Of a DNA stretch of 64,000 nt, positions 1 to 64,000 are shown piece after piece. Under the pieces are notes generated by a model, which had not been told where the DNA came from, searched no databases, and saw only the letters and a list, made by a program, of their open reading frames with translations. The stretch is from Actinomycetes bacterium. GTDB lineage: Bacteria > Actinomycetota > Actinomycetes > Streptosporangiales > Streptosporangiaceae. The position numbers and the translations under genes are program-made. Positions within the stretch are counted from its first letter, which is position 1; each line of letters opens with the position of its first letter. The stretch covers positions 1 through 64,000 of the forward strand of contig JAOPYO010000017.1 of the NCBI GenBank assembly GCA_025964575.1, in the 5' to 3' direction.

Positions 1-2
1 GA

Positions 3-440
3 TCTGAGCGACGCCGTTCAGCGGCCCCCCGGGCATCCGGAAACCCCCCGGGGGCCGCGCAGAGGGGCGCCGGTCCTCACCGCCGAGGACCGGCGCCCCG
101 ACCTTTTCCGGCTCCTCTCGGCTCCCCCGCTTTCGTCGCCGAGCTCACCTACTACGCCCAAGCCCGATCCGCCGCCCATGACGCCGACGACGACCCGCCC
201 TCGGTCGGCCACGATCTGTTCCTCTACGAGGACAGCGTCCAGACAGTATGGGCACGGAATGCGGTGCCATCACGCACGCTGCGCTGTTCATTGAGATTGC
301 GGGGTTCTCGCCCTTCAGAGCGAGCTGCCAAGACCGGGTTTGCGCAGGAAGGCACCCTGAGTAACTCGGCCTGGGTCCACTGCGACTTCGCCGATGAGGT
401 CATCCTTGGGCTACTTGCCACCGAGTGGCACCAGACCTGA
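3..440 (+). other. Open frame running in from the left edge; possible 3' fragment of an unknown gene
   Basis: Frame 3 open from base 3 to TGA at 438-440; coding-like stretch FVAELTYYAQARSAAHDADDDPPSVGHDLFLYEDSVQTVW; no family recognised. Confidence 0.2.
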
Positions 441-557
441 CCCCGGACCCAAGCCCCGAAGAAGCCCAGACCAACCCTGGCTCTGCCACAACCAACCGGA
501 CCGGTCATCCCACAAGCTACAGAACGTCACAAGACATTTGACCTGCGATCGTTTCTC

Positions 558-1766
558 TTACGACAGGACGCGTAGCCTGATCGTGGCCGGTAGATCGCGC
601 AGTTGAGCGGCCATCTCAGGGCTACAGCTCGCGCTGATATCGGTGATGACGTATCCGAACTCGCCGCGGGTGCCTAGCAGTTGGCCCTCGACGTTCACGC
701 CGTGGTCGACGACGATCTGGTTGATCGTCGCCAGCACGCCCGGGGTGTTGTCGTGCAGATGAGTGATGCGATGCGCCGTCGGCTGGGGCGCCGCCACGAC
801 GGCGGGCAGGTTGACGCTGAGCCCGGTGTTCCCCGCAGTCATGAAGTCCCGCAGCTTGCCCGCGACGAAGTGCCCGATGTCTTCCTGGGCCTCCTCGGTG
901 GAGCCCCCGACATGTGGCGTAAGGATCACGTTGGACAATCCTCGCAGGTCCGAGACGAACTCATCCCCGCGGCCTTTCGGCTCATCAGGGAACACGTCGA
1001 CAGCCGCGCCGGCGATGTGCCCGGACATGATGTGCCGACGGAGCGCGGCATGGTCGACGACGAAACCACGAGAAAGGTTCAAAAACAGGCTGCGCGGCCG
1101 CATCCGCGCGAATTCCGACTCGCCGAACAGTCCGCTGTTTCCAGAACGGCCGTCCACGTGCAACGTAACCGTCTCGACGGACTCAAGCAGTTCTTCCAGG
1201 GAACCGCACCGGCGGGCGTTGCCCAACGCGAGCTTGTCCGCGGTGTCATAGAAGTACACCGACATGCCGAGAACCTCAGCGAGTACCGACAGCTGACTGC
1301 CGATGTTACCGTAGCCGACGATCCCAAGCCGGCGTCCGCGGATCTCGTGACTTCCCGTCGCGGCCTTGTCCCACACCCCGGCGTGCATTCCGGCGTTGAC
1401 ATCGGTGAGCCGACGCGCCATCGCGATAATCTCTGCCAGCGCCAGCTCCACGACGCTTCGGGTGTTGGAGAACGGAGCATTGAACACCGCGACCCCCAGC
1501 CGCGCCGCGGCGGCCAGGTCGATCTGATTCGTCCCGATGCAGAACGCACCGATCGCGAGCAGGTCCGGCGCGACCGCCAGTACCTTGTCGCTGACGGTGG
1601 TCTTGGAACGGATACCCAGCAGGTGAACGCCATCAAGGCGCTCGGCGAGTTCGGCCTCGTCCAGCGCCCGATCGACAGTCTGGACCTGGTCGCCCGCCCC
1701 CACCAGCAACGCGACGCCACCCGGGTGGATACCCTCCAGCAGCAGTGCCCGCACCGGCTGATGCAC
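558..1766 (-). CDS. serA: D-3-phosphoglycerate dehydrogenase (SerA-like) with C-terminal ACT domain
   Basis: GIVGYGNIGSQ NAD-binding motif, NLSRGFVVD, AAVDVFPDEP, LTPHVGGSTEEAQ, C-terminal ACT-like HDNTPGVLATINQIV. Confidence 0.93.
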   Translation of the reverse strand: MHQPVRALLLEGIHPGGVALLVGAGDQVQTVDRALDEAELAERLDGVHLLGIRSKTTVSDKVLAVAPDLLAIGAFCIGTNQIDLAAAARLGVAVFNAPFSNTRSVVELALAEIIAMARRLTDVNAGMHAGVWDKAATGSHEIRGRRLGIVGYGNIGSQLSVLAEVLGMSVYFYDTADKLALGNARRCGSLEELLESVETVTLHVDGRSGNSGLFGESEFARMRPRSLFLNLSRGFVVDHAALRRHIMSGHIAGAAVDVFPDEPKGRGDEFVSDLRGLSNVILTPHVGGSTEEAQEDIGHFVAGKLRDFMTAGNTGLSVNLPAVVAAPQPTAHRITHLHDNTPGVLATINQIVVDHGVNVEGQLLGTRGEFGYVITDISASCSPEMAAQLRDLPATIRLRVLS

Positions 1767-2034
1767 ACTCGCTCCCTCCGCTTGTCCCTCCCGACAGGAC
1801 CGCTCAACCAGCGTGAACGTCCTCTACGGGAGGTTACTCATGACCATCATCGTATCGACGCCCGCTACGGCCGGGCCGACCGCATGCGATGAGCCCGGCC
1901 GATTCAGCCGGGCCAAACGTACGTATGCCCGCTACGCGGACTGGTTGGCCCACTGCTGTGCCGCGGCACCGCAATCGCCGCCGACCACAGCAGCTCGGCT
2001 GAGGCAGCCCAGGCTTGATGCCGCGCCCGCCAGC

Positions 2035-2140
2035 GGTCTCGGCCTGAACAGCCAGATCACCCATGCGCTCCAGATCACCGCTCATCCGCAGCGGTGAGGA
2101 TCGTACGCACCTCACCGGCCACCGCCAGCTGACGGGCTGA
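2035..2140 (-). pseudogene. phoU-like fragment with frameshift
   Basis: Minus strand reads ARQLAVAGEVRTILTA, then after a frame change LRMSGDLERMGDLAVQAE, resembling the PhoU core ARQ.PVARDLRTVLTAL.ISGDLERMGDLA. Confidence 0.55.
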
Positions 2141-2160
2141 GCTTGGTCCTGCGTCCTCCT

Positions 2161-2194
2161 AGGGCCTGATCGACGTGATCGTCGATCAGGCCCT
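2161..2194. terminator. Perfect 15-bp stem hairpin
   Basis: AGGGCCTGATCGACG-tgat-CGTCGATCAGGCCCT. Confidence 0.6.
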
Positions 2195-2218
2195 TCACCT
2201 GGCGCTTCTCGCGAATCC

Positions 2219-2524
2219 ATGGTGGAGATGAGGGGATTCATGCTCATGGCCGTCTCCTTCCTGCCCCTGGTCGCCTACGGCTTGGCCGCACCCAGAGGCA
2301 CCGGGCCGCCCGCGCTGCTGTCGGCCGTCATCGCCTGCACCATGCTGCTCACTCTCGGCAGCGCGCTGATCTACCCGTTCGAGATGGACACCGTCATCAG
2401 CCTGTCCACCGGCCGCCTGATCGCCACCCGCTACGGCCTCTACAACACCATCGCCGCCGTACACCTGCTCACGAAAGGCGGACAGCTCGCGGTAGCGGAG
2501 CAACCACAACAGGCTGCCGCCTGA
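2219..2524 (+). pseudogene. C-terminal remnant of an MFS multidrug transporter
   Basis: ALIYPFEMDTVISLSTGRLIATRYGLYNTIAAVHLL matches the MFS (MdtH-type) pattern YPFEM.T.VSL..GRL.ATHYGLYNT; far shorter than a full transporter. Confidence 0.5.
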
Positions 2525-2541
2525 CCCACATGCCCGCGCGG

Positions 2542-2910
2542 TCAGGTTCCGGGTGCTGAGTCGAGGTCGTTGCGGATGCGCCGGGATGGTGTGAACTCGT
2601 AAAGGTCGAGGGTGGCGGGTGGGTCGGCCAGGCCGGGGCCGCCGGCGGCGATCCAGGTGGTGATGTCCTCGATGGCGCCGGTGTCGTGGACGAGGCCGAG
2701 CCAGACGGGCCGGCCGCCGGCGGCGCGGCCTTTCGCGGATGGTTGGACGATGATCACGTTGGACTGTTCGCAGACGTCCAGGCAGCCGGTCAGCCGGAGT
2801 GTGGCGGTGGCGTCCAGATCCTGGCGGAGCCGGTCGAGCTGGCCGGTGTGGTCGACGGCGGAGTTCTTGTCGGGGCGGCCGCAGCAGCAACCACGGCAGA
2901 CCGTGACCAT
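2542..2910 (-). CDS. (2Fe-2S) ferredoxin domain-containing protein
   Basis: MVTVCRGCCCGRP...LRLTGCLDVCEQSNVIIVQPS; thioredoxin-like ferredoxin cysteine pattern; start ATG at 2910. Confidence 0.7.
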   Translation of the reverse strand: MVTVCRGCCCGRPDKNSAVDHTGQLDRLRQDLDATATLRLTGCLDVCEQSNVIIVQPSAKGRAAGGRPVWLGLVHDTGAIEDITTWIAAGGPGLADPPATLDLYEFTPSRRIRNDLDSAPGT

Positions 2911-2972
2911 GGGGCCGGCACCGGATCCGGCCGCCCTCGCGGAGGGGACGGCCGGGCGGGTGGTCCGTCGGC

Positions 2973-4952
<1,980 letters not shown>

Positions 4953-5007
4953 CGCAAACTCCTTCACCTCAGATCTACGCAACCCCCACACTGTACAGGA
5001 ACCCATG

Positions 5008-5046
5008 AAGAGATGTTCATGTGTACATGACTGGTATCATGCGGTC
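5008..5046. promoter_or_regulatory. Possible NmtR-type operator in the divergent intergenic region
   Basis: Near-palindrome CATGTGTACATG in tgttcatgtgtacatgactggtatcatg between the divergent ATPase and regulator. Confidence 0.35.
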
Positions 5047-5415
5047 ATGGGTCATGGAGTGGACGGCCGCGACACCCCGCCAGCGGTGCTGGACGCCGAC
5101 ACCGCGGCCTCGGTGGCGGCCACCCTGCAGGCCCTGGCGGCCCCGAGCAGGCTGCTGATCCTGGCCCGGCTGCGCCAGGGTCCGTGCCCGGTCACCGAAC
5201 TCGCCGAGGCGATCGGCATGGAGCAGTCTGCCGTCTCCCACCAGCTGCGGCTACTGCGCAACCTCCGCCTGGTCACCCGGACCCGCGCCGGCAAACGCAT
5301 CGTCTACGGCCTCTACGACAACCACGTCGCGATGCTCCTGGACGAAGCCGTCTACCACAGCGAGCACCTGCGCCTGGGAGTCCGCGACACCCCTCCCATC
5401 GACGCCACAGGCTGA
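5047..5415 (+). CDS. nmtR: ArsR/SmtB-family metal sensor, NmtR-like
   Basis: MGHGVDGRDTPPAVLD...MEQSAVSHQLRLLRNLRLV...YGLYDNHVAMLLDEAVYHSEHLRLG closely resembles M. tuberculosis NmtR. Confidence 0.9.
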   Translation: MGHGVDGRDTPPAVLDADTAASVAATLQALAAPSRLLILARLRQGPCPVTELAEAIGMEQSAVSHQLRLLRNLRLVTRTRAGKRIVYGLYDNHVAMLLDEAVYHSEHLRLGVRDTPPIDATG

Positions 5416-6298
5416 CCACCACCACCGACCGCGATCACGTTCTAGTGTGGGCGGCCAGGCCTCGTGAGCTGGGCATCCGTGCTGTACGGCGTGGCGCTAT
5501 GCCGACCGCGCAGCGAGCCGGTTCCGGCCGGGCGGAAGGAGGCCGGTGAGTCACTGGAAACGCTCACCATGGGCCTTTCCACTCAGAGAGCACCATCCGA
5601 ATTTATTCAGTTACTTAGAGTGATGTAATGTGGCTTGGGTGATCACGTCTCATCATCTCGTCCTGACCCGACGAAGGGTGTCCGCGAAGCTGTGGCGGAG
5701 TGTGCTGGGGATGGCGGTCATCGTTCACCTCGGCCTGTGCCTCGCGGACGCACATGCCGATAGGGGCGGGCCGCCCAGAATTGGTTTTCCTGGCGTCGCC
5801 ATCAGCGCCGGCGGTGGCGGGAAGCACGTCCTGGTGCCGGCAGGTCATGTCGTTTCATGCCGCTCCAGCACCCCCGCCGCATGCCGCGCCCATCACCCGC
5901 CCATTCCCGGTGCACCTGAACAACAGCACCACACCGGCTGCCACAGCCTGGTCGTGATCCATGCGCCAGTCCATAGAGCCGTCTCACTGCCGGTGCCGTG
6001 GCTCTGCGTGATCGCGGTACCACTGGGCAGCGGTGAACGGCCTGCGGCCGCCCGCGCTCACTCACCCGGCGGTCTGCCACCTGCCGCCACCGGAGACTTG
6101 CTGTGCCCGGTCTGCAAATCCCTGCACCGCACCCCAGGCGCAGCCGTATGGCCGCCTCGGGCTGCCCGCCTGCCATAGCTCAACCTGACGGCGGTCGGCG
6201 TGCTGGGCGCCGCCGCCGTCTGGTTCCTGTGCCGCTACGGGAACATCACCCGCGTCCCCACAACACGACGGCAAGCCGAACCGGTCCGCGATAAGGCG

Positions 6299-7567
6299 TC
6301 ACCCGTGGTGCTCGTGCCCGTTCTCATGGTGCTCGCGCCTGGTCGCCTGTTCCGAGTGCCCGGCCTGTTCCGAGTGCGCCTTGTGCTCGCCATGACCGGC
6401 ATGCTCGTCGTGGGCGGCGTGCGCATCATGATCGGTGTCGGGTGAGCCGCCCATCATGCGGAGCATGGCGATGCCGCCGGTACGGACGAACCGGATCAGC
6501 AGGATGGCGGCGAAGATCAGGAAGGCGATGTTGAGCCAGGTGGTGTAGTTCCAGGTGATGCCTTCCTCCATCACCATGGCGTTGCGTTCGCCCGGAACCA
6601 GGCCGGTCGCGCCGAAGATCAGCTCGACCAGGTAGCCGGCGATCACCATGGAGGCGTAGAAGGTGGCGGTGATGAACAGCGCCATCTTCAGCCCGTAGTA
6701 CTTACGGTAGATGTTGATGATCGGCAGGATGATCAGGTCGGCGAAGATGAAGGCGACGACTCCGCCGAAACTGATCCCGCCGTTCCACAGCACCGCCGCG
6801 AGCGGGACGTTGCCGATCGAGCAGACGAAGCTGAGGATGGCGATGACCGGTCCGACGATCGGGCCCCAGATCTTCGCCAGGGTCGGGTGGTCGGTCAGGA
6901 ACAGGGTCTGCCAGAACGAGCCGGGCACCCAGGCGGCGATCGCTCCGGCGATCAGCAGGCCGATCACCAGGTCCCGCAGGATCGCGGCCCACTCCATCAC
7001 GAACACATGCGAGATCGACGTGAACGCCTCGCGCGAGAACAGCCGCTGCCAGAAGGAGCCTTCCTTCTGGACGGACATGTCCATGGCGGCGTGACCTTCC
7101 ATCGACCCGGCCAATCCTTGGTCGGCCTGTTGCCGCGCTTCACGCAGTAGCTTGTCGCGCAAGAACAGCCGGAACAGTACCGCCAGGACCACGATCATGA
7201 TCGGGCCGCCGACGAATTCGGCGGCGGTGAACTGCCAGCCCATCAGCAGCGCCAGGATGATGCCAAGTTCGATCACCAGGTTGGTGGAGCCGATCTCGAA
7301 CGCCATCGCCGCCGTGAAACTCGCGCCCTTGCGGAACAACGACCGGGCCAGGGCGACCGCCGCGTACGAGCACGATGACGATGCCGCACCGAGACCGGCC
7401 GCGATCGCCAGTGTCCGTGGCCGGTCGTCACCCAGCAACCTCACGATCGTGGATCGTCTGACCACTGCCTGCACGACCGCCGACAACGTGAATCCCAGGA
7501 TCAGCGCCCACAGAATCTCCCAAGTCATCGACCCCGCCAACGCCAGCGCATGCCCGATGGCACCCAT
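6299..7567 (-). CDS. DUF318/UPF0718-type permease with His-rich C-terminus
   Basis: GLGAASSSCSYAAVALARSLFRKGASFTAAMAFEIGSTNLVIELG, SFVCSIGNVPLAAVLWNGGISFGGVVAFIFADLIILPI; tail HDAHAAHDEHAGHGEHKAHSE...HENGHEHHG; ATG at 7567. Confidence 0.88.
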   Translation of the reverse strand: MGAIGHALALAGSMTWEILWALILGFTLSAVVQAVVRRSTIVRLLGDDRPRTLAIAAGLGAASSSCSYAAVALARSLFRKGASFTAAMAFEIGSTNLVIELGIILALLMGWQFTAAEFVGGPIMIVVLAVLFRLFLRDKLLREARQQADQGLAGSMEGHAAMDMSVQKEGSFWQRLFSREAFTSISHVFVMEWAAILRDLVIGLLIAGAIAAWVPGSFWQTLFLTDHPTLAKIWGPIVGPVIAILSFVCSIGNVPLAAVLWNGGISFGGVVAFIFADLIILPIINIYRKYYGLKMALFITATFYASMVIAGYLVELIFGATGLVPGERNAMVMEEGITWNYTTWLNIAFLIFAAILLIRFVRTGGIAMLRMMGGSPDTDHDAHAAHDEHAGHGEHKAHSEQAGHSEQATRREHHENGHEHHG

Positions 7568-7610
7568 ATCCGGCCTCCTTTCGATCTCCTCGTGCCCCCA
7601 TACCAAGGCA

Positions 7611-7627
7611 ATACCCTCCGGGGGTAT
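7611..7627. promoter_or_regulatory. CsoR-like copper operator upstream of the permease
   Basis: ATACCCTCCGGGGGTAT, 44 bp upstream of the permease start. Confidence 0.55.
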
Positions 7628-7923
7628 TCCGCAAGGCATGGAGTTGGATTGCCGGATAGGTGACCGGACCGGCACCGCTCCGCCACCCATCCGGAGTGGG
7701 TCAGCGCATGTGGCCCAGGAAAAGGGACCTGTCCCACATGGCGATTGGTGCGATCGACCTCGCGGTCGCCCCCATCGGTGGTAGCCGGTGGCTGTGTGAC
7801 GTCAGATACCCCCCCGCGGGCGACGGCCACCACGACGCGCCCTTCTACTACATTAGATAGGACGTCGGACTCTTGGTGATCAGGCAGAATGGTCGGGCTG
7901 TAGGGCGAGGGGTGGCGGCGAGC

Positions 7924-8322
7924 ATGACGAGCAAGGGCGCGCTGGAACGCGTGATCATGGATGTGCTCTGGGCCGCCGAGAAGCCATTGCTCATCCGCGA
8001 GCTGAGGGAACGTGTCAATGCCAAGGGGGATCGGCCCCTGGCGTACACGACCGTTCAGACCGTGGCCGACCGGCTGGTGAGCAAGGAACTGCTCGTCCGA
8101 ACGCCGGACGGTAACGCCTACCGATATCGGTCGGCTCAGAGGCGGGAAGACCACGCGGCGTCGCTGATGCTGGAGGCGCTGTCGGCGTTGCCCGATCACG
8201 GCCCGGCGCTGGCGCGGTTCGCGCAGGGTATTGATCCCGCAGACGCGCATCGGCTACTGCAAGCACTGTCCCAGCGAGCTCTCAGTGCTTTGAGTCTTCC
8301 GTCCGAGCCTGGTGGCGAGTAA
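7924..8322 (+). CDS. BlaI/MecI/CopY-family transcriptional regulator
   Basis: MTSKGALERVIMDVLWAAEKPLLIRELRERV...LAYTTVQTVADRLVSKELLVR winged helix. Confidence 0.9.
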   Translation: MTSKGALERVIMDVLWAAEKPLLIRELRERVNAKGDRPLAYTTVQTVADRLVSKELLVRTPDGNAYRYRSAQRREDHAASLMLEALSALPDHGPALARFAQGIDPADAHRLLQALSQRALSALSLPSEPGGE

Positions 8323-8325
8323 CCG

Positions 8326-9249
8326 GTGATCGCCTACGGGGCACTCATGCTCTCGGTGGTGCTCCTGGGACAGGGGGCGGGGCCGCTGCTCGACCGCCAG
8401 AGGTGGGCACACCACCATCCGGCGGCGGCGATCACGCTGTGGCTCGGTGCTCTCTCAGGCGCGGTGGCGGCCACCGTGGGCTTGGTCGCGCTGGTGGTCT
8501 TCGGTTCGCCGGGACCTGGGCACGGCATCGTCGAATGGTTCGACCGCTGCGTCAAGGCGCATGCCCACACAGGCGCCGCGCTCGCTGTCATGCTGAGTCT
8601 TGCCTCCCTGGCCGGCATGGCTGGGATGACCAGAACCATCACCGTCCGCCTCCGGGAGACACTCGCAGTACGGCGACGCCACCGTGAAATCCTGGGGCTC
8701 TTGGTCAGCACCCGGCAGGATCTCGACGACGTCTGCGTGCTGGATCACCCGATCCCCGTCGCCTATTGCATGCCGGCCCGCGACCGGCCCATCGTGCTGA
8801 GCAGCGGCGCTCTGGATCGACTCGATCCTGCGCAACTCGCCGCTGTCCTCGACCATGAGCGCGCGCACCTGAAGGGGCGCCACCACCTCATCCTTGCGAT
8901 CGTCGATGCCGTGGGCAGCGCAGTCCCCTTGGCCGCCACCTTCCGCCACGCTCGTGCAGCACTACCCAGGCTGCTCGAACACGTCGCCGATGACGCCGCC
9001 GCCGCACGGCACGGGCGAGCAGCGGTCGCGGGAGCGCTCCGCAACCTCGTGATCATGCCGTGCCCGCCCGGCTCCCTCGCCGCTACCCCCTCCGGCGCCG
9101 AGGCCTTGGAACAGCGGCTCGCCCGCCTTGAGGGGATGCGACCGGCCCCTCATGGTCGCCGCCTCGCCTGGACAGGGGCCGCGATATCAGCCGCGATTCC
9201 CTTCGCCATCGTGGCCGGCTGGATCACCGCGATTACCTTCACCTGCTGA
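8326..9249 (+). CDS. M56-family (BlaR1-like) membrane metallopeptidase
   Basis: ILSSGALDRLDPAQLAAVLDHERAHLKGRHH (HExxH variant HERAH), several TM segments, directly follows blaI. Confidence 0.88.
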   Translation: MIAYGALMLSVVLLGQGAGPLLDRQRWAHHHPAAAITLWLGALSGAVAATVGLVALVVFGSPGPGHGIVEWFDRCVKAHAHTGAALAVMLSLASLAGMAGMTRTITVRLRETLAVRRRHREILGLLVSTRQDLDDVCVLDHPIPVAYCMPARDRPIVLSSGALDRLDPAQLAAVLDHERAHLKGRHHLILAIVDAVGSAVPLAATFRHARAALPRLLEHVADDAAAARHGRAAVAGALRNLVIMPCPPGSLAATPSGAEALEQRLARLEGMRPAPHGRRLAWTGAAISAAIPFAIVAGWITAITFTC

Positions 9250-9494
9250 TCCGCGGCGAGATGACCCTCTTCTCACCGTTGGCTAGGGCGACTGGAGATC
9301 ACTCCTACGTCTCCCCCGCGCAGCAGGCCAGGTCGGAACCGTCGTCCGCCGCCGGTTGGTCGTCGGCCGGCGCACATTGGCTCAGCCATTCTCCCGTCCA
9401 CGTGGGCTCGCGAGTCAGTGGATTGTCCGCCGGCAATGGATTCTGTTCGTCCACTGTCCACCGAGACATGGCGCGGAACCGACGGTTGTGGTGG

Positions 9495-10487
9495 TCAGGC
9501 GATGTGGACGCCGCCCTGGAACTGTGAGCGGTAGGAGCCGGAGCTGATGTCGGAGATCTTGACGACGTCTCCGGTGTGCGGGGCGTGGATCATCTTGCCT
9601 GCGCCCAGGTACAGGCCCATGTGCCCGAGGGATGCGTCGAAGAAGACCAGGTCGCCTGGCCGCAGTTGGTTGTAGGAGACGCGAGTGTAGACAGTCCACT
9701 GCTCGTAGGTGGTTCGCGGGAGGGACACGCCGGCGGCCCTCCAGGCGGCCTGGGTGAGTCCGGAGCAGTCGTAGCGAGGGCCGGTGCCGCCCCACAGGTA
9801 GGGGGTGCCGAGCTTGCTGCACGCGAACCGGATGGCGGTGAGCGCCTTGCCGGAGGCCTGGATGTTGCAGGTGCCCTGCCCGGGGGTGGGGCCGCCGGCA
9901 GCCGAGATCAGTTTCTTCTGTTTGGCGACCTGCTTCTCCAGGGCGGCCCGCTGGGCCTTCAGTGACGCCCTGGTCTGCGTGATCTGGGCGATGGCCTGCT
10001 GGGCCTGGCCCCGGTCGAACTGGAGGCGTTGGGCGGAGGCGACGAACTGGGCGAGCTTTGAGCCGCGGTTCTGGGAGAGCGCGGTGATGACCGAGAGCCC
10101 TTCCAGCATGGTCGAGGGGTCCTTGGCCGACATCAGGTCCGCCACGCCGGTGTCGTCTGTGCTGCCGTTCTTGTAAGCGGCGGCGGCCATCTGCGCGACC
10201 GCCTCGTGCAAGGTGTTGAAGGTCGCCTGTTCGGCCTGCGCCTGCTTGTTCGTCACCGCGAGCTTGCGCCGGGCCAGCGTCAGGTCCTCCTGGGACTTGT
10301 CGTATTTCTGGACGAGCACGTCGACCTGCGTGGTGAGGTCGTGCAGCTTCTTCTGCGCGGCCTTGATGTTGGGCTTGGGCTGGGCTGTGGCCTGCCCTGT
10401 CACGGCCGGCATTGCCAGGAGGGCGGCAAAGGTGAGACTCACGGCCGTCAGTGCGCGGCGTTTGAAAGCCCGGTGTGCGGTGGCCAC
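9495..10487 (-). CDS. Secreted NlpC/P60-family peptidoglycan hydrolase
   Basis: Coiled-coil N-terminus then RYDCSGLTQAAWRAAGVSLPRTTYEQ...RPGDLVFFDASLGHMGLYLGAGKMIHAPHTGDVVKI; GTG start at 10487 after removing the riboswitch-encoded extension. Confidence 0.92.
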   Translation of the reverse strand: MATAHRAFKRRALTAVSLTFAALLAMPAVTGQATAQPKPNIKAAQKKLHDLTTQVDVLVQKYDKSQEDLTLARRKLAVTNKQAQAEQATFNTLHEAVAQMAAAAYKNGSTDDTGVADLMSAKDPSTMLEGLSVITALSQNRGSKLAQFVASAQRLQFDRGQAQQAIAQITQTRASLKAQRAALEKQVAKQKKLISAAGGPTPGQGTCNIQASGKALTAIRFACSKLGTPYLWGGTGPRYDCSGLTQAAWRAAGVSLPRTTYEQWTVYTRVSYNQLRPGDLVFFDASLGHMGLYLGAGKMIHAPHTGDVVKISDISSGSYRSQFQGGVHIA

Positions 10488-10514
10488 GGTTGTGGCACGC
10501 CCCTCTCTTCCACG

Positions 10515-10695
10515 GCCGCCTACCGGGTTAGCTGACGGATTCGGGCGAGGAAGCCGCGCCCTACAGTGCTCCGGAACTGGCCGGAGGCACCGATTCACCC
10601 CAGGGAAGAGTGGTTCCCCGGCTCCCTCATCTGCGGAGGACGCTGGGGGCGGCCATCGGCAGGTGTCGGAACTCGGCGGGAGTCCGATCGCCGCC
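10515..10695 (-). ncRNA. ydaO/yuaA-type (c-di-AMP) riboswitch, copy 1
   Basis: Minus strand: GGAGCCGGGGAACCACTCTTCCCTGGGGTGAATCGGTGCC...GTAGGGCGCGGCTTCCTCGCCCGAATCCGTCAGCTAACCCGGTAGGCGG; upstream of NlpC/P60 gene. Confidence 0.85.
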
Positions 10696-10946
10696 ACCGT
10701 GCGGGGGCTGGGGAGCGATCGTGCTCAGCGGATGACACTAGCTCGCAAAACACCCGTGTCACAACTGTTACATCGAGATCTCGGTAAATTGCGACGTGTG
10801 TCACGTAGACAGGATCTAAGCAACGAAGCTGGATGGCTCCCACTGTTACCCCGCAAACGCCTCGATGACCCGATCCGGGTCGGCTTCCGGCGGTTGATCA
10901 TCATCCGTACGGTGTCGTCACACCCGGGCGGAGGCCGCTGACCCGG

Positions 10947-11642
10947 TCAGCTGATCCATCCCCTCGTGGTAACCCCAGGGCGCGGCTTGCCGCCGGTGGT
11001 CCACTGTCCGGCCTGCCAGGTGAGCCACAAGGTGGTGCCGCGGCCGTCTTGCGGATTGCGGTGGATCGCGAGTGGGACCCCGGCCAGTGAACCGTTGAAC
11101 TGGATCGGGCCCAGGGTCACCTGGTATCCGCCATGCTTGGTGTTCATGTTCTTGTCGAGGGCACTCTTCGCGTCCGGGACGAACGTGACAGGTGCGTAGG
11201 GACTCAGTGCCTCGGCGAGATCGTCCTGAAGCCTCTTTGCGAACGGCCGGCCGACGCAGAACTGCGACGGTGGCCTCTCGTCGACAGCGGCGCACGTGTG
11301 GTCCAGCACATACAACAGCGGCGGCCGGTTGCCTGAAGGGTCTCCGCTCATGCCCTGGGTGACCAAGGTCCTGATCGCCATTGCATACGGTGCGGCTGCC
11401 GGATCAGGAGCCATCCTCGTGGAACTGGGCTGCACCTGTACGCGTTCGGAGGCGTCATGCGCCCACGGTGCGACAACGATCACCGCCGAGCAGCCGACGG
11501 CCAGGCCCGCGGCCACCACCAATGCCGTCGTACGGCGCTTGAATCGGACACGGCGGGCCATCCGCACCACGTCGTCCGCGAGCTCAGGCTCTGGAGAAGG
11601 CGCCTCCTGGGCCACCATGTCGAGCAGATCCCGGTCGTTCAC
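10947..11642 (-). CDS. Membrane-anchored hypothetical protein, probable anti-sigma partner
   Basis: VNDRDLLDMVAQEAPSPEPELADDVVRMARRV then one TM; start overlaps the stop of the upstream sigma factor. Confidence 0.75.
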   Translation of the reverse strand: MNDRDLLDMVAQEAPSPEPELADDVVRMARRVRFKRRTTALVVAAGLAVGCSAVIVVAPWAHDASERVQVQPSSTRMAPDPAAAPYAMAIRTLVTQGMSGDPSGNRPPLLYVLDHTCAAVDERPPSQFCVGRPFAKRLQDDLAEALSPYAPVTFVPDAKSALDKNMNTKHGGYQVTLGPIQFNGSLAGVPLAIHRNPQDGRGTTLWLTWQAGQWTTGGKPRPGVTTRGWIS

Positions 11643-12175
11643 GGTGCGCCGCTCCCTTGTTGCTCCGTGGCCGGATCGGACTGCGCGGCGTAGGCCTCCC
11701 GCAGCTTCTCCAGCCCCCGTGCCGTCTGACTGCGTACGGTCCCGGACGAACACCCCAGCAGGTCTGCGACCTCGGCAGGCTCCAGCCCCACCCAATGCCG
11801 CAGGACCACCGCGGCGCGCTGGCGCGGCGGGAGCGCCGCCAACGCGGCGCGCAACCGCTCCTTGGTGTCCAACCGGGAGTACGGATCATCTGGACCCGGA
11901 TGATCCGGAAGGTCGGCCCTCGGCAGCTCACGGCGATGGTGCGAGCGCCGCCGCTCGTCTGCGGCGACAGTGACCAGCACCCGGCGCACGTATCGCTCCG
12001 GGTCGGAGGAGATCCGGTGCCAGCGCAGATAAGTGCGTACCAGCGCGGTCTGCACCAGGTCCTCGGCGGAGCTGCGATCGGTGGCCAGCAGATAGGCCAG
12101 ACGCAGCAATGCCGGAGACCGCTCTGCCACGAACCGCCGGAACTCAATGTCCCGCTCGTCATCGGACACGCTCAC
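11639..12175 (-). CDS. SigE-family ECF RNA polymerase sigma factor
   Basis: FVAERSPALLRLAYLLATDRSSAEDLVQTALVRTYLRW...LPPRQRAAVVLRHWVGLEPAEVADLLGCSSGTVRSQTARGLEKLR. Confidence 0.92.
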   Translation of the reverse strand: MSVSDDERDIEFRRFVAERSPALLRLAYLLATDRSSAEDLVQTALVRTYLRWHRISSDPERYVRRVLVTVAADERRRSHHRRELPRADLPDHPGPDDPYSRLDTKERLRAALAALPPRQRAAVVLRHWVGLEPAEVADLLGCSSGTVRSQTARGLEKLREAYAAQSDPATEQQGSGAP

Positions 12176-12471
12176 CTCCTCCCATCAAGACGGACGCAAC
12201 GGTGCTCTGCGTTGCACGGCGGCGCCGATCGGAATCAATCCGGGCTGCTGATGCCCTACCGATCAACGGCGAGCCCGGCCTCGGCGAAGTGGAACCGCAG
12301 CGCATCGGTCAGACGACGCTGATCAAAGCCCATAGCCGTTTCGAAGGCGTGCTATGCGAGAGAGAGGTGGAGATTTCGTTGCCTTCCAGGTCGCGGATCA
12401 CGGTGGCTCCGGCCAGGCCCGTTGCGTGGGCCGATGGACGATCTGTGAGTAGCCGGGCGAGCCATGCACTC

Positions 12472-13089
12472 TCACTGATGGTCGTCCTGGAGGGAACGGC
12501 TTCTGTGTTGCTGCTGGGGGTTGTTTCCTAGTCCGGTGAGGGTGGTCTGGACGAGGCGGTGGACCGCTGGCGGGCTGTGCAGGCTGCTGGCTGCGGATAG
12601 GGCGTGCAGACAGTAGATGGCGAGTTCGTTGGCGGGCATGTCTTGGCGTACGGCTCCGGTCGCTGCCGCCTCGGCCACCAGGTCCTGGATGAACTTGCGC
12701 AGGTGCTGATGGGCGGCGGCGACGTGCTCGCCGTGGTGGAGCTGGGCGGCGAGGTCGGTGTCGTGCTCCCGCTGGTGGGAGATCGCCGCCGCGTAGGCCG
12801 TCAGCACCGCCTCCAGCCGCTGCATGGCCCCGTCGGTCTGGTCGCGGATTTGGAGCAGTTGCTTCAGGTGCTCGTCGATCTGACGTTCATGCCAGGCGCG
12901 CAGGATGGACTCGACGTCGGGGAAGTACTTGTACAGCGTCGCGCGCCCGATTCCGGTGTCCTTGGCGATCTGCGACATCGTCACGCCGGTCAGCCCATGC
13001 TCGGCGACCAGGGCGGCGGTGGCGTCGAGGGTGGCCTCGCGGACCGCGTCGCGGTGCGCGGCGATCGTCTGGCTCCAGATTCTCGGCAT
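12472..13089 (-). CDS. TetR/AcrR-family transcriptional regulator
   Basis: ATLDATAALVAEHGLTGVTMSQIAKDTGIGRATLYKYFPDVESIL HTH. Confidence 0.92.
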   Translation of the reverse strand: MPRIWSQTIAAHRDAVREATLDATAALVAEHGLTGVTMSQIAKDTGIGRATLYKYFPDVESILRAWHERQIDEHLKQLLQIRDQTDGAMQRLEAVLTAYAAAISHQREHDTDLAAQLHHGEHVAAAHQHLRKFIQDLVAEAAATGAVRQDMPANELAIYCLHALSAASSLHSPPAVHRLVQTTLTGLGNNPQQQHRSRSLQDDHQ

Positions 13090-13199
13090 ACCGCAATCAT
13101 ACGCAGTGACCTTGTTATAGACAGATGAGTTGACAGGGACACATTGTATCGAAAAACTGGGAGCTCCACTCGCCATGCCGAGACAACACGGAGTGCTCC

Positions 13200-13382
13200 A
13201 TGTCCGACCTGCCTCCCCACCCCGAGACCGACCCCGCCGGTCATACCGACCCCGCGTCCGGGCCTCCGATCGGGGGTTGGTCCCGGCGCCGCAAGGCGCT
13301 GGTCATCGCCGCCGTCGTCGGTGTGCTGGTGTTGTTCGCCGTGCTGCACCTGACCGGCGTCGTCGGTGGGGAGGGTCACTGA
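13200..13382 (+). CDS. Small single-TM protein (60 aa)
   Basis: RRRKALVIAAVVGVLVLFAVLHLTGVVGGEGH; overlaps the start of the ABC ATPase gene. Confidence 0.7.
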   Translation: MSDLPPHPETDPAGHTDPASGPPIGGWSRRRKALVIAAVVGVLVLFAVLHLTGVVGGEGH

Positions 13383-14317
13383 TGATCGAGGCGGTCGGGC
13401 TCGTCAAGCGCTATGGGAGCGTTACGGCGGTGGAGGGTTTGTCGTTCACCGTCCCGTCTGGCTCGGTGACCGGGTTCCTGGGTCCCAATGGGTCGGGGAA
13501 GTCGACCACGATGCGGATGATTCTTGGGCTTGATGCGCCCAGCGCGGGGTCGGTCACGGTCAACGGCCGGCCGTACGCCGGGTATCGGCGTCCGCTGCGC
13601 GAGGTCGGGGCGATGCTGGACGCCAAGGCGGTGGCCGGCGGGCGCTCGGCCTTCAACCATCTGCTGTGGCTGGCGTTGAGCAACGGCATCCCGCGCTCAC
13701 GGGTCGATGAGGTGCTGCGCCAAGTCGGGCTGGCTTCGGCTGCGGGTAAGCAGGTCGGCGGGTTCTCCCTCGGTATGGCCCAGCGCCTGGGCATCGCCGC
13801 CGCGTTGCTAGGCGATCCGCCGGTTCTGATGTTCGACGAGCCGGCCAACGGCCTGGACCCCGAGGGCGTCGCGTGGATCCGCGCGCTGCTCAAGTCGCTG
13901 GCGGCGCAGGGTCGCACCGTGTTCCTGTCCAGTCACCTGATGAGCGAGATGGCCCTGACCGCCGACCGGCTGGTCATCATCGGACGCGGCCGGCTCATCG
14001 CCGAGACCAGTGTCGCCGACTTCCTCGCCGCCGGAACCGACAACTACATCAGAGTCCGTTCGACCGATGCGGAGGCGCTGGCCGTCCTGCTCGCCGAGCG
14101 CAGCGCCACCGTCACCAGCGAGCCGGACGGCGCCCTGCGGGTCACCGGCGCGACCGCCGATGAGATCGGCGATCTGGCCCGCGTCCGCGGACTCGGCCTG
14201 CTGGAGCTGTCGCCCCAGCAGATGTCCCTGGAGCAGCGCTACATGGAACTGACCCGCGACGCCACCGACTACCAGGCCGCCGATCCTGCGCCGTCACCGT
14301 CGCTCACCGCGAACTAG
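13382..14317 (+). CDS. ABC transporter ATP-binding protein
   Basis: FLGPNGSGKSTTMRMILGL Walker A, GGFSLGMAQRLGIAAALLGDPPVLMFDEPANGLDPEG. Confidence 0.95.
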   Translation: MIEAVGLVKRYGSVTAVEGLSFTVPSGSVTGFLGPNGSGKSTTMRMILGLDAPSAGSVTVNGRPYAGYRRPLREVGAMLDAKAVAGGRSAFNHLLWLALSNGIPRSRVDEVLRQVGLASAAGKQVGGFSLGMAQRLGIAAALLGDPPVLMFDEPANGLDPEGVAWIRALLKSLAAQGRTVFLSSHLMSEMALTADRLVIIGRGRLIAETSVADFLAAGTDNYIRVRSTDAEALAVLLAERSATVTSEPDGALRVTGATADEIGDLARVRGLGLLELSPQQMSLEQRYMELTRDATDYQAADPAPSPSLTAN

Positions 14318-14330
14318 AAAGGCCCCTGCC

Positions 14331-15152
14331 ATGACCGTCATCACAGCGCCATCGGCCTCACTGTCGGCCGAGCGCCGCCGGGGCGACTTCGCCAACGTGC
14401 TGCGTGCGGAGCTGTCCAAGCTGCGCACCGTTCGCTCCACCTACTGGACTCTGCTGGTCGCCTTCGCCTCCAACATCGGTTTCGCGGTCCTCGCCGCAGC
14501 CGTCCTGGCACCCCGGCTGAACGCCCGCGACCTTGCCCACGTCGACGTGGTCCAGCTCGCGCTGGCCGGGCTGCACCTGTCCCAGATCGCCTTCGGCGTG
14601 CTCGGCGCCCTGGTGATCACCGGCGAATACAGCACCGGCATGATCCGTACGACGCTGGCCGCCGTCCCGCGACGTCGTACCATGCTCACGGCCAAGGCTC
14701 TGGTCTTCGCTGGCGCCGCGCTGATCACCTCCACCCTGTCCACGTTCGCCGCCTACCTCGCCTTCCAGGCGGCTCTGCCCGCGCACACCCTGACCGGGAC
14801 ATCGCTGTCCGACCCGGGTGTCGCCCGGGCGGTGGCCGGTGGCGGTCTGTACCTGACCGTGTTCGGGCTGCTCGGCTTCGGCCTCGGCGCTCTCCTGCGC
14901 TCCTCGGCCGGCGCCATCGCGACTCTGCTCGGCGTGCTCTTCGTGCCGCCGCTGCTGCTGGACCTGCTCCCGGGGTCGTGGAAGACCACCATCGGCCCCT
15001 ACATCCCGATGTTGTCAGGTGGCCAGATATATGTCGCCGCCCACCGCGAACCGGCCAGCCTCGCCCCGTGGACCGGGTTCGGCGTGTTCTGCCTCTACGC
15101 CGCCGCAGCACTGCTGGCCGGATTCGCGCTCATCAACCACCGCGACGCCTGA
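14331..15152 (+). CDS. ABC-2 type transporter permease
   Basis: Six or so hydrophobic segments; GEYSTGMIRTTLAAVPRRRTMLTAKALVF. Confidence 0.9.
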   Translation: MTVITAPSASLSAERRRGDFANVLRAELSKLRTVRSTYWTLLVAFASNIGFAVLAAAVLAPRLNARDLAHVDVVQLALAGLHLSQIAFGVLGALVITGEYSTGMIRTTLAAVPRRRTMLTAKALVFAGAALITSTLSTFAAYLAFQAALPAHTLTGTSLSDPGVARAVAGGGLYLTVFGLLGFGLGALLRSSAGAIATLLGVLFVPPLLLDLLPGSWKTTIGPYIPMLSGGQIYVAAHREPASLAPWTGFGVFCLYAAAALLAGFALINHRDA

Positions 15153-15165
15153 AAGGGGATGCCGC

Positions 15166-15774
15166 ATGGCAGGCCCATCCGCACACCACGCCTCCGGCCG
15201 GTCGGAGGATCTGTACGCCGGCCGCCCGCCGTGGGACATCGGCCGACCGCAGCCGGCGTTCGTCGCTCTCGCCGAGGACGGCGCGCTCCGCGGGCGCGTG
15301 CTGGACGTCGGCTGCGGAACCGGGGAACACACGCTGATGGCCGCCGCTGCCAGTCTGGACGCCACCGGGATCGATCTGGTCGCCGGCGCCTTGCGGATCG
15401 CCGAGCGGAAAGCGTGCGAGCGGAGCCTGGCGGCGCGGTTCCTGCGCCACGACGCCCTGCGCCTGGGCGAGCTCGGCGAACTCTTCGACACCGCGCTGGA
15501 CTCACTCGTGCTGCACTCCTTCAACGCCGCCGACCGTACCGTCTACTTGGACGGCCTGCGTTCGGTCCTGCGACCGGGAGGCCGGCTGTTCGTGCTCTGC
15601 TACAGCGACCGGCACACCGGCGAGCCGGACGTGCCGCACAAGCTGTCCCGAACCGACATCGAGTCCTGCCTCTCCGACGGGTGGGTGCTGGAATCGGTCC
15701 AGGCCACCATGTGCTCCTCCAACCTGCACGCCGACGGCATCGCCGCCTGGCTGGTCACCTGTACCCGGATCTGA
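15166..15774 (+). CDS. Class I SAM-dependent methyltransferase
   Basis: GRVLDVGCGTGEHTLMAAA; YLDGLRSVLRPGGRLFVLCYSD. Confidence 0.92.
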   Translation: MAGPSAHHASGRSEDLYAGRPPWDIGRPQPAFVALAEDGALRGRVLDVGCGTGEHTLMAAAASLDATGIDLVAGALRIAERKACERSLAARFLRHDALRLGELGELFDTALDSLVLHSFNAADRTVYLDGLRSVLRPGGRLFVLCYSDRHTGEPDVPHKLSRTDIESCLSDGWVLESVQATMCSSNLHADGIAAWLVTCTRI

Positions 15775-15799
15775 GACCCGTCAGAGAGGATTCCCGGTC

Positions 15800-17425
15800 A
15801 TGCCCGCCTCCCAAGCCCGTGTTCCCACCGACCGTGCCAGCCGCTACCTCACTCACCTGTGCAAACACAGCGGCCAGATGAGCGCCCTTGCCCTCGACGG
15901 CCACGGTCATGGCGATGGCGGCGCGGCGTCCATGCCGCGGCATGCCGAATGGTCCGACACCGACGGGGTCATCGACTTCGGCTGGGGACGCTGCACCCTG
16001 CACGCCACGGGCGAGGGGCTGGTGCTGCACGCCGAAGCCGACGACCACCAGCAGTTGCGCCGGATCCAGGACGCCATCGCCGTACGTCTGGAACGGATCG
16101 GCCGACGCGACCGGCTGACCGTCACCTGGCGGCAGACTCCGCCGGAGGCGGGATCTGTCGAGTCGGCCGGTGAACACAAGAGCGCGGCGGCGATCATTGA
16201 GGCCCTTCTGACACTCGCGGGGCGGGCCGACCCCTTCCCGCTCTACGCCACAGCGCACCAGATCGGGCCGGTCTCGGCCATCACCGACAGCTCGTTCCTG
16301 GTCTGCGGCTACGCGGCGGTCAACCAGGTGCTGCGCGATCCGAGATTCGGGCCGCCCGACACGTCACCGCGCCGGCCCGAAGAGGCGGACCCTGCCGGTC
16401 GTGACGCGCTGCGCTCGATGAACCGGTCGATCCTGCGGGCCAACCCACCCGACCACGGACGCATGCGCTCCCTGATCGCCCAGGTGTTCACCCCACGCCG
16501 AGTCGCCTCCCTGCAACCAGCGATCGAAGACGCCGTGGACAACCTGCTCCACCAGCTCGCCGAGACCGGAGCAGACGGCCGGACGGTCGACTTCATGGAC
16601 CAGTTCGCCTTCCCGCTACCGGTCACCGTGATCTGCGAACTGCTCGGCGTCCCCCAGCCCGACCGCCACCGATTCCGTCCACTGGCCGCCGACCTGACCG
16701 AGGCCCTGGAACTGTCAGCCGGCACCTCCGGCCCAGGCCCGGCCGACGCAGCCGCACGCGAGCTGGCCGGATACCTCACCCACCTGATCGGCGAACGCCG
16801 CACGGCGCCAGGCGACGACCTCGTCAGCGCCCTGGTAGCGGCCCGGGACACAGGCGACGGCCGCCTGTCCGACCAGGAACTGCTCGCCAACCTCATCCTG
16901 CTGCTCGTCGCCGGCTTCGAGACCACCACCAATCTCCTCGGCATCGGCCTGGCCATCCTGCTCGACCGCCCCGACCTGCGCGCAGCACTGCACACCGAAC
17001 AGATCTCGATATCAGGGTTCATCGAGGAAGTACTGCGCTACGACTCCCCGGTCCAGGTGACCACCCGCCAGGCACACGCCGAGAACCTGACCGTCGAAGG
17101 CGTGCCCGTACCCCAAGGCAGCGAAGTGATCCTGCTGATCGGCGCAGCCAACCGCGACCCCGCACGCTACCGCGACCCCGACCACTTCGACCCCACCCGC
17201 ACCGACATCAAACCCCTCAGCTTCGGCGCCGGCTCACACATCTGCATCGGCGACAGCCTGGCCCGGCTCGAAGCAGCAACCGCGTTCCTACGACTGCTGA
17301 CCCGTTTCCCGGCCCTGTCCGCGGCACCCGACCAGCAGCCCACCCGCCGCGACCGCCTCGTCCTCCGCGGATACCAAACCCTCCCCGTCCACGTCACCTC
17401 TAGCCAGGTCACCGCACGCCGATGA
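15800..17425 (+). CDS. DUF2218 - cytochrome P450 fusion protein
   Basis: N-terminus VPTDRASRYLTHLCKHSGQ...GVIDFGWGRCTLHATGEGLVLHAEADDHQQLRRIQDAIAVRLERIGRRDRLTVTW (DUF2218-like), then P450 with AGFETTTN, EVLRYDSPVQ, FGAGSHICIGDSLARLEA. Confidence 0.9.
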   Translation: MPASQARVPTDRASRYLTHLCKHSGQMSALALDGHGHGDGGAASMPRHAEWSDTDGVIDFGWGRCTLHATGEGLVLHAEADDHQQLRRIQDAIAVRLERIGRRDRLTVTWRQTPPEAGSVESAGEHKSAAAIIEALLTLAGRADPFPLYATAHQIGPVSAITDSSFLVCGYAAVNQVLRDPRFGPPDTSPRRPEEADPAGRDALRSMNRSILRANPPDHGRMRSLIAQVFTPRRVASLQPAIEDAVDNLLHQLAETGADGRTVDFMDQFAFPLPVTVICELLGVPQPDRHRFRPLAADLTEALELSAGTSGPGPADAAARELAGYLTHLIGERRTAPGDDLVSALVAARDTGDGRLSDQELLANLILLLVAGFETTTNLLGIGLAILLDRPDLRAALHTEQISISGFIEEVLRYDSPVQVTTRQAHAENLTVEGVPVPQGSEVILLIGAANRDPARYRDPDHFDPTRTDIKPLSFGAGSHICIGDSLARLEAATAFLRLLTRFPALSAAPDQQPTRRDRLVLRGYQTLPVHVTSSQVTARR

Positions 17426-18164
17426 TGCCTCCTGATCGGCTGCTGACATTCCTCGCAGCATCCCGTCTAGCTGGGCGTACGGGCGCTTCACGAGCGTCGT
17501 CGGATCGCGATAGTCGAAGCGACGGACGCCTCCGAACCGCCGCTTCGGTCACTGCGACGGGTTCAGCGCACGTGGTGACGGAGACCGCGTGCTCCACAGC
17601 TACGTATGACTGCACCAGACACCCTTCACCGGACCGCGTGTCTCCTACGAACCATAGGAGCAGACCGCCGCAGGGAGGATCCTCCTGCCGGTGGCGTGTC
17701 TCCTCCGTCCGGCCCGCGCCCGTCGAAGCCGGAGAGACCAATGTGGGTTGTCGACGATCTACCGCAGCCATCACATCCCTCAGCGTCACCGCCATAGGCG
17801 GCAAGCCCGACCTCGCGCACTCGATCCGTCGCCGCATCCGGCATCTATGCATGCGATATCGCGTTACGTACTCGATACCAATCCTCAACCGAGCGCGATC
17901 TCGAGGAGGGTGAACCTTGACCCGATCCGCCGTATCTTTGCAGGTCACTTGACATCTCATGACTCATTGATACTGTCTATCTACGCGATGCGTCCCATGC
18001 GTCGCGGTTCCGACCCGGACCCGGCTACCAAACATGCACCGCTCCCAATGCGCGATGCATGTTGATGACAGTCAGTCCTTTCGAGGGTCGGAACGCTCGA
18101 TCGGACATCCTCAAATCGCGTTCGCTTCATCATGAACCTGGGCCGCAATCGGTCCTGTGTGCGG

Positions 18165-18368
18165 GCCTCAGCGGGCCTGCGATCGAAGCGACAACGCCGA
18201 GTCCGCCGTCGCGCGGAGCCGGGGACCCAATGCGGGTGGCTCGGAGGGCACAGTCCTCCGGTCAGTGCTACCTGCGGGGGTGAATCGGCGCAGTCTCTCG
18301 CTCCTGTGTGAGGTGCGCTGTAGGGCGACTTCCAAGCCCGAATCCGTCAGCTAACCCGGTAGGCGTCT
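18165..18368 (+). ncRNA. ydaO/yuaA-type (c-di-AMP) riboswitch, copy 2 (no intact downstream gene)
   Basis: GGAGCCGGGGACCCAATGCGGG...CCTGCGGGGGTGAATCGGCGC...GTAGGGCGACTTCCAAGCCCGAATCCGTCAGCTAACCCGGTAGGCG. Confidence 0.82.
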
Positions 18369-18383
18369 GGAAGAAGGAGCTCT

Positions 18384-18598
18384 CCTTGTCCAGCTAGCAG
18401 GCATCAAGAATTCCCGCGAGACCCCCGCGCCTCGCTCGGCGCGCGCACACCACCTCGGGGTCAACCCCAAGACTCACTGGAAGATCTCCAGTCCCTCGGC
18501 ATCGTGTTCTCCCACGGCAATCATCAGGGCATGACGCCCGGGACCGTCGGCGAGAAGATCTACGATCCACGCCTCGCATGCCGAGGACCACGCGCCTG
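18384..18598 (+). pseudogene. Decayed ORF downstream of riboswitch copy 2
   Basis: SD AGAAGGAG then TTG TCC AGC TAG; coding-like DSLEDLQSLGIVFSHGNHQGMTPGTVGEKIYDPRLA in another frame. Confidence 0.35.
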
Positions 18599-18734
18599 AT
18601 GCTCCGGCGCGGCCGTTCCCGCGATGGTACGTGCGCGGTCACCCCGCGAAAGCGCGCTGCTCGCACATTTTCACTAATGACCTGTTGCTGCACACAGGTC
18701 CCATTACCACTCTCACGTTCAGTTCTAATCAGTG

Positions 18735-18915
18735 GCGGCGCCCGCCCTACGGGCGTCCACCGCCGAGTCCGCCTTGCGCGGAACCGGGGACCCACATTCG
18801 CGAGAGATCCGGATCAACACCTCCGGACCTCGCATGGGGTGAATCGACGACTGCCCCTTGGCTCGTCGTAGGGCCGCTTCCAGGCCCGAATCCGTCAGCT
18901 AACCCGGTAGGCGAC
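18735..18915 (+). ncRNA. ydaO/yuaA-type (c-di-AMP) riboswitch, copy 3
   Basis: CCGCCGAGTCCGCCTTGCGCGGAACCGGGGACCCACATTCG...ATGGGGTGAATCGACGA...GTAGGGCCGCTTCCAGGCCCGAATCCGTCAGCTAACCCGGTAGGCG upstream of CHAP gene. Confidence 0.85.
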
Positions 18916-18937
18916 ATGGAAGAAGGAGAACACAGCT

Positions 18938-19576
18938 GTGCCAGTTCGACACCGAACCACCCGCAAGAGCCGTACCCTCCGGACGACCGGCGCCGTGATC
19001 GTCGGGGCGGTACTGGCCGCAGGTGTGAGCGGCGGCATCGCGCATGCCGACACCCACCAGAACACCTCACACTCGAACGTGGCGAAGGCGGCCTCCGCCC
19101 AGGCCATCATCAACCTCGCCAAGGCGCAGATCGGCATCACGGAGAACAGCGCCGGCGGCGGCACCAAGTTCCAGCAGTGGTACGCATCCACCAACCAGGC
19201 CCGGCTGACCGTCCAGCGGGACGGCGGCGCGGTGGCCGACTACGTCAACGCCGCGTGGTGCGACATGTTCGTCTCCTGGCTCGGTGCCCAGACCGGGGCC
19301 AAAGGGTTCGGCGCTGACGCCTACACCATCGAGCACGCCAAGTGGTTCCAAAAGCAGGGTCGCTGGGGCAACACCCCTAAGCCGGGCGCGGTCGTGTTCT
19401 ACTCGATGAACGGCAGTGGCGGCATCGACGGCATCGATCACGTGGGCCTCGTCGTCCAGGACAACGGCGATGGAACGATCCAGAGCGTGGAAGGCAACAC
19501 CAGCAACGCGGTCCTAGAGCAACAGCGTCCCACGAGCTTGGTCGTCGGCTACGGATACCCCGCCTACCTGAAGTAG
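18938..19576 (+). CDS. Secreted CHAP-domain cell-wall hydrolase
   Basis: Signal peptide; IINLAKAQIGITENSAGGGTKFQQWY...WCDMFVSWLGAQTG...PKPGAVVFYSM...IDHVGLVVQDNGDGTIQSVEGNTS. Confidence 0.9.
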   Translation: MPVRHRTTRKSRTLRTTGAVIVGAVLAAGVSGGIAHADTHQNTSHSNVAKAASAQAIINLAKAQIGITENSAGGGTKFQQWYASTNQARLTVQRDGGAVADYVNAAWCDMFVSWLGAQTGAKGFGADAYTIEHAKWFQKQGRWGNTPKPGAVVFYSMNGSGGIDGIDHVGLVVQDNGDGTIQSVEGNTSNAVLEQQRPTSLVVGYGYPAYLK

Positions 19577-19599
19577 ACGATGCGACACCCAGGTCGCAG

Positions 19600-19656
19600 C
19601 TGGCTTTGGCACCGTTCTCCATGGAGTCTCCATGGCGGGAACGGTGCCAAAGCCAG
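19600..19656. repeat. 18-bp perfect inverted repeat with nested palindrome
   Basis: CTGGCTTTGGCACCGTTC / GAACGGTGCCAAAGCCAG arms; interior CCATGGAG-T-CTCCATGG. Confidence 0.9.
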
Positions 19657-19823
19657 TGCCGATGACAACTTCCGGCAGGGAAATCGGCCAGATCGAGAAG
19701 GTGACCAACGTCCAGGTGGACCTGACAACCGGCAACGTTGCCGTCACCAGCACCGGTCCCCTCGACGATCGAGCCGTCAAGGAAGGAGTCGACGAGGCCG
19801 GATACGAAGTCGTCGAATCCTAA
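19632..19823 (+). pseudogene. Heavy-metal-associated (CopZ-like) domain fragment lacking its CxxC motif
   Basis: VTNVQVDLTTGNVAVTSTGPLDDRAVKEGVDEAGYEVVES is the C-terminal part of an HMA domain; the N-terminal MxCxxC is absent. Confidence 0.6.
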
Positions 19824-19904
19824 CTCTTGAGCTGGTCGGCCGGCTGCTTCTCCGAGACGCTCAGCTCCTGACGGGGTCAGGGCGTTCCCGGCCCCCAAGC
19901 CGGT

Positions 19905-20552
19905 CTACTTCAGCAGTGACCGCATGGTGGCGATCTGAGCGGACTGGCCTGAGACGATGTTGGCGGCCAACGTCTTGGCGGGGTCGTACGAGCCGTTGGC
20001 CTGCTCAACCTTCGCCATCGTGATCGCGCCCTCATGGTGCTTGATCATCATGGTGAGGAACATCTTGTCGAACGCCGCACCGGACGCCTTGTCGAGCTTT
20101 TTCATCTCGGCGGCGGACATCATCCCCTGACCTGGGCCCTTGTCCATGCCGGGCATGCCGGGCATACCGCCGCCGCTCGGGCTCGGCGTGACGCCCCAGC
20201 TGTTGAGCCAGCCCGTCATGGTCTTGATCTCAGGGCCCTGGGCCTGCTCGATTTGCCCGGCGAGCGTCTTGACCGCGGGGTTCTTGGCTTTGGTGACGGC
20301 GAGCCTAGCCATCTCCACTGCCTGCTGGTGGTGAGCGCTCATCGCCTGCGCGAACATAACGTCCTGGTCGTTGTGCTGTGCGGCGGGAGCAGCGGAAGTG
20401 GACGTGGACACCGACGGGTTGGCCATGCTCATGTCGCCCAGGTCGCTGCTCTTGTTGTCCTTACCGCCGCAGCCGGCGATGCCGGCGATGCCGGCGATGC
20501 CGGCGAGCCCGATGATGGTGGCGGTACAGAATGCAAGAGTGCGCTTTTGCAT
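19905..20552 (-). CDS. DUF305 lipoprotein
   Basis: Lipobox-like GIAGCGG; QDVMFAQAMSAHHQQAVEMARLA...FDKMFLTMMIKHHEGAITMAK. Confidence 0.92.
   Translation of the reverse strand: MQKRTLAFCTATIIGLAGIAGIAGIAGCGGKDNKSSDLGDMSMANPSVSTSTSAAPAAQHNDQDVMFAQAMSAHHQQAVEMARLAVTKAKNPAVKTLAGQIEQAQGPEIKTMTGWLNSWGVTPSPSGGGMPGMPGMDKGPGQGMMSAAEMKKLDKASGAAFDKMFLTMMIKHHEGAITMAKVEQANGSYDPAKTLAANIVSGQSAQIATMRSLLK
20472..20507 (-). repeat. 9-bp tandem repeat (GCCGGCGAT) in the signal peptide of the DUF305 lipoprotein
   Basis: Three GCCGGCGAT units plus GCCGGCGAG, encoding GIAGIAGIAG. Confidence 0.9.
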
Positions 20553-21064
20553 ATCGAGTTCTCCTTGTGCATGGCTGGTGCGGGCCGGTGCTACGAAGGC
20601 GAGACCGGCCCGAGGATAAGAGGAGACCAACCGATGCCATACGACATCGGCTCCCGGACTCCTATATCCGCAGCACAGAGAGCTGATGGAGTTTGGGCGG
20701 GCGCGCCAGCGGCGGGCCGCGCCACACATATGAGCCTAGCCGGGGTTCGGGGGCGCCAGTCGCAGGGCCTTGCGTCACGAGCAGCGCCGTCAGGACCAGC
20801 AACGCTAGACAAACCTGCCCCGGATGGTTCTCATAGCCCGGCAAGGAGAGCTGCCGTCTAACCACGTCCGCGGTGTTAGACGACCTGCTGCATGCTCGAA
20901 TCTTCAGTATCGCCAACGCGAGCGCCCGTCGCCGTCACGGGCCTGGCTGGATCATCGCACTCAGCGTTACCTGCCAACCCATCACGGGATGACCCTTTTT
21001 CCACCGTTAGGTGGCGCAAATCAAGATCTCCTCCTACGATGCGTCGGAGGTTAGTCGTTCATCG

Positions 21065-21225
21065 CTTCCCGCTCCCGGGAACGGCGGCTGGCCCGCCGAA
21101 TCCCCTGGCTCGATACGGCGCCGGGGAACCGGGGACCCGGTCTCACTGGGGTGAATCCGCTGAAGCGTGAGCTCAGCGGTAGGGCTGACTCCGGCCCGAA
21201 CCCGTCAGCTAACCCGGTAGGCGGT
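21065..21225 (+). ncRNA. ydaO/yuaA-type (c-di-AMP) riboswitch, copy 4
   Basis: GGGGAACCGGGGACCCGGTCTCACTGGGGTGAATCCGCTGAAGC...GGTAGGGCTGACTCCGGCCCGAACCCGTCAGCTAACCCGGTAGGCGG upstream of NlpC/P60. Confidence 0.85.
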
Positions 21226-21242
21226 CAAGGAGAGGATCTCGC

Positions 21243-22295
21243 GTGGATCGACGTCTGCACCGAGCCACATCACACGTACTGGTCCGGTTCAGCAAGTCAA
21301 CGCTTGGGTGGACTGCATCGGTTGCGCTCGCCACCACGTTGGTCGGCGTGCTTCCAGTGGATTCAGCGATCGCCCAGCCGAAGCCGTCGCGTAAGGAACT
21401 GACTGCCAAAGAGAAGCAGCTCGCCGACCAGCTCGAGAAGATGACTGAGCAGTACAACGGGTTGCAGGTCCGCCTCAAACAGGCCGAACGCGCCGCGAAG
21501 TCCGCTGCGGACAACGCCAAAGTCCAGCAGCAGAGCATGGAGACAGCGCGGCTCAAAGTCGCCCAGATGGCGGCAGAGAGCTACAAGAACGGCGGCCTCG
21601 ACCCTGCCGTGGCACTCGCCGGCGCCAAGGACCCGCAGGCGCTACTGGACCAGACTTCCACGCTGAACTACTTCACCGCGCAGGGCAGCAGCCAGGTCCG
21701 CGACCTCTTCCAGGTGCTGCAGGCGAGCACCCGGGCACAGAAGGCCGCCCAAGACCGGGCCGGCCAGGTCAAGAGCCTCGCCCGAGAGGCGACACAGAAG
21801 CAGCAAGCCCTCCGGACCGCCCTCAAGCAGGTCCGCGGCAAGCTCGGCCAATCAACCGCAGTGCCCGGCGGACCCACCCCCAACGTCGCTGCCGGTGGCG
21901 CCTCGGCCAAGGCCATGGGTGCTGTCAGGGCGGCGTTGGCCCGGCTCGGCACTCCCTACTCCTGGGGCGGTGGAACGGCCTCGGGTCCCAGCTACGGAGT
22001 GGCTCAGGGCGCCAACATCAAAGGCTTCGACTGCTCCGGGCTCACCCTGTACGCCTACGCCCGGGTCGGCATCAGCCTTCCGCACTACACCGGCAGCCAG
22101 TACAACTCCGGCGTGCACGTCACCCGCGCCCAGCTCAAGCCCGGAGACCTGGTCTTCTTCTACTCCGACCTGCACCACATGGGCATGTACATCGGGAACG
22201 GCAACATGGTCCACGCTCCTCAGACCGGCGACGTCGTCAAGATCAGCCCACTCTCGAGTCATCCCTCCTTCGCCGGTGGCGTCCGCGTCGGCTAG
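21243..22295 (+). CDS. Secreted NlpC/P60-family peptidoglycan hydrolase (second copy)
   Basis: Coiled-coil N-terminus; IKGFDCSGLTLYAYARVGISLPHYTGSQYNSG...LKPGDLVFFYSDLHHMGMYIGNGNMVHAPQTGDVVKI. Confidence 0.92.
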   Translation: MDRRLHRATSHVLVRFSKSTLGWTASVALATTLVGVLPVDSAIAQPKPSRKELTAKEKQLADQLEKMTEQYNGLQVRLKQAERAAKSAADNAKVQQQSMETARLKVAQMAAESYKNGGLDPAVALAGAKDPQALLDQTSTLNYFTAQGSSQVRDLFQVLQASTRAQKAAQDRAGQVKSLAREATQKQQALRTALKQVRGKLGQSTAVPGGPTPNVAAGGASAKAMGAVRAALARLGTPYSWGGGTASGPSYGVAQGANIKGFDCSGLTLYAYARVGISLPHYTGSQYNSGVHVTRAQLKPGDLVFFYSDLHHMGMYIGNGNMVHAPQTGDVVKISPLSSHPSFAGGVRVG

Positions 22296-22419
22296 CTAAC
22301 ACAAGCGCGCCAACGCTTTGCCGGTCTCAGAACGTGGTTTGGTGATTTTGGTCAGATGTTGGGTCCAGCCGCATGCACACTGGCCAGGTTGGTAACAGAC
22401 AAGTCACGGAGGTTCGGTT

Positions 22420-23259
22420 GTGAGCAGTGGCCATGAGAGGTCCGCCGTCTACGCGGCCATCGTGGCGTCGATCAGTGTGTTGACCTCGTGCGGTAGCGGC
22501 AACACCAATGCACCTCAGGCCTCTACCTCCGGCGCTGCCGCCGGAGGGACCACCACATCCGCCGGCACCCCTGTAGGGAAGGCCAAGGGTAAGAAGTCCA
22601 AGCCCTTCACGGGAAAGACCATCGTGTTGGATCCCGGGCACAACGGTGGCAATGGGGCTCATCCGTCGGACATCAATCGGAAGGTGGACATCGTCAACGG
22701 GCGCAAGGAGTGCGACACCACCGGGACAGAATCCGCCTCCGGCTACTCCGAGCACGCCTACACCTGGGACGTCTCCAACCGGCTGAAGAAAATCCTGCAG
22801 GCACGCGGCGCCAAGGTCGTGCTCACCCGGAACAACGACACCGGCGTCGGCCCGTGCATCAATGAGCGGGCGGCGATCGGCAACCAGGCCAAGGCCGACG
22901 TCGCACTGTCCGTGCACGCCGATGGGGCCCCCAAGAGCGGCCACGGCTTCCACATCATCGAACCGGCCCCGATAAAAGGCCACACCGACAAGATCGTCAA
23001 GGACTCGAGCCGCCTCGCCCTGGCCCTGCGGGCCGCATACCTGCGGGGCACCGGCATTTCCTACTCCGACTACATCGGCAAGGACGCCCTCGACGTACGA
23101 GGCGACCTGGGCGGGCTGAACCTGTCCACGGTGCCGAAGGTCTTCATCGAGACCGGCAATATGGCCAATCCCGGAGACATCGCCAAGCTGGCCGACCCCA
23201 ACTTCCGCCAGCGCATCGCCGAATCCCTCGCCACCGGACTCGCTGCTTATTTCGGCTAG
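22420..23259 (+). CDS. N-acetylmuramoyl-L-alanine amidase (Amidase_3), lipoprotein-like
   Basis: LTSCGSG lipobox-like; TIVLDPGHNGGN...HAYTWDVSNRLKKILQARGAKVVLTR...DVALSVHADGAP...VFIETGNMANPGD. Confidence 0.9.
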   Translation: MSSGHERSAVYAAIVASISVLTSCGSGNTNAPQASTSGAAAGGTTTSAGTPVGKAKGKKSKPFTGKTIVLDPGHNGGNGAHPSDINRKVDIVNGRKECDTTGTESASGYSEHAYTWDVSNRLKKILQARGAKVVLTRNNDTGVGPCINERAAIGNQAKADVALSVHADGAPKSGHGFHIIEPAPIKGHTDKIVKDSSRLALALRAAYLRGTGISYSDYIGKDALDVRGDLGGLNLSTVPKVFIETGNMANPGDIAKLADPNFRQRIAESLATGLAAYFG

Positions 23260-23285
23260 CCCGACGGTCCGGCGCTCGCCCACCT

Positions 23286-23304
23286 ATACACCCCTATGGG
23301 GTAT
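23286..23304. promoter_or_regulatory. CsoR-like operator
   Basis: ATACACCCCTATGGGGTAT with perfect ACCCC-TAT-GGGGT core upstream of DUF6153 gene. Confidence 0.45.
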
Positions 23305-23370
23305 GGTTCAAGTCCGAGATGCCAACGACGACGGACGAGGCCGGCTGACGTGGGACGCGCAGCGAGGACG

Positions 23371-23808
23371 ATGAGGCGGGGCAGGGCCCGCGTCATTGTT
23401 GTGGTCGCGGTCCTGGCCGGTCTGTTCTTCATGCACGGCACCGCAACCGGTGCGGTGGGGTGTCACGACGGTGCGAGCGGCGCGGCACCTGCTGCCGGCG
23501 CGATGCACGACGAGATGAATACCGCCGTCGTGGTCGCCCATCCTTCGAGCGTTGCGTCGCAGGCGGACTGGGCCGGGACAGATCACGTGGTCTCACTGGA
23601 TAGCCATCGCTGGGCCGGTCATGGGCAGCTCTGCTCGGCGAACCTCCCCAGAGCGGTGACGGCTCAGACCCCGGCGCCCGGCGCGTTGGTGGCGCTGCTG
23701 CCGGTGCTGCTGTTGCTTCGCCGGGTGAACCGCCGTGGCGCTCGGACGCGCGCGCCCCCGGCAAGCGGCGCCAGCCTGCTCCTGCAATTGTGTATTTCCC
23801 GGACGTGA
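23371..23808 (+). CDS. DUF6153-like small membrane protein
   Basis: N-terminal VIVVVAVLAGLFFMHGTATGAVGCHDG, C-terminal ARTRAPPASGASLLLQLCISRT pattern. Confidence 0.65.
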   Translation: MRRGRARVIVVVAVLAGLFFMHGTATGAVGCHDGASGAAPAAGAMHDEMNTAVVVAHPSSVASQADWAGTDHVVSLDSHRWAGHGQLCSANLPRAVTAQTPAPGALVALLPVLLLLRRVNRRGARTRAPPASGASLLLQLCISRT

Positions 23809-23919
23809 CGGGCACGCTCCGGTCAGGGGCTTCGCCATGGCGACCTGCCTGACCGGACCATGCGTCCCGTCATCCGCACGGCGCATTGCGCGCGTGCCAC
23901 CCGGAAAGATCACAAACAG

Positions 23920-24837
23920 ATGTTGTTCTCCTTCACGCGTTCCCGGCGCCTCGTCGCCGGTCTCGGCCTGTCCACCGCGCTCGGGATCGGACTGGCCGCC
24001 TGCGGCGGCTCCGGCCACGACAACATGCCGGCCATGTCCCACAACAGCCCGACGGCCTCCCCCAGCGGCTCGGCCCATTCCATGGAGTCCATGGAGGGCA
24101 TGCCCGGGATGTCAGGGGCCGCCAGCGACGGCCTCGCGGCCACCGCCTCCGGGTTCAGTCTCATGCCCCAGGAATCGAAGCTGGTCGCCGGACAGGCGGC
24201 GTCCGTCCGCTTCCAGATCGTGGGAACCAACAGCAAGCCGGTGACCGCGTTCGAACCGGACCAGACCAAGCTCATGCACTTCTACCTGATCCGCTCGGAC
24301 TTGACTGGCTTCCAGCACGTCCACCCCACCATGGCCAAGGACGGCACCTGGACCGCGCCGCTCACGGCGATCAAGCCCGGCTCCTACCGCGCGTACACCT
24401 CGTTCATCACCAAGGACAACGCAGGCAAGGCCGTACCACTGGTGCTGAGCCAGACCATCACCGTGCCCGGCACCGCGGCCACCTCCGCGCTGCCCAAGCC
24501 GTCCACGACCACGACCATCGATGGCTACACCCTCACCCTCTCGGGTGAGCCGATGGCCGGGATGGCACACCCCCTCACCGTCACCGTGTCCAAGAACGGG
24601 AAGCCGGTCCACGACCTGCAGCCCTATCTAGACACCTACGCACACGTGACGGCCGTCCATAAGGGCGACCTGGCCTTCGCCCACCTGCACCCGGAAGGCA
24701 CCGCGAAGACCGCCAACGGCGGGCCGACTCTGTCCTTCCACACCGAATTCTCCAAGAAGGGGAACTACCGGCTGTTCCTTCAGTTCCAGACGGGCGGCAC
24801 CCTGCACACCGCCGCGATCACCCTGACCGTGAGTTGA
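23920..24837 (+). CDS. Secreted lipoprotein, copper-associated type
   Basis: LGIGLAACGGSG lipobox; Met/His-rich NMPAMSHNS...SMESMEGMPGMSG; LMHFYLIRSDLTGFQHVHPTMAKDGTW. Confidence 0.75.
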   Translation: MLFSFTRSRRLVAGLGLSTALGIGLAACGGSGHDNMPAMSHNSPTASPSGSAHSMESMEGMPGMSGAASDGLAATASGFSLMPQESKLVAGQAASVRFQIVGTNSKPVTAFEPDQTKLMHFYLIRSDLTGFQHVHPTMAKDGTWTAPLTAIKPGSYRAYTSFITKDNAGKAVPLVLSQTITVPGTAATSALPKPSTTTTIDGYTLTLSGEPMAGMAHPLTVTVSKNGKPVHDLQPYLDTYAHVTAVHKGDLAFAHLHPEGTAKTANGGPTLSFHTEFSKKGNYRLFLQFQTGGTLHTAAITLTVS

Positions 24838-24845
24838 GCCGAGCC

Positions 24846-24874
24846 GCGGCAGGCCTGGTCAACAGGCCTGCCGC
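24846..24874. terminator. Strong hairpin terminator
   Basis: GCGGCAGGCCTG-gtcaa-CAGGCCTGCCGC just after the stop of the lipoprotein gene. Confidence 0.75.
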
Positions 24875-24962
24875 ACCAGGCGTCGTTTCCCTCCGGGCAC
24901 GGCAGGACCGTAGATCTCGGAGGAACATCCTGATGCCAAACCTTCTCGCTGGGCTGCCTCTC

Positions 24963-24984
24963 ACCCGGCGTCATGACGCCGGGT
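24963..24984. repeat. Perfect 22-bp palindrome
   Basis: ACCCGGCGTCATGACGCCGGGT. Confidence 0.9.
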
Positions 24985-25402
24985 GGTTTCAGGAGTGGCA
25001 GATTCAGGACTTGGTGAGGGATGCTCGTCGGCGCGCGGCACATCCACCATCAGCGGTCTCGCCTCCCGGGCCGACCGGCGGGGCAAGGTCTGTGACAAGG
25101 ACTCAGTCGATCCTGGCTCCAAGAGTGCTCACCCGCCGGCGGCTACCGGAACCGAGCCCCCTCCCTGTCAACGTCGGCTGAAATTCATGCGTGGTCGACG
25201 CTCCCGCCCAGATCTACCGCTCGTCACGGGGCTGGTGCCAAGACGGGACTAAGCAGATAACCCCCACTAGGCTCCAGGAAGACCACCTTTTGGGAAGAAG
25301 CCAGTCTTCAGAGTGAAAGTCCATGTCCTGAAGCGATCTGGTCGAGGTCGTACCAGGAGGACCTCACCATCGCCTGGCCGTGAGTGCGAGAGGGACGGTG
25401 CG

Positions 25403-26914
25403 GTGGAGCCCGGGGCGTTGCTCGGCGGGAAGTATCAATTGGGAACTCGGCTCGGCCGGGGCGGGATGGGTGAGGTGTGGTCCGCCACCGATCGGGGGCT
25501 GGGCCGAACCGTCGCGATCAAAATCGTGCTCGCCGACCTGCACGGTCATGCGGCGTTGATCGCACGGCTGCGGAACGAGGCCAGGACTGCAGCCGCGTTG
25601 CAGCACCCCGGAATCACGGTCGTGCACGACATCGGCGAGCACGACGGGCATCCGTTCTTCGTGATGGAGCTGCTGGACGGTGTCGACTTCAACGCGATGC
25701 TCACGGCCAGTCCAGCGGGACTGCCCGTCGAACGGGTGGTGCCACTCATGGCGCAGGTCGCCGACGCGCTGGCGTACGCGCACCGCAATGGTGTGGTGCA
25801 CCGCGACATCAAGCCCGCCAACCTGATGGAACTGACAGAAGGCGGCGTGAAGATCTGCGACTTCGGTATCTCCCGGTACGCCGACGCGACCGTCTCCCTC
25901 ACCACACCCGGGAGTGTCCTGGGTACACCCGCATATATGGCGCCCGAACAGTACGAGGGCAGCGCCGTGAACGCGCAATCCGATCTCTACTCCCTCGGAT
26001 GTACCCTGCACGCGCTGCTGACTGGAGCACCGCCGTTCGCCGGGCCGTCACTGCCCGCCCTGATGCGTCAGCACCTCACCGCCCCCCCGCCCAATCTCAC
26101 CGGGCTCCGTCCGGACGTCCCTGCCGAACTCGAACATCTCGTCCTGCAGTTGCTCAACAAGGACCCCGGTGACCGTCCCGCATCCGGCACCCAGGTCAGC
26201 GAGGTGCTTCGAATGCTCCCGACCGGGCCGCCCCGGTCGCGTGCCACGTCCCCGGACCAGTCCGTCCTGCGGACTCCGCCGCCCGCTGTCCCGTCCGCCG
26301 CCTCCGGCGGGGTGGAGCGCCCGCTAGACCGGGTGGGGGCCGGAAAGGCCGAGCCGAGACCCAGTCGGCCCCGCCCTCGTCTCCCGGAGATCCGCACGAA
26401 AGCGGCCGCGGGTCCTACCGGCAGCGCTCCCCGCCAATCACGGCCCGGGAACGAGAAGGCGGCCAAGCCCTCGGGCTCGGCCGCTCCAGAGACCTTCTCG
26501 GGCGGGGTCGCTTTCATAGTCGGGCTCGTCGGTCTAGCTCTGGCTGGCCTGCTCTCCTGGACGGCGCACCACAACTTCGTCGACCAAGCGTTCCCCGAAA
26601 TCGGTCGTTTCGGAGATCATCTCAACCTTTGGTTGACGATCCTGTTCGTTGTCCTCGATTCCGCTGCCACTTTCTTGGTGCTTGTTTTCCTCTTCTACAT
26701 GTCGCCAGGGCAGGCGCGGAGCCGTAGGAGCAAACTTTTCCGTTCAGCGTTCGTCATTTTGGTCGCCTACCCAGCTCTGGAGATCATGCTGCGTTCGCTT
26801 CCCTGGTACGTGAGCCTGTTCCTCATCCCTCTTTACACTCTGTTCTACCTCTTCATCCTCGGTATGTGTCTCACCTACGCAGAGAAGGAAAAAGGCAAGG
26901 ACAACCAGGGGTGA
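25403..26914 (+). CDS. Serine/threonine protein kinase with C-terminal TM segments
   Basis: LGRGGMGEVWSATD, AIKIV, VVHRDIKPANLM, KICDFGISR, GTPAYMAPEQ; C-terminal hydrophobic helices. Confidence 0.93.
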   Translation: MEPGALLGGKYQLGTRLGRGGMGEVWSATDRGLGRTVAIKIVLADLHGHAALIARLRNEARTAAALQHPGITVVHDIGEHDGHPFFVMELLDGVDFNAMLTASPAGLPVERVVPLMAQVADALAYAHRNGVVHRDIKPANLMELTEGGVKICDFGISRYADATVSLTTPGSVLGTPAYMAPEQYEGSAVNAQSDLYSLGCTLHALLTGAPPFAGPSLPALMRQHLTAPPPNLTGLRPDVPAELEHLVLQLLNKDPGDRPASGTQVSEVLRMLPTGPPRSRATSPDQSVLRTPPPAVPSAASGGVERPLDRVGAGKAEPRPSRPRPRLPEIRTKAAAGPTGSAPRQSRPGNEKAAKPSGSAAPETFSGGVAFIVGLVGLALAGLLSWTAHHNFVDQAFPEIGRFGDHLNLWLTILFVVLDSAATFLVLVFLFYMSPGQARSRRSKLFRSAFVILVAYPALEIMLRSLPWYVSLFLIPLYTLFYLFILGMCLTYAEKEKGKDNQG

Positions 26915-26916
26915 GA

Positions 26917-27137
26917 CCAGCGACCGGCTGGAATCGGCCGACGCCTTCCTCGACGGACTCGACCGGATCGAGCAGGGCACCGCGCTCGCCGAGGGCACCG
27001 GGCCAGAGGACTTCTGGGCCGGGATCGACCCGCTCACCGTGCTGCCTGGCCAGGCGGTGGACGGCGACACCGATGGCACCAGCGAGGCCCAGATCCTGGA
27101 GCAGGTCGGCGGCGGCGATAACCGCGAACACCAATAA
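26917..27137 (+). pseudogene. Coding-like 3' fragment without a start codon
   Basis: TSDRLESADAFLDGLDRIEQGTALAEGTGPEDFWAGIDPLTVLPGQAVDGDTDGTSEAQILEQVGGGDNREHQ-stop; acidic, coding-like. Confidence 0.3.
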
Positions 27138-27617
27138 ATTCGTGATCTCACCACCAGCCGCGGCACGTCGCCGAATTCTGGATGGCGGTAACCCAGCGAT
27201 CAGCGGTTCACTACGGATCTAGACCGGCAGGCCAAAGCCGGAGCGACAGCTCAACGCCCTCAACACAGCGGATCTTCACCGACAAGGAACTCCGGCAACC
27301 ACGCGCTCCATCCCAACCTCAATGCCTGCCACGTCTTCCTCGCCGAGGGCGGTCCTGGTCGCCCCCAGCCTGGGATCGGGGCGTCCGATTGCGCGCGGCG
27401 ACCACAGGCACGTGCTCAACGGGCGGGTCGGCGCCGGCCTGACTGGCAGGGTCTGTGACAGTGGTCATCGTCGATCGCCGCCAAGCACAGAGCGTAGGTG
27501 CGGCACAGGCCGACCATCACGGATCACTTGATACTTCAACTTTCTCGCGTTAGCTTCACCCGAGGTGCCAAGTGATCATTGCCCAAGCAGGACGACCCTA
27601 GACCCCGGAGACCATCG

Positions 27618-28412
27618 ATGACCGATCGGACCGACCAGACGATCAAGGCTTTGCGTACGGGCCACGACGAGCTCACCGCTCTCGTCAGCGGCTTCACCGC
27701 CGGTGACCTCACCCGCGGATCCGGGGCCTCGCAATGGGACATCTCACAGGTACTGAGCCACCTGGGCAGCGATGCGGAGATCGCCTTGGGCGGTCTCGAA
27801 GCCGCACTGAACGCCACGGGCGCCCCAGGCGGCGAGTTCAACCAGGGCGTCTGGGCGCGGTGGGACGCGATGTCCCCCGCCGAGCGGGCCGAGGCCTTCG
27901 TGCTCGCGAACGGGACGCTGGTGCACCGCTACGAAGGCCTTGACGCGCCGACCAGGGAGCAGCTCCGCATCGACCTGGGCTTCCTTCCCGCACCCGTGGA
28001 CCTGGCCACCGCCGCCGGCCTGCGCCTCAATGAGTTCGCCCACCACCTCTGGGACATCAAGGTCGTGTTCGACCCGGCAGCGACCCTGGCCCCGGAAGCC
28101 ACCGAACTGCTGATCGACCAGGCGGGCATGCTCATCGGCTTCATCGGCAAAGCCGACAACCTCCACGGCCGCACGGTGACCATCGCGGTGCACACCACGT
28201 CCCCGCAGCGTTCCTTCGGACTCGACGTACGCGACACGGTCGCCCTCATCCAAACCCCCACCGACCCCGACAGAGTGCTCACCACTCCCGCGGAATGGTG
28301 GCTACGCCTGATCTCCGGCCGCCACGCCCCCGAACACACCCCGGCCACGGTGCAGCTCACCGCAGACACCATCACACTCGATGACCTGCGCAAGGTCTTC
28401 CCCGGCTACTAA
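27618..28412 (+). CDS. Mycothiol-dependent maleylpyruvate isomerase (MDMPI)-family protein
   Basis: TDQTIKALRTGHDELTALVSGFTAGDLTRGSGASQWDISQVLSHLGSDAEI...LNEFAHHLWDIKVVFDPAATL. Confidence 0.88.
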   Translation: MTDRTDQTIKALRTGHDELTALVSGFTAGDLTRGSGASQWDISQVLSHLGSDAEIALGGLEAALNATGAPGGEFNQGVWARWDAMSPAERAEAFVLANGTLVHRYEGLDAPTREQLRIDLGFLPAPVDLATAAGLRLNEFAHHLWDIKVVFDPAATLAPEATELLIDQAGMLIGFIGKADNLHGRTVTIAVHTTSPQRSFGLDVRDTVALIQTPTDPDRVLTTPAEWWLRLISGRHAPEHTPATVQLTADTITLDDLRKVFPGY

Positions 28413-28558
28413 GAACTGATCCGGACACCTCCGCAGACGCCGAGGCAACGTGGCGCAATGGGGCCGGGCGTTGGATGGAGCTACCGCGATGCCGGGGGCA
28501 GGGGTTAGCGACACGAGCTCGCGACGCCAATCCCCTGACCGGTGCGTCCGAGTCAAGC

Positions 28559-29695
28559 TCAGCGGGTGGACAGGATCGCACCGCGCTCGTCGTCCCTGCC
28601 CGCGACGAGGAAGCGGGTGCTGCCTGGGATACGGGCGAAGGCGCGGACCTCGAAGTCCCTGAACCGGGAGGTCCGGATCTTGGTTCGGGTCCAGGTGCCG
28701 GTGGGAGTTCGGTAGGCGAGGGCGGACTCGTAGGCGTTAACGTCGAAGGAGCCGATGAGCCAGACGCCACCGTCCGCGTCGATGATCGGTGCGCCGAACT
28801 GGCTGAGGCGTCCCGTCTTGCCCATGATGCTCTCGGCCGTCCAGCGGTTGCCCGTGGGGTCGCCGTGCAGGAGAAGGGACGACAGGTCAGGGCCGGGCGG
28901 GGCCATGGGTCGGTAAGGGAAATCGTCCTCCTCGGCGGATCCCTTTTGCGAGGGTATGCCGCCAACGTCCTCGACGGTGATCCAGATGCCGTCGGCGGTG
29001 GCAGTGATCTCCAAAAGGTGTCCCCTCTCCATCAGGTGGTGTCTCTTGGTGGACGGCAGGACGTCGCCCAGCGGTACTTCCTTCCAGTCGAGGCCGTTGT
29101 AGTGGTGCAGCGTCCCCTCGAAAGTGAGCGCCCAGACGTCCCGGGCGGATCGGGCGCTGGTGTGGGAGGGCATGAACGGCAGGGTGGTTTTCGACCATCC
29201 GGACGCCGTATGGCTCCAGCACAGGCCGCCGGATGTCCTCTCCCCCGTGCCGTAGAGCCGGATGTCTTGCGGGGAGAACACCTCCATGTCCGTCACGGAG
29301 AAGCCCGGGAGGTGCTGCGCGACCGTCCAGCGGGCGCCGTCCCAGCGCAGGACGGTCCCATCCGCCCCGCTCTCGGTCACCGCCCAGACATCGGACGTCG
29401 AGGACGCCCCGGCCGCCCGCACCGCGCCGATCCGGCCGCCCGGAAGGTCGGCTTTGCTCCAGCTCTTGCCGTTCCAGTGCCTGGCCGTCGGCCACCGCGT
29501 CTTGTCCGCCGAGCCGCGTCCGCCGAACACCCACACGTCTTTCGGCCCGACCGTGACCACCTGGGGATCGACGCGTACCGACGCGTCCTCGACCTCCATC
29601 TTCCATGGCGTCGGCCCTGCGGCCGGAGCCGGGTCCCCGCAGCCCGCAACTGCGAGCAGCAGCGCAGCACAGGTCTTCGGCAAACGGAATCTCAT
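28559..29695 (-). CDS. Secreted lipoprotein with repeated DVWA beta-propeller-like blades
   Basis: LLAVAGCGDP lipobox; repeated KDVWVFGG, SDVWAVTE, RDVWALTF motifs with W-rich strands. Confidence 0.75.
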   Translation of the reverse strand: MRFRLPKTCAALLLAVAGCGDPAPAAGPTPWKMEVEDASVRVDPQVVTVGPKDVWVFGGRGSADKTRWPTARHWNGKSWSKADLPGGRIGAVRAAGASSTSDVWAVTESGADGTVLRWDGARWTVAQHLPGFSVTDMEVFSPQDIRLYGTGERTSGGLCWSHTASGWSKTTLPFMPSHTSARSARDVWALTFEGTLHHYNGLDWKEVPLGDVLPSTKRHHLMERGHLLEITATADGIWITVEDVGGIPSQKGSAEEDDFPYRPMAPPGPDLSSLLLHGDPTGNRWTAESIMGKTGRLSQFGAPIIDADGGVWLIGSFDVNAYESALAYRTPTGTWTRTKIRTSRFRDFEVRAFARIPGSTRFLVAGRDDERGAILSTR

Positions 29696-29839
29696 GGGCC
29701 CCCTCCATTCGGAACGATTGGTTCATCGTGCTGGGCTGGGGCTTCGCGGCGGATGAGTACTTGCACTTAGATCTCGCGGACCTGGTACTCACCCAGATCG
29801 GACTGGGCTACGATCGGCGACCCACCGTGAAGGACCGGC

Positions 29840-30238
29840 TTGATCATCGTTGGCCTCGCCGTGCCGTATGTGGGGCATGCGCTGCTGAATCCGTGGGCCA
29901 TATCGTTGACCGGGCAGCCGACGCTGACCGGCTACTGGCAGGGCGAGGTGGTGTTGGCGCCAGGCGACCAGCGGCGGGTGGTCATCGATCTGCGCTCCGA
30001 TCCGGGGAGAGGTAGGTGCCCAGATTGCTCGCCGATTGACGGTGACCTCAGGGTGTGCGCAGGAGCACGGCCCATGACCTATCGATTCACCGGCAAGGTG
30101 CAGGGCCGCCACGCTCGCCGCTTCTCGCTCAGCGTCACTCCATGTGAACGCGCCGGCATGTGTCTGCGCCGGCTCGACGGAATTTGGGACAACGTCGAGG
30201 TCCATCACCAGACGGCGACGGTGGCGTTCGACGCTTAG
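29840..30238 (+). CDS. Hypothetical protein with N-terminal hydrophobic segment
   Basis: 132-aa ORF; convergent with the clpX-like gene, stop codons overlap. Confidence 0.55.
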
Positions 30239-31392
30239 GCAGATTTTTCGCGGCGCTCCCGTTTGTGGTCGGGCTGCTGTCGCGGCACCAGGGTCGGGTT
30301 GACGTTGTGGAGCACGGTGTCGCGGTTGACCACGACGCGGGCGACGTCGTTCCGGCTCGGTACCTCGTACATCACGTTGAGCAGGATCTCTTCGAGGATC
30401 GCTCGGGTCGCTCGGGCGCCGGTGCGGCGGAGCAGTGCCTGTTCGGCGATCGCGCCGATGGCGTCGTCGGTGAACTCCAGCTCGACGCCGTCGATCTCGA
30501 AGAGCTTTTGGTATTGCTTGATCAGCGCGTTGCGTGGCTCGGTGAGGATCCGCCTCAACGCCGTCCGGTCCAGCGGCTGGAAGGTCGACACGACGGGGAG
30601 CCGGCCGACGAACTCCGGGATCAGCCCGAACTTCAGCAGGTCCTCGGGCATGACCTCGGCAAAGGCGTCCTCCTTCTCCCGTTCCTGCTTGGTGCGGATC
30701 GCGGCGCCGAACCCGGCGCCCTTGCGGTTGGCCCGCTGCTCGATGATCCGTTCCAGGCCGGCGAACGCACCGCCGACGATGAACAGCACGTTGCTCGTGT
30801 CGATCTGGAGGAACTCCTGGTGCGGGTGCTTGCGGCCGCCCTGCGGCGGCACACTCGCGGTGGTGCCCTCCAGGATCTTCAGCAGCGCCTGCTGGACGCC
30901 CTCGCCGGAGACGTCTCGGGTGATCGAGGGGTTCTCGCTCTTGCGGGCGATCTTGTCGATCTCATCGATGTAGATAATGCCGGTCTCGGCCTTCGTGACA
31001 TCGTAGTCGGCGGCCTGGATCAGCTTCAGCAGGATGTTGGACTTGGCGAGCTCGACCGGCTCTTCCTTCGCGGCGTACTGCCCGTTCCCACCGGCTCCCG
31101 CCCGGATGCGTTTGTAGTGGTTGTAGACCGCCACCGAGAGCACCTTCTTGGCGTTCTCCTGCTCGACGACGTACTGCTCGAGGAACTCGTAGATCTCCCG
31201 CGGTTTCGGCAGTTCCTGCAGCCCGCCCTCGGCGGACTCGTTGAGCTCCTCCTCGATAAGCTCGTTACAGAGCTCGACGCACTCGTCACAGATATAGACA
31301 CCAGCCGGACCCGCGATGAGCTTACGAACCTGCTTCTGGCTCTTCCCGCAGAACGTGCACTTCAGCAGGTCGCCGTTACTGGTGCGTGCCAT
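30235..31392 (-). CDS. ClpX-family protein lacking Walker A and pore-1 loop
   Basis: Zinc-binding domain [31 protein letters not shown], Walker [38 protein letters not shown] retained; [19 protein letters not shown] shows loss of the GPTGSGKT...GYVGEDVE segment; SD TTGAGGAG before ATG. Confidence 0.93.
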
Positions 31393-31456
31393 TCGGAAAC
31401 GTCTCCTCAACGGTTGTGCGGGCCGGAGCGCGGGAGGACCAGGTCAGGCCTGGGGG

Positions 31457-32668
31457 TCAGAGGATCACGGGCAGTGACGCCAGACGCCAGGTGCCCGGGT
31501 CGGGGACGCGCACTTCTTCCGGGGCGACGGCCAGCGCCAGGTCGGGAAAGCGGTGCAGCAGTGCGGTGAGCGCGACCTCGGTCTGTACGCGGGCCAGCGA
31601 CGCCCCGAGACAGAAGTGTGGCCCGTGGGCGAAGCCCAGGTGGCCCGAAGGTCCTGCGGCTCGGCTGATGTCGAGCCGGTCGGGGTCGGCGAACGCGCGC
31701 GGGTCGCGGTTGGCGGCGGCGATCGCGGCGGTGACGGGCTCGCCCGTGCGCACCAGCGCGCCGCAGAGCTCGACGTCCTCCCGCGCGTAGCGGGGTATCG
31801 ACAGCAGTGTCGGACCGCACCAGCGCATCAGCTCCTCGACGGCGCGCGGCATGAGCCCGGGATCCTCGCGCAACGCGGCGAGCTGTCCGGGGTGGGAGAG
31901 CAGGGCCGCCACGGCGTTGGCGATCAGGTTCGTGGGCGTCTGTCCCGCGAGGACCAGGTGCCAGACCAGCGTGACCGCCTCGGTGTCGCTGAGCCGATCC
32001 CCGTCCTCGGCCTGCACGCGGATGAGGTCCGAGACCAGGTCGTCACCGGGTTCGTCATGTCGGCGTGCTATCGCCGCCTTGGCGCCTTCCATGATGCCCG
32101 GTATGGCCTCGGCGAACCCCTGGCCCGAGCCTGCCGCGATGGTGGCACCGTACTCGCGCCACCGCGGGCGGTCGGGCTCGGGAATGCCGACCAGCTCGCA
32201 GATCACCTCGATCGGCAACGGCCGCGCGAAGTGCCGCAGCAGGTCCACCGAGCCGCGCTCGGCGTGGCCCGGCAGGTTGTCGAGCAGGTTCTCGACGATC
32301 GGCTCGTTCCGCGGCCGGAACTCGGCGGCGCGGCGCGCGGTGAACGCGGGTGCCACCAGCCTGCGCAGCCGCGCGTGCTCCGGCCCCTCCATTTCGGTCA
32401 TGGTCCGCATGTAAGGCAGACAGTCTTCGGGTACGTCCGGTCGGATGAAGCTGCCGGCGTTGATCTCGAACCGCGGGTCGCCCAGCATCGCCCTGGCGCT
32501 CTCGTGCCGGGTGAGGGCCCACATCGGGCCGAGACCGGGGATCAGGAGCCGCGCCAGCGGCGAGCGCTCTCGGGCGTGCCCGTAAGCGGCAAAGGGGTCG
32601 CGTAGCACCTCGGTGTCGGTGAGGTCGATCTCGGGGACGCCGCTCACATCGAGGCTGGTGCCGGTCAT
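31457..32668 (-). CDS. Cytochrome P450
   Basis: LAGQTPTNLI I-helix, EELMRW ExxR, LGFAHGPHFCLGASLARVQ heme loop. Confidence 0.95.
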   Translation of the reverse strand: MTGTSLDVSGVPEIDLTDTEVLRDPFAAYGHARERSPLARLLIPGLGPMWALTRHESARAMLGDPRFEINAGSFIRPDVPEDCLPYMRTMTEMEGPEHARLRRLVAPAFTARRAAEFRPRNEPIVENLLDNLPGHAERGSVDLLRHFARPLPIEVICELVGIPEPDRPRWREYGATIAAGSGQGFAEAIPGIMEGAKAAIARRHDEPGDDLVSDLIRVQAEDGDRLSDTEAVTLVWHLVLAGQTPTNLIANAVAALLSHPGQLAALREDPGLMPRAVEELMRWCGPTLLSIPRYAREDVELCGALVRTGEPVTAAIAAANRDPRAFADPDRLDISRAAGPSGHLGFAHGPHFCLGASLARVQTEVALTALLHRFPDLALAVAPEEVRVPDPGTWRLASLPVIL

Positions 32669-32772
32669 GAATTCTCCCGAATTTCGGATGTTCTAATCAT
32701 ATGATCTCATCATCTGGATGGTCACGGTATCTTGGATCGCGGCGCGCGGCAATCGCTGGGACGAGGAGGACG

Positions 32773-33879
32773 ATGGGCCGGCTCACCAGGACAGAAATGC
32801 AAGGGCTCAACCGCGCCAAGGTGCTGGCCGCTGCCAGGGACGAGTTCGCCGAGCGCGGCTTCCGCGACGCCAAGATCGACAGCATCGCCGAGCGCGCCGG
32901 GCTCACCCGCGGCGGGGTCTATTCCAACTTCCCCGGCAAACGGGCCCTCTACTTCGCCGTCCTGGCCGACCTCGCCGAGCGTGCACCCGAGCCGCCACAC
33001 CCGGAGCCGGACCGCACCGCTCGCGAGGCTCTCGGTGCGCTCGCCCGCGCCTGGGTCGCCCGGCTCCCCCTCGCCACGGATGAGCAGCACGGCGCGGCTC
33101 GGCTCAGTATGGATCTGATGCCCGAAATCATCGCCGAGGAGCGAACCCGCCAGCCGTTCGCGCAGCTGATGAAGCTGGACGCGATCCTGCTCGGACTGGC
33201 CCTGGAGCGGTTGCGGCCGTCCGGTACCCCGCCCGGCCGCCGGGTGCGCGTCGCGGAGGCTGTCCTCACGACCCTGCATGGCGCGAGCCAGATGGCCGCC
33301 GCCGCGCCCGGCTTCATCGAACCCTTCGACGTCATCAGCGTCTGCGAGCACCTGGCGGGTCTCGATCTGGGCGACGGGTGGGCGCCCCCGCACGTGCCAT
33401 GGATCCCGCAGGCGCGGCCCGCCGACGAGCCGTGGTCCCCTCCGCGCGCGGTGGACGCGGTGCGCGGCGAGCCCGCGCGGCTCACCGGCGACGGCGTGGT
33501 GGCGATTCTCGGGCTGCACCGGCTCGAAGCCGTCGAGGAGGCGGTGCGGGCCGCACCGCCCGGGACCCAGGTCACCGCCGTCCTGGTCACCGGCGACCCC
33601 GATGAGCTGGGACCGCTGGCGCGACTGGCCGTCGCCGACCTCTGCGGCTGCCTATGGCAGGCATTCCCGCCGTCGGCATGGCCGCGCCTGCAGCTGGTGT
33701 TCGACGACTCGGGCGCCCTCGCCGCGGCGGCCGGCGTGCCCGCCGTCAGCGACGCGACCGAGGTCGCCATCCGCATCGAGGCGGGCCGGATCGTCGCCCG
33801 AGCCGACGGCCGCGGCGCGTGCCACGCGGCCGCGTCCGCCGGTCAGCCCCAGACCTCGCCGGAGGGACACCGCAGGTAA
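32773..33879 (+). CDS. TetR-family regulator with about 150-aa C-terminal extension
   Basis: VLAAARDEFAERGFRDAKIDSIAERAGLTRGGVYSNFPGKRALYFAV HTH; C-terminus VAILGLHRLEAVEEAV...LQLVFDDSGALAAAAGVPAVSDATEVAIRIEAGRIVARADG. Confidence 0.9.
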   Translation: MGRLTRTEMQGLNRAKVLAAARDEFAERGFRDAKIDSIAERAGLTRGGVYSNFPGKRALYFAVLADLAERAPEPPHPEPDRTAREALGALARAWVARLPLATDEQHGAARLSMDLMPEIIAEERTRQPFAQLMKLDAILLGLALERLRPSGTPPGRRVRVAEAVLTTLHGASQMAAAAPGFIEPFDVISVCEHLAGLDLGDGWAPPHVPWIPQARPADEPWSPPRAVDAVRGEPARLTGDGVVAILGLHRLEAVEEAVRAAPPGTQVTAVLVTGDPDELGPLARLAVADLCGCLWQAFPPSAWPRLQLVFDDSGALAAAAGVPAVSDATEVAIRIEAGRIVARADGRGACHAAASAGQPQTSPEGHRR

Positions 33880-34006
33880 GCCGACGAGCTACGCACGGTC
33901 GCCCTCATCCCAGCCGACGGCGAACTCGGAGACCGAGTCCCTGTGAGGTAGGCGCGGCCGCCACGGACGCGATGCGGATTCCTGGGTACACAGGTCCATC
34001 CAGTCG

Positions 34007-35206
34007 TCACGAATTCCCTGACGAACTGCCAACTCTTTCTGCTACGAGAGGCATGAGTTCGACCGTCACCGGCGAGTGGACGTTGACCTTTGATGTCAGG
34101 TAGGCGCGCCTGGTCATGTACGCCAGAAAGGCCAGTCCGGCTACCAGGTAGCAGTTGGCGATGAGTGTCAGCCACCCGTGAAATCCGTACTCGCGTGGTC
34201 CACCGGAACGAGGTGTCCACCACATCGGCGCCATGATGAAGAGCAGGTACCCGCACAGCGCGGCGATCCGGCTGCCGGTCCCGCCCCGCGCGAGCACGAC
34301 AAGGGCCGGCATGATCCACACCCAGTGATGCGTCCAGGAGATCGGTGAGACCAATAGGCCGGTTGCGCCGGTCACTGCCGCCGCGCCCAGCCAGTCGTTG
34401 TGTCTGCCCAACACGGCTGCCACCGTCAGCCCTGCGACCCCGATCGTGAGCGGCACCAGGAGATACCAGGCACCGACGTGATCCACTCCTCCGAAGATCC
34501 GGAGGACCGCGCCGTAGGGGGATTGGTTGCTGATATAGGGGGCGCCGACACGTTTGGTGTCGTAGAAGACGTGCAGCCAATAGAGCCGGGAGGCGCCCGG
34601 CGCGATGAGATACGCGATAAGTCCGCAGAGGACGAAGGTTCCGGCTGCCGTCACAGCTGCCCTGGTTCGCCTCGTGAGCAGAAATAGAATGATGAAGATG
34701 GCCGGGGTCAACTTGATCGCAGCCGCTATGCCGACGCCGATCCCCGCATGACGACCGCGAGAGACACGCCGGACGTCGATGAGTATGAGGGCAAGAAGAA
34801 ACAGATTGATCTGACCCAGGAACAGCGAATGCCACATGGGTTCCAGCAGCAAGCCCGTGACCACGACGGCGGCGACCGCGGTCCTCGAAGCACGGTAGCC
34901 GGCCAGCTTCAAGGTGGTCACGCATGCCGACGCGAACGCCACGACCGATGCCAGCTCCCACATCACTCGAGCGATGACGATCGGTATCGCGGCTATGGGG
35001 TTGAACAAGGCGGCCGCAAAAGGCGTGTAGGTGAACCAATGAGCAGCGAGCTGGGCTAGGTAGAGATGCGTGTCCCGTGTTACGGCACGCCCACCCAATG
35101 TGTAGATGTAGAAGTCCAACGCGTTATACGTGGCGGCGAACCACACGATCAACGCGACTTCGACTGCCAGCGCACCGTATATGGCGGGCGCAACCCAACG
35201 TCTCAC
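34007..35206 (-). CDS. GT87/DUF2029-family polytopic mannosyltransferase-like protein
   Basis: FTYTPFAAALFNPIA, LFLGQINLFLLALILIDV, AAAIKLTPAIFIILFLLTRR, SWTHHWVWIMPALV. Confidence 0.85.
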   Translation of the reverse strand: MRRWVAPAIYGALAVEVALIVWFAATYNALDFYIYTLGGRAVTRDTHLYLAQLAAHWFTYTPFAAALFNPIAAIPIVIARVMWELASVVAFASACVTTLKLAGYRASRTAVAAVVVTGLLLEPMWHSLFLGQINLFLLALILIDVRRVSRGRHAGIGVGIAAAIKLTPAIFIILFLLTRRTRAAVTAAGTFVLCGLIAYLIAPGASRLYWLHVFYDTKRVGAPYISNQSPYGAVLRIFGGVDHVGAWYLLVPLTIGVAGLTVAAVLGRHNDWLGAAAVTGATGLLVSPISWTHHWVWIMPALVVLARGGTGSRIAALCGYLLFIMAPMWWTPRSGGPREYGFHGWLTLIANCYLVAGLAFLAYMTRRAYLTSKVNVHSPVTVELMPLVAERVGSSSGNS

Positions 35207-35371
35207 AACACCGCTCCGTCGATTAAGGCTCCGGTAGAGCGATCAACGGTGTCGTGGGCCCCGCCCGCACGGCATCGGGCCGTCGGCCACATTCGCGGAG
35301 GCGTCTGTAGCCCGGGGGCTTACGCCAACGGGCCAATGCCCTGGCGGGGATAGGGCGGTTACGATCGGCGC

Positions 35372-36550
35372 ATGTCCGTCACGCCACGTCCCCCGCTGCT
35401 CAAGCGCGTGCCACCGGGCGTATGGATGGCCTTCATCTGGTGTGGGTTCATCGCGTACACATTCGTCCGGCCGCAGAATGGGCCGCGACCCATCCCTGTA
35501 GCCGGGGTTCCTTCCGACCCGTTGTCGGAGCTCCTGGTCATGGCCGTCGTCCTGGTGCTGCCCGCCGCTCTGCTGCACCGCAGACCGCTGCCGGCCCTCG
35601 CCCTGTTGCTCGCCGGTTCACTCGCCGAGACGCTGGCGCTGCATTCGCGGCAGACCGCGCTCCTGCAGATTCTGGCGGTCGACATCGCCGTCTACTTCAT
35701 CGCGGCCACCCGTCCGCGCCGGATCTCGATCGCCGCCGCCGTCATGACGTTCGGCGTGCTGGTCGGCTACTTCGCCTCGCGGGTGGTGCCCGGGTTCGGC
35801 ACCTCAACGCAGTTGGCCGTCGCGTCGACGGTCGTCATCGCCTGGCTGATCGGCAATTCGATGCGCCAGAGCCACGTCTACGCCGAGACGCTGCGTGCCC
35901 AGGCCACGGTCCAGGCGGTCACGGCCGAACGGCTGCGGATCGCCCGCGAGTTGCACGACATGGTCGCCCACAGCATCGGCATCATCGCCATCCAGGCCGG
36001 CATGGGCAGCCGGGTCATCGACACCCAGCCGGCCGAGGCCCGCAACGCCCTTGGCGCCATCGAGGCCACCAGCCGGGAGACGCTGTCGGGGCTCCGGCGG
36101 ATGCTCGGCGCGCTCCGCCGGGCCGAACCGGGATCTGAATCAGATGCGGCACCGCTGGACCCGTCACCGGGCCTGGCGGACCTCGACCGGCTGGCCGCGA
36201 CGACGGCGGACGCCGGTGTCCGCGTCGACGTGCAGTGGCGGGGGCAGCGGCGTCCGCTTCCCGCCGACATCGACCTGTCCGCCTTCCGCATCATCCAGGA
36301 GGCGGTCACCAACGTGGTGCGCCACGCGGGCACCGGCCACTGCCGGGTGACTGTCGACCATCAGGACGAGGAGCTGTCCATCGAGGTCGTCGACGACGGG
36401 CGCGGCTGCACCATCGCGGGCACCGGTTATGGCGTCGTCGGAATGCGCGAGCGGGTCGGCCTGCTGCACGGTGACCTCTCCGTCGGGCCCCGCCCCGAAG
36501 GCGGCTTCCGGGTGGCGGCCCGGCTGCCGGTGCCCGCCGGGGCCCGATGA
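35372..36550 (+). CDS. Sensor histidine kinase (HisKA_3)
   Basis: RIARELHDMVAHSIGIIAIQAG; IIQEAVTNVVRHAG; GYGVVGMRERV. Confidence 0.93.
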   Translation: MSVTPRPPLLKRVPPGVWMAFIWCGFIAYTFVRPQNGPRPIPVAGVPSDPLSELLVMAVVLVLPAALLHRRPLPALALLLAGSLAETLALHSRQTALLQILAVDIAVYFIAATRPRRISIAAAVMTFGVLVGYFASRVVPGFGTSTQLAVASTVVIAWLIGNSMRQSHVYAETLRAQATVQAVTAERLRIARELHDMVAHSIGIIAIQAGMGSRVIDTQPAEARNALGAIEATSRETLSGLRRMLGALRRAEPGSESDAAPLDPSPGLADLDRLAATTADAGVRVDVQWRGQRRPLPADIDLSAFRIIQEAVTNVVRHAGTGHCRVTVDHQDEELSIEVVDDGRGCTIAGTGYGVVGMRERVGLLHGDLSVGPRPEGGFRVAARLPVPAGAR

Positions 36551-37203
36551 CGGTCCGCGTCGTGCTCGCCGACGACCAACCCCTGATCCGCGCCGGCCTG
36601 CGCGTACTCATCGCCGACACCCCCGACCTCGACATCGTGGGAGAGGCCGGAACCGGCGCTCAGGCGGTCCAGCTGGTCAGGGACATCCAACCCGACGTGG
36701 TGGTGATGGACATCCGCATGCCTGGAATGGACGGCATCGAAGCCACCCGGATCATCACCGCGGGTTCCGAGACGGCACGTGTCCTCGTCCTCACCACGTT
36801 CGACGATGACGACTACGTCTACGCCGCGCTCCGCGCCGGTGCGAGCGGATTCCTCGTCAAGGACATGGCGCTGGAGGACATCCTCGCCGGGATCCGCGTG
36901 GTCGCCGCCGGCGACGCCCTGATCGCGCCGAGCGTCACCCGCCGCCTGATCCAGGAGTTCGTCGGCCGACCCGAGCCCGCCCCCGAGCGACGGGCGGCCA
37001 ATGGCATCACCGAGCGGGAACGCGAGGTATTGACCCTCGTCGGGCGCGGCATGTCCAACAGCGAGATCGCCGCCCACCTGCACATCAGCGTGGCCACCGC
37101 CAAAGCTCACGTGGCGCGGCTGTTCACCAAACTCAACGCCCGCGACCGGATCCAGCTCGTCATCATCGCCTACGAGACGGGCCTGGTATCACCACCTCGG
37201 TGA
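36547..37203 (+). CDS. LuxR/NarL-family response regulator
   Basis: VVLADDQPLIRAGLRVLI, DVVVMDIRMPGMDGIEATR, ITEREREVLTLVGRGMSNSEIAAHLHISVATAKAHV; overlaps kinase stop. Confidence 0.95.
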   Translation: MTVRVVLADDQPLIRAGLRVLIADTPDLDIVGEAGTGAQAVQLVRDIQPDVVVMDIRMPGMDGIEATRIITAGSETARVLVLTTFDDDDYVYAALRAGASGFLVKDMALEDILAGIRVVAAGDALIAPSVTRRLIQEFVGRPEPAPERRAANGITEREREVLTLVGRGMSNSEIAAHLHISVATAKAHVARLFTKLNARDRIQLVIIAYETGLVSPPR

Positions 37204-37541
37204 TCAGCGCACCGCCACCACCTCCCAACGACTGCTGCCGCGATCACGACGGGCACATGGCGGCCGGCGTCAGCGCAGCCACCAAGCGGCGACCCGCCAG
37301 CAGCCGTCAGCGCGAAACGCCGGTGAGACACGCACTGATCGCCCACGGTGTGTGACCACGTCGGTTGCCCGCGGGCGGCAGGACATGAGGGGACCCTTCT
37401 GCCATGCGTGATGTGGCATGTGATGCAGCTCATAACGGCTTTGCGAAATATCCGGGGATGGAGTCCCCGTTTACAGGTAGGTCTCCGAAACGGGGAGTCA
37501 TTCGCCGATTTGCACGACAGACGACAGAAGGGAGCGCCGCC

Positions 37542-38195
37542 GTGGGCACCGTGAGCACGACCGCCGAGCGGAGCCGCGTTCCCCGGCTGCGGGCGGATGC
37601 GTCACGCAACCGGGAGCGGATCGTGGACGCCGCACGTGAGGAGTTCGTGGAGTACGGCGCCGAGGTGACCCTCGACGAGATCGCGCGGCGGGCCGGGGTG
37701 GGTAACGCCACCATCTACCGGCACTTCGCCGACCGCTCAGAGCTGATCCGCCAGGTGACCCTGGAGGTCATGAACCGGATCGTGGAGCTGGCCGAATCGG
37801 CGCTCGCCGAGGCACCGGACGCGTTCGAGGCGCTGCAGCGCTTCGTGCACGGCGCGGCCGGCGAACGGATCGGGGCCCTCTGTCCGATTCTGTCCGACGA
37901 TTACGAACTGATCGCCGCCGAGCTCGCCGAAAAACGCGTTCGCCTCGAACGGGCTTTGGAGGACATCATGGACCAGGCGCGCAGTTCGGGCCTGCTCCGC
38001 CCTGACGTGACCGGCGGTGACATCATGATCGCACTGCCGCTTCTCACCCGGCCGCTGCCGGGTACCGCGTGCCTGAATCTCGACAGGTTCGTAGACCGTC
38101 ATCTGCAGCTTTTCCTCGACGGCCTGCGTGCTCCGGCGCGGTCTACCCTGCCCGGAACCGCCGCGACGTTCGAGGACCTCCAACGGCACCACTGA
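37542..38195 (+). CDS. TetR-family regulator
   Basis: RERIVDAAREEFVEYGAEVTLDEIARRAGVGNATIYRHFADRSELI. Confidence 0.92.
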   Translation: MGTVSTTAERSRVPRLRADASRNRERIVDAAREEFVEYGAEVTLDEIARRAGVGNATIYRHFADRSELIRQVTLEVMNRIVELAESALAEAPDAFEALQRFVHGAAGERIGALCPILSDDYELIAAELAEKRVRLERALEDIMDQARSSGLLRPDVTGGDIMIALPLLTRPLPGTACLNLDRFVDRHLQLFLDGLRAPARSTLPGTAATFEDLQRHH

Positions 38196-38310
38196 CCACG
38201 ACCACGCCGACCGCCTGAGTCCCCGTACTCCCAAGCGCTACATCACTACTTACCTTTTTCGTGCCGAATTCACCGAATTCGCTTCCTCCGCACCGTTAGT
38301 GAGTTAACCC

Positions 38311-39831
38311 ATGCCTGAAACGGCCCAGGTCCAACTGGACCCCCGCCGCTGGAAAGCCCTCGCATTCATCGCCATAGCCCAGTTGATGGTCGTGCTCGAC
38401 GCGACGATCGTGAACATCGCGCTGCCCTCTGCCCAGACGGACCTTGGTATCTCCGACGCCAACCGCCAGAGGGTGATCACCGCCTACGCCCTGGCATTCG
38501 GCGGACTGCTGCTCTTCGGCGGCCGGATCGCGGACCTGTGGGGCCGCAAGCGTGCCTTCACACTCGGTTTGATCGGCTTTGCCGGAGCCTCCGCGCTCGG
38601 CGGCGCCGCGGCGAACGAGGCGATGCTGCTCGGCGCCCGCGCGCTCCAGGGCGCGTTCGGCGCGCTGCTGGCGCCCGCCGCACTGTCGCTGCTCGCAGTG
38701 ATGTTCACCGAGGCCAGAGAGCGCGCCAAGGCGTTCGGCATCTACGGCGCCATCGCCGGCGGTGGTGGCGCCGTCGGCCTGATCCTCGGCGGCTTCCTGA
38801 CCGAATACCTCGACTGGCGCTGGACGTTCTTTGTCAACATCCCCTTCGCCGTCATCGCCGCCGCCGGCGCCTTCCTCGTCATCCGCGAGCCCGTCGGCAG
38901 CCGCAACAGCAACGGCCTCGATATCCCTGGCATCGTCCTGGCAACCCTTGGCCTGGTCTCTCTGGTCTACGGCTTCACCCGCGCCGAGTCCGACGGCTGG
39001 ACCGCGAACGCGACCATCGGCCTGTTCGTCGCGGCCGTCGTGCTGCTCGTCGCGTTCGCGCTGGTCGAGAGCAAGGTACGGGCGCCGCTGCTGCCGCTGC
39101 GCGTGGTGGCCGACCGGAACCGTGGTGGCGTGTACCTCTCGCTGGGCCTGGCCGTCATCGCGATGTTCGGCCTGTTCCTCTTCCTGACCTACTACCTGCA
39201 GATCGTCAAGGGTTACTCCCCGGTGCAGACGGGCTTCGCCTTCCTGCCGATGGTCGCGGGCATGATCACCGGCTCGACGCAGATCGGCGCCCGCCTCATG
39301 ACCCGTGTCTCACCGCGGCTGCTCATGGCACCGGGCTTCCTGCTCGCCGCGGTCGGCATGCTGATCCTGACCCAGATGCAGACCGACAGCTCGTACGTCG
39401 GCCTGGTGCTGCCCGCGCAGCTCCTGCTCGGCCTCGGCATGGGCACGGCCTTCATGCCGGCCATGAGCCTGGCCACGTACGGCGTCGAGCCGCGCGACGC
39501 AGGAGTGGCCTCCGCGATGGTCAACACCTCGCAGCAGGTCGGTGGCGCCATCGGCACCGCCCTGCTCAACACCATCGCCGCCAGCGCCGTCACCAGCTGG
39601 ATCACCTCGCACGCCGCCGAGGCGCCCGCCCTCGGCAAGGTCGCCTTCGCCAACCAGGCGGCGGTGCACGGCTACGCCACCGCGATCTGGTGGGCGGTCG
39701 GCATCCTGGTGCTGTCCGCACTCATCGTGATCGCCCTCGTCAACACCGGCCACCAGGGCGGCAACCCGGTCATCGTGTCCGGCGAGGAGGGAGAGCAGGA
39801 CGCGTCGGCGATCCCGGCGCTCGCGCACTGA
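38311..39831 (+). CDS. MFS transporter, DHA2 (EmrB/QacA) family
   Basis: LMVVLDATIVNIALPSAQTDL, GGRIADLWGRKRAF; 14 TM-like segments. Confidence 0.93.
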   Translation: MPETAQVQLDPRRWKALAFIAIAQLMVVLDATIVNIALPSAQTDLGISDANRQRVITAYALAFGGLLLFGGRIADLWGRKRAFTLGLIGFAGASALGGAAANEAMLLGARALQGAFGALLAPAALSLLAVMFTEARERAKAFGIYGAIAGGGGAVGLILGGFLTEYLDWRWTFFVNIPFAVIAAAGAFLVIREPVGSRNSNGLDIPGIVLATLGLVSLVYGFTRAESDGWTANATIGLFVAAVVLLVAFALVESKVRAPLLPLRVVADRNRGGVYLSLGLAVIAMFGLFLFLTYYLQIVKGYSPVQTGFAFLPMVAGMITGSTQIGARLMTRVSPRLLMAPGFLLAAVGMLILTQMQTDSSYVGLVLPAQLLLGLGMGTAFMPAMSLATYGVEPRDAGVASAMVNTSQQVGGAIGTALLNTIAASAVTSWITSHAAEAPALGKVAFANQAAVHGYATAIWWAVGILVLSALIVIALVNTGHQGGNPVIVSGEEGEQDASAIPALAH

Positions 39832-39860
39832 CCCGGTTTCGTACGACTCGATAGGCACAC

Positions 39861-39892
39861 ATGAGGGGCCCGGCTCGAGCCGGGCCCCTCAT
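39861..39892. terminator. Perfect 32-bp palindromic terminator
   Basis: ATGAGGGGCCCGGCTCGAGCCGGGCCCCTCAT. Confidence 0.8.
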
Positions 39893-39934
39893 GCTGTTCG
39901 AACGCGGTGGCTTGGCCAACGTGGTGGAACTGCC

Positions 39935-39969
39935 AACGGAGCTCCCGCCGAATCGGCGGGAGCTCCGTT
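39935..39969. terminator. 17-bp stem hairpin adjacent to the stop of the GH32 remnant
   Basis: AACGGAGCTCCCGCCGA-a-TCGGCGGGAGCTCCGTT. Confidence 0.8.
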
Positions 39970-39971
39970 GC

Positions 39972-40601
39972 CTATCTCGGTCGGCTTGACAGCTCTGCCG
40001 GCGCTTGAGCGCCCTGGTCCTGAGGACTCCAGCTCGAGCCCATCCGCCAGGACTGTGCCCGCGTGACGTCGAGAACGCCGCCCGAGGCGGACAGCTCTAC
40101 CTGGTCGGATTCGTGGTAACGGGGGTAGAGGCGAGCGCTCAGTGCCGTGCCGTCGCCCGTGAACACCTCGGCGGTGGAGCGGTCGATGAGCACTCGCAGA
40201 TGCAGCTTGCCGTGGTCGTCCGGTGCCGCGGTGGCGGACCAGGTGCCGCCCGCGGCGTATCCGGCCCTGGTGGTGTCGAGCGTCAGGGTGTGGGTGGCGA
40301 GGTCGTAGCGCAATTCGGCGCCTTCGGCCTTGGACGCGCGCAGGCGGAGCGTGAACGACGTCGCGGTAGAGCGTGCCACGTCGATCGTCGCATTCACGTC
40401 GAGGGCGTCGCCGTGGGTGAGGGACATGGTCGTTCCATCGGTCACCTTGGTGGCGTGCACGGTGGCAGGCGGGCTGATGTGCAGGCTGTCGAGCTGGCGG
40501 ATGGGCCGGCTGCCGATGGTGCCGTCGGGGCGCAGGAACAGCTGGCGAGTGACCGACTGTGTGCCGACCCAGCCGTCGACACCCTTGAACGTTCTGTCCA
40601 T
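39972..40601 (-). pseudogene. GH32 (levanase/sucrose hydrolase) C-terminal domain remnant
   Basis: GWVGTQSVTRQLFLRPDGTIGSRPIRQLDSL...LHLRVLIDRSTAEVFTGDGTALSARLYP is the GH32 C-terminal beta-sandwich; catalytic N-terminal propeller absent. Confidence 0.75.
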
Positions 40602-40611
40602 CGAGGCCGCA

Positions 40612-40653
40612 CACGAAAGCGTTTGCGCAAACGTCTGCGCAAGCGCTTTCGTG
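40612..40653. promoter_or_regulatory. Double LacI-family-like operator / long inverted repeat
   Basis: CACGAAAGCGTTTGCGCA-aacgtc-TGCGCAAGCGCTTTCGTG, one mismatch in 18 bp. Confidence 0.65.
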
Positions 40654-41169
40654 ACTGCACGATAACGCCTACGAAACTCAGCTGTAACCCCCCTTCCGCA
40701 GGAATCGACTGGCGTTTCCCCTTGGCCGCACGAAGAGGTGGCCGCCTTCGCGGCGGCGCGGCGGCGCGGAGGCGCGGAGCTCACCGCCAGGCTCGCGGCC
40801 TGCGCCGGTTCCTGTGGCTCCCGGCAACCCTGCATCTGGCCCAGCGGTGCACAGCTGTTCGTTGACGTGTCAAGCTATTGTTACATCAGCGAAATCGACA
40901 CACTCGGAACAATCACGACCGGCTGCTCGCCGGCATCGACGGCGACCACCCCGCCGCCGGTCCGCACTGACCCGCCGGCGCGAGCCACGGCCTGCGCCGT
41001 TGCGCCAGGACAGCCGGCACATCAGCGGGAGCGGCTCCTGGAGATCGCCGAGCGCAGTCCGTTCACCCGCGCCGTACGCGGCGGCAGTGTCCGCTCGAAC
41101 GCATCATGGGGAAATCGCCTCCGGCAGACGCGCAGTCGGCAGGCGGCTCTACAGAAGGGCAGGACACGA

Positions 41170-42138
41170 ATGAGCAACCTCGACCTGGGACCGTCCGTGA
41201 CCCTGTGCGGAGGCCGTGACGGCGTCGCCGCGCAGCCGGTCCGAGAACTCCTGGCGCCGCGCCTGGCGGCCTTGGGCGGAAGCACCGTGGTACGAAGACT
41301 GCTGCCCAATTTGGGGCGCCGGATGGTGGGCGCATGGTGCTTCGTGGACCACTACGGGCCGGACGACATCGCCGACGAGCCGGGCATGCGGGTGCCCCCA
41401 CACCCGCACACCGGCTTGCAGACCGTCAGCTGGCTGCACGAGGGCGAGGTACTTCACCGCGACAGTCTCGGCAGCCTGCAGTCCATCCGCCCGCGCGAAC
41501 TCGGCCTGATGACCGCCGGGCGGGCCATCGCCCACGCCGAGCAGTCCCCACGCGAGCACGCCCCGCTGCTACACGGCGCCCAGTTGTGGGTCGCACTCCC
41601 CGACGCCCACCGCCACACCGCCCCCGCCTTCGAACACCACGCAGACCTGCCCGTCGTCACCGGAAGCGGCGGCCTCCGGGCGACCGTCATCCTGGGAGAG
41701 CTTGACGGCGCGGCCTCCCCCGGCACCACCTACTCGCCACTGGTCGGCGCAGACCTGGCACTCGCCGAAGGAGTCGACGCCTGGCTTCCGGTAGAGCCGG
41801 ACTTCGAGTACGCGGTACTGACGATGTCCGGCGCCACGGAGGTTGACGGGGTCCGCCTGGAACCCGGATCAATGCTCTACCTCGGTTGCGGCCGCAGCAA
41901 GCTGCGGCTGCGGGCCCAGAGCCACAGCGGTCTCCTACTGCTGGGCGGGCAACCATTCGAGGAGAAGATCGTCATGTGGTGGAACTTCGTCGCCCGCACC
42001 GGCGCGGAGATCACCGAGGCCCGCGACGCATGGATGTCCGGAGAGCGCTTCGGGACCGTGCACGGCTACGACGGCGCACCACTGCCCGCACCGTCCCTGC
42101 CCGCGACCCCCCTCAAACCCCGCGGCCGCACCCGCTGA
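41170..42138 (+). CDS. Pirin-family protein
   Basis: VGAWCFVDHYGP, PPHPHTGLQTVSWLHEGEVLHRDSLG, GLMTAGRAIAHAEQSP, LHGAQLWVALP. Confidence 0.93.
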   Translation: MSNLDLGPSVTLCGGRDGVAAQPVRELLAPRLAALGGSTVVRRLLPNLGRRMVGAWCFVDHYGPDDIADEPGMRVPPHPHTGLQTVSWLHEGEVLHRDSLGSLQSIRPRELGLMTAGRAIAHAEQSPREHAPLLHGAQLWVALPDAHRHTAPAFEHHADLPVVTGSGGLRATVILGELDGAASPGTTYSPLVGADLALAEGVDAWLPVEPDFEYAVLTMSGATEVDGVRLEPGSMLYLGCGRSKLRLRAQSHSGLLLLGGQPFEEKIVMWWNFVARTGAEITEARDAWMSGERFGTVHGYDGAPLPAPSLPATPLKPRGRTR

Positions 42139-42205
42139 CGCGGACACGCGTCGTCTGCTATCCACGCTCGTTCTGGCCCCCACAAGTTCGCGTTTGACAT
42201 AGGTG

Positions 42206-42222
42206 AGACGACCGGTCATATT
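42206..42222. promoter_or_regulatory. Putative TetR operator (copy 1)
   Basis: AGACGACCGGTCATATT upstream of tetR; near-identical copy at 42868-42884. Confidence 0.5.
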
Positions 42223-42241
42223 GATCAGGGAGGTGGCGACC

Positions 42242-42814
42242 ATGGCCAGGGAAAGCTTGCGCGAGGAAATCGTCGAGGCGGCGTTGGATCAGTTCCATGC
42301 GCACGGGTTCAACGCAGCCGGCGTGAAGGGCATCACCGACGCCGCGGGGGCGCCCAAGGGCTCGTTCTACAACCACTTCGACAGCAAGGAAGCCCTGGCG
42401 ATCGTCGCGTTGCAGCGCTATGGGGCGGGCCGCCGCCTGCAGGACCTCGCGGACAAGGGCGTCGAGCCACTGGTGCGCCTTCGCGCCCACTTCGAGTTCC
42501 TCCGAGGCGAGGACGCGCAGCGTGGCTTCACGCGGGGATGCCTGATCGGCAACTTCGGCACCGAGATCATCGATCACAGCGACGCGATTCGCGCGGCCGT
42601 ACGGCAGAGCTTGCAGCAGTGGGCCACGCTCATCGCGGCGACGCTCACCGAGGCCCAGCAAGCGGGAGCAGTACGCGCCCATCTTGATCCGGACAAGACT
42701 GCACGCTTCATCCTCAACGCCTGGGAGGGCACGCTCATCCAGGCCCGGGCCGACCAATCCAACGACGCTTTCGACGCGTTCTTCGACAGCGTGTTCGACA
42801 CGCTGCTCAGCTAG
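42242..42814 (+). CDS. TetR-family regulator
   Basis: REEIVEAALDQFHAHGFNAAGVKGITDAAGAPKGSFYNHFDSKEALAI. Confidence 0.93.
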   Translation: MARESLREEIVEAALDQFHAHGFNAAGVKGITDAAGAPKGSFYNHFDSKEALAIVALQRYGAGRRLQDLADKGVEPLVRLRAHFEFLRGEDAQRGFTRGCLIGNFGTEIIDHSDAIRAAVRQSLQQWATLIAATLTEAQQAGAVRAHLDPDKTARFILNAWEGTLIQARADQSNDAFDAFFDSVFDTLLS

Positions 42815-42867
42815 CCGCGCTCGACCCTCTCCAGGGCACCCCGGTAGTCGGAGGTGTCACGATGGCA

Positions 42868-42884
42868 AGACGACCGCCCATATT
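42868..42884. promoter_or_regulatory. Putative TetR operator (copy 2)
   Basis: AGACGACCGCCCATATT, 14 bp upstream of the dehydrogenase start. Confidence 0.5.
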
Positions 42885-42897
42885 AGGAGAAGATCTG

Positions 42898-43929
42898 ATG
42901 ACGACACCGACCACGTATCGAGCGATCCAGGCCACAGCCGACGGCGGCTTCGCCCTCGTCGAACGAGCCGTCACCGACCCTGGACCCGGCCGGGTCCGGA
43001 TCGCGGTCGAGGCCTGCGGGGTGTGCCACAGCGACGTCGCCGGCGTGTACAACATGCTGGGCAATCGTGCAGCGGGCTCGCCGATCGTCCCAGGCCACGA
43101 GGTGGTCGGACGCATCGACGCGCTTGGCGACGGAGTGCCGGGCTGGACGGTCGGGCAGCGGGTCGGTGTCGGCTACCTCGGCGGCCACTGTGGCGTGTGC
43201 CGGATGTGCCGCCGCGGGGACTTCGTGAACTGCACCGACCAGCCCGTGCTCGGCGACAGCGAGGACGGCGGCTATGCCGAATTCGTCACCGTCCGGGCCA
43301 GTGGCTTGGTCTCGGTGCCCGACGCACTCGACGCGGTAGCGGCGGCGCCCCTGATGTGCGCCGGGCTGACCCTGTTCAACGCGCTGCGCCAAGCGGCGCC
43401 ACAGGCCGGCGAACTGGTCGCCGTCCAGGGAATCGGTGGGCTCGGCCACCTGGGCCTGCAGTACGCCCGCAAGATGGGGCTGCAGGTCGTCGCGATCGCC
43501 CGGGGTACCGACAAGCAGGAACTGGCCGAGCAACTCGGCGCGCACCACTACATCGACAGCACGGCTGTCGATCCGGGCGAGGCACTGCAGGCGCTCGGCG
43601 GCGCGTCGGTGGTGCTGGCCACCGCGGCCAGCGGCGCGTCCATGTCCCCGCTGGTCAAAGGTTTGGCACCCCGCGGACGGCTCATCGTGATCGGCGCGAC
43701 CGCTGACCCGATCGAGGTCGCCACGCCAGAGCTGATCTTCGGTAGCCGCACCATTGAGGGTGCGCTCACCGGAACTCCCAGTGACAACGAGGACAACCTC
43801 GCCTTCAGCATTGCCCAGGGCGTGCGGCCGCTGGTGGAGGTAATGCCGCTGGAGCAGGCCGGCGATGCCTACGCCCGGATGCTGTCCGGTGCTGCCCGCT
43901 TCCGCATGGTGCTCACCACCACCGCCTGA
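42898..43929 (+). CDS. Zinc-dependent alcohol dehydrogenase
   Basis: ACGVCHSDVAGVYN, PGHEVVGRIDALGDGV, GHCGVCRMCRRGDFVNC, GIGGLGHLGLQYARKMG. Confidence 0.95.
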   Translation: MTTPTTYRAIQATADGGFALVERAVTDPGPGRVRIAVEACGVCHSDVAGVYNMLGNRAAGSPIVPGHEVVGRIDALGDGVPGWTVGQRVGVGYLGGHCGVCRMCRRGDFVNCTDQPVLGDSEDGGYAEFVTVRASGLVSVPDALDAVAAAPLMCAGLTLFNALRQAAPQAGELVAVQGIGGLGHLGLQYARKMGLQVVAIARGTDKQELAEQLGAHHYIDSTAVDPGEALQALGGASVVLATAASGASMSPLVKGLAPRGRLIVIGATADPIEVATPELIFGSRTIEGALTGTPSDNEDNLAFSIAQGVRPLVEVMPLEQAGDAYARMLSGAARFRMVLTTTA

Positions 43930-43973
43930 TCGGCCAACACCCTTCCCTCACTGCCTCCGAGGCTGCTGGGCCA

Positions 43974-44108
43974 AGAGTCGTCGCCGAGACCGAGCACTTC
44001 CTGTCGTACGTGCCGGAGGCGAACCACTGGCCGTACGAGGTGTACGTGATGCCGCGCACCTGCGGGCTCGACCTCGCCGACCTGCCCCCTGAGGACCGTG
44101 CGAAATGA
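43974..44108 (+). pseudogene. galT (galactose-1-phosphate uridylyltransferase)-like fragment
   Basis: RVVAETEHFLSYVPEANHWPYEVYVMPRTCGLDLADLPPEDRAK-stop resembles GalT AFVPYAARWPYEVHLVPRRHVPDLAAL. Confidence 0.5.
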
Positions 44109-44120
44109 TGGGCCCGAAGG

Positions 44121-44486
44121 TCAGCAGGTGGAGTGGAAGAGTCCGCCGACCCGCTCGGTGTCGGCGAGCCGGTTGTAGAGCTCGGCCGCCGCGGTCGTCT
44201 CCTCGACGTGCACGTCGACGCCCGTCTCCTCCAAGAGCTTCAAGGTTTCGGGCATGGTGTGCAGGCGCAACTCCATGCCGCGGCTGAGCACGACGACGGT
44301 GCAGCCGTGGTCGAGGAGTTCCTGGACGTCGTCCGGCTGGATGCCGGGCTGGTGCCGGGTGCCGTGCTCGGACCAGTCCCACGGGCGGCCTCCACCGGGA
44401 TACAACGTGAAGTCCTTGCCGGGCTCCAGCCCCTCGACCTCCATCCGTCCCCAGGACAGATGCGTGATCCGCGGCGATTCACCCAT
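44121..44486 (-). CDS. Mth938/AAMDC-like domain protein
   Basis: [35 protein letters not shown]...[26 protein letters not shown]...[23 protein letters not shown]. Confidence 0.85.
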
Positions 44487-44702
44487 CGGAGCATCCCTTC
44501 GCAACCGATCCATTTCACCTCCTCGGATCGTACGCGCGGCCGATATTCCTGGACGAATCCGGTAAAAAATGCAAAAGAAGATCTCACACAACACAAGATC
44601 ATCCCTACGCGCTTGAGGTTGCCGGCTCATATCCTGAGGGCCAGGGGCGGCGACCGCCGTGGGCCGCGGTCAACGCGAGTCTTTGACGATGGGACGGATG
44701 CC

Positions 44703-45149
44703 ATGACTCTTGAGGGCGAGTACGAGCCGAGCACTGAGAAGTGGGTGCGCGACCAGGTCGAGCTGTTCGAGAGTTCCGGGGGTACCGAGGGAACGACGCT
44801 GCGGGGCATGCCCGTCATCATCCTGACGACTAGAGGCGCGAAGAGCGGCAAGATCCGCAAGTCCCCGCTCATGCGGGTGGAGCACGAGGGGACCTATGCC
44901 GCGGTCGCCTCGCTGGGCGGCGCCCCTAAGCACCCGGTCTGGTACCACAACGTCGTGGCCGACCCCCGGGTGGAACTGCAGGATGGCCCGGTACGCCAGG
45001 ACATGACGGCCCGTGAGGTCACCGGAGAAGAGAAGGCCCTGTGGTGGGGGCGCGCCGTCGAGGCGTACCCCGACTACGCCGACTACCAGAAGAAAACGGA
45101 CCGTGAGATCCCCGTCTTCGTCCTGGAGCCGGCAGCTACGGATCACTGA
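44703..45149 (+). CDS. F420-dependent nitroreductase (DDN)-family protein
   Basis: [62 protein letters not shown]. Confidence 0.92.
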
Positions 45150-45197
45150 GCATGCGGTGGCTCCGTTCGCCTACGAGGAAGCAGCAGACGTAGACGG

Positions 45198-46589
45198 TCA
45201 GTCAGCGTGTCGTGCGATTCCGGCACCGGCCGCGGAGGCCGGCCGGGGCAGGCCGCATCTTGCGAGACGCAGCACGAAGCGGGCTCCCCGCTCGCTGTCC
45301 TCGATGGTCAAAGTGCCGCCGTGCACCTCGGCGATCTGCCGGGCGATCGCTAGTCCCAGCCCGCTGCCGCCGGCGTCCCGGTTGCGGGAGGTGTCCAGCC
45401 GGGCGAAGCGCGTGAAGACCACCTCACGTAGCTCGCTGGCGATTCCGGCGCCGTCGTCGGTCACCTCCAGGACCGCCGACGATTCTTCGGTGCGCACGAT
45501 GACCGTGATCTGTGAGGTGGCATGGCGCTCGGCGTTGTCCATCAGGTTGGTCAGCAGACGGGTGATCCGCATCCGGTCGCATCGGGTGAGCACGCCGCTG
45601 CTCAGGTCCCTGACGACCTTCACTCTGTAGGTGCGGCGGTTCAGCTCGGCCTCTACCACCTGGGCCAGGTCGATTGGGGCGTTCTCGAGCGGCGCGCCTG
45701 CGTCGAGCCGGGCCAGGACCAGCAGGTCGGTCATCAACGCCTGCAGTCGTTCCGCCGCGTAGAGCACCGCCTGCGCCACATGCGGCCAGTCGGTGTCATC
45801 GGGGTACATCAGCGCCTCTTCCACCTCTGCTCGGATGGCTGCGAGCGGGCTGCGCATCTCATGTGAGGCGTCGGAGGTGAAGCGCCGCAACTGCCCGTAG
45901 GCGGCCTCAAGCCGGTCGAGCGTGGTGTTCACGCTCTCTGCCAGCATCCTGATCTCGTCCTGGTTCCCGGGCACCGGGACCCTCCGGTCAAGGTGGGCGG
46001 CCCTGATCTCGTCCATCTCGACCCGGATGGCCTCCACCGTCGCCAGCGTCCTGCCGACCGCCCTGAAGGCCACCACCACCATCATCGCGATGATCAGCAG
46101 GGCCACGACGCCCAAGAAGATCGCTAGTGCGGAGTTGGCGTACCAGGGGACCACGGGAGCCGCGGTATAGATCGTCCAGACCCCGTCCGGCTGGAAGACC
46201 TTGTAGCCCACGACGATCATGCAGCCCTTGAGACCGGCGGGAGGGCACAGCGTCCGCGTGGCCCGTAACTGATCGCCGGTCGGCCGGAAGGTGGCCATCG
46301 GCGGCTTGCCAGCGAGCTGCGGGGTCGCCGTGACGACCTGCCTGTGCGGGTTCAGGACTTGGATCCCCTCGTCCTGGTCCTTGACCAGGATTTTGGGAAG
46401 CTCGCCCTTCTTGATGTGGTACATCATCCGGTCGATGGACTCGGTGATCTGCTCCTGTTCGTAACGGGCTGTCCTGTCGCGCACGGAGGTCACCACGAGC
46501 ACACCGACCACGATGCAGAACAGTGCGGCGAAGGCGCCGGCCACCAACGTGATCCGGGCCCGTAGAGACGATCGATTCAGTCTGGGCAC
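45198..46589 (-). CDS. Sensor histidine kinase (HAMP, HisKA, HATPase)
   Basis: RRFTSDASHEMRSPLAAIRAEVEEAL, NLMDNAERHATSQITV, GGSGLGLAIARQIAEVHGGTL. Confidence 0.93.
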   Translation of the reverse strand: MPRLNRSSLRARITLVAGAFAALFCIVVGVLVVTSVRDRTARYEQEQITESIDRMMYHIKKGELPKILVKDQDEGIQVLNPHRQVVTATPQLAGKPPMATFRPTGDQLRATRTLCPPAGLKGCMIVVGYKVFQPDGVWTIYTAAPVVPWYANSALAIFLGVVALLIIAMMVVVAFRAVGRTLATVEAIRVEMDEIRAAHLDRRVPVPGNQDEIRMLAESVNTTLDRLEAAYGQLRRFTSDASHEMRSPLAAIRAEVEEALMYPDDTDWPHVAQAVLYAAERLQALMTDLLVLARLDAGAPLENAPIDLAQVVEAELNRRTYRVKVVRDLSSGVLTRCDRMRITRLLTNLMDNAERHATSQITVIVRTEESSAVLEVTDDGAGIASELREVVFTRFARLDTSRNRDAGGSGLGLAIARQIAEVHGGTLTIEDSERGARFVLRLARCGLPRPASAAGAGIARHAD

Positions 46590-46761
46590 CTGACCCCCCC
46601 GATCACTTCTTCAAAGCATGGACCGATACGGGGTCAGGCCGATCCCATGATGATGCAAAGATCCGGTGGTTCTCATGGGCAGGCGGGTTTAGTGGGCTGG
46701 CGCTCGTACCCGGCGGCGGTCAGTCGGTGCGCGGTCGTCAGTGGCCACGACGAGGCCCTGG

Positions 46762-47421
46762 TCAGAGTCCGCCGGCGAGGGTATCCCAGAAGGCGGTCTC
46801 ATAGGCGTGCAGAAGGTGGGCGGCGTGCAAGGCCTCAGCGGGGTCGTCACCGGCGTCAAGGCCGGCCTCGATGACCGCGATCGCCTGCTCCTCGAAGCCC
46901 GGCGGGGACTCGGCGAAGAATTGAAAGAAGCCGACTGCCTGCTCGGAGAATCCGTACCGGGTCCGCAGCGCCTCAGCGGTCCGGCCGCAGTACTCGCCCC
47001 ACTCCGCCAGGTTGGCCACCATCGCCAGCGCCACCGCGCTGCGCGTGGCCTGCTGCGCGCTCTGCGCGAGAAACGCCGGGTAGGCCTGGGCGAACGGCCG
47101 TGTGCGGTAGGCCCGCAGGTCCTTCTCGGCCCAGCCCAGTGCGGCCGCGAAGTCGTTCAGCAGCCCGAGCGCGACGCTCTCACCCTGCGCCAGTGACAGG
47201 AACAACTCACCGGCGGGCGGTTCGTCGAAGCGCGACGCCAGTAGCGCGAAGCTGCGCCGGTCGCTGCCGACGATCCGGTATTCCTCCCCTGCCAGCCAGG
47301 TCAGCCGCTCCCAGGGCACCTCTCCCGCCTCCAGCAACTCCAGAAACCTGTGGGGAGTGACCTCCCCGGTGATCTCCGCGCGGGCTCGCGCCACCAGTTC
47401 CACCGCAGAATGTTCACCCAT
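46762..47421 (-). CDS. TenA/PqqC-like helical-bundle protein
   Basis: ELVARARAEITGEVTPHRFLELLEAGEVPWERLTWLAGEEYRIVGSDRRSFALLASRF...ANLAEWGEYCGRTAEAL. Confidence 0.7.
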   Translation of the reverse strand: MGEHSAVELVARARAEITGEVTPHRFLELLEAGEVPWERLTWLAGEEYRIVGSDRRSFALLASRFDEPPAGELFLSLAQGESVALGLLNDFAAALGWAEKDLRAYRTRPFAQAYPAFLAQSAQQATRSAVALAMVANLAEWGEYCGRTAEALRTRYGFSEQAVGFFQFFAESPPGFEEQAIAVIEAGLDAGDDPAEALHAAHLLHAYETAFWDTLAGGL

Positions 47422-47580
47422 GGCACCTACGCCACCATCCCTGCCCGGCCCCGTCAATCACGACCGGCGGGGCATTCCAGAATCCGGGGCAGATGACCGC
47501 GCCGCGCTGACGGATCGCTCTGGCCGTTGGCGCCAGAAACTGCCGGGCCTGGCCACGGCCGTCCGACGGCAGAACGGGGC

Positions 47581-47613
47581 CGCCCCGTACGTGTGAGAGC
47601 ACGTACGGGGCGG
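47581..47613. terminator. Hairpin terminator
   Basis: CGCCCCGTACGTG-tgagag-CACGTACGGGGCG. Confidence 0.75.
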
Positions 47614-47637
47614 TCCCGCGGGTGGAAGGTGGTGCGA

Positions 47638-48807
47638 TCAGCTGCCGGGCGGGGACTCGTTCGTCCAGCCCTCACTCAGCGTGTAGCCGTAGGAGAACAG
47701 CGCGCCGGGCCGCACACCGTCCTTCCCTGCCTTTTTCACGATCATCTGATCGCCGAGTATGTCGTAGGTCCGCGGGTCCAGGATGAGCTGGTATTCGACG
47801 ACGGTGCCGTCGACCCGGTTGATCCACGGCGGGGCCAGCCCGATGCCCGGCCGGCCGTGCGCGTCCTTGACACTGCCGATCGACCGGATGCCGGGCAGGT
47901 TCGCCAGCATGCGGAACAGCGCAGCCCGGGATTGCGGCGACGCCAGCTTGTCCCCCACATACCGGCTCCCCGTCATGAGTTCCTGGGCGGATCCCTCGAT
48001 GAAGCCCGCGTCCTTGCGGACCGCCGCGACGAACACCGCCGGGTCCTTGCCGAGTTGGAGGCGCTGGTCCACGTCCGGCTGGTCATCGATACCCGCGACA
48101 TCCGGATTCGGCCGCCGGACATACGTCGACCCCTCGGCCGACGGCGGATTCTTGTTGTCCATGGTCAAGACGAGATGATCACCGTCCGAGGTGACCTTCC
48201 ACCGTGTGGGAGAGCCCGCCTTCTTCCAGGCCGCCGTGTCCTCCGGCGTCTGTGGCACCACCGGGTTGGGCCGGGAGAAGAACTTGTGCTCCTTCTGCGA
48301 CTTCGTTATCAAGACGCCGTCCTGGTTCGTCCACTGGAGGGTGAGGGCCTTGTACTTCGCCTCCCAGGAGTCGTTCTCCACCTCGGCGTAGACCACATAG
48401 CCGTTGCCGTCACCGTCAACGTGGAAGGCCTTGCCCTCCACGGTGCGCTGCCGCCAGTAGCTCCCCACCTTCAGCGGCTTCTCCTTGTCCAGCGTGTCGG
48501 CGGCGGCGAGCAGGAGCTGCCGGGCGGCGAGGTGCTGCTCCTGTGCCTCCTGCGCCGACAGCCTCGGCGTGGGGTCTCCGCCGCCTCCGATCGTCGCGAC
48601 GAGCACCGCCGCGGTCGCGATCCCAGCGACCAGGCCGAGACCGAGCGAGAACCGCCTCGGTGCCCGGCGGCGGCCCTGCCGGGCGGTGCGAGCGGACGGC
48701 TCGGGTTCGGTCATCCGGGCGCGGGCCGCGGCGATGACCTGCGCGCTGGGCTCGGGCGGGTCCTTGAAAAGCTGCGCCGCCATCGTCAGTTCATCAATGT
48801 CGTTCAT
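47638..48807 (-). CDS. CU044_5270-family membrane protein (anti-sigma-like)
   Basis: MNDIDELTMAAQLFKDPPEPSAQVIAAARARM, TM segment, translationally coupled to ECF sigma gene. Confidence 0.8.
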   Translation of the reverse strand: MNDIDELTMAAQLFKDPPEPSAQVIAAARARMTEPEPSARTARQGRRRAPRRFSLGLGLVAGIATAAVLVATIGGGGDPTPRLSAQEAQEQHLAARQLLLAAADTLDKEKPLKVGSYWRQRTVEGKAFHVDGDGNGYVVYAEVENDSWEAKYKALTLQWTNQDGVLITKSQKEHKFFSRPNPVVPQTPEDTAAWKKAGSPTRWKVTSDGDHLVLTMDNKNPPSAEGSTYVRRPNPDVAGIDDQPDVDQRLQLGKDPAVFVAAVRKDAGFIEGSAQELMTGSRYVGDKLASPQSRAALFRMLANLPGIRSIGSVKDAHGRPGIGLAPPWINRVDGTVVEYQLILDPRTYDILGDQMIVKKAGKDGVRPGALFSYGYTLSEGWTNESPPGS

Positions 48808-49409
48808 CGGGTGGTCCCCTCCTGGTCGATCAGCGGATTGGTCCCGCCCAACGCCTTGCGCAGTTTGCTTCGAGCCCGGTTCAACCGTGACGAGACGGTG
48901 CCGAAGGGGATGTCCAGCGCCTGTGCCGCCTCGTCGTAGCTCAGGTCGGACAGCACGATGAGCAGCAGCACGTCGCGCTGGCTGGCGGGCAGCGCCGTGA
49001 TCGCCCGGGCCAGCGATCCCCTGATTCCCTCTGCGCTCACCCGAGCGGCCACCTGGTCCTCATGGCCGGTCAGCCGCGTCTCCGCCTGATCGACCCGCTC
49101 CATCGCGCGCAGCTTGCGCTGCTCATCGCGCCGGTGCCGGCCGATCAGATTGGTCGCGATTCCGTACAGCCAGGGCCGGGCGTTGCTGCGCGCCAGGTCG
49201 TAGCGGTGACGCCCCCGAAACGCGATGGCGAACGTCTCGGCCGCGATGTCATCGGCGGCGTGCACGTCGAGCCGTCGCGCCACGTACCGGTGGATCTCCT
49301 TGAAGTACGCGTCGAAGATGGCACCGAACCGCTCGGGCTCATGCCAGGACCGTTCGATCACCGCGGCGTCGCCTCGTTTGTCCGGTATGACATCGGGGGG
49401 AGCAGTCAT
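48804..49409 (-). CDS. ECF RNA polymerase sigma factor
   Basis: FGAIFDAYFKEIHRYVARRLDVHAADDIAAETFAIAFRGRHRYD...LPASQRDVLLLIVLSDLSYDEAAQALDIPFGTVSSRLNRARSKLRKAL. Confidence 0.95.
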   Translation of the reverse strand: MTAPPDVIPDKRGDAAVIERSWHEPERFGAIFDAYFKEIHRYVARRLDVHAADDIAAETFAIAFRGRHRYDLARSNARPWLYGIATNLIGRHRRDEQRKLRAMERVDQAETRLTGHEDQVAARVSAEGIRGSLARAITALPASQRDVLLLIVLSDLSYDEAAQALDIPFGTVSSRLNRARSKLRKALGGTNPLIDQEGTTR

Positions 49410-49818
49410 GTGCGGCTCCTTCGTCTGAGGCCTTGTCCTCGGCGTGGATAGCGGTCATCCGTTGTTGCCCGCAGCCCGCGACCGCCTTCCACGAACGGAC
49501 CGCCGTCCCGCTGACATGCCGGAGCCACAGGCTCGGGCTGATGGGCCGGCTGTGGGAGGGGTATTACCGCTCCGGCGAAATGCCCGCGCACGTGAGTTCG
49601 AAGGTTGCCCGGTGCCAGTCCAGGAAGGAAGTCAGGATCTCCCGCTCGTCACCGACAGCAGGTGGGGTTGTGCGCGTGTCGCCATTCCACGTCGGTGAGT
49701 AGCTACTGGGAGTGGAGTCGTTGATCATTCTTCGCCCTCCTTTTTCGGGAATGTCCCGACTCTGCCAGGGACCACCGACAACTGGGCCCAGCGCACGTCG
49801 ACCAACGATCCGCAGCCT

Positions 49819-50271
49819 TCAGCTGGTCAGCGAGACGCTCTGGACTTTCGGCGTCCCTCGTCGCAGCAGCGGGATGAGCACGGCGGCCACCGCGATGTGG
49901 ATCAGCGACAGCATGGTCTTCGTACCAGAGGTGGCAGATACGGCGACGATCGGCACAAAGGACAGCAGCAGTACCGCGACGGCGAGCACGCTCCAGATTG
50001 TTCTGGCCAGGCGGGTGTAGTGCTCCAGCACGGCGAGGACACCCCAACCGAGTAGGGAGACGACGAGCGTGAAACCGATGACGAGCGGCAGGCTGATGAC
50101 CTGGGATCCCGATCCGTTGTGCTGGTCGACTCGGAGGTTGGTGCCCAGCGCGTGGGCGACGAGCCAGAGCAGGCTGGTCGCCAGCACCGCGCCGCCGACC
50201 GCGACGGCTCTGACGCGGCGACGCGCAGCGCTGGATGTGGTCGGCCGGGCTGTCTGGTTGATCGTGGTCAT
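49819..50271 (-). CDS. DUF6069-like four-TM membrane protein
   Basis: Four hydrophobic segments; RAVAVGGAVLATSLLWLVAHALGTNLRV...LIHIAVAAVLIPLLRR. Confidence 0.7.
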   Translation of the reverse strand: MTTINQTARPTTSSAARRRVRAVAVGGAVLATSLLWLVAHALGTNLRVDQHNGSGSQVISLPLVIGFTLVVSLLGWGVLAVLEHYTRLARTIWSVLAVAVLLLSFVPIVAVSATSGTKTMLSLIHIAVAAVLIPLLRRGTPKVQSVSLTS

Positions 50272-50388
50272 GGCAGTTCTCTCTCTTCGCGATGAGGGCA
50301 GGTCGATGCGTCAGCCGCCGAAGACGGCTTCATCTGGCGGGCAGCCGGGGAGGTACTGGCCGCGCGGGAGTCGCGGGGACTTTGAGCC

Positions 50389-51312
50389 TCAGGGAATGAC
50401 GATGATCTTGCCGTGGGTCTGGCCGGCCTCGCTCTTGCGGTGGACGAGCTCGAGGTCCCGCAGCGGATGGGATTCGGTGACATCAACGGAAAGCGCTCCG
50501 GCGTCGATGAGCTCGACGATCTCGGTCAGTTGCTCGACATCGTTGCGAGCGACAAAGCGGATGGCCGCGACATCCGCGTCGGCGGGCGGCTCGACCGGCG
50601 TCGTGATCGAGACGATGACTCCGCCCGGCTGGACGAGGGATGCCAGGTCCGCAGCCGCTTCGGGCGTGACCGCGACAAGGTTGATGACGGCGTCGACCTG
50701 GCCGTCGAGCGCCTCCGTGACGGGCGTGAGGGTGTAGTCGACTATCTGGTCGGCGCCGTACCGGCGGACCGCCTCGGCGCTGCGACCGCTGGCCGTGGCG
50801 ACCACGTGCGCTCCTGCGTGCTTGGCGAGTTGAACGGTGAAGATACCCACGCCCCCACCGGCGCCGTTCACCAGGACACTCTGTCCCGCGCCGACGTTGG
50901 CATGCTCGAACAGCGCCTGCCAGGCGGTGAGCGCGACGACCGGGATGGCGGCGGCATCGGTCAGCGCGATGGTGGTAGGCGCCGTGACCAGTACGCCGGT
51001 TGACGCGGCGACGTACTCCGCCGAGGCCCCGCCCCTGTCAAGGCGGCCTATCACGCGGTCGCCGACGGCGAACGAGTCGACGTCCTGCCCGACCTCAGCG
51101 ATCACGCCGGAGACATCGGCGCCGGGAACGTACGGCAGATCCACCGGCAGCACGGCCTGCATGAACCCGGATCGGAACCCGACATCGGAGGGGTTGTACG
51201 AGGCCGCGGCGACCTGGATCAGAACCTCGCCCGGCCCGGGCGCAGGCTGCGGCACCTCCTCGTAACGAATGACGGAGGCATCGCCGAACTCGTGGATACG
51301 TGCAGCCTTCAC
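50389..51312 (-). CDS. NADP-dependent quinone oxidoreductase (zinc-less MDR)
   Basis: MKAARIHEFGDASVIRYEEVPQPAPGPGEVLIQVAAASYNPSD, GAGGGVGIFTVQLAKHAGAHVVATAS. Confidence 0.95.
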   Translation of the reverse strand: MKAARIHEFGDASVIRYEEVPQPAPGPGEVLIQVAAASYNPSDVGFRSGFMQAVLPVDLPYVPGADVSGVIAEVGQDVDSFAVGDRVIGRLDRGGASAEYVAASTGVLVTAPTTIALTDAAAIPVVALTAWQALFEHANVGAGQSVLVNGAGGGVGIFTVQLAKHAGAHVVATASGRSAEAVRRYGADQIVDYTLTPVTEALDGQVDAVINLVAVTPEAAADLASLVQPGGVIVSITTPVEPPADADVAAIRFVARNDVEQLTEIVELIDAGALSVDVTESHPLRDLELVHRKSEAGQTHGKIIVIP

Positions 51313-51457
51313 AAAGGCTCCTTCATATGGGGTGAGAAGTGCTGATCACCTCGCCTGTGCCGACCGTACGGTGACCGACAACGACATCCAATGCGCTGGG
51401 ATCTCTGATTCATATGCGATCGTCTCTGCCTTCGACTACGAGCGATACGATCACCTC

Positions 51458-52396
51458 ATGGACGTGCTCAGCGATGTGATCGCCGTCATGCGCACCGGGG
51501 AACCCCGTTCAGCACGCGTCCAATGGCACGCCCCCTGGGGGCAGCGCTTCATGCCGGTCCAAGGGGCGGCCGGCTTTCAGGTGATTCTCCAGGGATCCTG
51601 CTGGCTGATCCCCGCGGACGGCCGGCCCGTTGCCCTGGGCGTCGGCGACGTGGTGTTCCTCCCCCACGGCCGCGGGCACGCGCTGGCCGACAGCCTGTCC
51701 ACCCCGCTGGCCGAACCCGCGTGTGACCCGCAGAACGACTCTCGATTCGAGCAGCGCTACAACTCCCCGCCCGTCGGCCTGGTACGGCAGGACGGCGCCG
51801 CCACGGTGACACTCTGCGGCGCCTACCAACTCGACCCGGCCCGAGCGCATCCGCTGCTCAGCGACCTTCCCGAGATCATTCACCTGCCGGCCAGCCCGGG
51901 GCACCGCCCCGAGCTACGCGCCGCCGTGGATCTCCTGGGCGGTGAACTCGTCAGCCCCCGGCCCGCGGATGCGGTCATGCGCGCCCTGCTCGACATGCTC
52001 CTGCTCTACATCCTGCGCGCCTGGTTCGCCGACCAGCCCGACCGTGGCCCGGCCACCGGCTGGACCGCGGCGCTCAACGACCCAGCGATCAGCGCTGCAC
52101 TGCACAGCGTCCACCGCGACCCGTCGCACCCGTGGACCGTCGAGACCCTCGGCGCCCAAGCGGGACTGTCCCGGGCCGCGTTCTCCCGGCGGTTCACCGC
52201 GCTCGTCGGCCAGCCGCCACTCACCTACCTCACCTGGTGGCGGATGACCACCGCCGCACGCCTTCTTTTCGATTCCGACGCCCCCCTCAGCACGATCGCC
52301 CAGCAGATCGGCTACACCTCTGAGTTCGCGTTCGCCACCGCCTTCAAACGCCAATACGGGACCGCCCCCGGGAAATACCGAAACCAGACCCGCTGA
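51458..52396 (+). CDS. AraC-family regulator with cupin sensor domain
   Basis: AAGFQVILQGSCWLIPADGRPVALGVGDVVFLPHGRGHALAD; C-terminal AQAGLSRAAFSRRFTALVGQPPLTYLTWWRMTTAARLL...YTSEFAFATAFKRQYGTAPGKYR. Confidence 0.93.
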   Translation: MDVLSDVIAVMRTGEPRSARVQWHAPWGQRFMPVQGAAGFQVILQGSCWLIPADGRPVALGVGDVVFLPHGRGHALADSLSTPLAEPACDPQNDSRFEQRYNSPPVGLVRQDGAATVTLCGAYQLDPARAHPLLSDLPEIIHLPASPGHRPELRAAVDLLGGELVSPRPADAVMRALLDMLLLYILRAWFADQPDRGPATGWTAALNDPAISAALHSVHRDPSHPWTVETLGAQAGLSRAAFSRRFTALVGQPPLTYLTWWRMTTAARLLFDSDAPLSTIAQQIGYTSEFAFATAFKRQYGTAPGKYRNQTR

Positions 52397-52492
52397 CGGC
52401 ACCACAGCAGGCGGTCATCCCTGTGCGGCGACGAGCCCCGGCGACGCGCTGAAGCCGGCAAGGTGATTCCCCCGCCGGATGATGCAGACGCC

Positions 52493-52714
52493 TCAACCAA
52501 TCGTGCGCCGAGGAACGTGGCTGTAGTCCTGGCCGTCAATCCTGCGGATGCCGTCCGCCATCACCCGCCCGCTGCGCACCTTCCAGGCCTCACCCTCCAA
52601 CTCCACCCAAGCGATGTGGGCACCCCATGCCCCGTCCGGCATGTGCTCCCAAGCGAGCAGGTAGGCCGGACCATCGGCGAGGTTCGCATGGACGATCGGT
52701 GGTACGCGAGACAT
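52493..52714 (-). CDS. Small hypothetical protein
   Basis: MSRVPPIVHANLADGPAYLLAWEHMPDGAWGAHIAWVELEGEAWKVRSGRVMADGIRRIDGQDYSHVPRR. Confidence 0.6.
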   Translation of the reverse strand: MSRVPPIVHANLADGPAYLLAWEHMPDGAWGAHIAWVELEGEAWKVRSGRVMADGIRRIDGQDYSHVPRRTIG

Positions 52715-52878
52715 AGGACAGTTGTACCCACCCAACCCGCAGCATATCGAACACATATTCGATCACGGACGGAGGGCGCTGAGAAGGATTTCCGCCTCTG
52801 CGGCCATTGCGGGGAGCGCGCCGGCCGGGTCGTCAGACCGGGCGAGGAGCATACCCGCCTCGGCGCACCGAAGATCAT

Positions 52879-53100
52879 ATGAGAGCGGACGGTCAGGTGC
52901 CCGCCGACGACCCGGTGTTCTTCGAAAACCTGGCCGTCCTCGTGGCCGCAGGCGGTTGGCGCGGGTTGGTGGTTCCGCCGGGACCGCGAGACACGGTGAT
53001 ACCGCTCGTCGCGGCGACCGACGTGGCCCGGGTGGCGGCGAACCTCCTCCTCGACCCAAGCCATGGGGACACGCCGCCGGCGTTGAGCGAGAACGGGTGG
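52879..53100 (+). pseudogene. NmrA/NAD(P)H-binding protein fragment
   Basis: FFENLAVLVAAGGWRGLVVPPGPRDTVIPLVAATDVARVAANLLLDPSHGDTP, then runs into the 3' end of uppP. Confidence 0.4.
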
Positions 53101-54003
53101 TCAGGTCAGGCTGAGATAGGCGGCGCTGGCCAGGCCCGCGAGGGTGCAGTAGACAGCGAACGGGATGAGGGTGCGGGTTTCGAAGTAGCGGACCAGGAAG
53201 CGCACGGCCAGGTAGGCGCCGATGCCGGAGACGAGGCTGCCGACCAGGACTTGGCCGCGGATGCCGGCGCCGAGCGGCCCGGTGAGGTCGGGGATCTTCA
53301 GGAGCCCGGCGGCGAGGATGACCGGGGTGGCCAGAAGGAAGGAAAAGCGGGCGGCGTCTTCGTGGGACAGGCCGCGGGTGAGGCCGGCGACCATGGTGAC
53401 GCCAGAGCGGCTGATGCCGGGGAGCAGGGCGAGGATCTCGGCGGCGCCGATGAGGATGCCTTCGCCCCAGCCGAGCTTGGCGAGCCGCCGGTCGGAGGCG
53501 ACGTCCGGGGTCAGCTGTTCGCCGTCCACGACGGCGTCCCGAACGGGGGCGCGCCGGCGCAGCAGCTCTCCGGCGTACAGAACGACGCCGTTGGCGGCCA
53601 GGAACAGCGCGGCCGGGATGGGTTTGCCGAGGACCGTACGGAAGGTGTGTTCCAGCAGCAACCCCGTGATGCCGACCGGGATGGTGGCGACGATCAGTAG
53701 CCAGGCCAATTTCTGGTCCGGGGTCTGGATGCGGCGGTCCCGGATCGAGGTGAAGAACCCGCCGATGATGCGTACCCATTCCTTCCGGAAGAAGATCAGC
53801 AGGGCGATGGCGGTGGCGACGTGCAGGCCGACGATGAACGCCAGGTACGGGGATTCCTTGGCGGAGACGTTCAGATCCTGGGCCCAGCGACCCCCGATCA
53901 GCGCCGGGATGATGACACTGTGGCCCAGGCTGGAGACCGGGAACAGCTCGGTCACGCCTTGGAACAGGCCGACGACGATCGCCTCGGGATAGGTCAGGGA
54001 CAT
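53101..54003 (-). CDS. uppP: Undecaprenyl-diphosphate phosphatase (BacA/UppP)
   Basis: GLFQGVTELFPVSSLGHSVIIP; LLPGISRSGVTMVAGL. Confidence 0.95.
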   Translation of the reverse strand: MSLTYPEAIVVGLFQGVTELFPVSSLGHSVIIPALIGGRWAQDLNVSAKESPYLAFIVGLHVATAIALLIFFRKEWVRIIGGFFTSIRDRRIQTPDQKLAWLLIVATIPVGITGLLLEHTFRTVLGKPIPAALFLAANGVVLYAGELLRRRAPVRDAVVDGEQLTPDVASDRRLAKLGWGEGILIGAAEILALLPGISRSGVTMVAGLTRGLSHEDAARFSFLLATPVILAAGLLKIPDLTGPLGAGIRGQVLVGSLVSGIGAYLAVRFLVRYFETRTLIPFAVYCTLAGLASAAYLSLT

Positions 54004-54163
54004 CAGCGGCCTTCCATGTTCTGAGGGGTCAGGTCAGGATTTCAGCGCGGGATGCCAACGGCATCGCGGGTGGCGTCGACGCCGGATCGCCTCCTCAGGC
54101 GCGGCGCCTACTGGGCACGCGGGCAATCAGATCGCCTGTTGCTCGCCACGACCACCCCGGCCG

Positions 54164-54880
54164 TCATCGGGGGTCCCCTTCTTCGCCCATCCGGTGCTGT
54201 GCACCGGGTTGCGCGGGCCGGCTGCGGGCACGGTACAGCTCAAGCGCGATCGGGATCACGGAGACGATGACGATCAGCGCGATGATCGGCAGCAGGTAGG
54301 TGTCGATGCCGGGGATGGTAGAACCGAGCGCATAGCCGGCCAGGGTGACCCCGATCGACCACAGGAGCCCGCCGCCGACCTGCCAGAGCGTGAAGGTGCG
54401 GACCGGGACGTCCAGGGCGCCGGCCATCGGGTTGAGCACGGTGCGGACGACGGGGATGAACCGGGCGAGCACGATGGCCTTGCCGTGGCCGTACTGGGCC
54501 AGCAACTCCTCGGCCCTGGCCGCGCCGCGCCGCAGATGGGGGTTGCGGCTGCGGGCCAGCAACCGGCGTCCGCCCTTGCGCCCGATCCAGAAGCCGGTCT
54601 GGGCGCCGAGAAGGGCACCCGCCACAGCGGCCAGCAGCACCAGCGGCAGCGACAGGTGGACCTGATTGGTGGCCGAGGTGGTGCACAGCAGGCCGGCGGT
54701 GAACAGCAGCGAGTCCCCGGGCAGGAAAAACCCGATCAGCAGGCCGGTCTCGGCGAACAGCACCAGGAACACCCCCAGCGTGCCCAGGCTGGTCAGCAGC
54801 GACGTCGCGTCGAGGGGGTTGAGCGCTCCCAACCCGGTGTGCGTCGCCGCAGCGTGCAGGCCAGCAGCCGTTACCAGCAT
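54164..54880 (-). CDS. DedA-family membrane protein
   Basis: LFAETGLLIGFFLPGDSLLFTAGLL, GAQTGFWIGRKGGRRL, ARFIPVVRTVLNPMAGAL. Confidence 0.93.
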   Translation of the reverse strand: MLVTAAGLHAAATHTGLGALNPLDATSLLTSLGTLGVFLVLFAETGLLIGFFLPGDSLLFTAGLLCTTSATNQVHLSLPLVLLAAVAGALLGAQTGFWIGRKGGRRLLARSRNPHLRRGAARAEELLAQYGHGKAIVLARFIPVVRTVLNPMAGALDVPVRTFTLWQVGGGLLWSIGVTLAGYALGSTIPGIDTYLLPIIALIVIVSVIPIALELYRARSRPAQPGAQHRMGEEGDPR

Positions 54881-54997
54881 GATGTCCCCTTTCGAAAAGT
54901 CCGGTTCCGTGCAGTCCGGCTGGACCGGAGCACTGGCAGAGGCACCGCCGGCGGCGACATACGGTGGCATGGCACACTGGGCCGACAGGCTCAACTT

Positions 54998-55029
54998 CTA
55001 CAGGTAGTAAAAGTTTTACAACACTGTAG
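54998..55029. promoter_or_regulatory. Nested palindromic operator, probable BlaI box
   Basis: CTACAGgtaGTAAAAgTTTTACaacaCTGTAG between divergent dedA and blaI. Confidence 0.65.
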
Positions 55030-55032
55030 ACG

Positions 55033-55470
55033 ATGAGAAACGGCGAAAGGTTCGCTGAGGTGGAGTCACAAGCCGACCGAGCACCAGTCGCGGCTTCGGG
55101 CGGCCGGCGGGCCGCCGGCGCCTTGGCGGCCGAGGTGTTGTCGGTGCTGCAGAGCGCGGAACGAGCGCTGACGCCCGGTGAGGTCACCGAACGGTTGGGC
55201 GGTGACCTGGCGTATTCGACGGTGGTGACGACGTTGTCGCGGCTGCACGCCAAGGGCACGCTGACGCGCACCCGCCGAAGCCGGGCGTACGCCTACGCTC
55301 CGGTAGCGGACGCGGCCGGGATGGCCGCGCGGCGGATGCGGCAGGTGCTGGAAGGAGAACCCGACCGGGATGCTGTCCTGACCCGGTTCGTCGGCGAGCT
55401 GGCGCCGCGTGACGAGGCGCTGTTCCGCCGGCTCTTCGGCGACCCGAACGACCCGAACGACCAGGAGTAG
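55033..55470 (+). CDS. BlaI/MecI-family repressor (second copy)
   Basis: LAAEVLSVLQSAERALTPGEVTERLGGDLAYSTVVTTLSRLHAKGTLTRTRRSRAYAYAP. Confidence 0.92.
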   Translation: MRNGERFAEVESQADRAPVAASGGRRAAGALAAEVLSVLQSAERALTPGEVTERLGGDLAYSTVVTTLSRLHAKGTLTRTRRSRAYAYAPVADAAGMAARRMRQVLEGEPDRDAVLTRFVGELAPRDEALFRRLFGDPNDPNDQE

Positions 55471-55478
55471 GGGAAACC

Positions 55479-56444
55479 GTGCATCTGGCCGTCTATCTAC
55501 CGTTGCTGGTCCCGCTGGCAGCCGCTCTGTCCGCAGGGCGGCTGGCAGGCCGGCTCGATCCGCGCCTGGCCACCTGGCTACTGACCTGCTCCGCGGTACT
55601 GCTGGCCGCGGCCACCGCCACCGTGCTGTCGCTGCTGGTGGTGGCCGGACTGGTCCAGATCCCGCTGATCGCTGGGTTCGGCAAGTTGTCGCTGCAGGTC
55701 CTGCGGCGTGACGACCCGCCCTCGACAGCCGTGGCGCTGGTGGCGGCCATCGCCCTGTGCGTCGCCGTCGCGGCGGCGGTCCGGATGGCCTGGCGGCGCG
55801 TGCGAGCGCTGCTGGTGGCGGCGGGGCAGGCGCGTTGCCTACCCGGCACCGGCGAACTGGTGATCATAGACGATGACACGGTCGCCGAGGCGTTCACCGT
55901 GCCGGGACGGCCCGGGCGCATTGTGGTGTCGACCGGCATGCTCGCCGCCCTGCACGAGGGCGAGCGTGCAGTGCTGCTCGCCCATGAACGCGCCCACCTG
56001 CGCTCGCACCACCACTGGTTCACCGCCGCCACGCAATTGGCCGCCGCCACCAACCCGCTGTTGCGGCCGCTGGCCCGAGCCGTCACCTTCACCATCGAAC
56101 GCTGGGCCGATGAGGCCGCGGCCAGTGCCTGCGGTGACCGGCGCCTGGTAGCCCGTACCATCGCACGGGCGGCGATGGCCAAAGCGAGCGCGGCCCGCTC
56201 TGCCGTCGCAGCGGCAGAGCGGGCCGCGGGCCTCGCGCTCGGCGTGACCGGCCATCCATCCGAAATCGCCGATCTATCCGACGCCGGACCGGTACCGCGG
56301 CGCGTCGCCGCGCTGCTCGCCGCACCTCCGCAGCGCCGCCTGACCCTGGTGATCGGTGTCGCCATTGTGCTTGCCGCCACCGGTATGTGCACCCTGGATG
56401 CCCTGCGCGACCTGCACGATCTCCTGGAAACGGCCAGCGTGTGA
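55479..56444 (+). CDS. M56-family (BlaR1-like) metallopeptidase (second copy)
   Basis: IVVSTGMLAALHEGERAVLLAHERAHLRSHHHWF. Confidence 0.9.
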   Translation: MHLAVYLPLLVPLAAALSAGRLAGRLDPRLATWLLTCSAVLLAAATATVLSLLVVAGLVQIPLIAGFGKLSLQVLRRDDPPSTAVALVAAIALCVAVAAAVRMAWRRVRALLVAAGQARCLPGTGELVIIDDDTVAEAFTVPGRPGRIVVSTGMLAALHEGERAVLLAHERAHLRSHHHWFTAATQLAAATNPLLRPLARAVTFTIERWADEAAASACGDRRLVARTIARAAMAKASAARSAVAAAERAAGLALGVTGHPSEIADLSDAGPVPRRVAALLAAPPQRRLTLVIGVAIVLAATGMCTLDALRDLHDLLETASV

Positions 56445-57752
56445 CCTCGTAGCGCCGGTGGTCCGCCTGGTCAGGCCGAGCAGCGCGGCTCCGGCCACCA
56501 GCATGAACGTGCAGGACACCGGGGTCACGGGGAGCATCAGCAGGTGTCCGGTCCGCCCGGCCAGCGCCCCGCCGAACCCGACGACCGAGAAGCCGAGGAT
56601 CGCGATCAGGCAGAGCATCATCCCGGCCACCGAACGGCCCGGGCCGTACGCCTGCCCGCCGGGAGCGCGGTGCCGGTCCGCGCGGCGGAACACCGTGACG
56701 AGACCTCCGGTGACCAGCGCGAGCAGGCTGAGCCAGACCGGGCGCAGAAGCCACCACGCGGCACTGCCCACCGGCGGCTGGACAAGGCCCAGGGCGAGTT
56801 GCCCGGATCCGGCCAGGAACAGCGCGGTGAGATGCCACAGGAACGCCGTCATCGCCAGGCCGTTCGCCTCGATCACCCCGGCCCAGACGCGAGGCCGGGC
56901 CAGCCACCTGGTGACCGGGCCCCTGATGAGCAGTGCCAGCCCGATCAGCCAGACGGCATGGGCGAGCAGCGCCAGGGTCGGTGGCGACATGTTGGAGATC
57001 CGCTCCCCCGGCATTCCCACCATGGAGATCGGGTACGGCCCGTACCCGGTGAGCCCCAGCACCGCGACCAGCCCTCCGCCGATCAGCGCCAGAGCGGCCC
57101 GGCGACCCAGGCGTCCGTCGGCGTAGAAGAAACCGAGCTGGTGCACCGCGAGCCAGACGAGCAGCAGGTTGAGGTAGCCGATCTGGCCGAGCCCTGCCTG
57201 GAACCGGGCCACGTCCACCGCGACGGCTCCCGCGCCCAACCCGGCCGGAACCAACACCCCGTACGCCCGGTGCAGGCTGAGCATGAGAGGCGCGAACGCG
57301 ACCACGGCGAGGTAGACGCCGATGAACCAGAGCGGCTGGGCGACCGTCCGGGTAGCCAGCCGGAGCAGCCCCGCATCCCGGCCGGCCAGCTCCACGGCCA
57401 CCGCGAAGCCCAGCCAGACCACCGCGAAGACCGCTGTGGGGATCAGCAGCCGGGACGCCCGGGCTCGGACGAACTCCCCGTACGACGGTTCACGGCGCAA
57501 CGCGGTGGCATGCGAGAACCCGCCGACGAAGAAGAACAGCGGCATCACCTGGAGCAGCCAGGTCAATGGCTGCAGCCACGGCACGATCGCGAGCAGGTTG
57601 GCGGCGGTGACCTGCCCATCCGGGCCGACGAGGAGCACGGCCATCAGCCAGTGCCCGATGATCACGACCCCCAGCGAGAAGACCCGCAGGAAGTCGACGT
57701 AGCGGTCGCGGCTCGCCGGGGTGCGGGCGGCCAGTTCGGTGGCGCTGTTCAC
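56274..57752 (-). CDS. Acyltransferase-3 family membrane protein
   Basis: SRDRYVDFLRVFSLGVVIIGHWLM; LFFFVGGFSHATALRR; about 10 TM segments; GTG start at 57752. Confidence 0.88.
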   Translation of the reverse strand: MNSATELAARTPASRDRYVDFLRVFSLGVVIIGHWLMAVLLVGPDGQVTAANLLAIVPWLQPLTWLLQVMPLFFFVGGFSHATALRREPSYGEFVRARASRLLIPTAVFAVVWLGFAVAVELAGRDAGLLRLATRTVAQPLWFIGVYLAVVAFAPLMLSLHRAYGVLVPAGLGAGAVAVDVARFQAGLGQIGYLNLLLVWLAVHQLGFFYADGRLGRRAALALIGGGLVAVLGLTGYGPYPISMVGMPGERISNMSPPTLALLAHAVWLIGLALLIRGPVTRWLARPRVWAGVIEANGLAMTAFLWHLTALFLAGSGQLALGLVQPPVGSAAWWLLRPVWLSLLALVTGGLVTVFRRADRHRAPGGQAYGPGRSVAGMMLCLIAILGFSVVGFGGALAGRTGHLLMLPVTPVSCTFMLVAGAALLGLTRRTTGATRSHAGRFQEIVQVAQGIQGAHTGGGKHNGDTDHQGQAALRRCGEQRGDAPRYRSGVG

Positions 57753-57907
57753 CCTGCGATCGTCGCCTGGTGCGGCCCTCAGGGCATGAGTGCGGATACT
57801 CGACCGGACCTGAGTACACACGCTGGGCATTCATCCTCAGATCGGGTATGCGATCGCACAGCGCCGGAATGGCACGGCGAGCGCAACAAAGTGCGCCATG
57901 CAGGCCG

Positions 57908-57949
57908 AAGCCGCCCCTCCCACTGGGTGATAGGTGGGAGGGGCGGCTT
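57908..57949. terminator. Strong hairpin terminator
   Basis: AAGCCGCCCCTCCCAC ... GTGGGAGGGGCGGCTT. Confidence 0.8.
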
Positions 57950-57967
57950 CTGTACGAGCCGGTGGGG

Positions 57968-59437
57968 TCAGGCCGGGATCTCCTGGGCACGGGCCTTCTT
58001 GGGAAGCAGGAAGCCGACCAGGAAGGCCACGACGGTGAGGCCGAGGGCGATCACAGTGACCTGCTCGGTGGCCGCGAGGGCGTTGGTCTTGACGGCGACC
58101 GCGTTGTGGGCTTCGGCGGTGAACCGGTTGAAGAAGACGGTGCCGAGGACTGCGACACCCAGGGCGGCGGCCAGTTGCTGGATCGATTCGAGGGCACCGG
58201 AGGCGGAGCCGACCTCATGGTCCTGGATCTCGCCCATGATGATGTCGAACATCGGCACGAAGATCATGCCCATGCCGATCCCGAACACCAGCAGCGGAGC
58301 GGCCAGGTTCCAGCCGCCCAGCTCGATCCCGGCGGTCTGGAACACCGCGTAGACCCCGGCCATGCCGGCACCCATCAGGCCCAGGCCGATGTGCAGGACT
58401 CTGCGGCCGAGCTGGGGCAGCATCGCGCCGAAGGCGGAACCGACGAACGCGCCGACCGCCCAGGTGGCCATGGCGACGCTGGCGCCGATCGGGCTGTAGC
58501 CCAGGCCCAGCTGCAGCAGGAAGCCCAGAGTGAGGGAGAAACCGATGATCGCGATGAAGAAGACGACGACGAACAGTACGCCGGAGGAGTACGACCTACG
58601 GGCGAACACGCTCAGCTCGACCAGCGGAGTCTTACCGGCGGCCGTACGGCGCAGCTGGTGCCGGACGAAGACCGCGAGAACCGCGACCGAGGAGCCCAGC
58701 ATGGCCAGGATCCAGCCGGGCCAGCCCTGCTCACGGCCCTGCACCAGCGGGTAGACGAGCAGGCCCATCCCGGTGCCGGCGATCAGCATGCCGGCCACGT
58801 CCAGCCCACCAGACCGGTCACCGGCCGAGGTCGGCAGTGCCTTGCCGCCCGCGATCAGAGTGAACGCGCCGAGCGGCAGGTTGATCAGGAAAATCATGCG
58901 CCAGTCGGCGCCGAACAGGTCGGCCTTGATCAGTAGTCCGGCGGTGATCGGACCGAGGATGGTCGCCAGGCCGATGGCCGGGCCGAAGACGCCCCACGCC
59001 TTGGCCTGGTCTTCGCCGGGGAACAGGTCCCGGATCAGGCCGAAGCACTGCGGGATCATCACCGCGCCGAACACCGCCTGCAACATGCGGGCCGCGATCA
59101 GCGTCTCCGGCGACACCGCTACGGCACACGCCACGGAGGCGACGACGAAGCCGGCGGCACCGCCCAGCAGCATCCGCTTGCGCCCGTACATGTCCCCCAG
59201 TCGGCCGCCGGTGAGCAGGCCCACCGCCAGGACCAGGGTGTAGCTCGCAGCGATCCACTGCAGGGTGGCGTAGGAACCACCGAGGTCCTTCCGGATGACG
59301 GGAAGGGCCACGTTGACGATGCTCGCATCGAGCAGGTTCATCAGCGTCGCGGTCAGAATCGCGAAGAGGCCGAGCCAACGCCGGTCCGGTGCTGCGGTCA
59401 GGGCCGCACCGGCAGGTGCGTCGAGAGTTACGGTCAC
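57968..59437 (-). CDS. MFS transporter, DHA2 (EmrB/QacA) family
   Basis: LTATLMNLLDASIVNVALPVIRKDLGGSYATLQWIAASYTL; GGRLGDMYGRKRMLL. Confidence 0.93.
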   Translation of the reverse strand: MTVTLDAPAGAALTAAPDRRWLGLFAILTATLMNLLDASIVNVALPVIRKDLGGSYATLQWIAASYTLVLAVGLLTGGRLGDMYGRKRMLLGGAAGFVVASVACAVAVSPETLIAARMLQAVFGAVMIPQCFGLIRDLFPGEDQAKAWGVFGPAIGLATILGPITAGLLIKADLFGADWRMIFLINLPLGAFTLIAGGKALPTSAGDRSGGLDVAGMLIAGTGMGLLVYPLVQGREQGWPGWILAMLGSSVAVLAVFVRHQLRRTAAGKTPLVELSVFARRSYSSGVLFVVVFFIAIIGFSLTLGFLLQLGLGYSPIGASVAMATWAVGAFVGSAFGAMLPQLGRRVLHIGLGLMGAGMAGVYAVFQTAGIELGGWNLAAPLLVFGIGMGMIFVPMFDIIMGEIQDHEVGSASGALESIQQLAAALGVAVLGTVFFNRFTAEAHNAVAVKTNALAATEQVTVIALGLTVVAFLVGFLLPKKARAQEIPA

Positions 59438-59476
59438 GGGAGATCCTTCCAGAGAAGCCTGGCTCGGAACGAAGCG

Positions 59477-59500
59477 TTCTGTTCCTATAATAACAGAACG
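59477..59500. promoter_or_regulatory. TetR-like palindromic operator upstream of MFS gene
   Basis: GTTCTGTT-cctataat-AACAGAAC, perfect 8-bp arms. Confidence 0.6.
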
Positions 59501-59589
59501 GAACACTTCATTCCACTGTTGCGGGGTGCTTCTTCCGGAGTGCGCTGCGCCATGCGCCACCTGGCCGCATAGCCGGCGGCGGGTGGGAG

Positions 59590-60084
59590 TCAGGAGCGAT
59601 CTGACCCGCGGGACCGCTGGATCAGGGGCTGGATAAACCAGAGCCAACCCGCGAGGAGCCCGACGGCGGCCCCGGTGATCAACGACACCGGGCGCTTGAA
59701 CAGGTAGTCGACCACCATGAGAGTGGCAGCGGTCATGGCGACCATGAGCGCCAGCATCCCGATCATCGCGTACAGGTTCGATCGCTTGACCAGCGATTCC
59801 TTCATGCCCTTCCGGAACAGGACCCGGTGCTGGGCGACCGGCGCGATGAAGAACATGGACGCCACAGCGGCCCCGATCAGGGCGACGTAGTACAACTGGC
59901 GATCGTGGTTCGCGATCCGCCCGAACCCTGGCGAGAACGGGACGGTCAGCAGAAACGCGAAGAGAACCTGCACCCCCGTCACCGCGACCCGCAGACCCTG
60001 GAGGAGTTCCATGAAGTTACGGACCGCACGTTCCGCCGGCTTCTCGGGAATGCGATCCTCGGATCGTCCATCGGCAGCCACCAC
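59590..60084 (-). CDS. DUF6328-like membrane protein
   Basis: FMELLQGLRVAVTGVQVLFAFLLTVPFSPGFGRIANHDRQLYYVALIGAAVASMFFIAPVAQHRVLFR. Confidence 0.8.
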   Translation of the reverse strand: MVAADGRSEDRIPEKPAERAVRNFMELLQGLRVAVTGVQVLFAFLLTVPFSPGFGRIANHDRQLYYVALIGAAVASMFFIAPVAQHRVLFRKGMKESLVKRSNLYAMIGMLALMVAMTAATLMVVDYLFKRPVSLITGAAVGLLAGWLWFIQPLIQRSRGSDRS

Positions 60085-60302
60085 ATTCCCCCTTCAACGA
60101 CACCGCCCCGAACCGACCCCGGTGGCTGGATGGCGCTTGGAACGCTCGTTGGAGAACGTAACCCCGTGAACGAGTCGTACCCAGCAAGGACCGGCTGAGT
60201 CACCACTCCCCCAAGGCCGACGCCGTCACGGAGGTGGATGGGCGAGGTGCGGAGCCCTCTCGGGGAGCGGCGGTGAGGATGAGCGGACTCGGGCGGGAGG
60301 GC

Positions 60303-61571
60303 TCAACCGGCCCTTGCGGTGACGTACGCGGGGGTGAACTCGACCGGCAGGGCGGACAGGCCGCGCATCTGCAAGGACGGCCGCCATACGAGTGCGTCAG
60401 CGGCCACTGCCAGCATCACATCCGGGAGCCGGTCCAGGAGCACCTCGACGGCAGCCTGGGCGATGACCTCGGCGATCTCCGGCGCCGGGTGCGGGCACCC
60501 ATGCTCGCCGTGGCCGAAGGACATGTGGGCATGGTTCCCGGCGGTGCCGGCGGAGAAGTCCGACCGCACCTCCGGATCAGAGTTCGCGGCGGCCAGGCCG
60601 AGAATGAGTGCGTCGCCGGCCTCGATGCGCTGTCCGGCCAACTGGGTGTCCCGAACGGCCCAGCGGCCCAGGCTGTTCTGACTGGGCGAGTCCTCCCACA
60701 GCACCTCGTTCAGCGCCTGGCCTGCGCTGCGGCGGCCTCCCGACAGAGTCACTGCGAACCGGTCGTCGGTCAGCATCAGCCGCAGGGTGTTCCCGATCCA
60801 GTTGGCGGTGGTGTCCTGACCTGCGGTCATCACCAAGATCAAGTCCTGGATGAGCTCCTCGTCAGTGAGCCCCGCGGGGTGCGCCAGCAGACGCGAGGGC
60901 ACATCCGGGCCCGGGCGCTCGCGCTTGCTGTCCAGCAACCGCTGCATCGAGGCCTGAACCCGCTGATAGGCCTCCATGGCACCCTCGCCGCCGTCCAACG
61001 TCGCGCTCACGTCCCCTACCAATCCCGGCGTCTGGGAGTCGGGCAGACCGAACATCCTGGCGACGGCGAGTAGAGGCATCGGATGGGCATAGCGGGCCAT
61101 CAGGTCGGCCCTGCCACTGCCAGCGAACGCGTCGATCAGTTCGTCTGCGATCCGCTCGCATTGGGTTCTCAACTCGAACTGATCAATGGCGGCGAGGGCA
61201 TCGCTGACGGCCCCGGCACGCCGCTGGTGCTCGGCTCCTTCGGTGAACAGCATGGAGGGCTGGTAGCCGACGTACGCCATGAGGGGCCAGTCGGACGGGA
61301 TGCGATCCCAGGCGTTCCAGCGGCGGGAGTCGCGAGCGAAGAGCTGGGAATTGCCGAGGACGTGGCGGAGTTCGCGGTATCCGATCACGAGCCACGCGGG
61401 CACGTCGCCCTCGAGCACGATCGGGACGACCGGCCCATGCTGCCGCCTCATCTCCCGGTACACCTGGGCCGGTTCCTGCTGCAACCGGGGTCCGTACAAC
61501 GGCATGGCTCCCGCGTGAGCCGGGCAACCCGCAGGCGGCGCTGTCGAGTCGGGTGAGTGAGGATTCGTCAT
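60303..61571 (-). CDS. Conservon-associated cytochrome P450 (CYP157-like, no ExxR)
   Basis: TAGQDTTANWIGNTLRLML; LNEVLWEDSPSQN; MSFGHGEHGCPHPAPEIAEVIAQ; overlaps start with cvnD-like gene. Confidence 0.92.
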   Translation of the reverse strand: MTNPHSPDSTAPPAGCPAHAGAMPLYGPRLQQEPAQVYREMRRQHGPVVPIVLEGDVPAWLVIGYRELRHVLGNSQLFARDSRRWNAWDRIPSDWPLMAYVGYQPSMLFTEGAEHQRRAGAVSDALAAIDQFELRTQCERIADELIDAFAGSGRADLMARYAHPMPLLAVARMFGLPDSQTPGLVGDVSATLDGGEGAMEAYQRVQASMQRLLDSKRERPGPDVPSRLLAHPAGLTDEELIQDLILVMTAGQDTTANWIGNTLRLMLTDDRFAVTLSGGRRSAGQALNEVLWEDSPSQNSLGRWAVRDTQLAGQRIEAGDALILGLAAANSDPEVRSDFSAGTAGNHAHMSFGHGEHGCPHPAPEIAEVIAQAAVEVLLDRLPDVMLAVAADALVWRPSLQMRGLSALPVEFTPAYVTARAG

Positions 61572-62176
61572 GATGTGCTCTCCCGGGCGGAGGACAGGGC
61601 GTAAAGGTGTTTGACAAGAGCGATCAGCACGGCCTTGCTGGAGTCACGCTGGCGAGCATCGCAGTCGATCAGCGGAATGTCGTCGGAGAGAGACAGCGCG
61701 TCCCGTACCTGTTCCAGGGGATGCACCGGTCCGTCGAAGTTGTTGCGGGCGACGATGAACGGCATTCCGTGGTGCTCAAGGCGGTCGATGGCATACCAGG
61801 AATCGGCCAAGCGGCGGGTATCCACCAGGACGACCGCGCCCAGAGTCCCCATGAACAGCCGATCCCACAGAAACCAGAACCGTTCCTGGCCCGGAGCCCC
61901 GAACAAGTACAGCACCATCTGCTCATTCAGGCTGATGCGACCGAAGTCGAAGGCGACCGTGGTCGTGGTCTTGTCCTGCACGCCGGCCGCATCGTCGATC
62001 CCCACACCCGCCCGCGTCATGGTCTCTTCCGTGCTCAGCGGACGAATCTCGCTGACGGATCGAACCATCGTCGTCTTGCCCACGCCGAACCCACCGACGA
62101 TCACGATCTTGAGCCCGTTGTTCGCCGTGCTCCGCAGCGGAGTACGGGCGGCTTGCTCAGAGCTTCTCAAGTCCAA
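61568..62176 (-). CDS. CvnD-like GTP/ATP-binding protein
   Basis: KIVIVGGFGVGKTTMVRSVSEIRPLSTEETMTRAG...LFGAPGQERFWFLWDRLFMGTLGAVVLVDTRRL. Confidence 0.95.
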   Translation of the reverse strand: MDLRSSEQAARTPLRSTANNGLKIVIVGGFGVGKTTMVRSVSEIRPLSTEETMTRAGVGIDDAAGVQDKTTTTVAFDFGRISLNEQMVLYLFGAPGQERFWFLWDRLFMGTLGAVVLVDTRRLADSWYAIDRLEHHGMPFIVARNNFDGPVHPLEQVRDALSLSDDIPLIDCDARQRDSSKAVLIALVKHLYALSSARESTS

Positions 62177-62516
62177 CGAGCACCTGCTTCAGAATTTCAG
62201 AGGAGGGCAGTTGTGCCTTGGCTGGAGCCGAGGCCGGATAGCGGGCGGTGATGCGGCCGGTATCGAGCAGGTCGCACAGCAGGATCTTCACGACGCTCAC
62301 CGGCAGTGCCAGCTCCGAGGAGATCTCCACAACCGCCGTCGGGTAACGGCACATATCCAGGATCTTGACATGCTCGGACTGCATACCCGGCGTCGGATCG
62401 CATTCGCTCACGATCAGCGTGACCATGTCCATGGAAGTCTCGTCCACACGGCTGCGCCCGCCGGTGACCGTGTACAGCCGGTCCGGGTTTTCACGATTGA
62501 CTGGCCGTGAGCTCAC
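62157..62516 (-). CDS. CvnC-like DUF742 protein
   Basis: RLYTVTGGRSRVDE...MDMVTLIVSECDPTPGMQSEHVKILDMCRYPTAVVEISSELALPVSVVKILLCDLLDTGRI. Confidence 0.95.
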   Translation of the reverse strand: MSSRPVNRENPDRLYTVTGGRSRVDETSMDMVTLIVSECDPTPGMQSEHVKILDMCRYPTAVVEISSELALPVSVVKILLCDLLDTGRITARYPASAPAKAQLPSSEILKQVLVGLEKL

Positions 62517-62932
62517 GCCGGTCGGCTGCTCTGCTGAGGCGCACGCGGCGGGGCGGTCAGATGTTCACCGATCTGCTCAACGAGCTCGTTCATGTTGTGA
62601 CCGATGACGCCGACATCGGCGTCATCGGTCGCCACTACGGCCAGATGGGCTCCTTCTCCCGCTTCCACGATGAACAAGAGCCCACCGTGGAACTCCGTCA
62701 TGGACTGCCGCAGTCCGCCGCTGCCGTCACCGAACTCGACGGACGCGCCGTAGGACAGACTCTGGATACCCGAGGCGATGGCGGCCAGCTGGTCAGCCTG
62801 GTCTACATTCAGCCCGTATGTGTGGCAGAGCTTGAGGCCGTCCTTCGACAGCACCAGGGCGTACCGGGTCTCCGGCGTCCTCTCCAGGAGGTTCTCCAGC
62901 AACCACGTGAGGTCGCGGTCTGTGGTTTTCAT
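62513..62932 (-). CDS. CvnB-like roadblock/LC7 protein
   Basis: DLTWLLENLLERTPETRYALVLSKDGLKLCHTYGLNVDQADQLAAIASGIQSLSYGAS. Confidence 0.95.
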   Translation of the reverse strand: MKTTDRDLTWLLENLLERTPETRYALVLSKDGLKLCHTYGLNVDQADQLAAIASGIQSLSYGASVEFGDGSGGLRQSMTEFHGGLLFIVEAGEGAHLAVVATDDADVGVIGHNMNELVEQIGEHLTAPPRAPQQSSRPA

Positions 62933-63038
62933 CGGGATTTTGGGGCGGTGATCCGGGCGTTGATACCGGAGAGACTGCCCCTCCCTCCAATCTGTTGTCT
63001 TGTCCTGTCCGGTCCAGCGGCGATAACCGAGTCAGCGG

Positions 63039-63998
63039 TCACTGGGTGTCGTCTTCCTGGGGGGAAGAAGCGCCGCTGCCCCGGCTGGCCTGGCGGAAGG
63101 CGCTGAATCTTGCTCCGGCATCGGAGGGTGGGAGCGCGGACTGTGCCGTCGGCGAGGCTGCGGGCAGGGGCGTCCCCGCGAGCGTCTGGCCGCGCTGGCG
63201 CTTCGGCAGCCCGTGCTGTTCGCCATCCGCGGTAGGAGCGGCAGCCTCAACAGGCGCAGCGGTTGCGCGGCGCCCGGCGAACGGGGTGGGCGCACCCACC
63301 AGGCGCGGCGCACCCGGTACGGAGTCCTGCCCGACCTGTGTGATCAACTGCCTCGGGATCATGACCACCACTCCGGTACCTCCACGTGAGGACGGCCTGA
63401 AGGAGACGGTCAGGCCGTGCTTGCGAGCCAGACAGCCCACCACCGCCAGACCCAGCCGGGTACCGGACAGCGTCGTCAGGTCCAGCGGCTCGGCCGAGAC
63501 GGCCTTCTCGGCGCGACTGAGCGCGGCGGCGCTCATGACGAGACCACCGTCCTCGATGGTGACTACGACGCCCGAGTTCACTTCTTCCACGTACACGTGC
63601 ACCTCCTCGGACGGAGGCGAGAAGGTGGTGGCGTTGTCCATCAACTCGGCGAGGGCATGCATAACGCCTTCGGCGGCGTACCCGGCGACCGCGACGGCGC
63701 AGGCCGAGTGCACCCGCACCCGCTGGTAGGCGCTGATGCGACCCACCGCTCCGCGCAGGATGCTCTCCATCACGATCGGCTTGGTCCAGCGCCGGCCGGA
63801 GCGCGCGCCGGTCAGCACGGCGATGCTGTCCGCCAGCCGGCCTGCCTGCGCGGTGCTGTGGTCCAGTTTCAGCAGATCACCAAGAACTTCCTCATCGTGT
63901 CGGTCCTCCATCTCTCGCAGATCGGCGAGCATGCTGGTCGCCAGCGCCTGGACTCGGCCCGCGGCGTTCGCGCAGGCTGACATCGCGGCCGCGCGCAT
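63039..63998 (-). CDS. CvnA-like sensor histidine kinase, 5' end truncated by the window edge
   Basis: ALAELMDNATTFSPPSEEVHVYVEEVNSGVVVTIEDGGLVMS...LGLAVVGCLARKHGLTVSFRPSSRGGTGVVVMIP. Confidence 0.93.
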   Translation of the reverse strand: MRAAAMSACANAAGRVQALATSMLADLREMEDRHDEEVLGDLLKLDHSTAQAGRLADSIAVLTGARSGRRWTKPIVMESILRGAVGRISAYQRVRVHSACAVAVAGYAAEGVMHALAELMDNATTFSPPSEEVHVYVEEVNSGVVVTIEDGGLVMSAAALSRAEKAVSAEPLDLTTLSGTRLGLAVVGCLARKHGLTVSFRPSSRGGTGVVVMIPRQLITQVGQDSVPGAPRLVGAPTPFAGRRATAAPVEAAAPTADGEQHGLPKRQRGQTLAGTPLPAASPTAQSALPPSDAGARFSAFRQASRGSGASSPQEDDTQ

Positions 63999-64000
63999 GC

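Follow-up and report, generated by a model that had tools for sequence, protein, structure and literature searches.

A clpX paralogue of an actinomycete carrying an in-frame deletion of Walker A and the pore-1 loop between direct repeats: a probable early-stage pseudogene

In Escherichia coli ClpX the nucleotide is contacted by the Walker A motif and by box II, where the side chains of V78 and I79 make the contacts (PMC7112951). The mutants K125M, T126A and V78A/I79A are impaired in their use of ATP (PMC7112951). Additional copies of clpX have been described in Myxococcus xanthus, in which clpX2 and clpX3 are reported to be isolated genes outside the clpP operon that can be deleted and that have specialised roles in development and heat (PMC11423568). 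M. xanthus belongs to another phylum than the organism considered below, and the shared name alone implies no relation to the subfamily that we call ClpX2; the passages on these copies say nothing of a lost P-loop (PMC11423568). Our literature search found no description of a cassette of ClpX, cytochrome P450 and TetR genes, and nothing directly relevant on inactive ClpX paralogues.

The DNA analysed here, referred to as the window, is a stretch of 64,000 nucleotides (contig JAOPYO010000017.1, assembly GCA_025964575.1) from an actinomycete of the family Streptosporangiaceae. On its minus strand, at positions 30235–31392, lies a clpX paralogue of 385 amino acids, which lacks 46 codons and was recognised from its open reading frame, from alignments and from matches to the NCBIfam clpX equivalogs and Pfam; we assign it to an accessory ClpX subfamily, termed ClpX2 as defined in this analysis. 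The frame opens with ATG and continues without interruption to its stop codon, and a Shine–Dalgarno-like GAGGAG lies upstream of the ATG (31403–31408, minus strand). The window protein scores far above the cut-off of both canonical ClpX models used, NF003745 (PRK05342) and TIGR00382, and in each case the match is split into two stretches, the longer of which picks up again at residue 119. Pfam finds the domains zf-C4_ClpX, AAA_2 and ClpB_D2-small. As in canonical ClpX, and in the same order of parts, the protein has an N-terminal C4-type zinc-binding domain (PF06689, E = 1.8e-20), Walker B, the RKH loop (GRKHP) and the small AAA+ domain; the alignment also shows sensor II and the C-terminal REKSA to be kept. 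The initial annotation had listed the zinc-binding domain, Walker B and the RKH loop as retained, and both Pfam and the alignment agree. Unlike canonical ClpX, the window protein aligns without Walker A (the P-loop GPTGSGKT) and without the pore-1 loop GYVGED, has glutamate in place of G77 and reads AGF instead of IGF or LGF at the ClpP-docking tripeptide, and its gene stands outside the tig–clpP operon. The nearest ClpX2 paralogue, in genome G243 (L062, L089), stands in the same order of a TetR gene and a divergent P450–ClpX2 pair. The ClpX2 paralogues compared are full length with an intact P-loop and GYVGED, whereas the window protein lacks both.

The extent of the missing segment can be fixed from its flanks. 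In the window protein ELAKSNILL joins directly to the far side of the gap, and in all 53 intact homologues with a scorable motif two codon blocks for NIL(L/M) lie exactly 46 codons apart, so that exactly 46 codons (138 bp) are absent from the window gene, in frame. The loss of about 46 residues, Walker A and the pore-1 loop among them, that had been read from the window sequence is therefore exact. Against the best solved relative the match breaks off at residue 118 of the chain (query 122) and is taken up again at residue 160 (query 118). The part between Walker A and the pore-1 loop we take, from its position in the ClpX fold, to be a helix and a strand. The repeats exist because the ClpX protein has NILL at both places: an identical stretch of 11–13 bp, in register, is common to the two blocks in 36 of the 53 homologues, and in the nearest relative the repeat is AACATCTTGCT, spaced 138 bp from start to start. 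The window keeps a sole copy, AACATCCTGCTG, at the deletion junction, where it encodes NILL (31027–31038, minus strand; compared with relatives that have two copies). With repeats of this length spaced 138 bp apart in relatives and one copy left in the window, the window gene is the product to be expected if the repeats slipped or if a microhomology-mediated deletion took place, and either would explain the loss; the proposal of an in-frame deletion between short direct repeats has thus held up. As 138 is divisible by three, the loss has not closed the frame.

The deletion is known from a single genome. The P-loop and GYVGED are kept in all 27 ClpX2 relatives compared. In protein searches of 343 genomes of the family, 347 of the order and a sample of 395 of the class (overlapping sets), every match resumed at residue 118, and the segment is therefore present in those relatives. 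A degenerate pattern for the junction peptide, which misses deletions with other residues at the join, gave ten matches across about 85,000 species and none in a ClpX; as short unrelated frames, these ten were ruled out as instances of a shared deletion. Orthologues with the same deletion, for which the initial annotation had proposed a search, were thus found neither in the family, order and class sets nor in the wider scan.

Two further departures had been noted in the protein, and they differ in meaning. Codon 77 is GAG (31162–31164, minus strand), so that box II reads YVVEQ instead of YVVGQ, as originally read; none of the other ClpX2 or canonical ClpX proteins compared departs from the glycine, and the glutamate is private to the window. 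Apart from G77E the window protein breaks no column that is otherwise invariant, and other ClpX2 proteins have 0–2 such changes each. By sequence comparison the count is therefore ordinary and the site is what is notable, as it lies in box II beside the positions (V78, I79) that touch the nucleotide in E. coli; no frameshift, no stop and no surplus of changes at invariant sites was found in the gene. The AGF tripeptide had also been read correctly, but it is not damage: 19 of the 24 ClpX2 relatives scored have AGF, and the remainder have VGF, IGF or SGF. AGF as a lesion was accordingly ruled out, since it is the norm of the subfamily. The subfamily members concerned are L011, L012 and L062–L088, and most of them have AGF. 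In E. coli ClpX the substitution I268L alone causes a severe defect in ClpP binding (PMC7112951). Because even so slight a change harms docking there, the docking of ClpX2 proteins to standard ClpP may in general be altered or weak, or they may work with another partner.

In a tree of 58 ClpX proteins the window protein groups with L062 of G243, apart from canonical clpX, with 87% protein identity to L062 over shared columns. For each half of the protein L062 is the nearest relative or shares that place with its closest kin (82% for the N-terminal and 89% for the C-terminal part), and the DNA identities of the two halves to L062 are 89% and 90%. A chimera of canonical clpX and ClpX2 was ruled out on this ground, and the reading of the gene as a paralogue, situated outside the tig–clpP1–clpP2–clpX locus, is supported. 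At a strict cut-off 33 of the 343 family genomes gave matches, a small number of which are second copies or borderline cases, and the subfamily is present in about 30 of the 343; the congener G001 has canonical clpX only. ClpX2 is thus patchy in its presence and dispensable in the family. Among the matches listed from plasmid records there was no close copy, the best identity being 65%.

Directly upstream of clpX2 on the same strand, across a gap of 64 bp, lies a cytochrome P450 gene (31457–32668, minus strand) with an intact heme-ligand motif, FAHGPHFCLG, and divergent from this pair is a TetR-family regulator gene (32701–33879, plus strand), which adjoins ClpX2 in most related loci. Both look intact. 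The window TetR is long (392 aa), and about 200 of its C-terminal residues have no Pfam match. Homology to other ClpX2 loci ends near 30230, at the clpX2 stop, and near 33840–33875, at the end of the TetR gene; the unit 30230–33879 is common to genera of the family, and its flanks are unrelated. Gene calls at the other ClpX2 loci gave TetR in 14 and an intact P450 in six; L090 and L092 hold P450 remnants, and in L091, L094, L102 and L104 the P450 is mostly or wholly gone from between TetR and ClpX2. In several copies of the cassette, then, the P450 is lost or truncated while ClpX2 stays. This is an accessory module, some parts of which have disappeared from several lineages.

The retained codons of the window gene still bear the mark of purifying selection. 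The overall omega in a codon model of ten ClpX2 genes (383 codons) was 0.078; the window branch had 0.094 versus 0.077 for the background, a difference that is not significant (LRT 0.38). For the window branch the likelihood profile put the 95% limits at roughly 0.05 and 0.175 and spoke strongly against omega = 1, by a margin of 17.4 log-likelihood units, and under a mixture of selected and neutral evolution the neutral share of the branch is at most about a tenth. The proposed dN/dS comparison thus detected no relaxed selection on the retained coding sequence in the branch test of these ten genes. Since purifying selection covers most of the branch, two readings fit alike, a deletion of recent date or continued selection on what is left of the protein; a very recent pseudogene would look the same in selection tests.

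From these observations, the window gene is probably a recently inactivated copy of a dispensable ClpX paralogue, an early-stage pseudogene with a product that is likely inert. The starting state would have been an accessory ClpX2 from the exchangeable TetR | P450–ClpX2 cassette. Recent slippage in the lineage of this strain between two direct repeats of 11–12 bp would then have removed 138 bp in frame, and with them Walker A, the helix and strand that follow it and the pore-1 loop. With Walker A gone and box II altered, the product is not expected to bind ATP, and without pore-1 it is not expected to grip substrates, so it would be unlikely to pull substrates as ClpX does; the predicted loss of canonical ATP-driven unfolding is in this sense supported. 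As the AAA+ core lacks a strand and a helix, misfolding is likely. A single-sequence AlphaFold model of the protein has a mean pLDDT of 40, too low to bear on the fold. The product would most likely be unstable or inert and presumably does nothing, and the gene would be on its way out. Inactivation is supported by the loss or truncation of the neighbouring P450 in several cassettes, parts of this module being prone to decay, and by G77E, a second change at the nucleotide site. Counting against it are the open frame, free of frameshifts and stops, and selection that is not detectably relaxed, whereas an older pseudogene would show signs of decay; on this reading the event would be recent. The initial annotation had left the choice between a freshly broken paralogue and a pseudo-unfoldase acting as adaptor or decoy: the former fits best, given a private deletion in a dispensable gene whose retained codons still show selection, and there is no specific evidence for the latter.

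That the truncated protein is instead a functional pseudo-unfoldase, in which the zinc domain and the C-terminal small domain act as an adaptor, a decoy or a dominant-negative partner of full-length ClpX, seems unlikely. What leaves it some weight is that frame, zinc domain and C-terminus have all been preserved, and the selection signal with them. Substrate and adaptor binding and dimerisation are the roles that we assume for the zinc-binding domain in this scheme; Walker B, the RKH loop, the small domain, the start region and the Shine–Dalgarno sequence are intact as well, purifying selection acted on the window branch, and both lesions fall at the nucleotide site. Two changes of one branch at one functional site could mean that ATP binding in particular was lost, and not that the gene is decaying in general. 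Against this, the deletion occurs in a single genome, the selection signal would for the most part date from before the deletion, should this be recent, folding is probably harmed, and most of the ClpX2 subfamily already lacks IGF/LGF, so that docking to ClpP was probably weak beforehand. The narrower version, a retained ATP-independent protein for which the two lesions at the nucleotide site are either tolerable or adaptive and whose zinc domain regulates ClpX or ClpP, we regard as a little less probable still.

It is comparably doubtful that the strain has a full-length clpX2 of which 138 bp were lost in assembly, or that a minority variant was sequenced. The assembly is a draft (497 contigs, 94% complete), and the region of canonical clpX is missing from it too. 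Usual assembly k-mers are much longer than 11–12 bp, however, which argues against a collapse at so short a repeat; both halves of the gene are nearest to the same ClpX2 relative, with no chimera with canonical clpX, and the reading frame is otherwise clean.

The genome (G000) has six full-length ClpP-type genes, the clpP1 of the canonical locus included, and a truncated clpP2 at the end of contig C183. ClpP-type genes lie on C183, C260 (8118–8719), C264 (4292–5445), C71 and C48, and the C260 gene is clpP2-like, with 81% DNA identity to the clpP2 of the congener. Judged by eye, no correlation is evident between the presence of ClpX2 and the number of ClpP genes.

A search of the assembly found no ClpX other than the window protein, but the idea that it is the strain's only ClpX, in a cell living with an ATP-less ClpX, is extremely improbable and was set aside, as the tree and both halves place the gene in ClpX2 and the canonical locus falls in an assembly gap. 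Contig C183 carries tig–clpP1 and ends 99 bases into the clpP2 domain match, and C495 ends with sequence that is located past clpX in the congener G001; a gap of about 2.3 kb is thus left between the two, and it is there that canonical clpX would be expected.

In the probable early-stage pseudogene an accessory gene is caught in the course of its inactivation, at a predictable site of slippage that the protein itself builds into high-GC clpX genes through two NILL motifs 46 codons apart. A truncated protein that proved to function would represent a natural ATP-less ClpX. The deletion itself is of modest interest. More may be gained from its setting, an actinomycete ClpX paralogue of patchy occurrence with a non-standard ClpP-docking tripeptide, located beside TetR and often a P450, and the TetR–P450–ClpX2 cassette is worth separate study.
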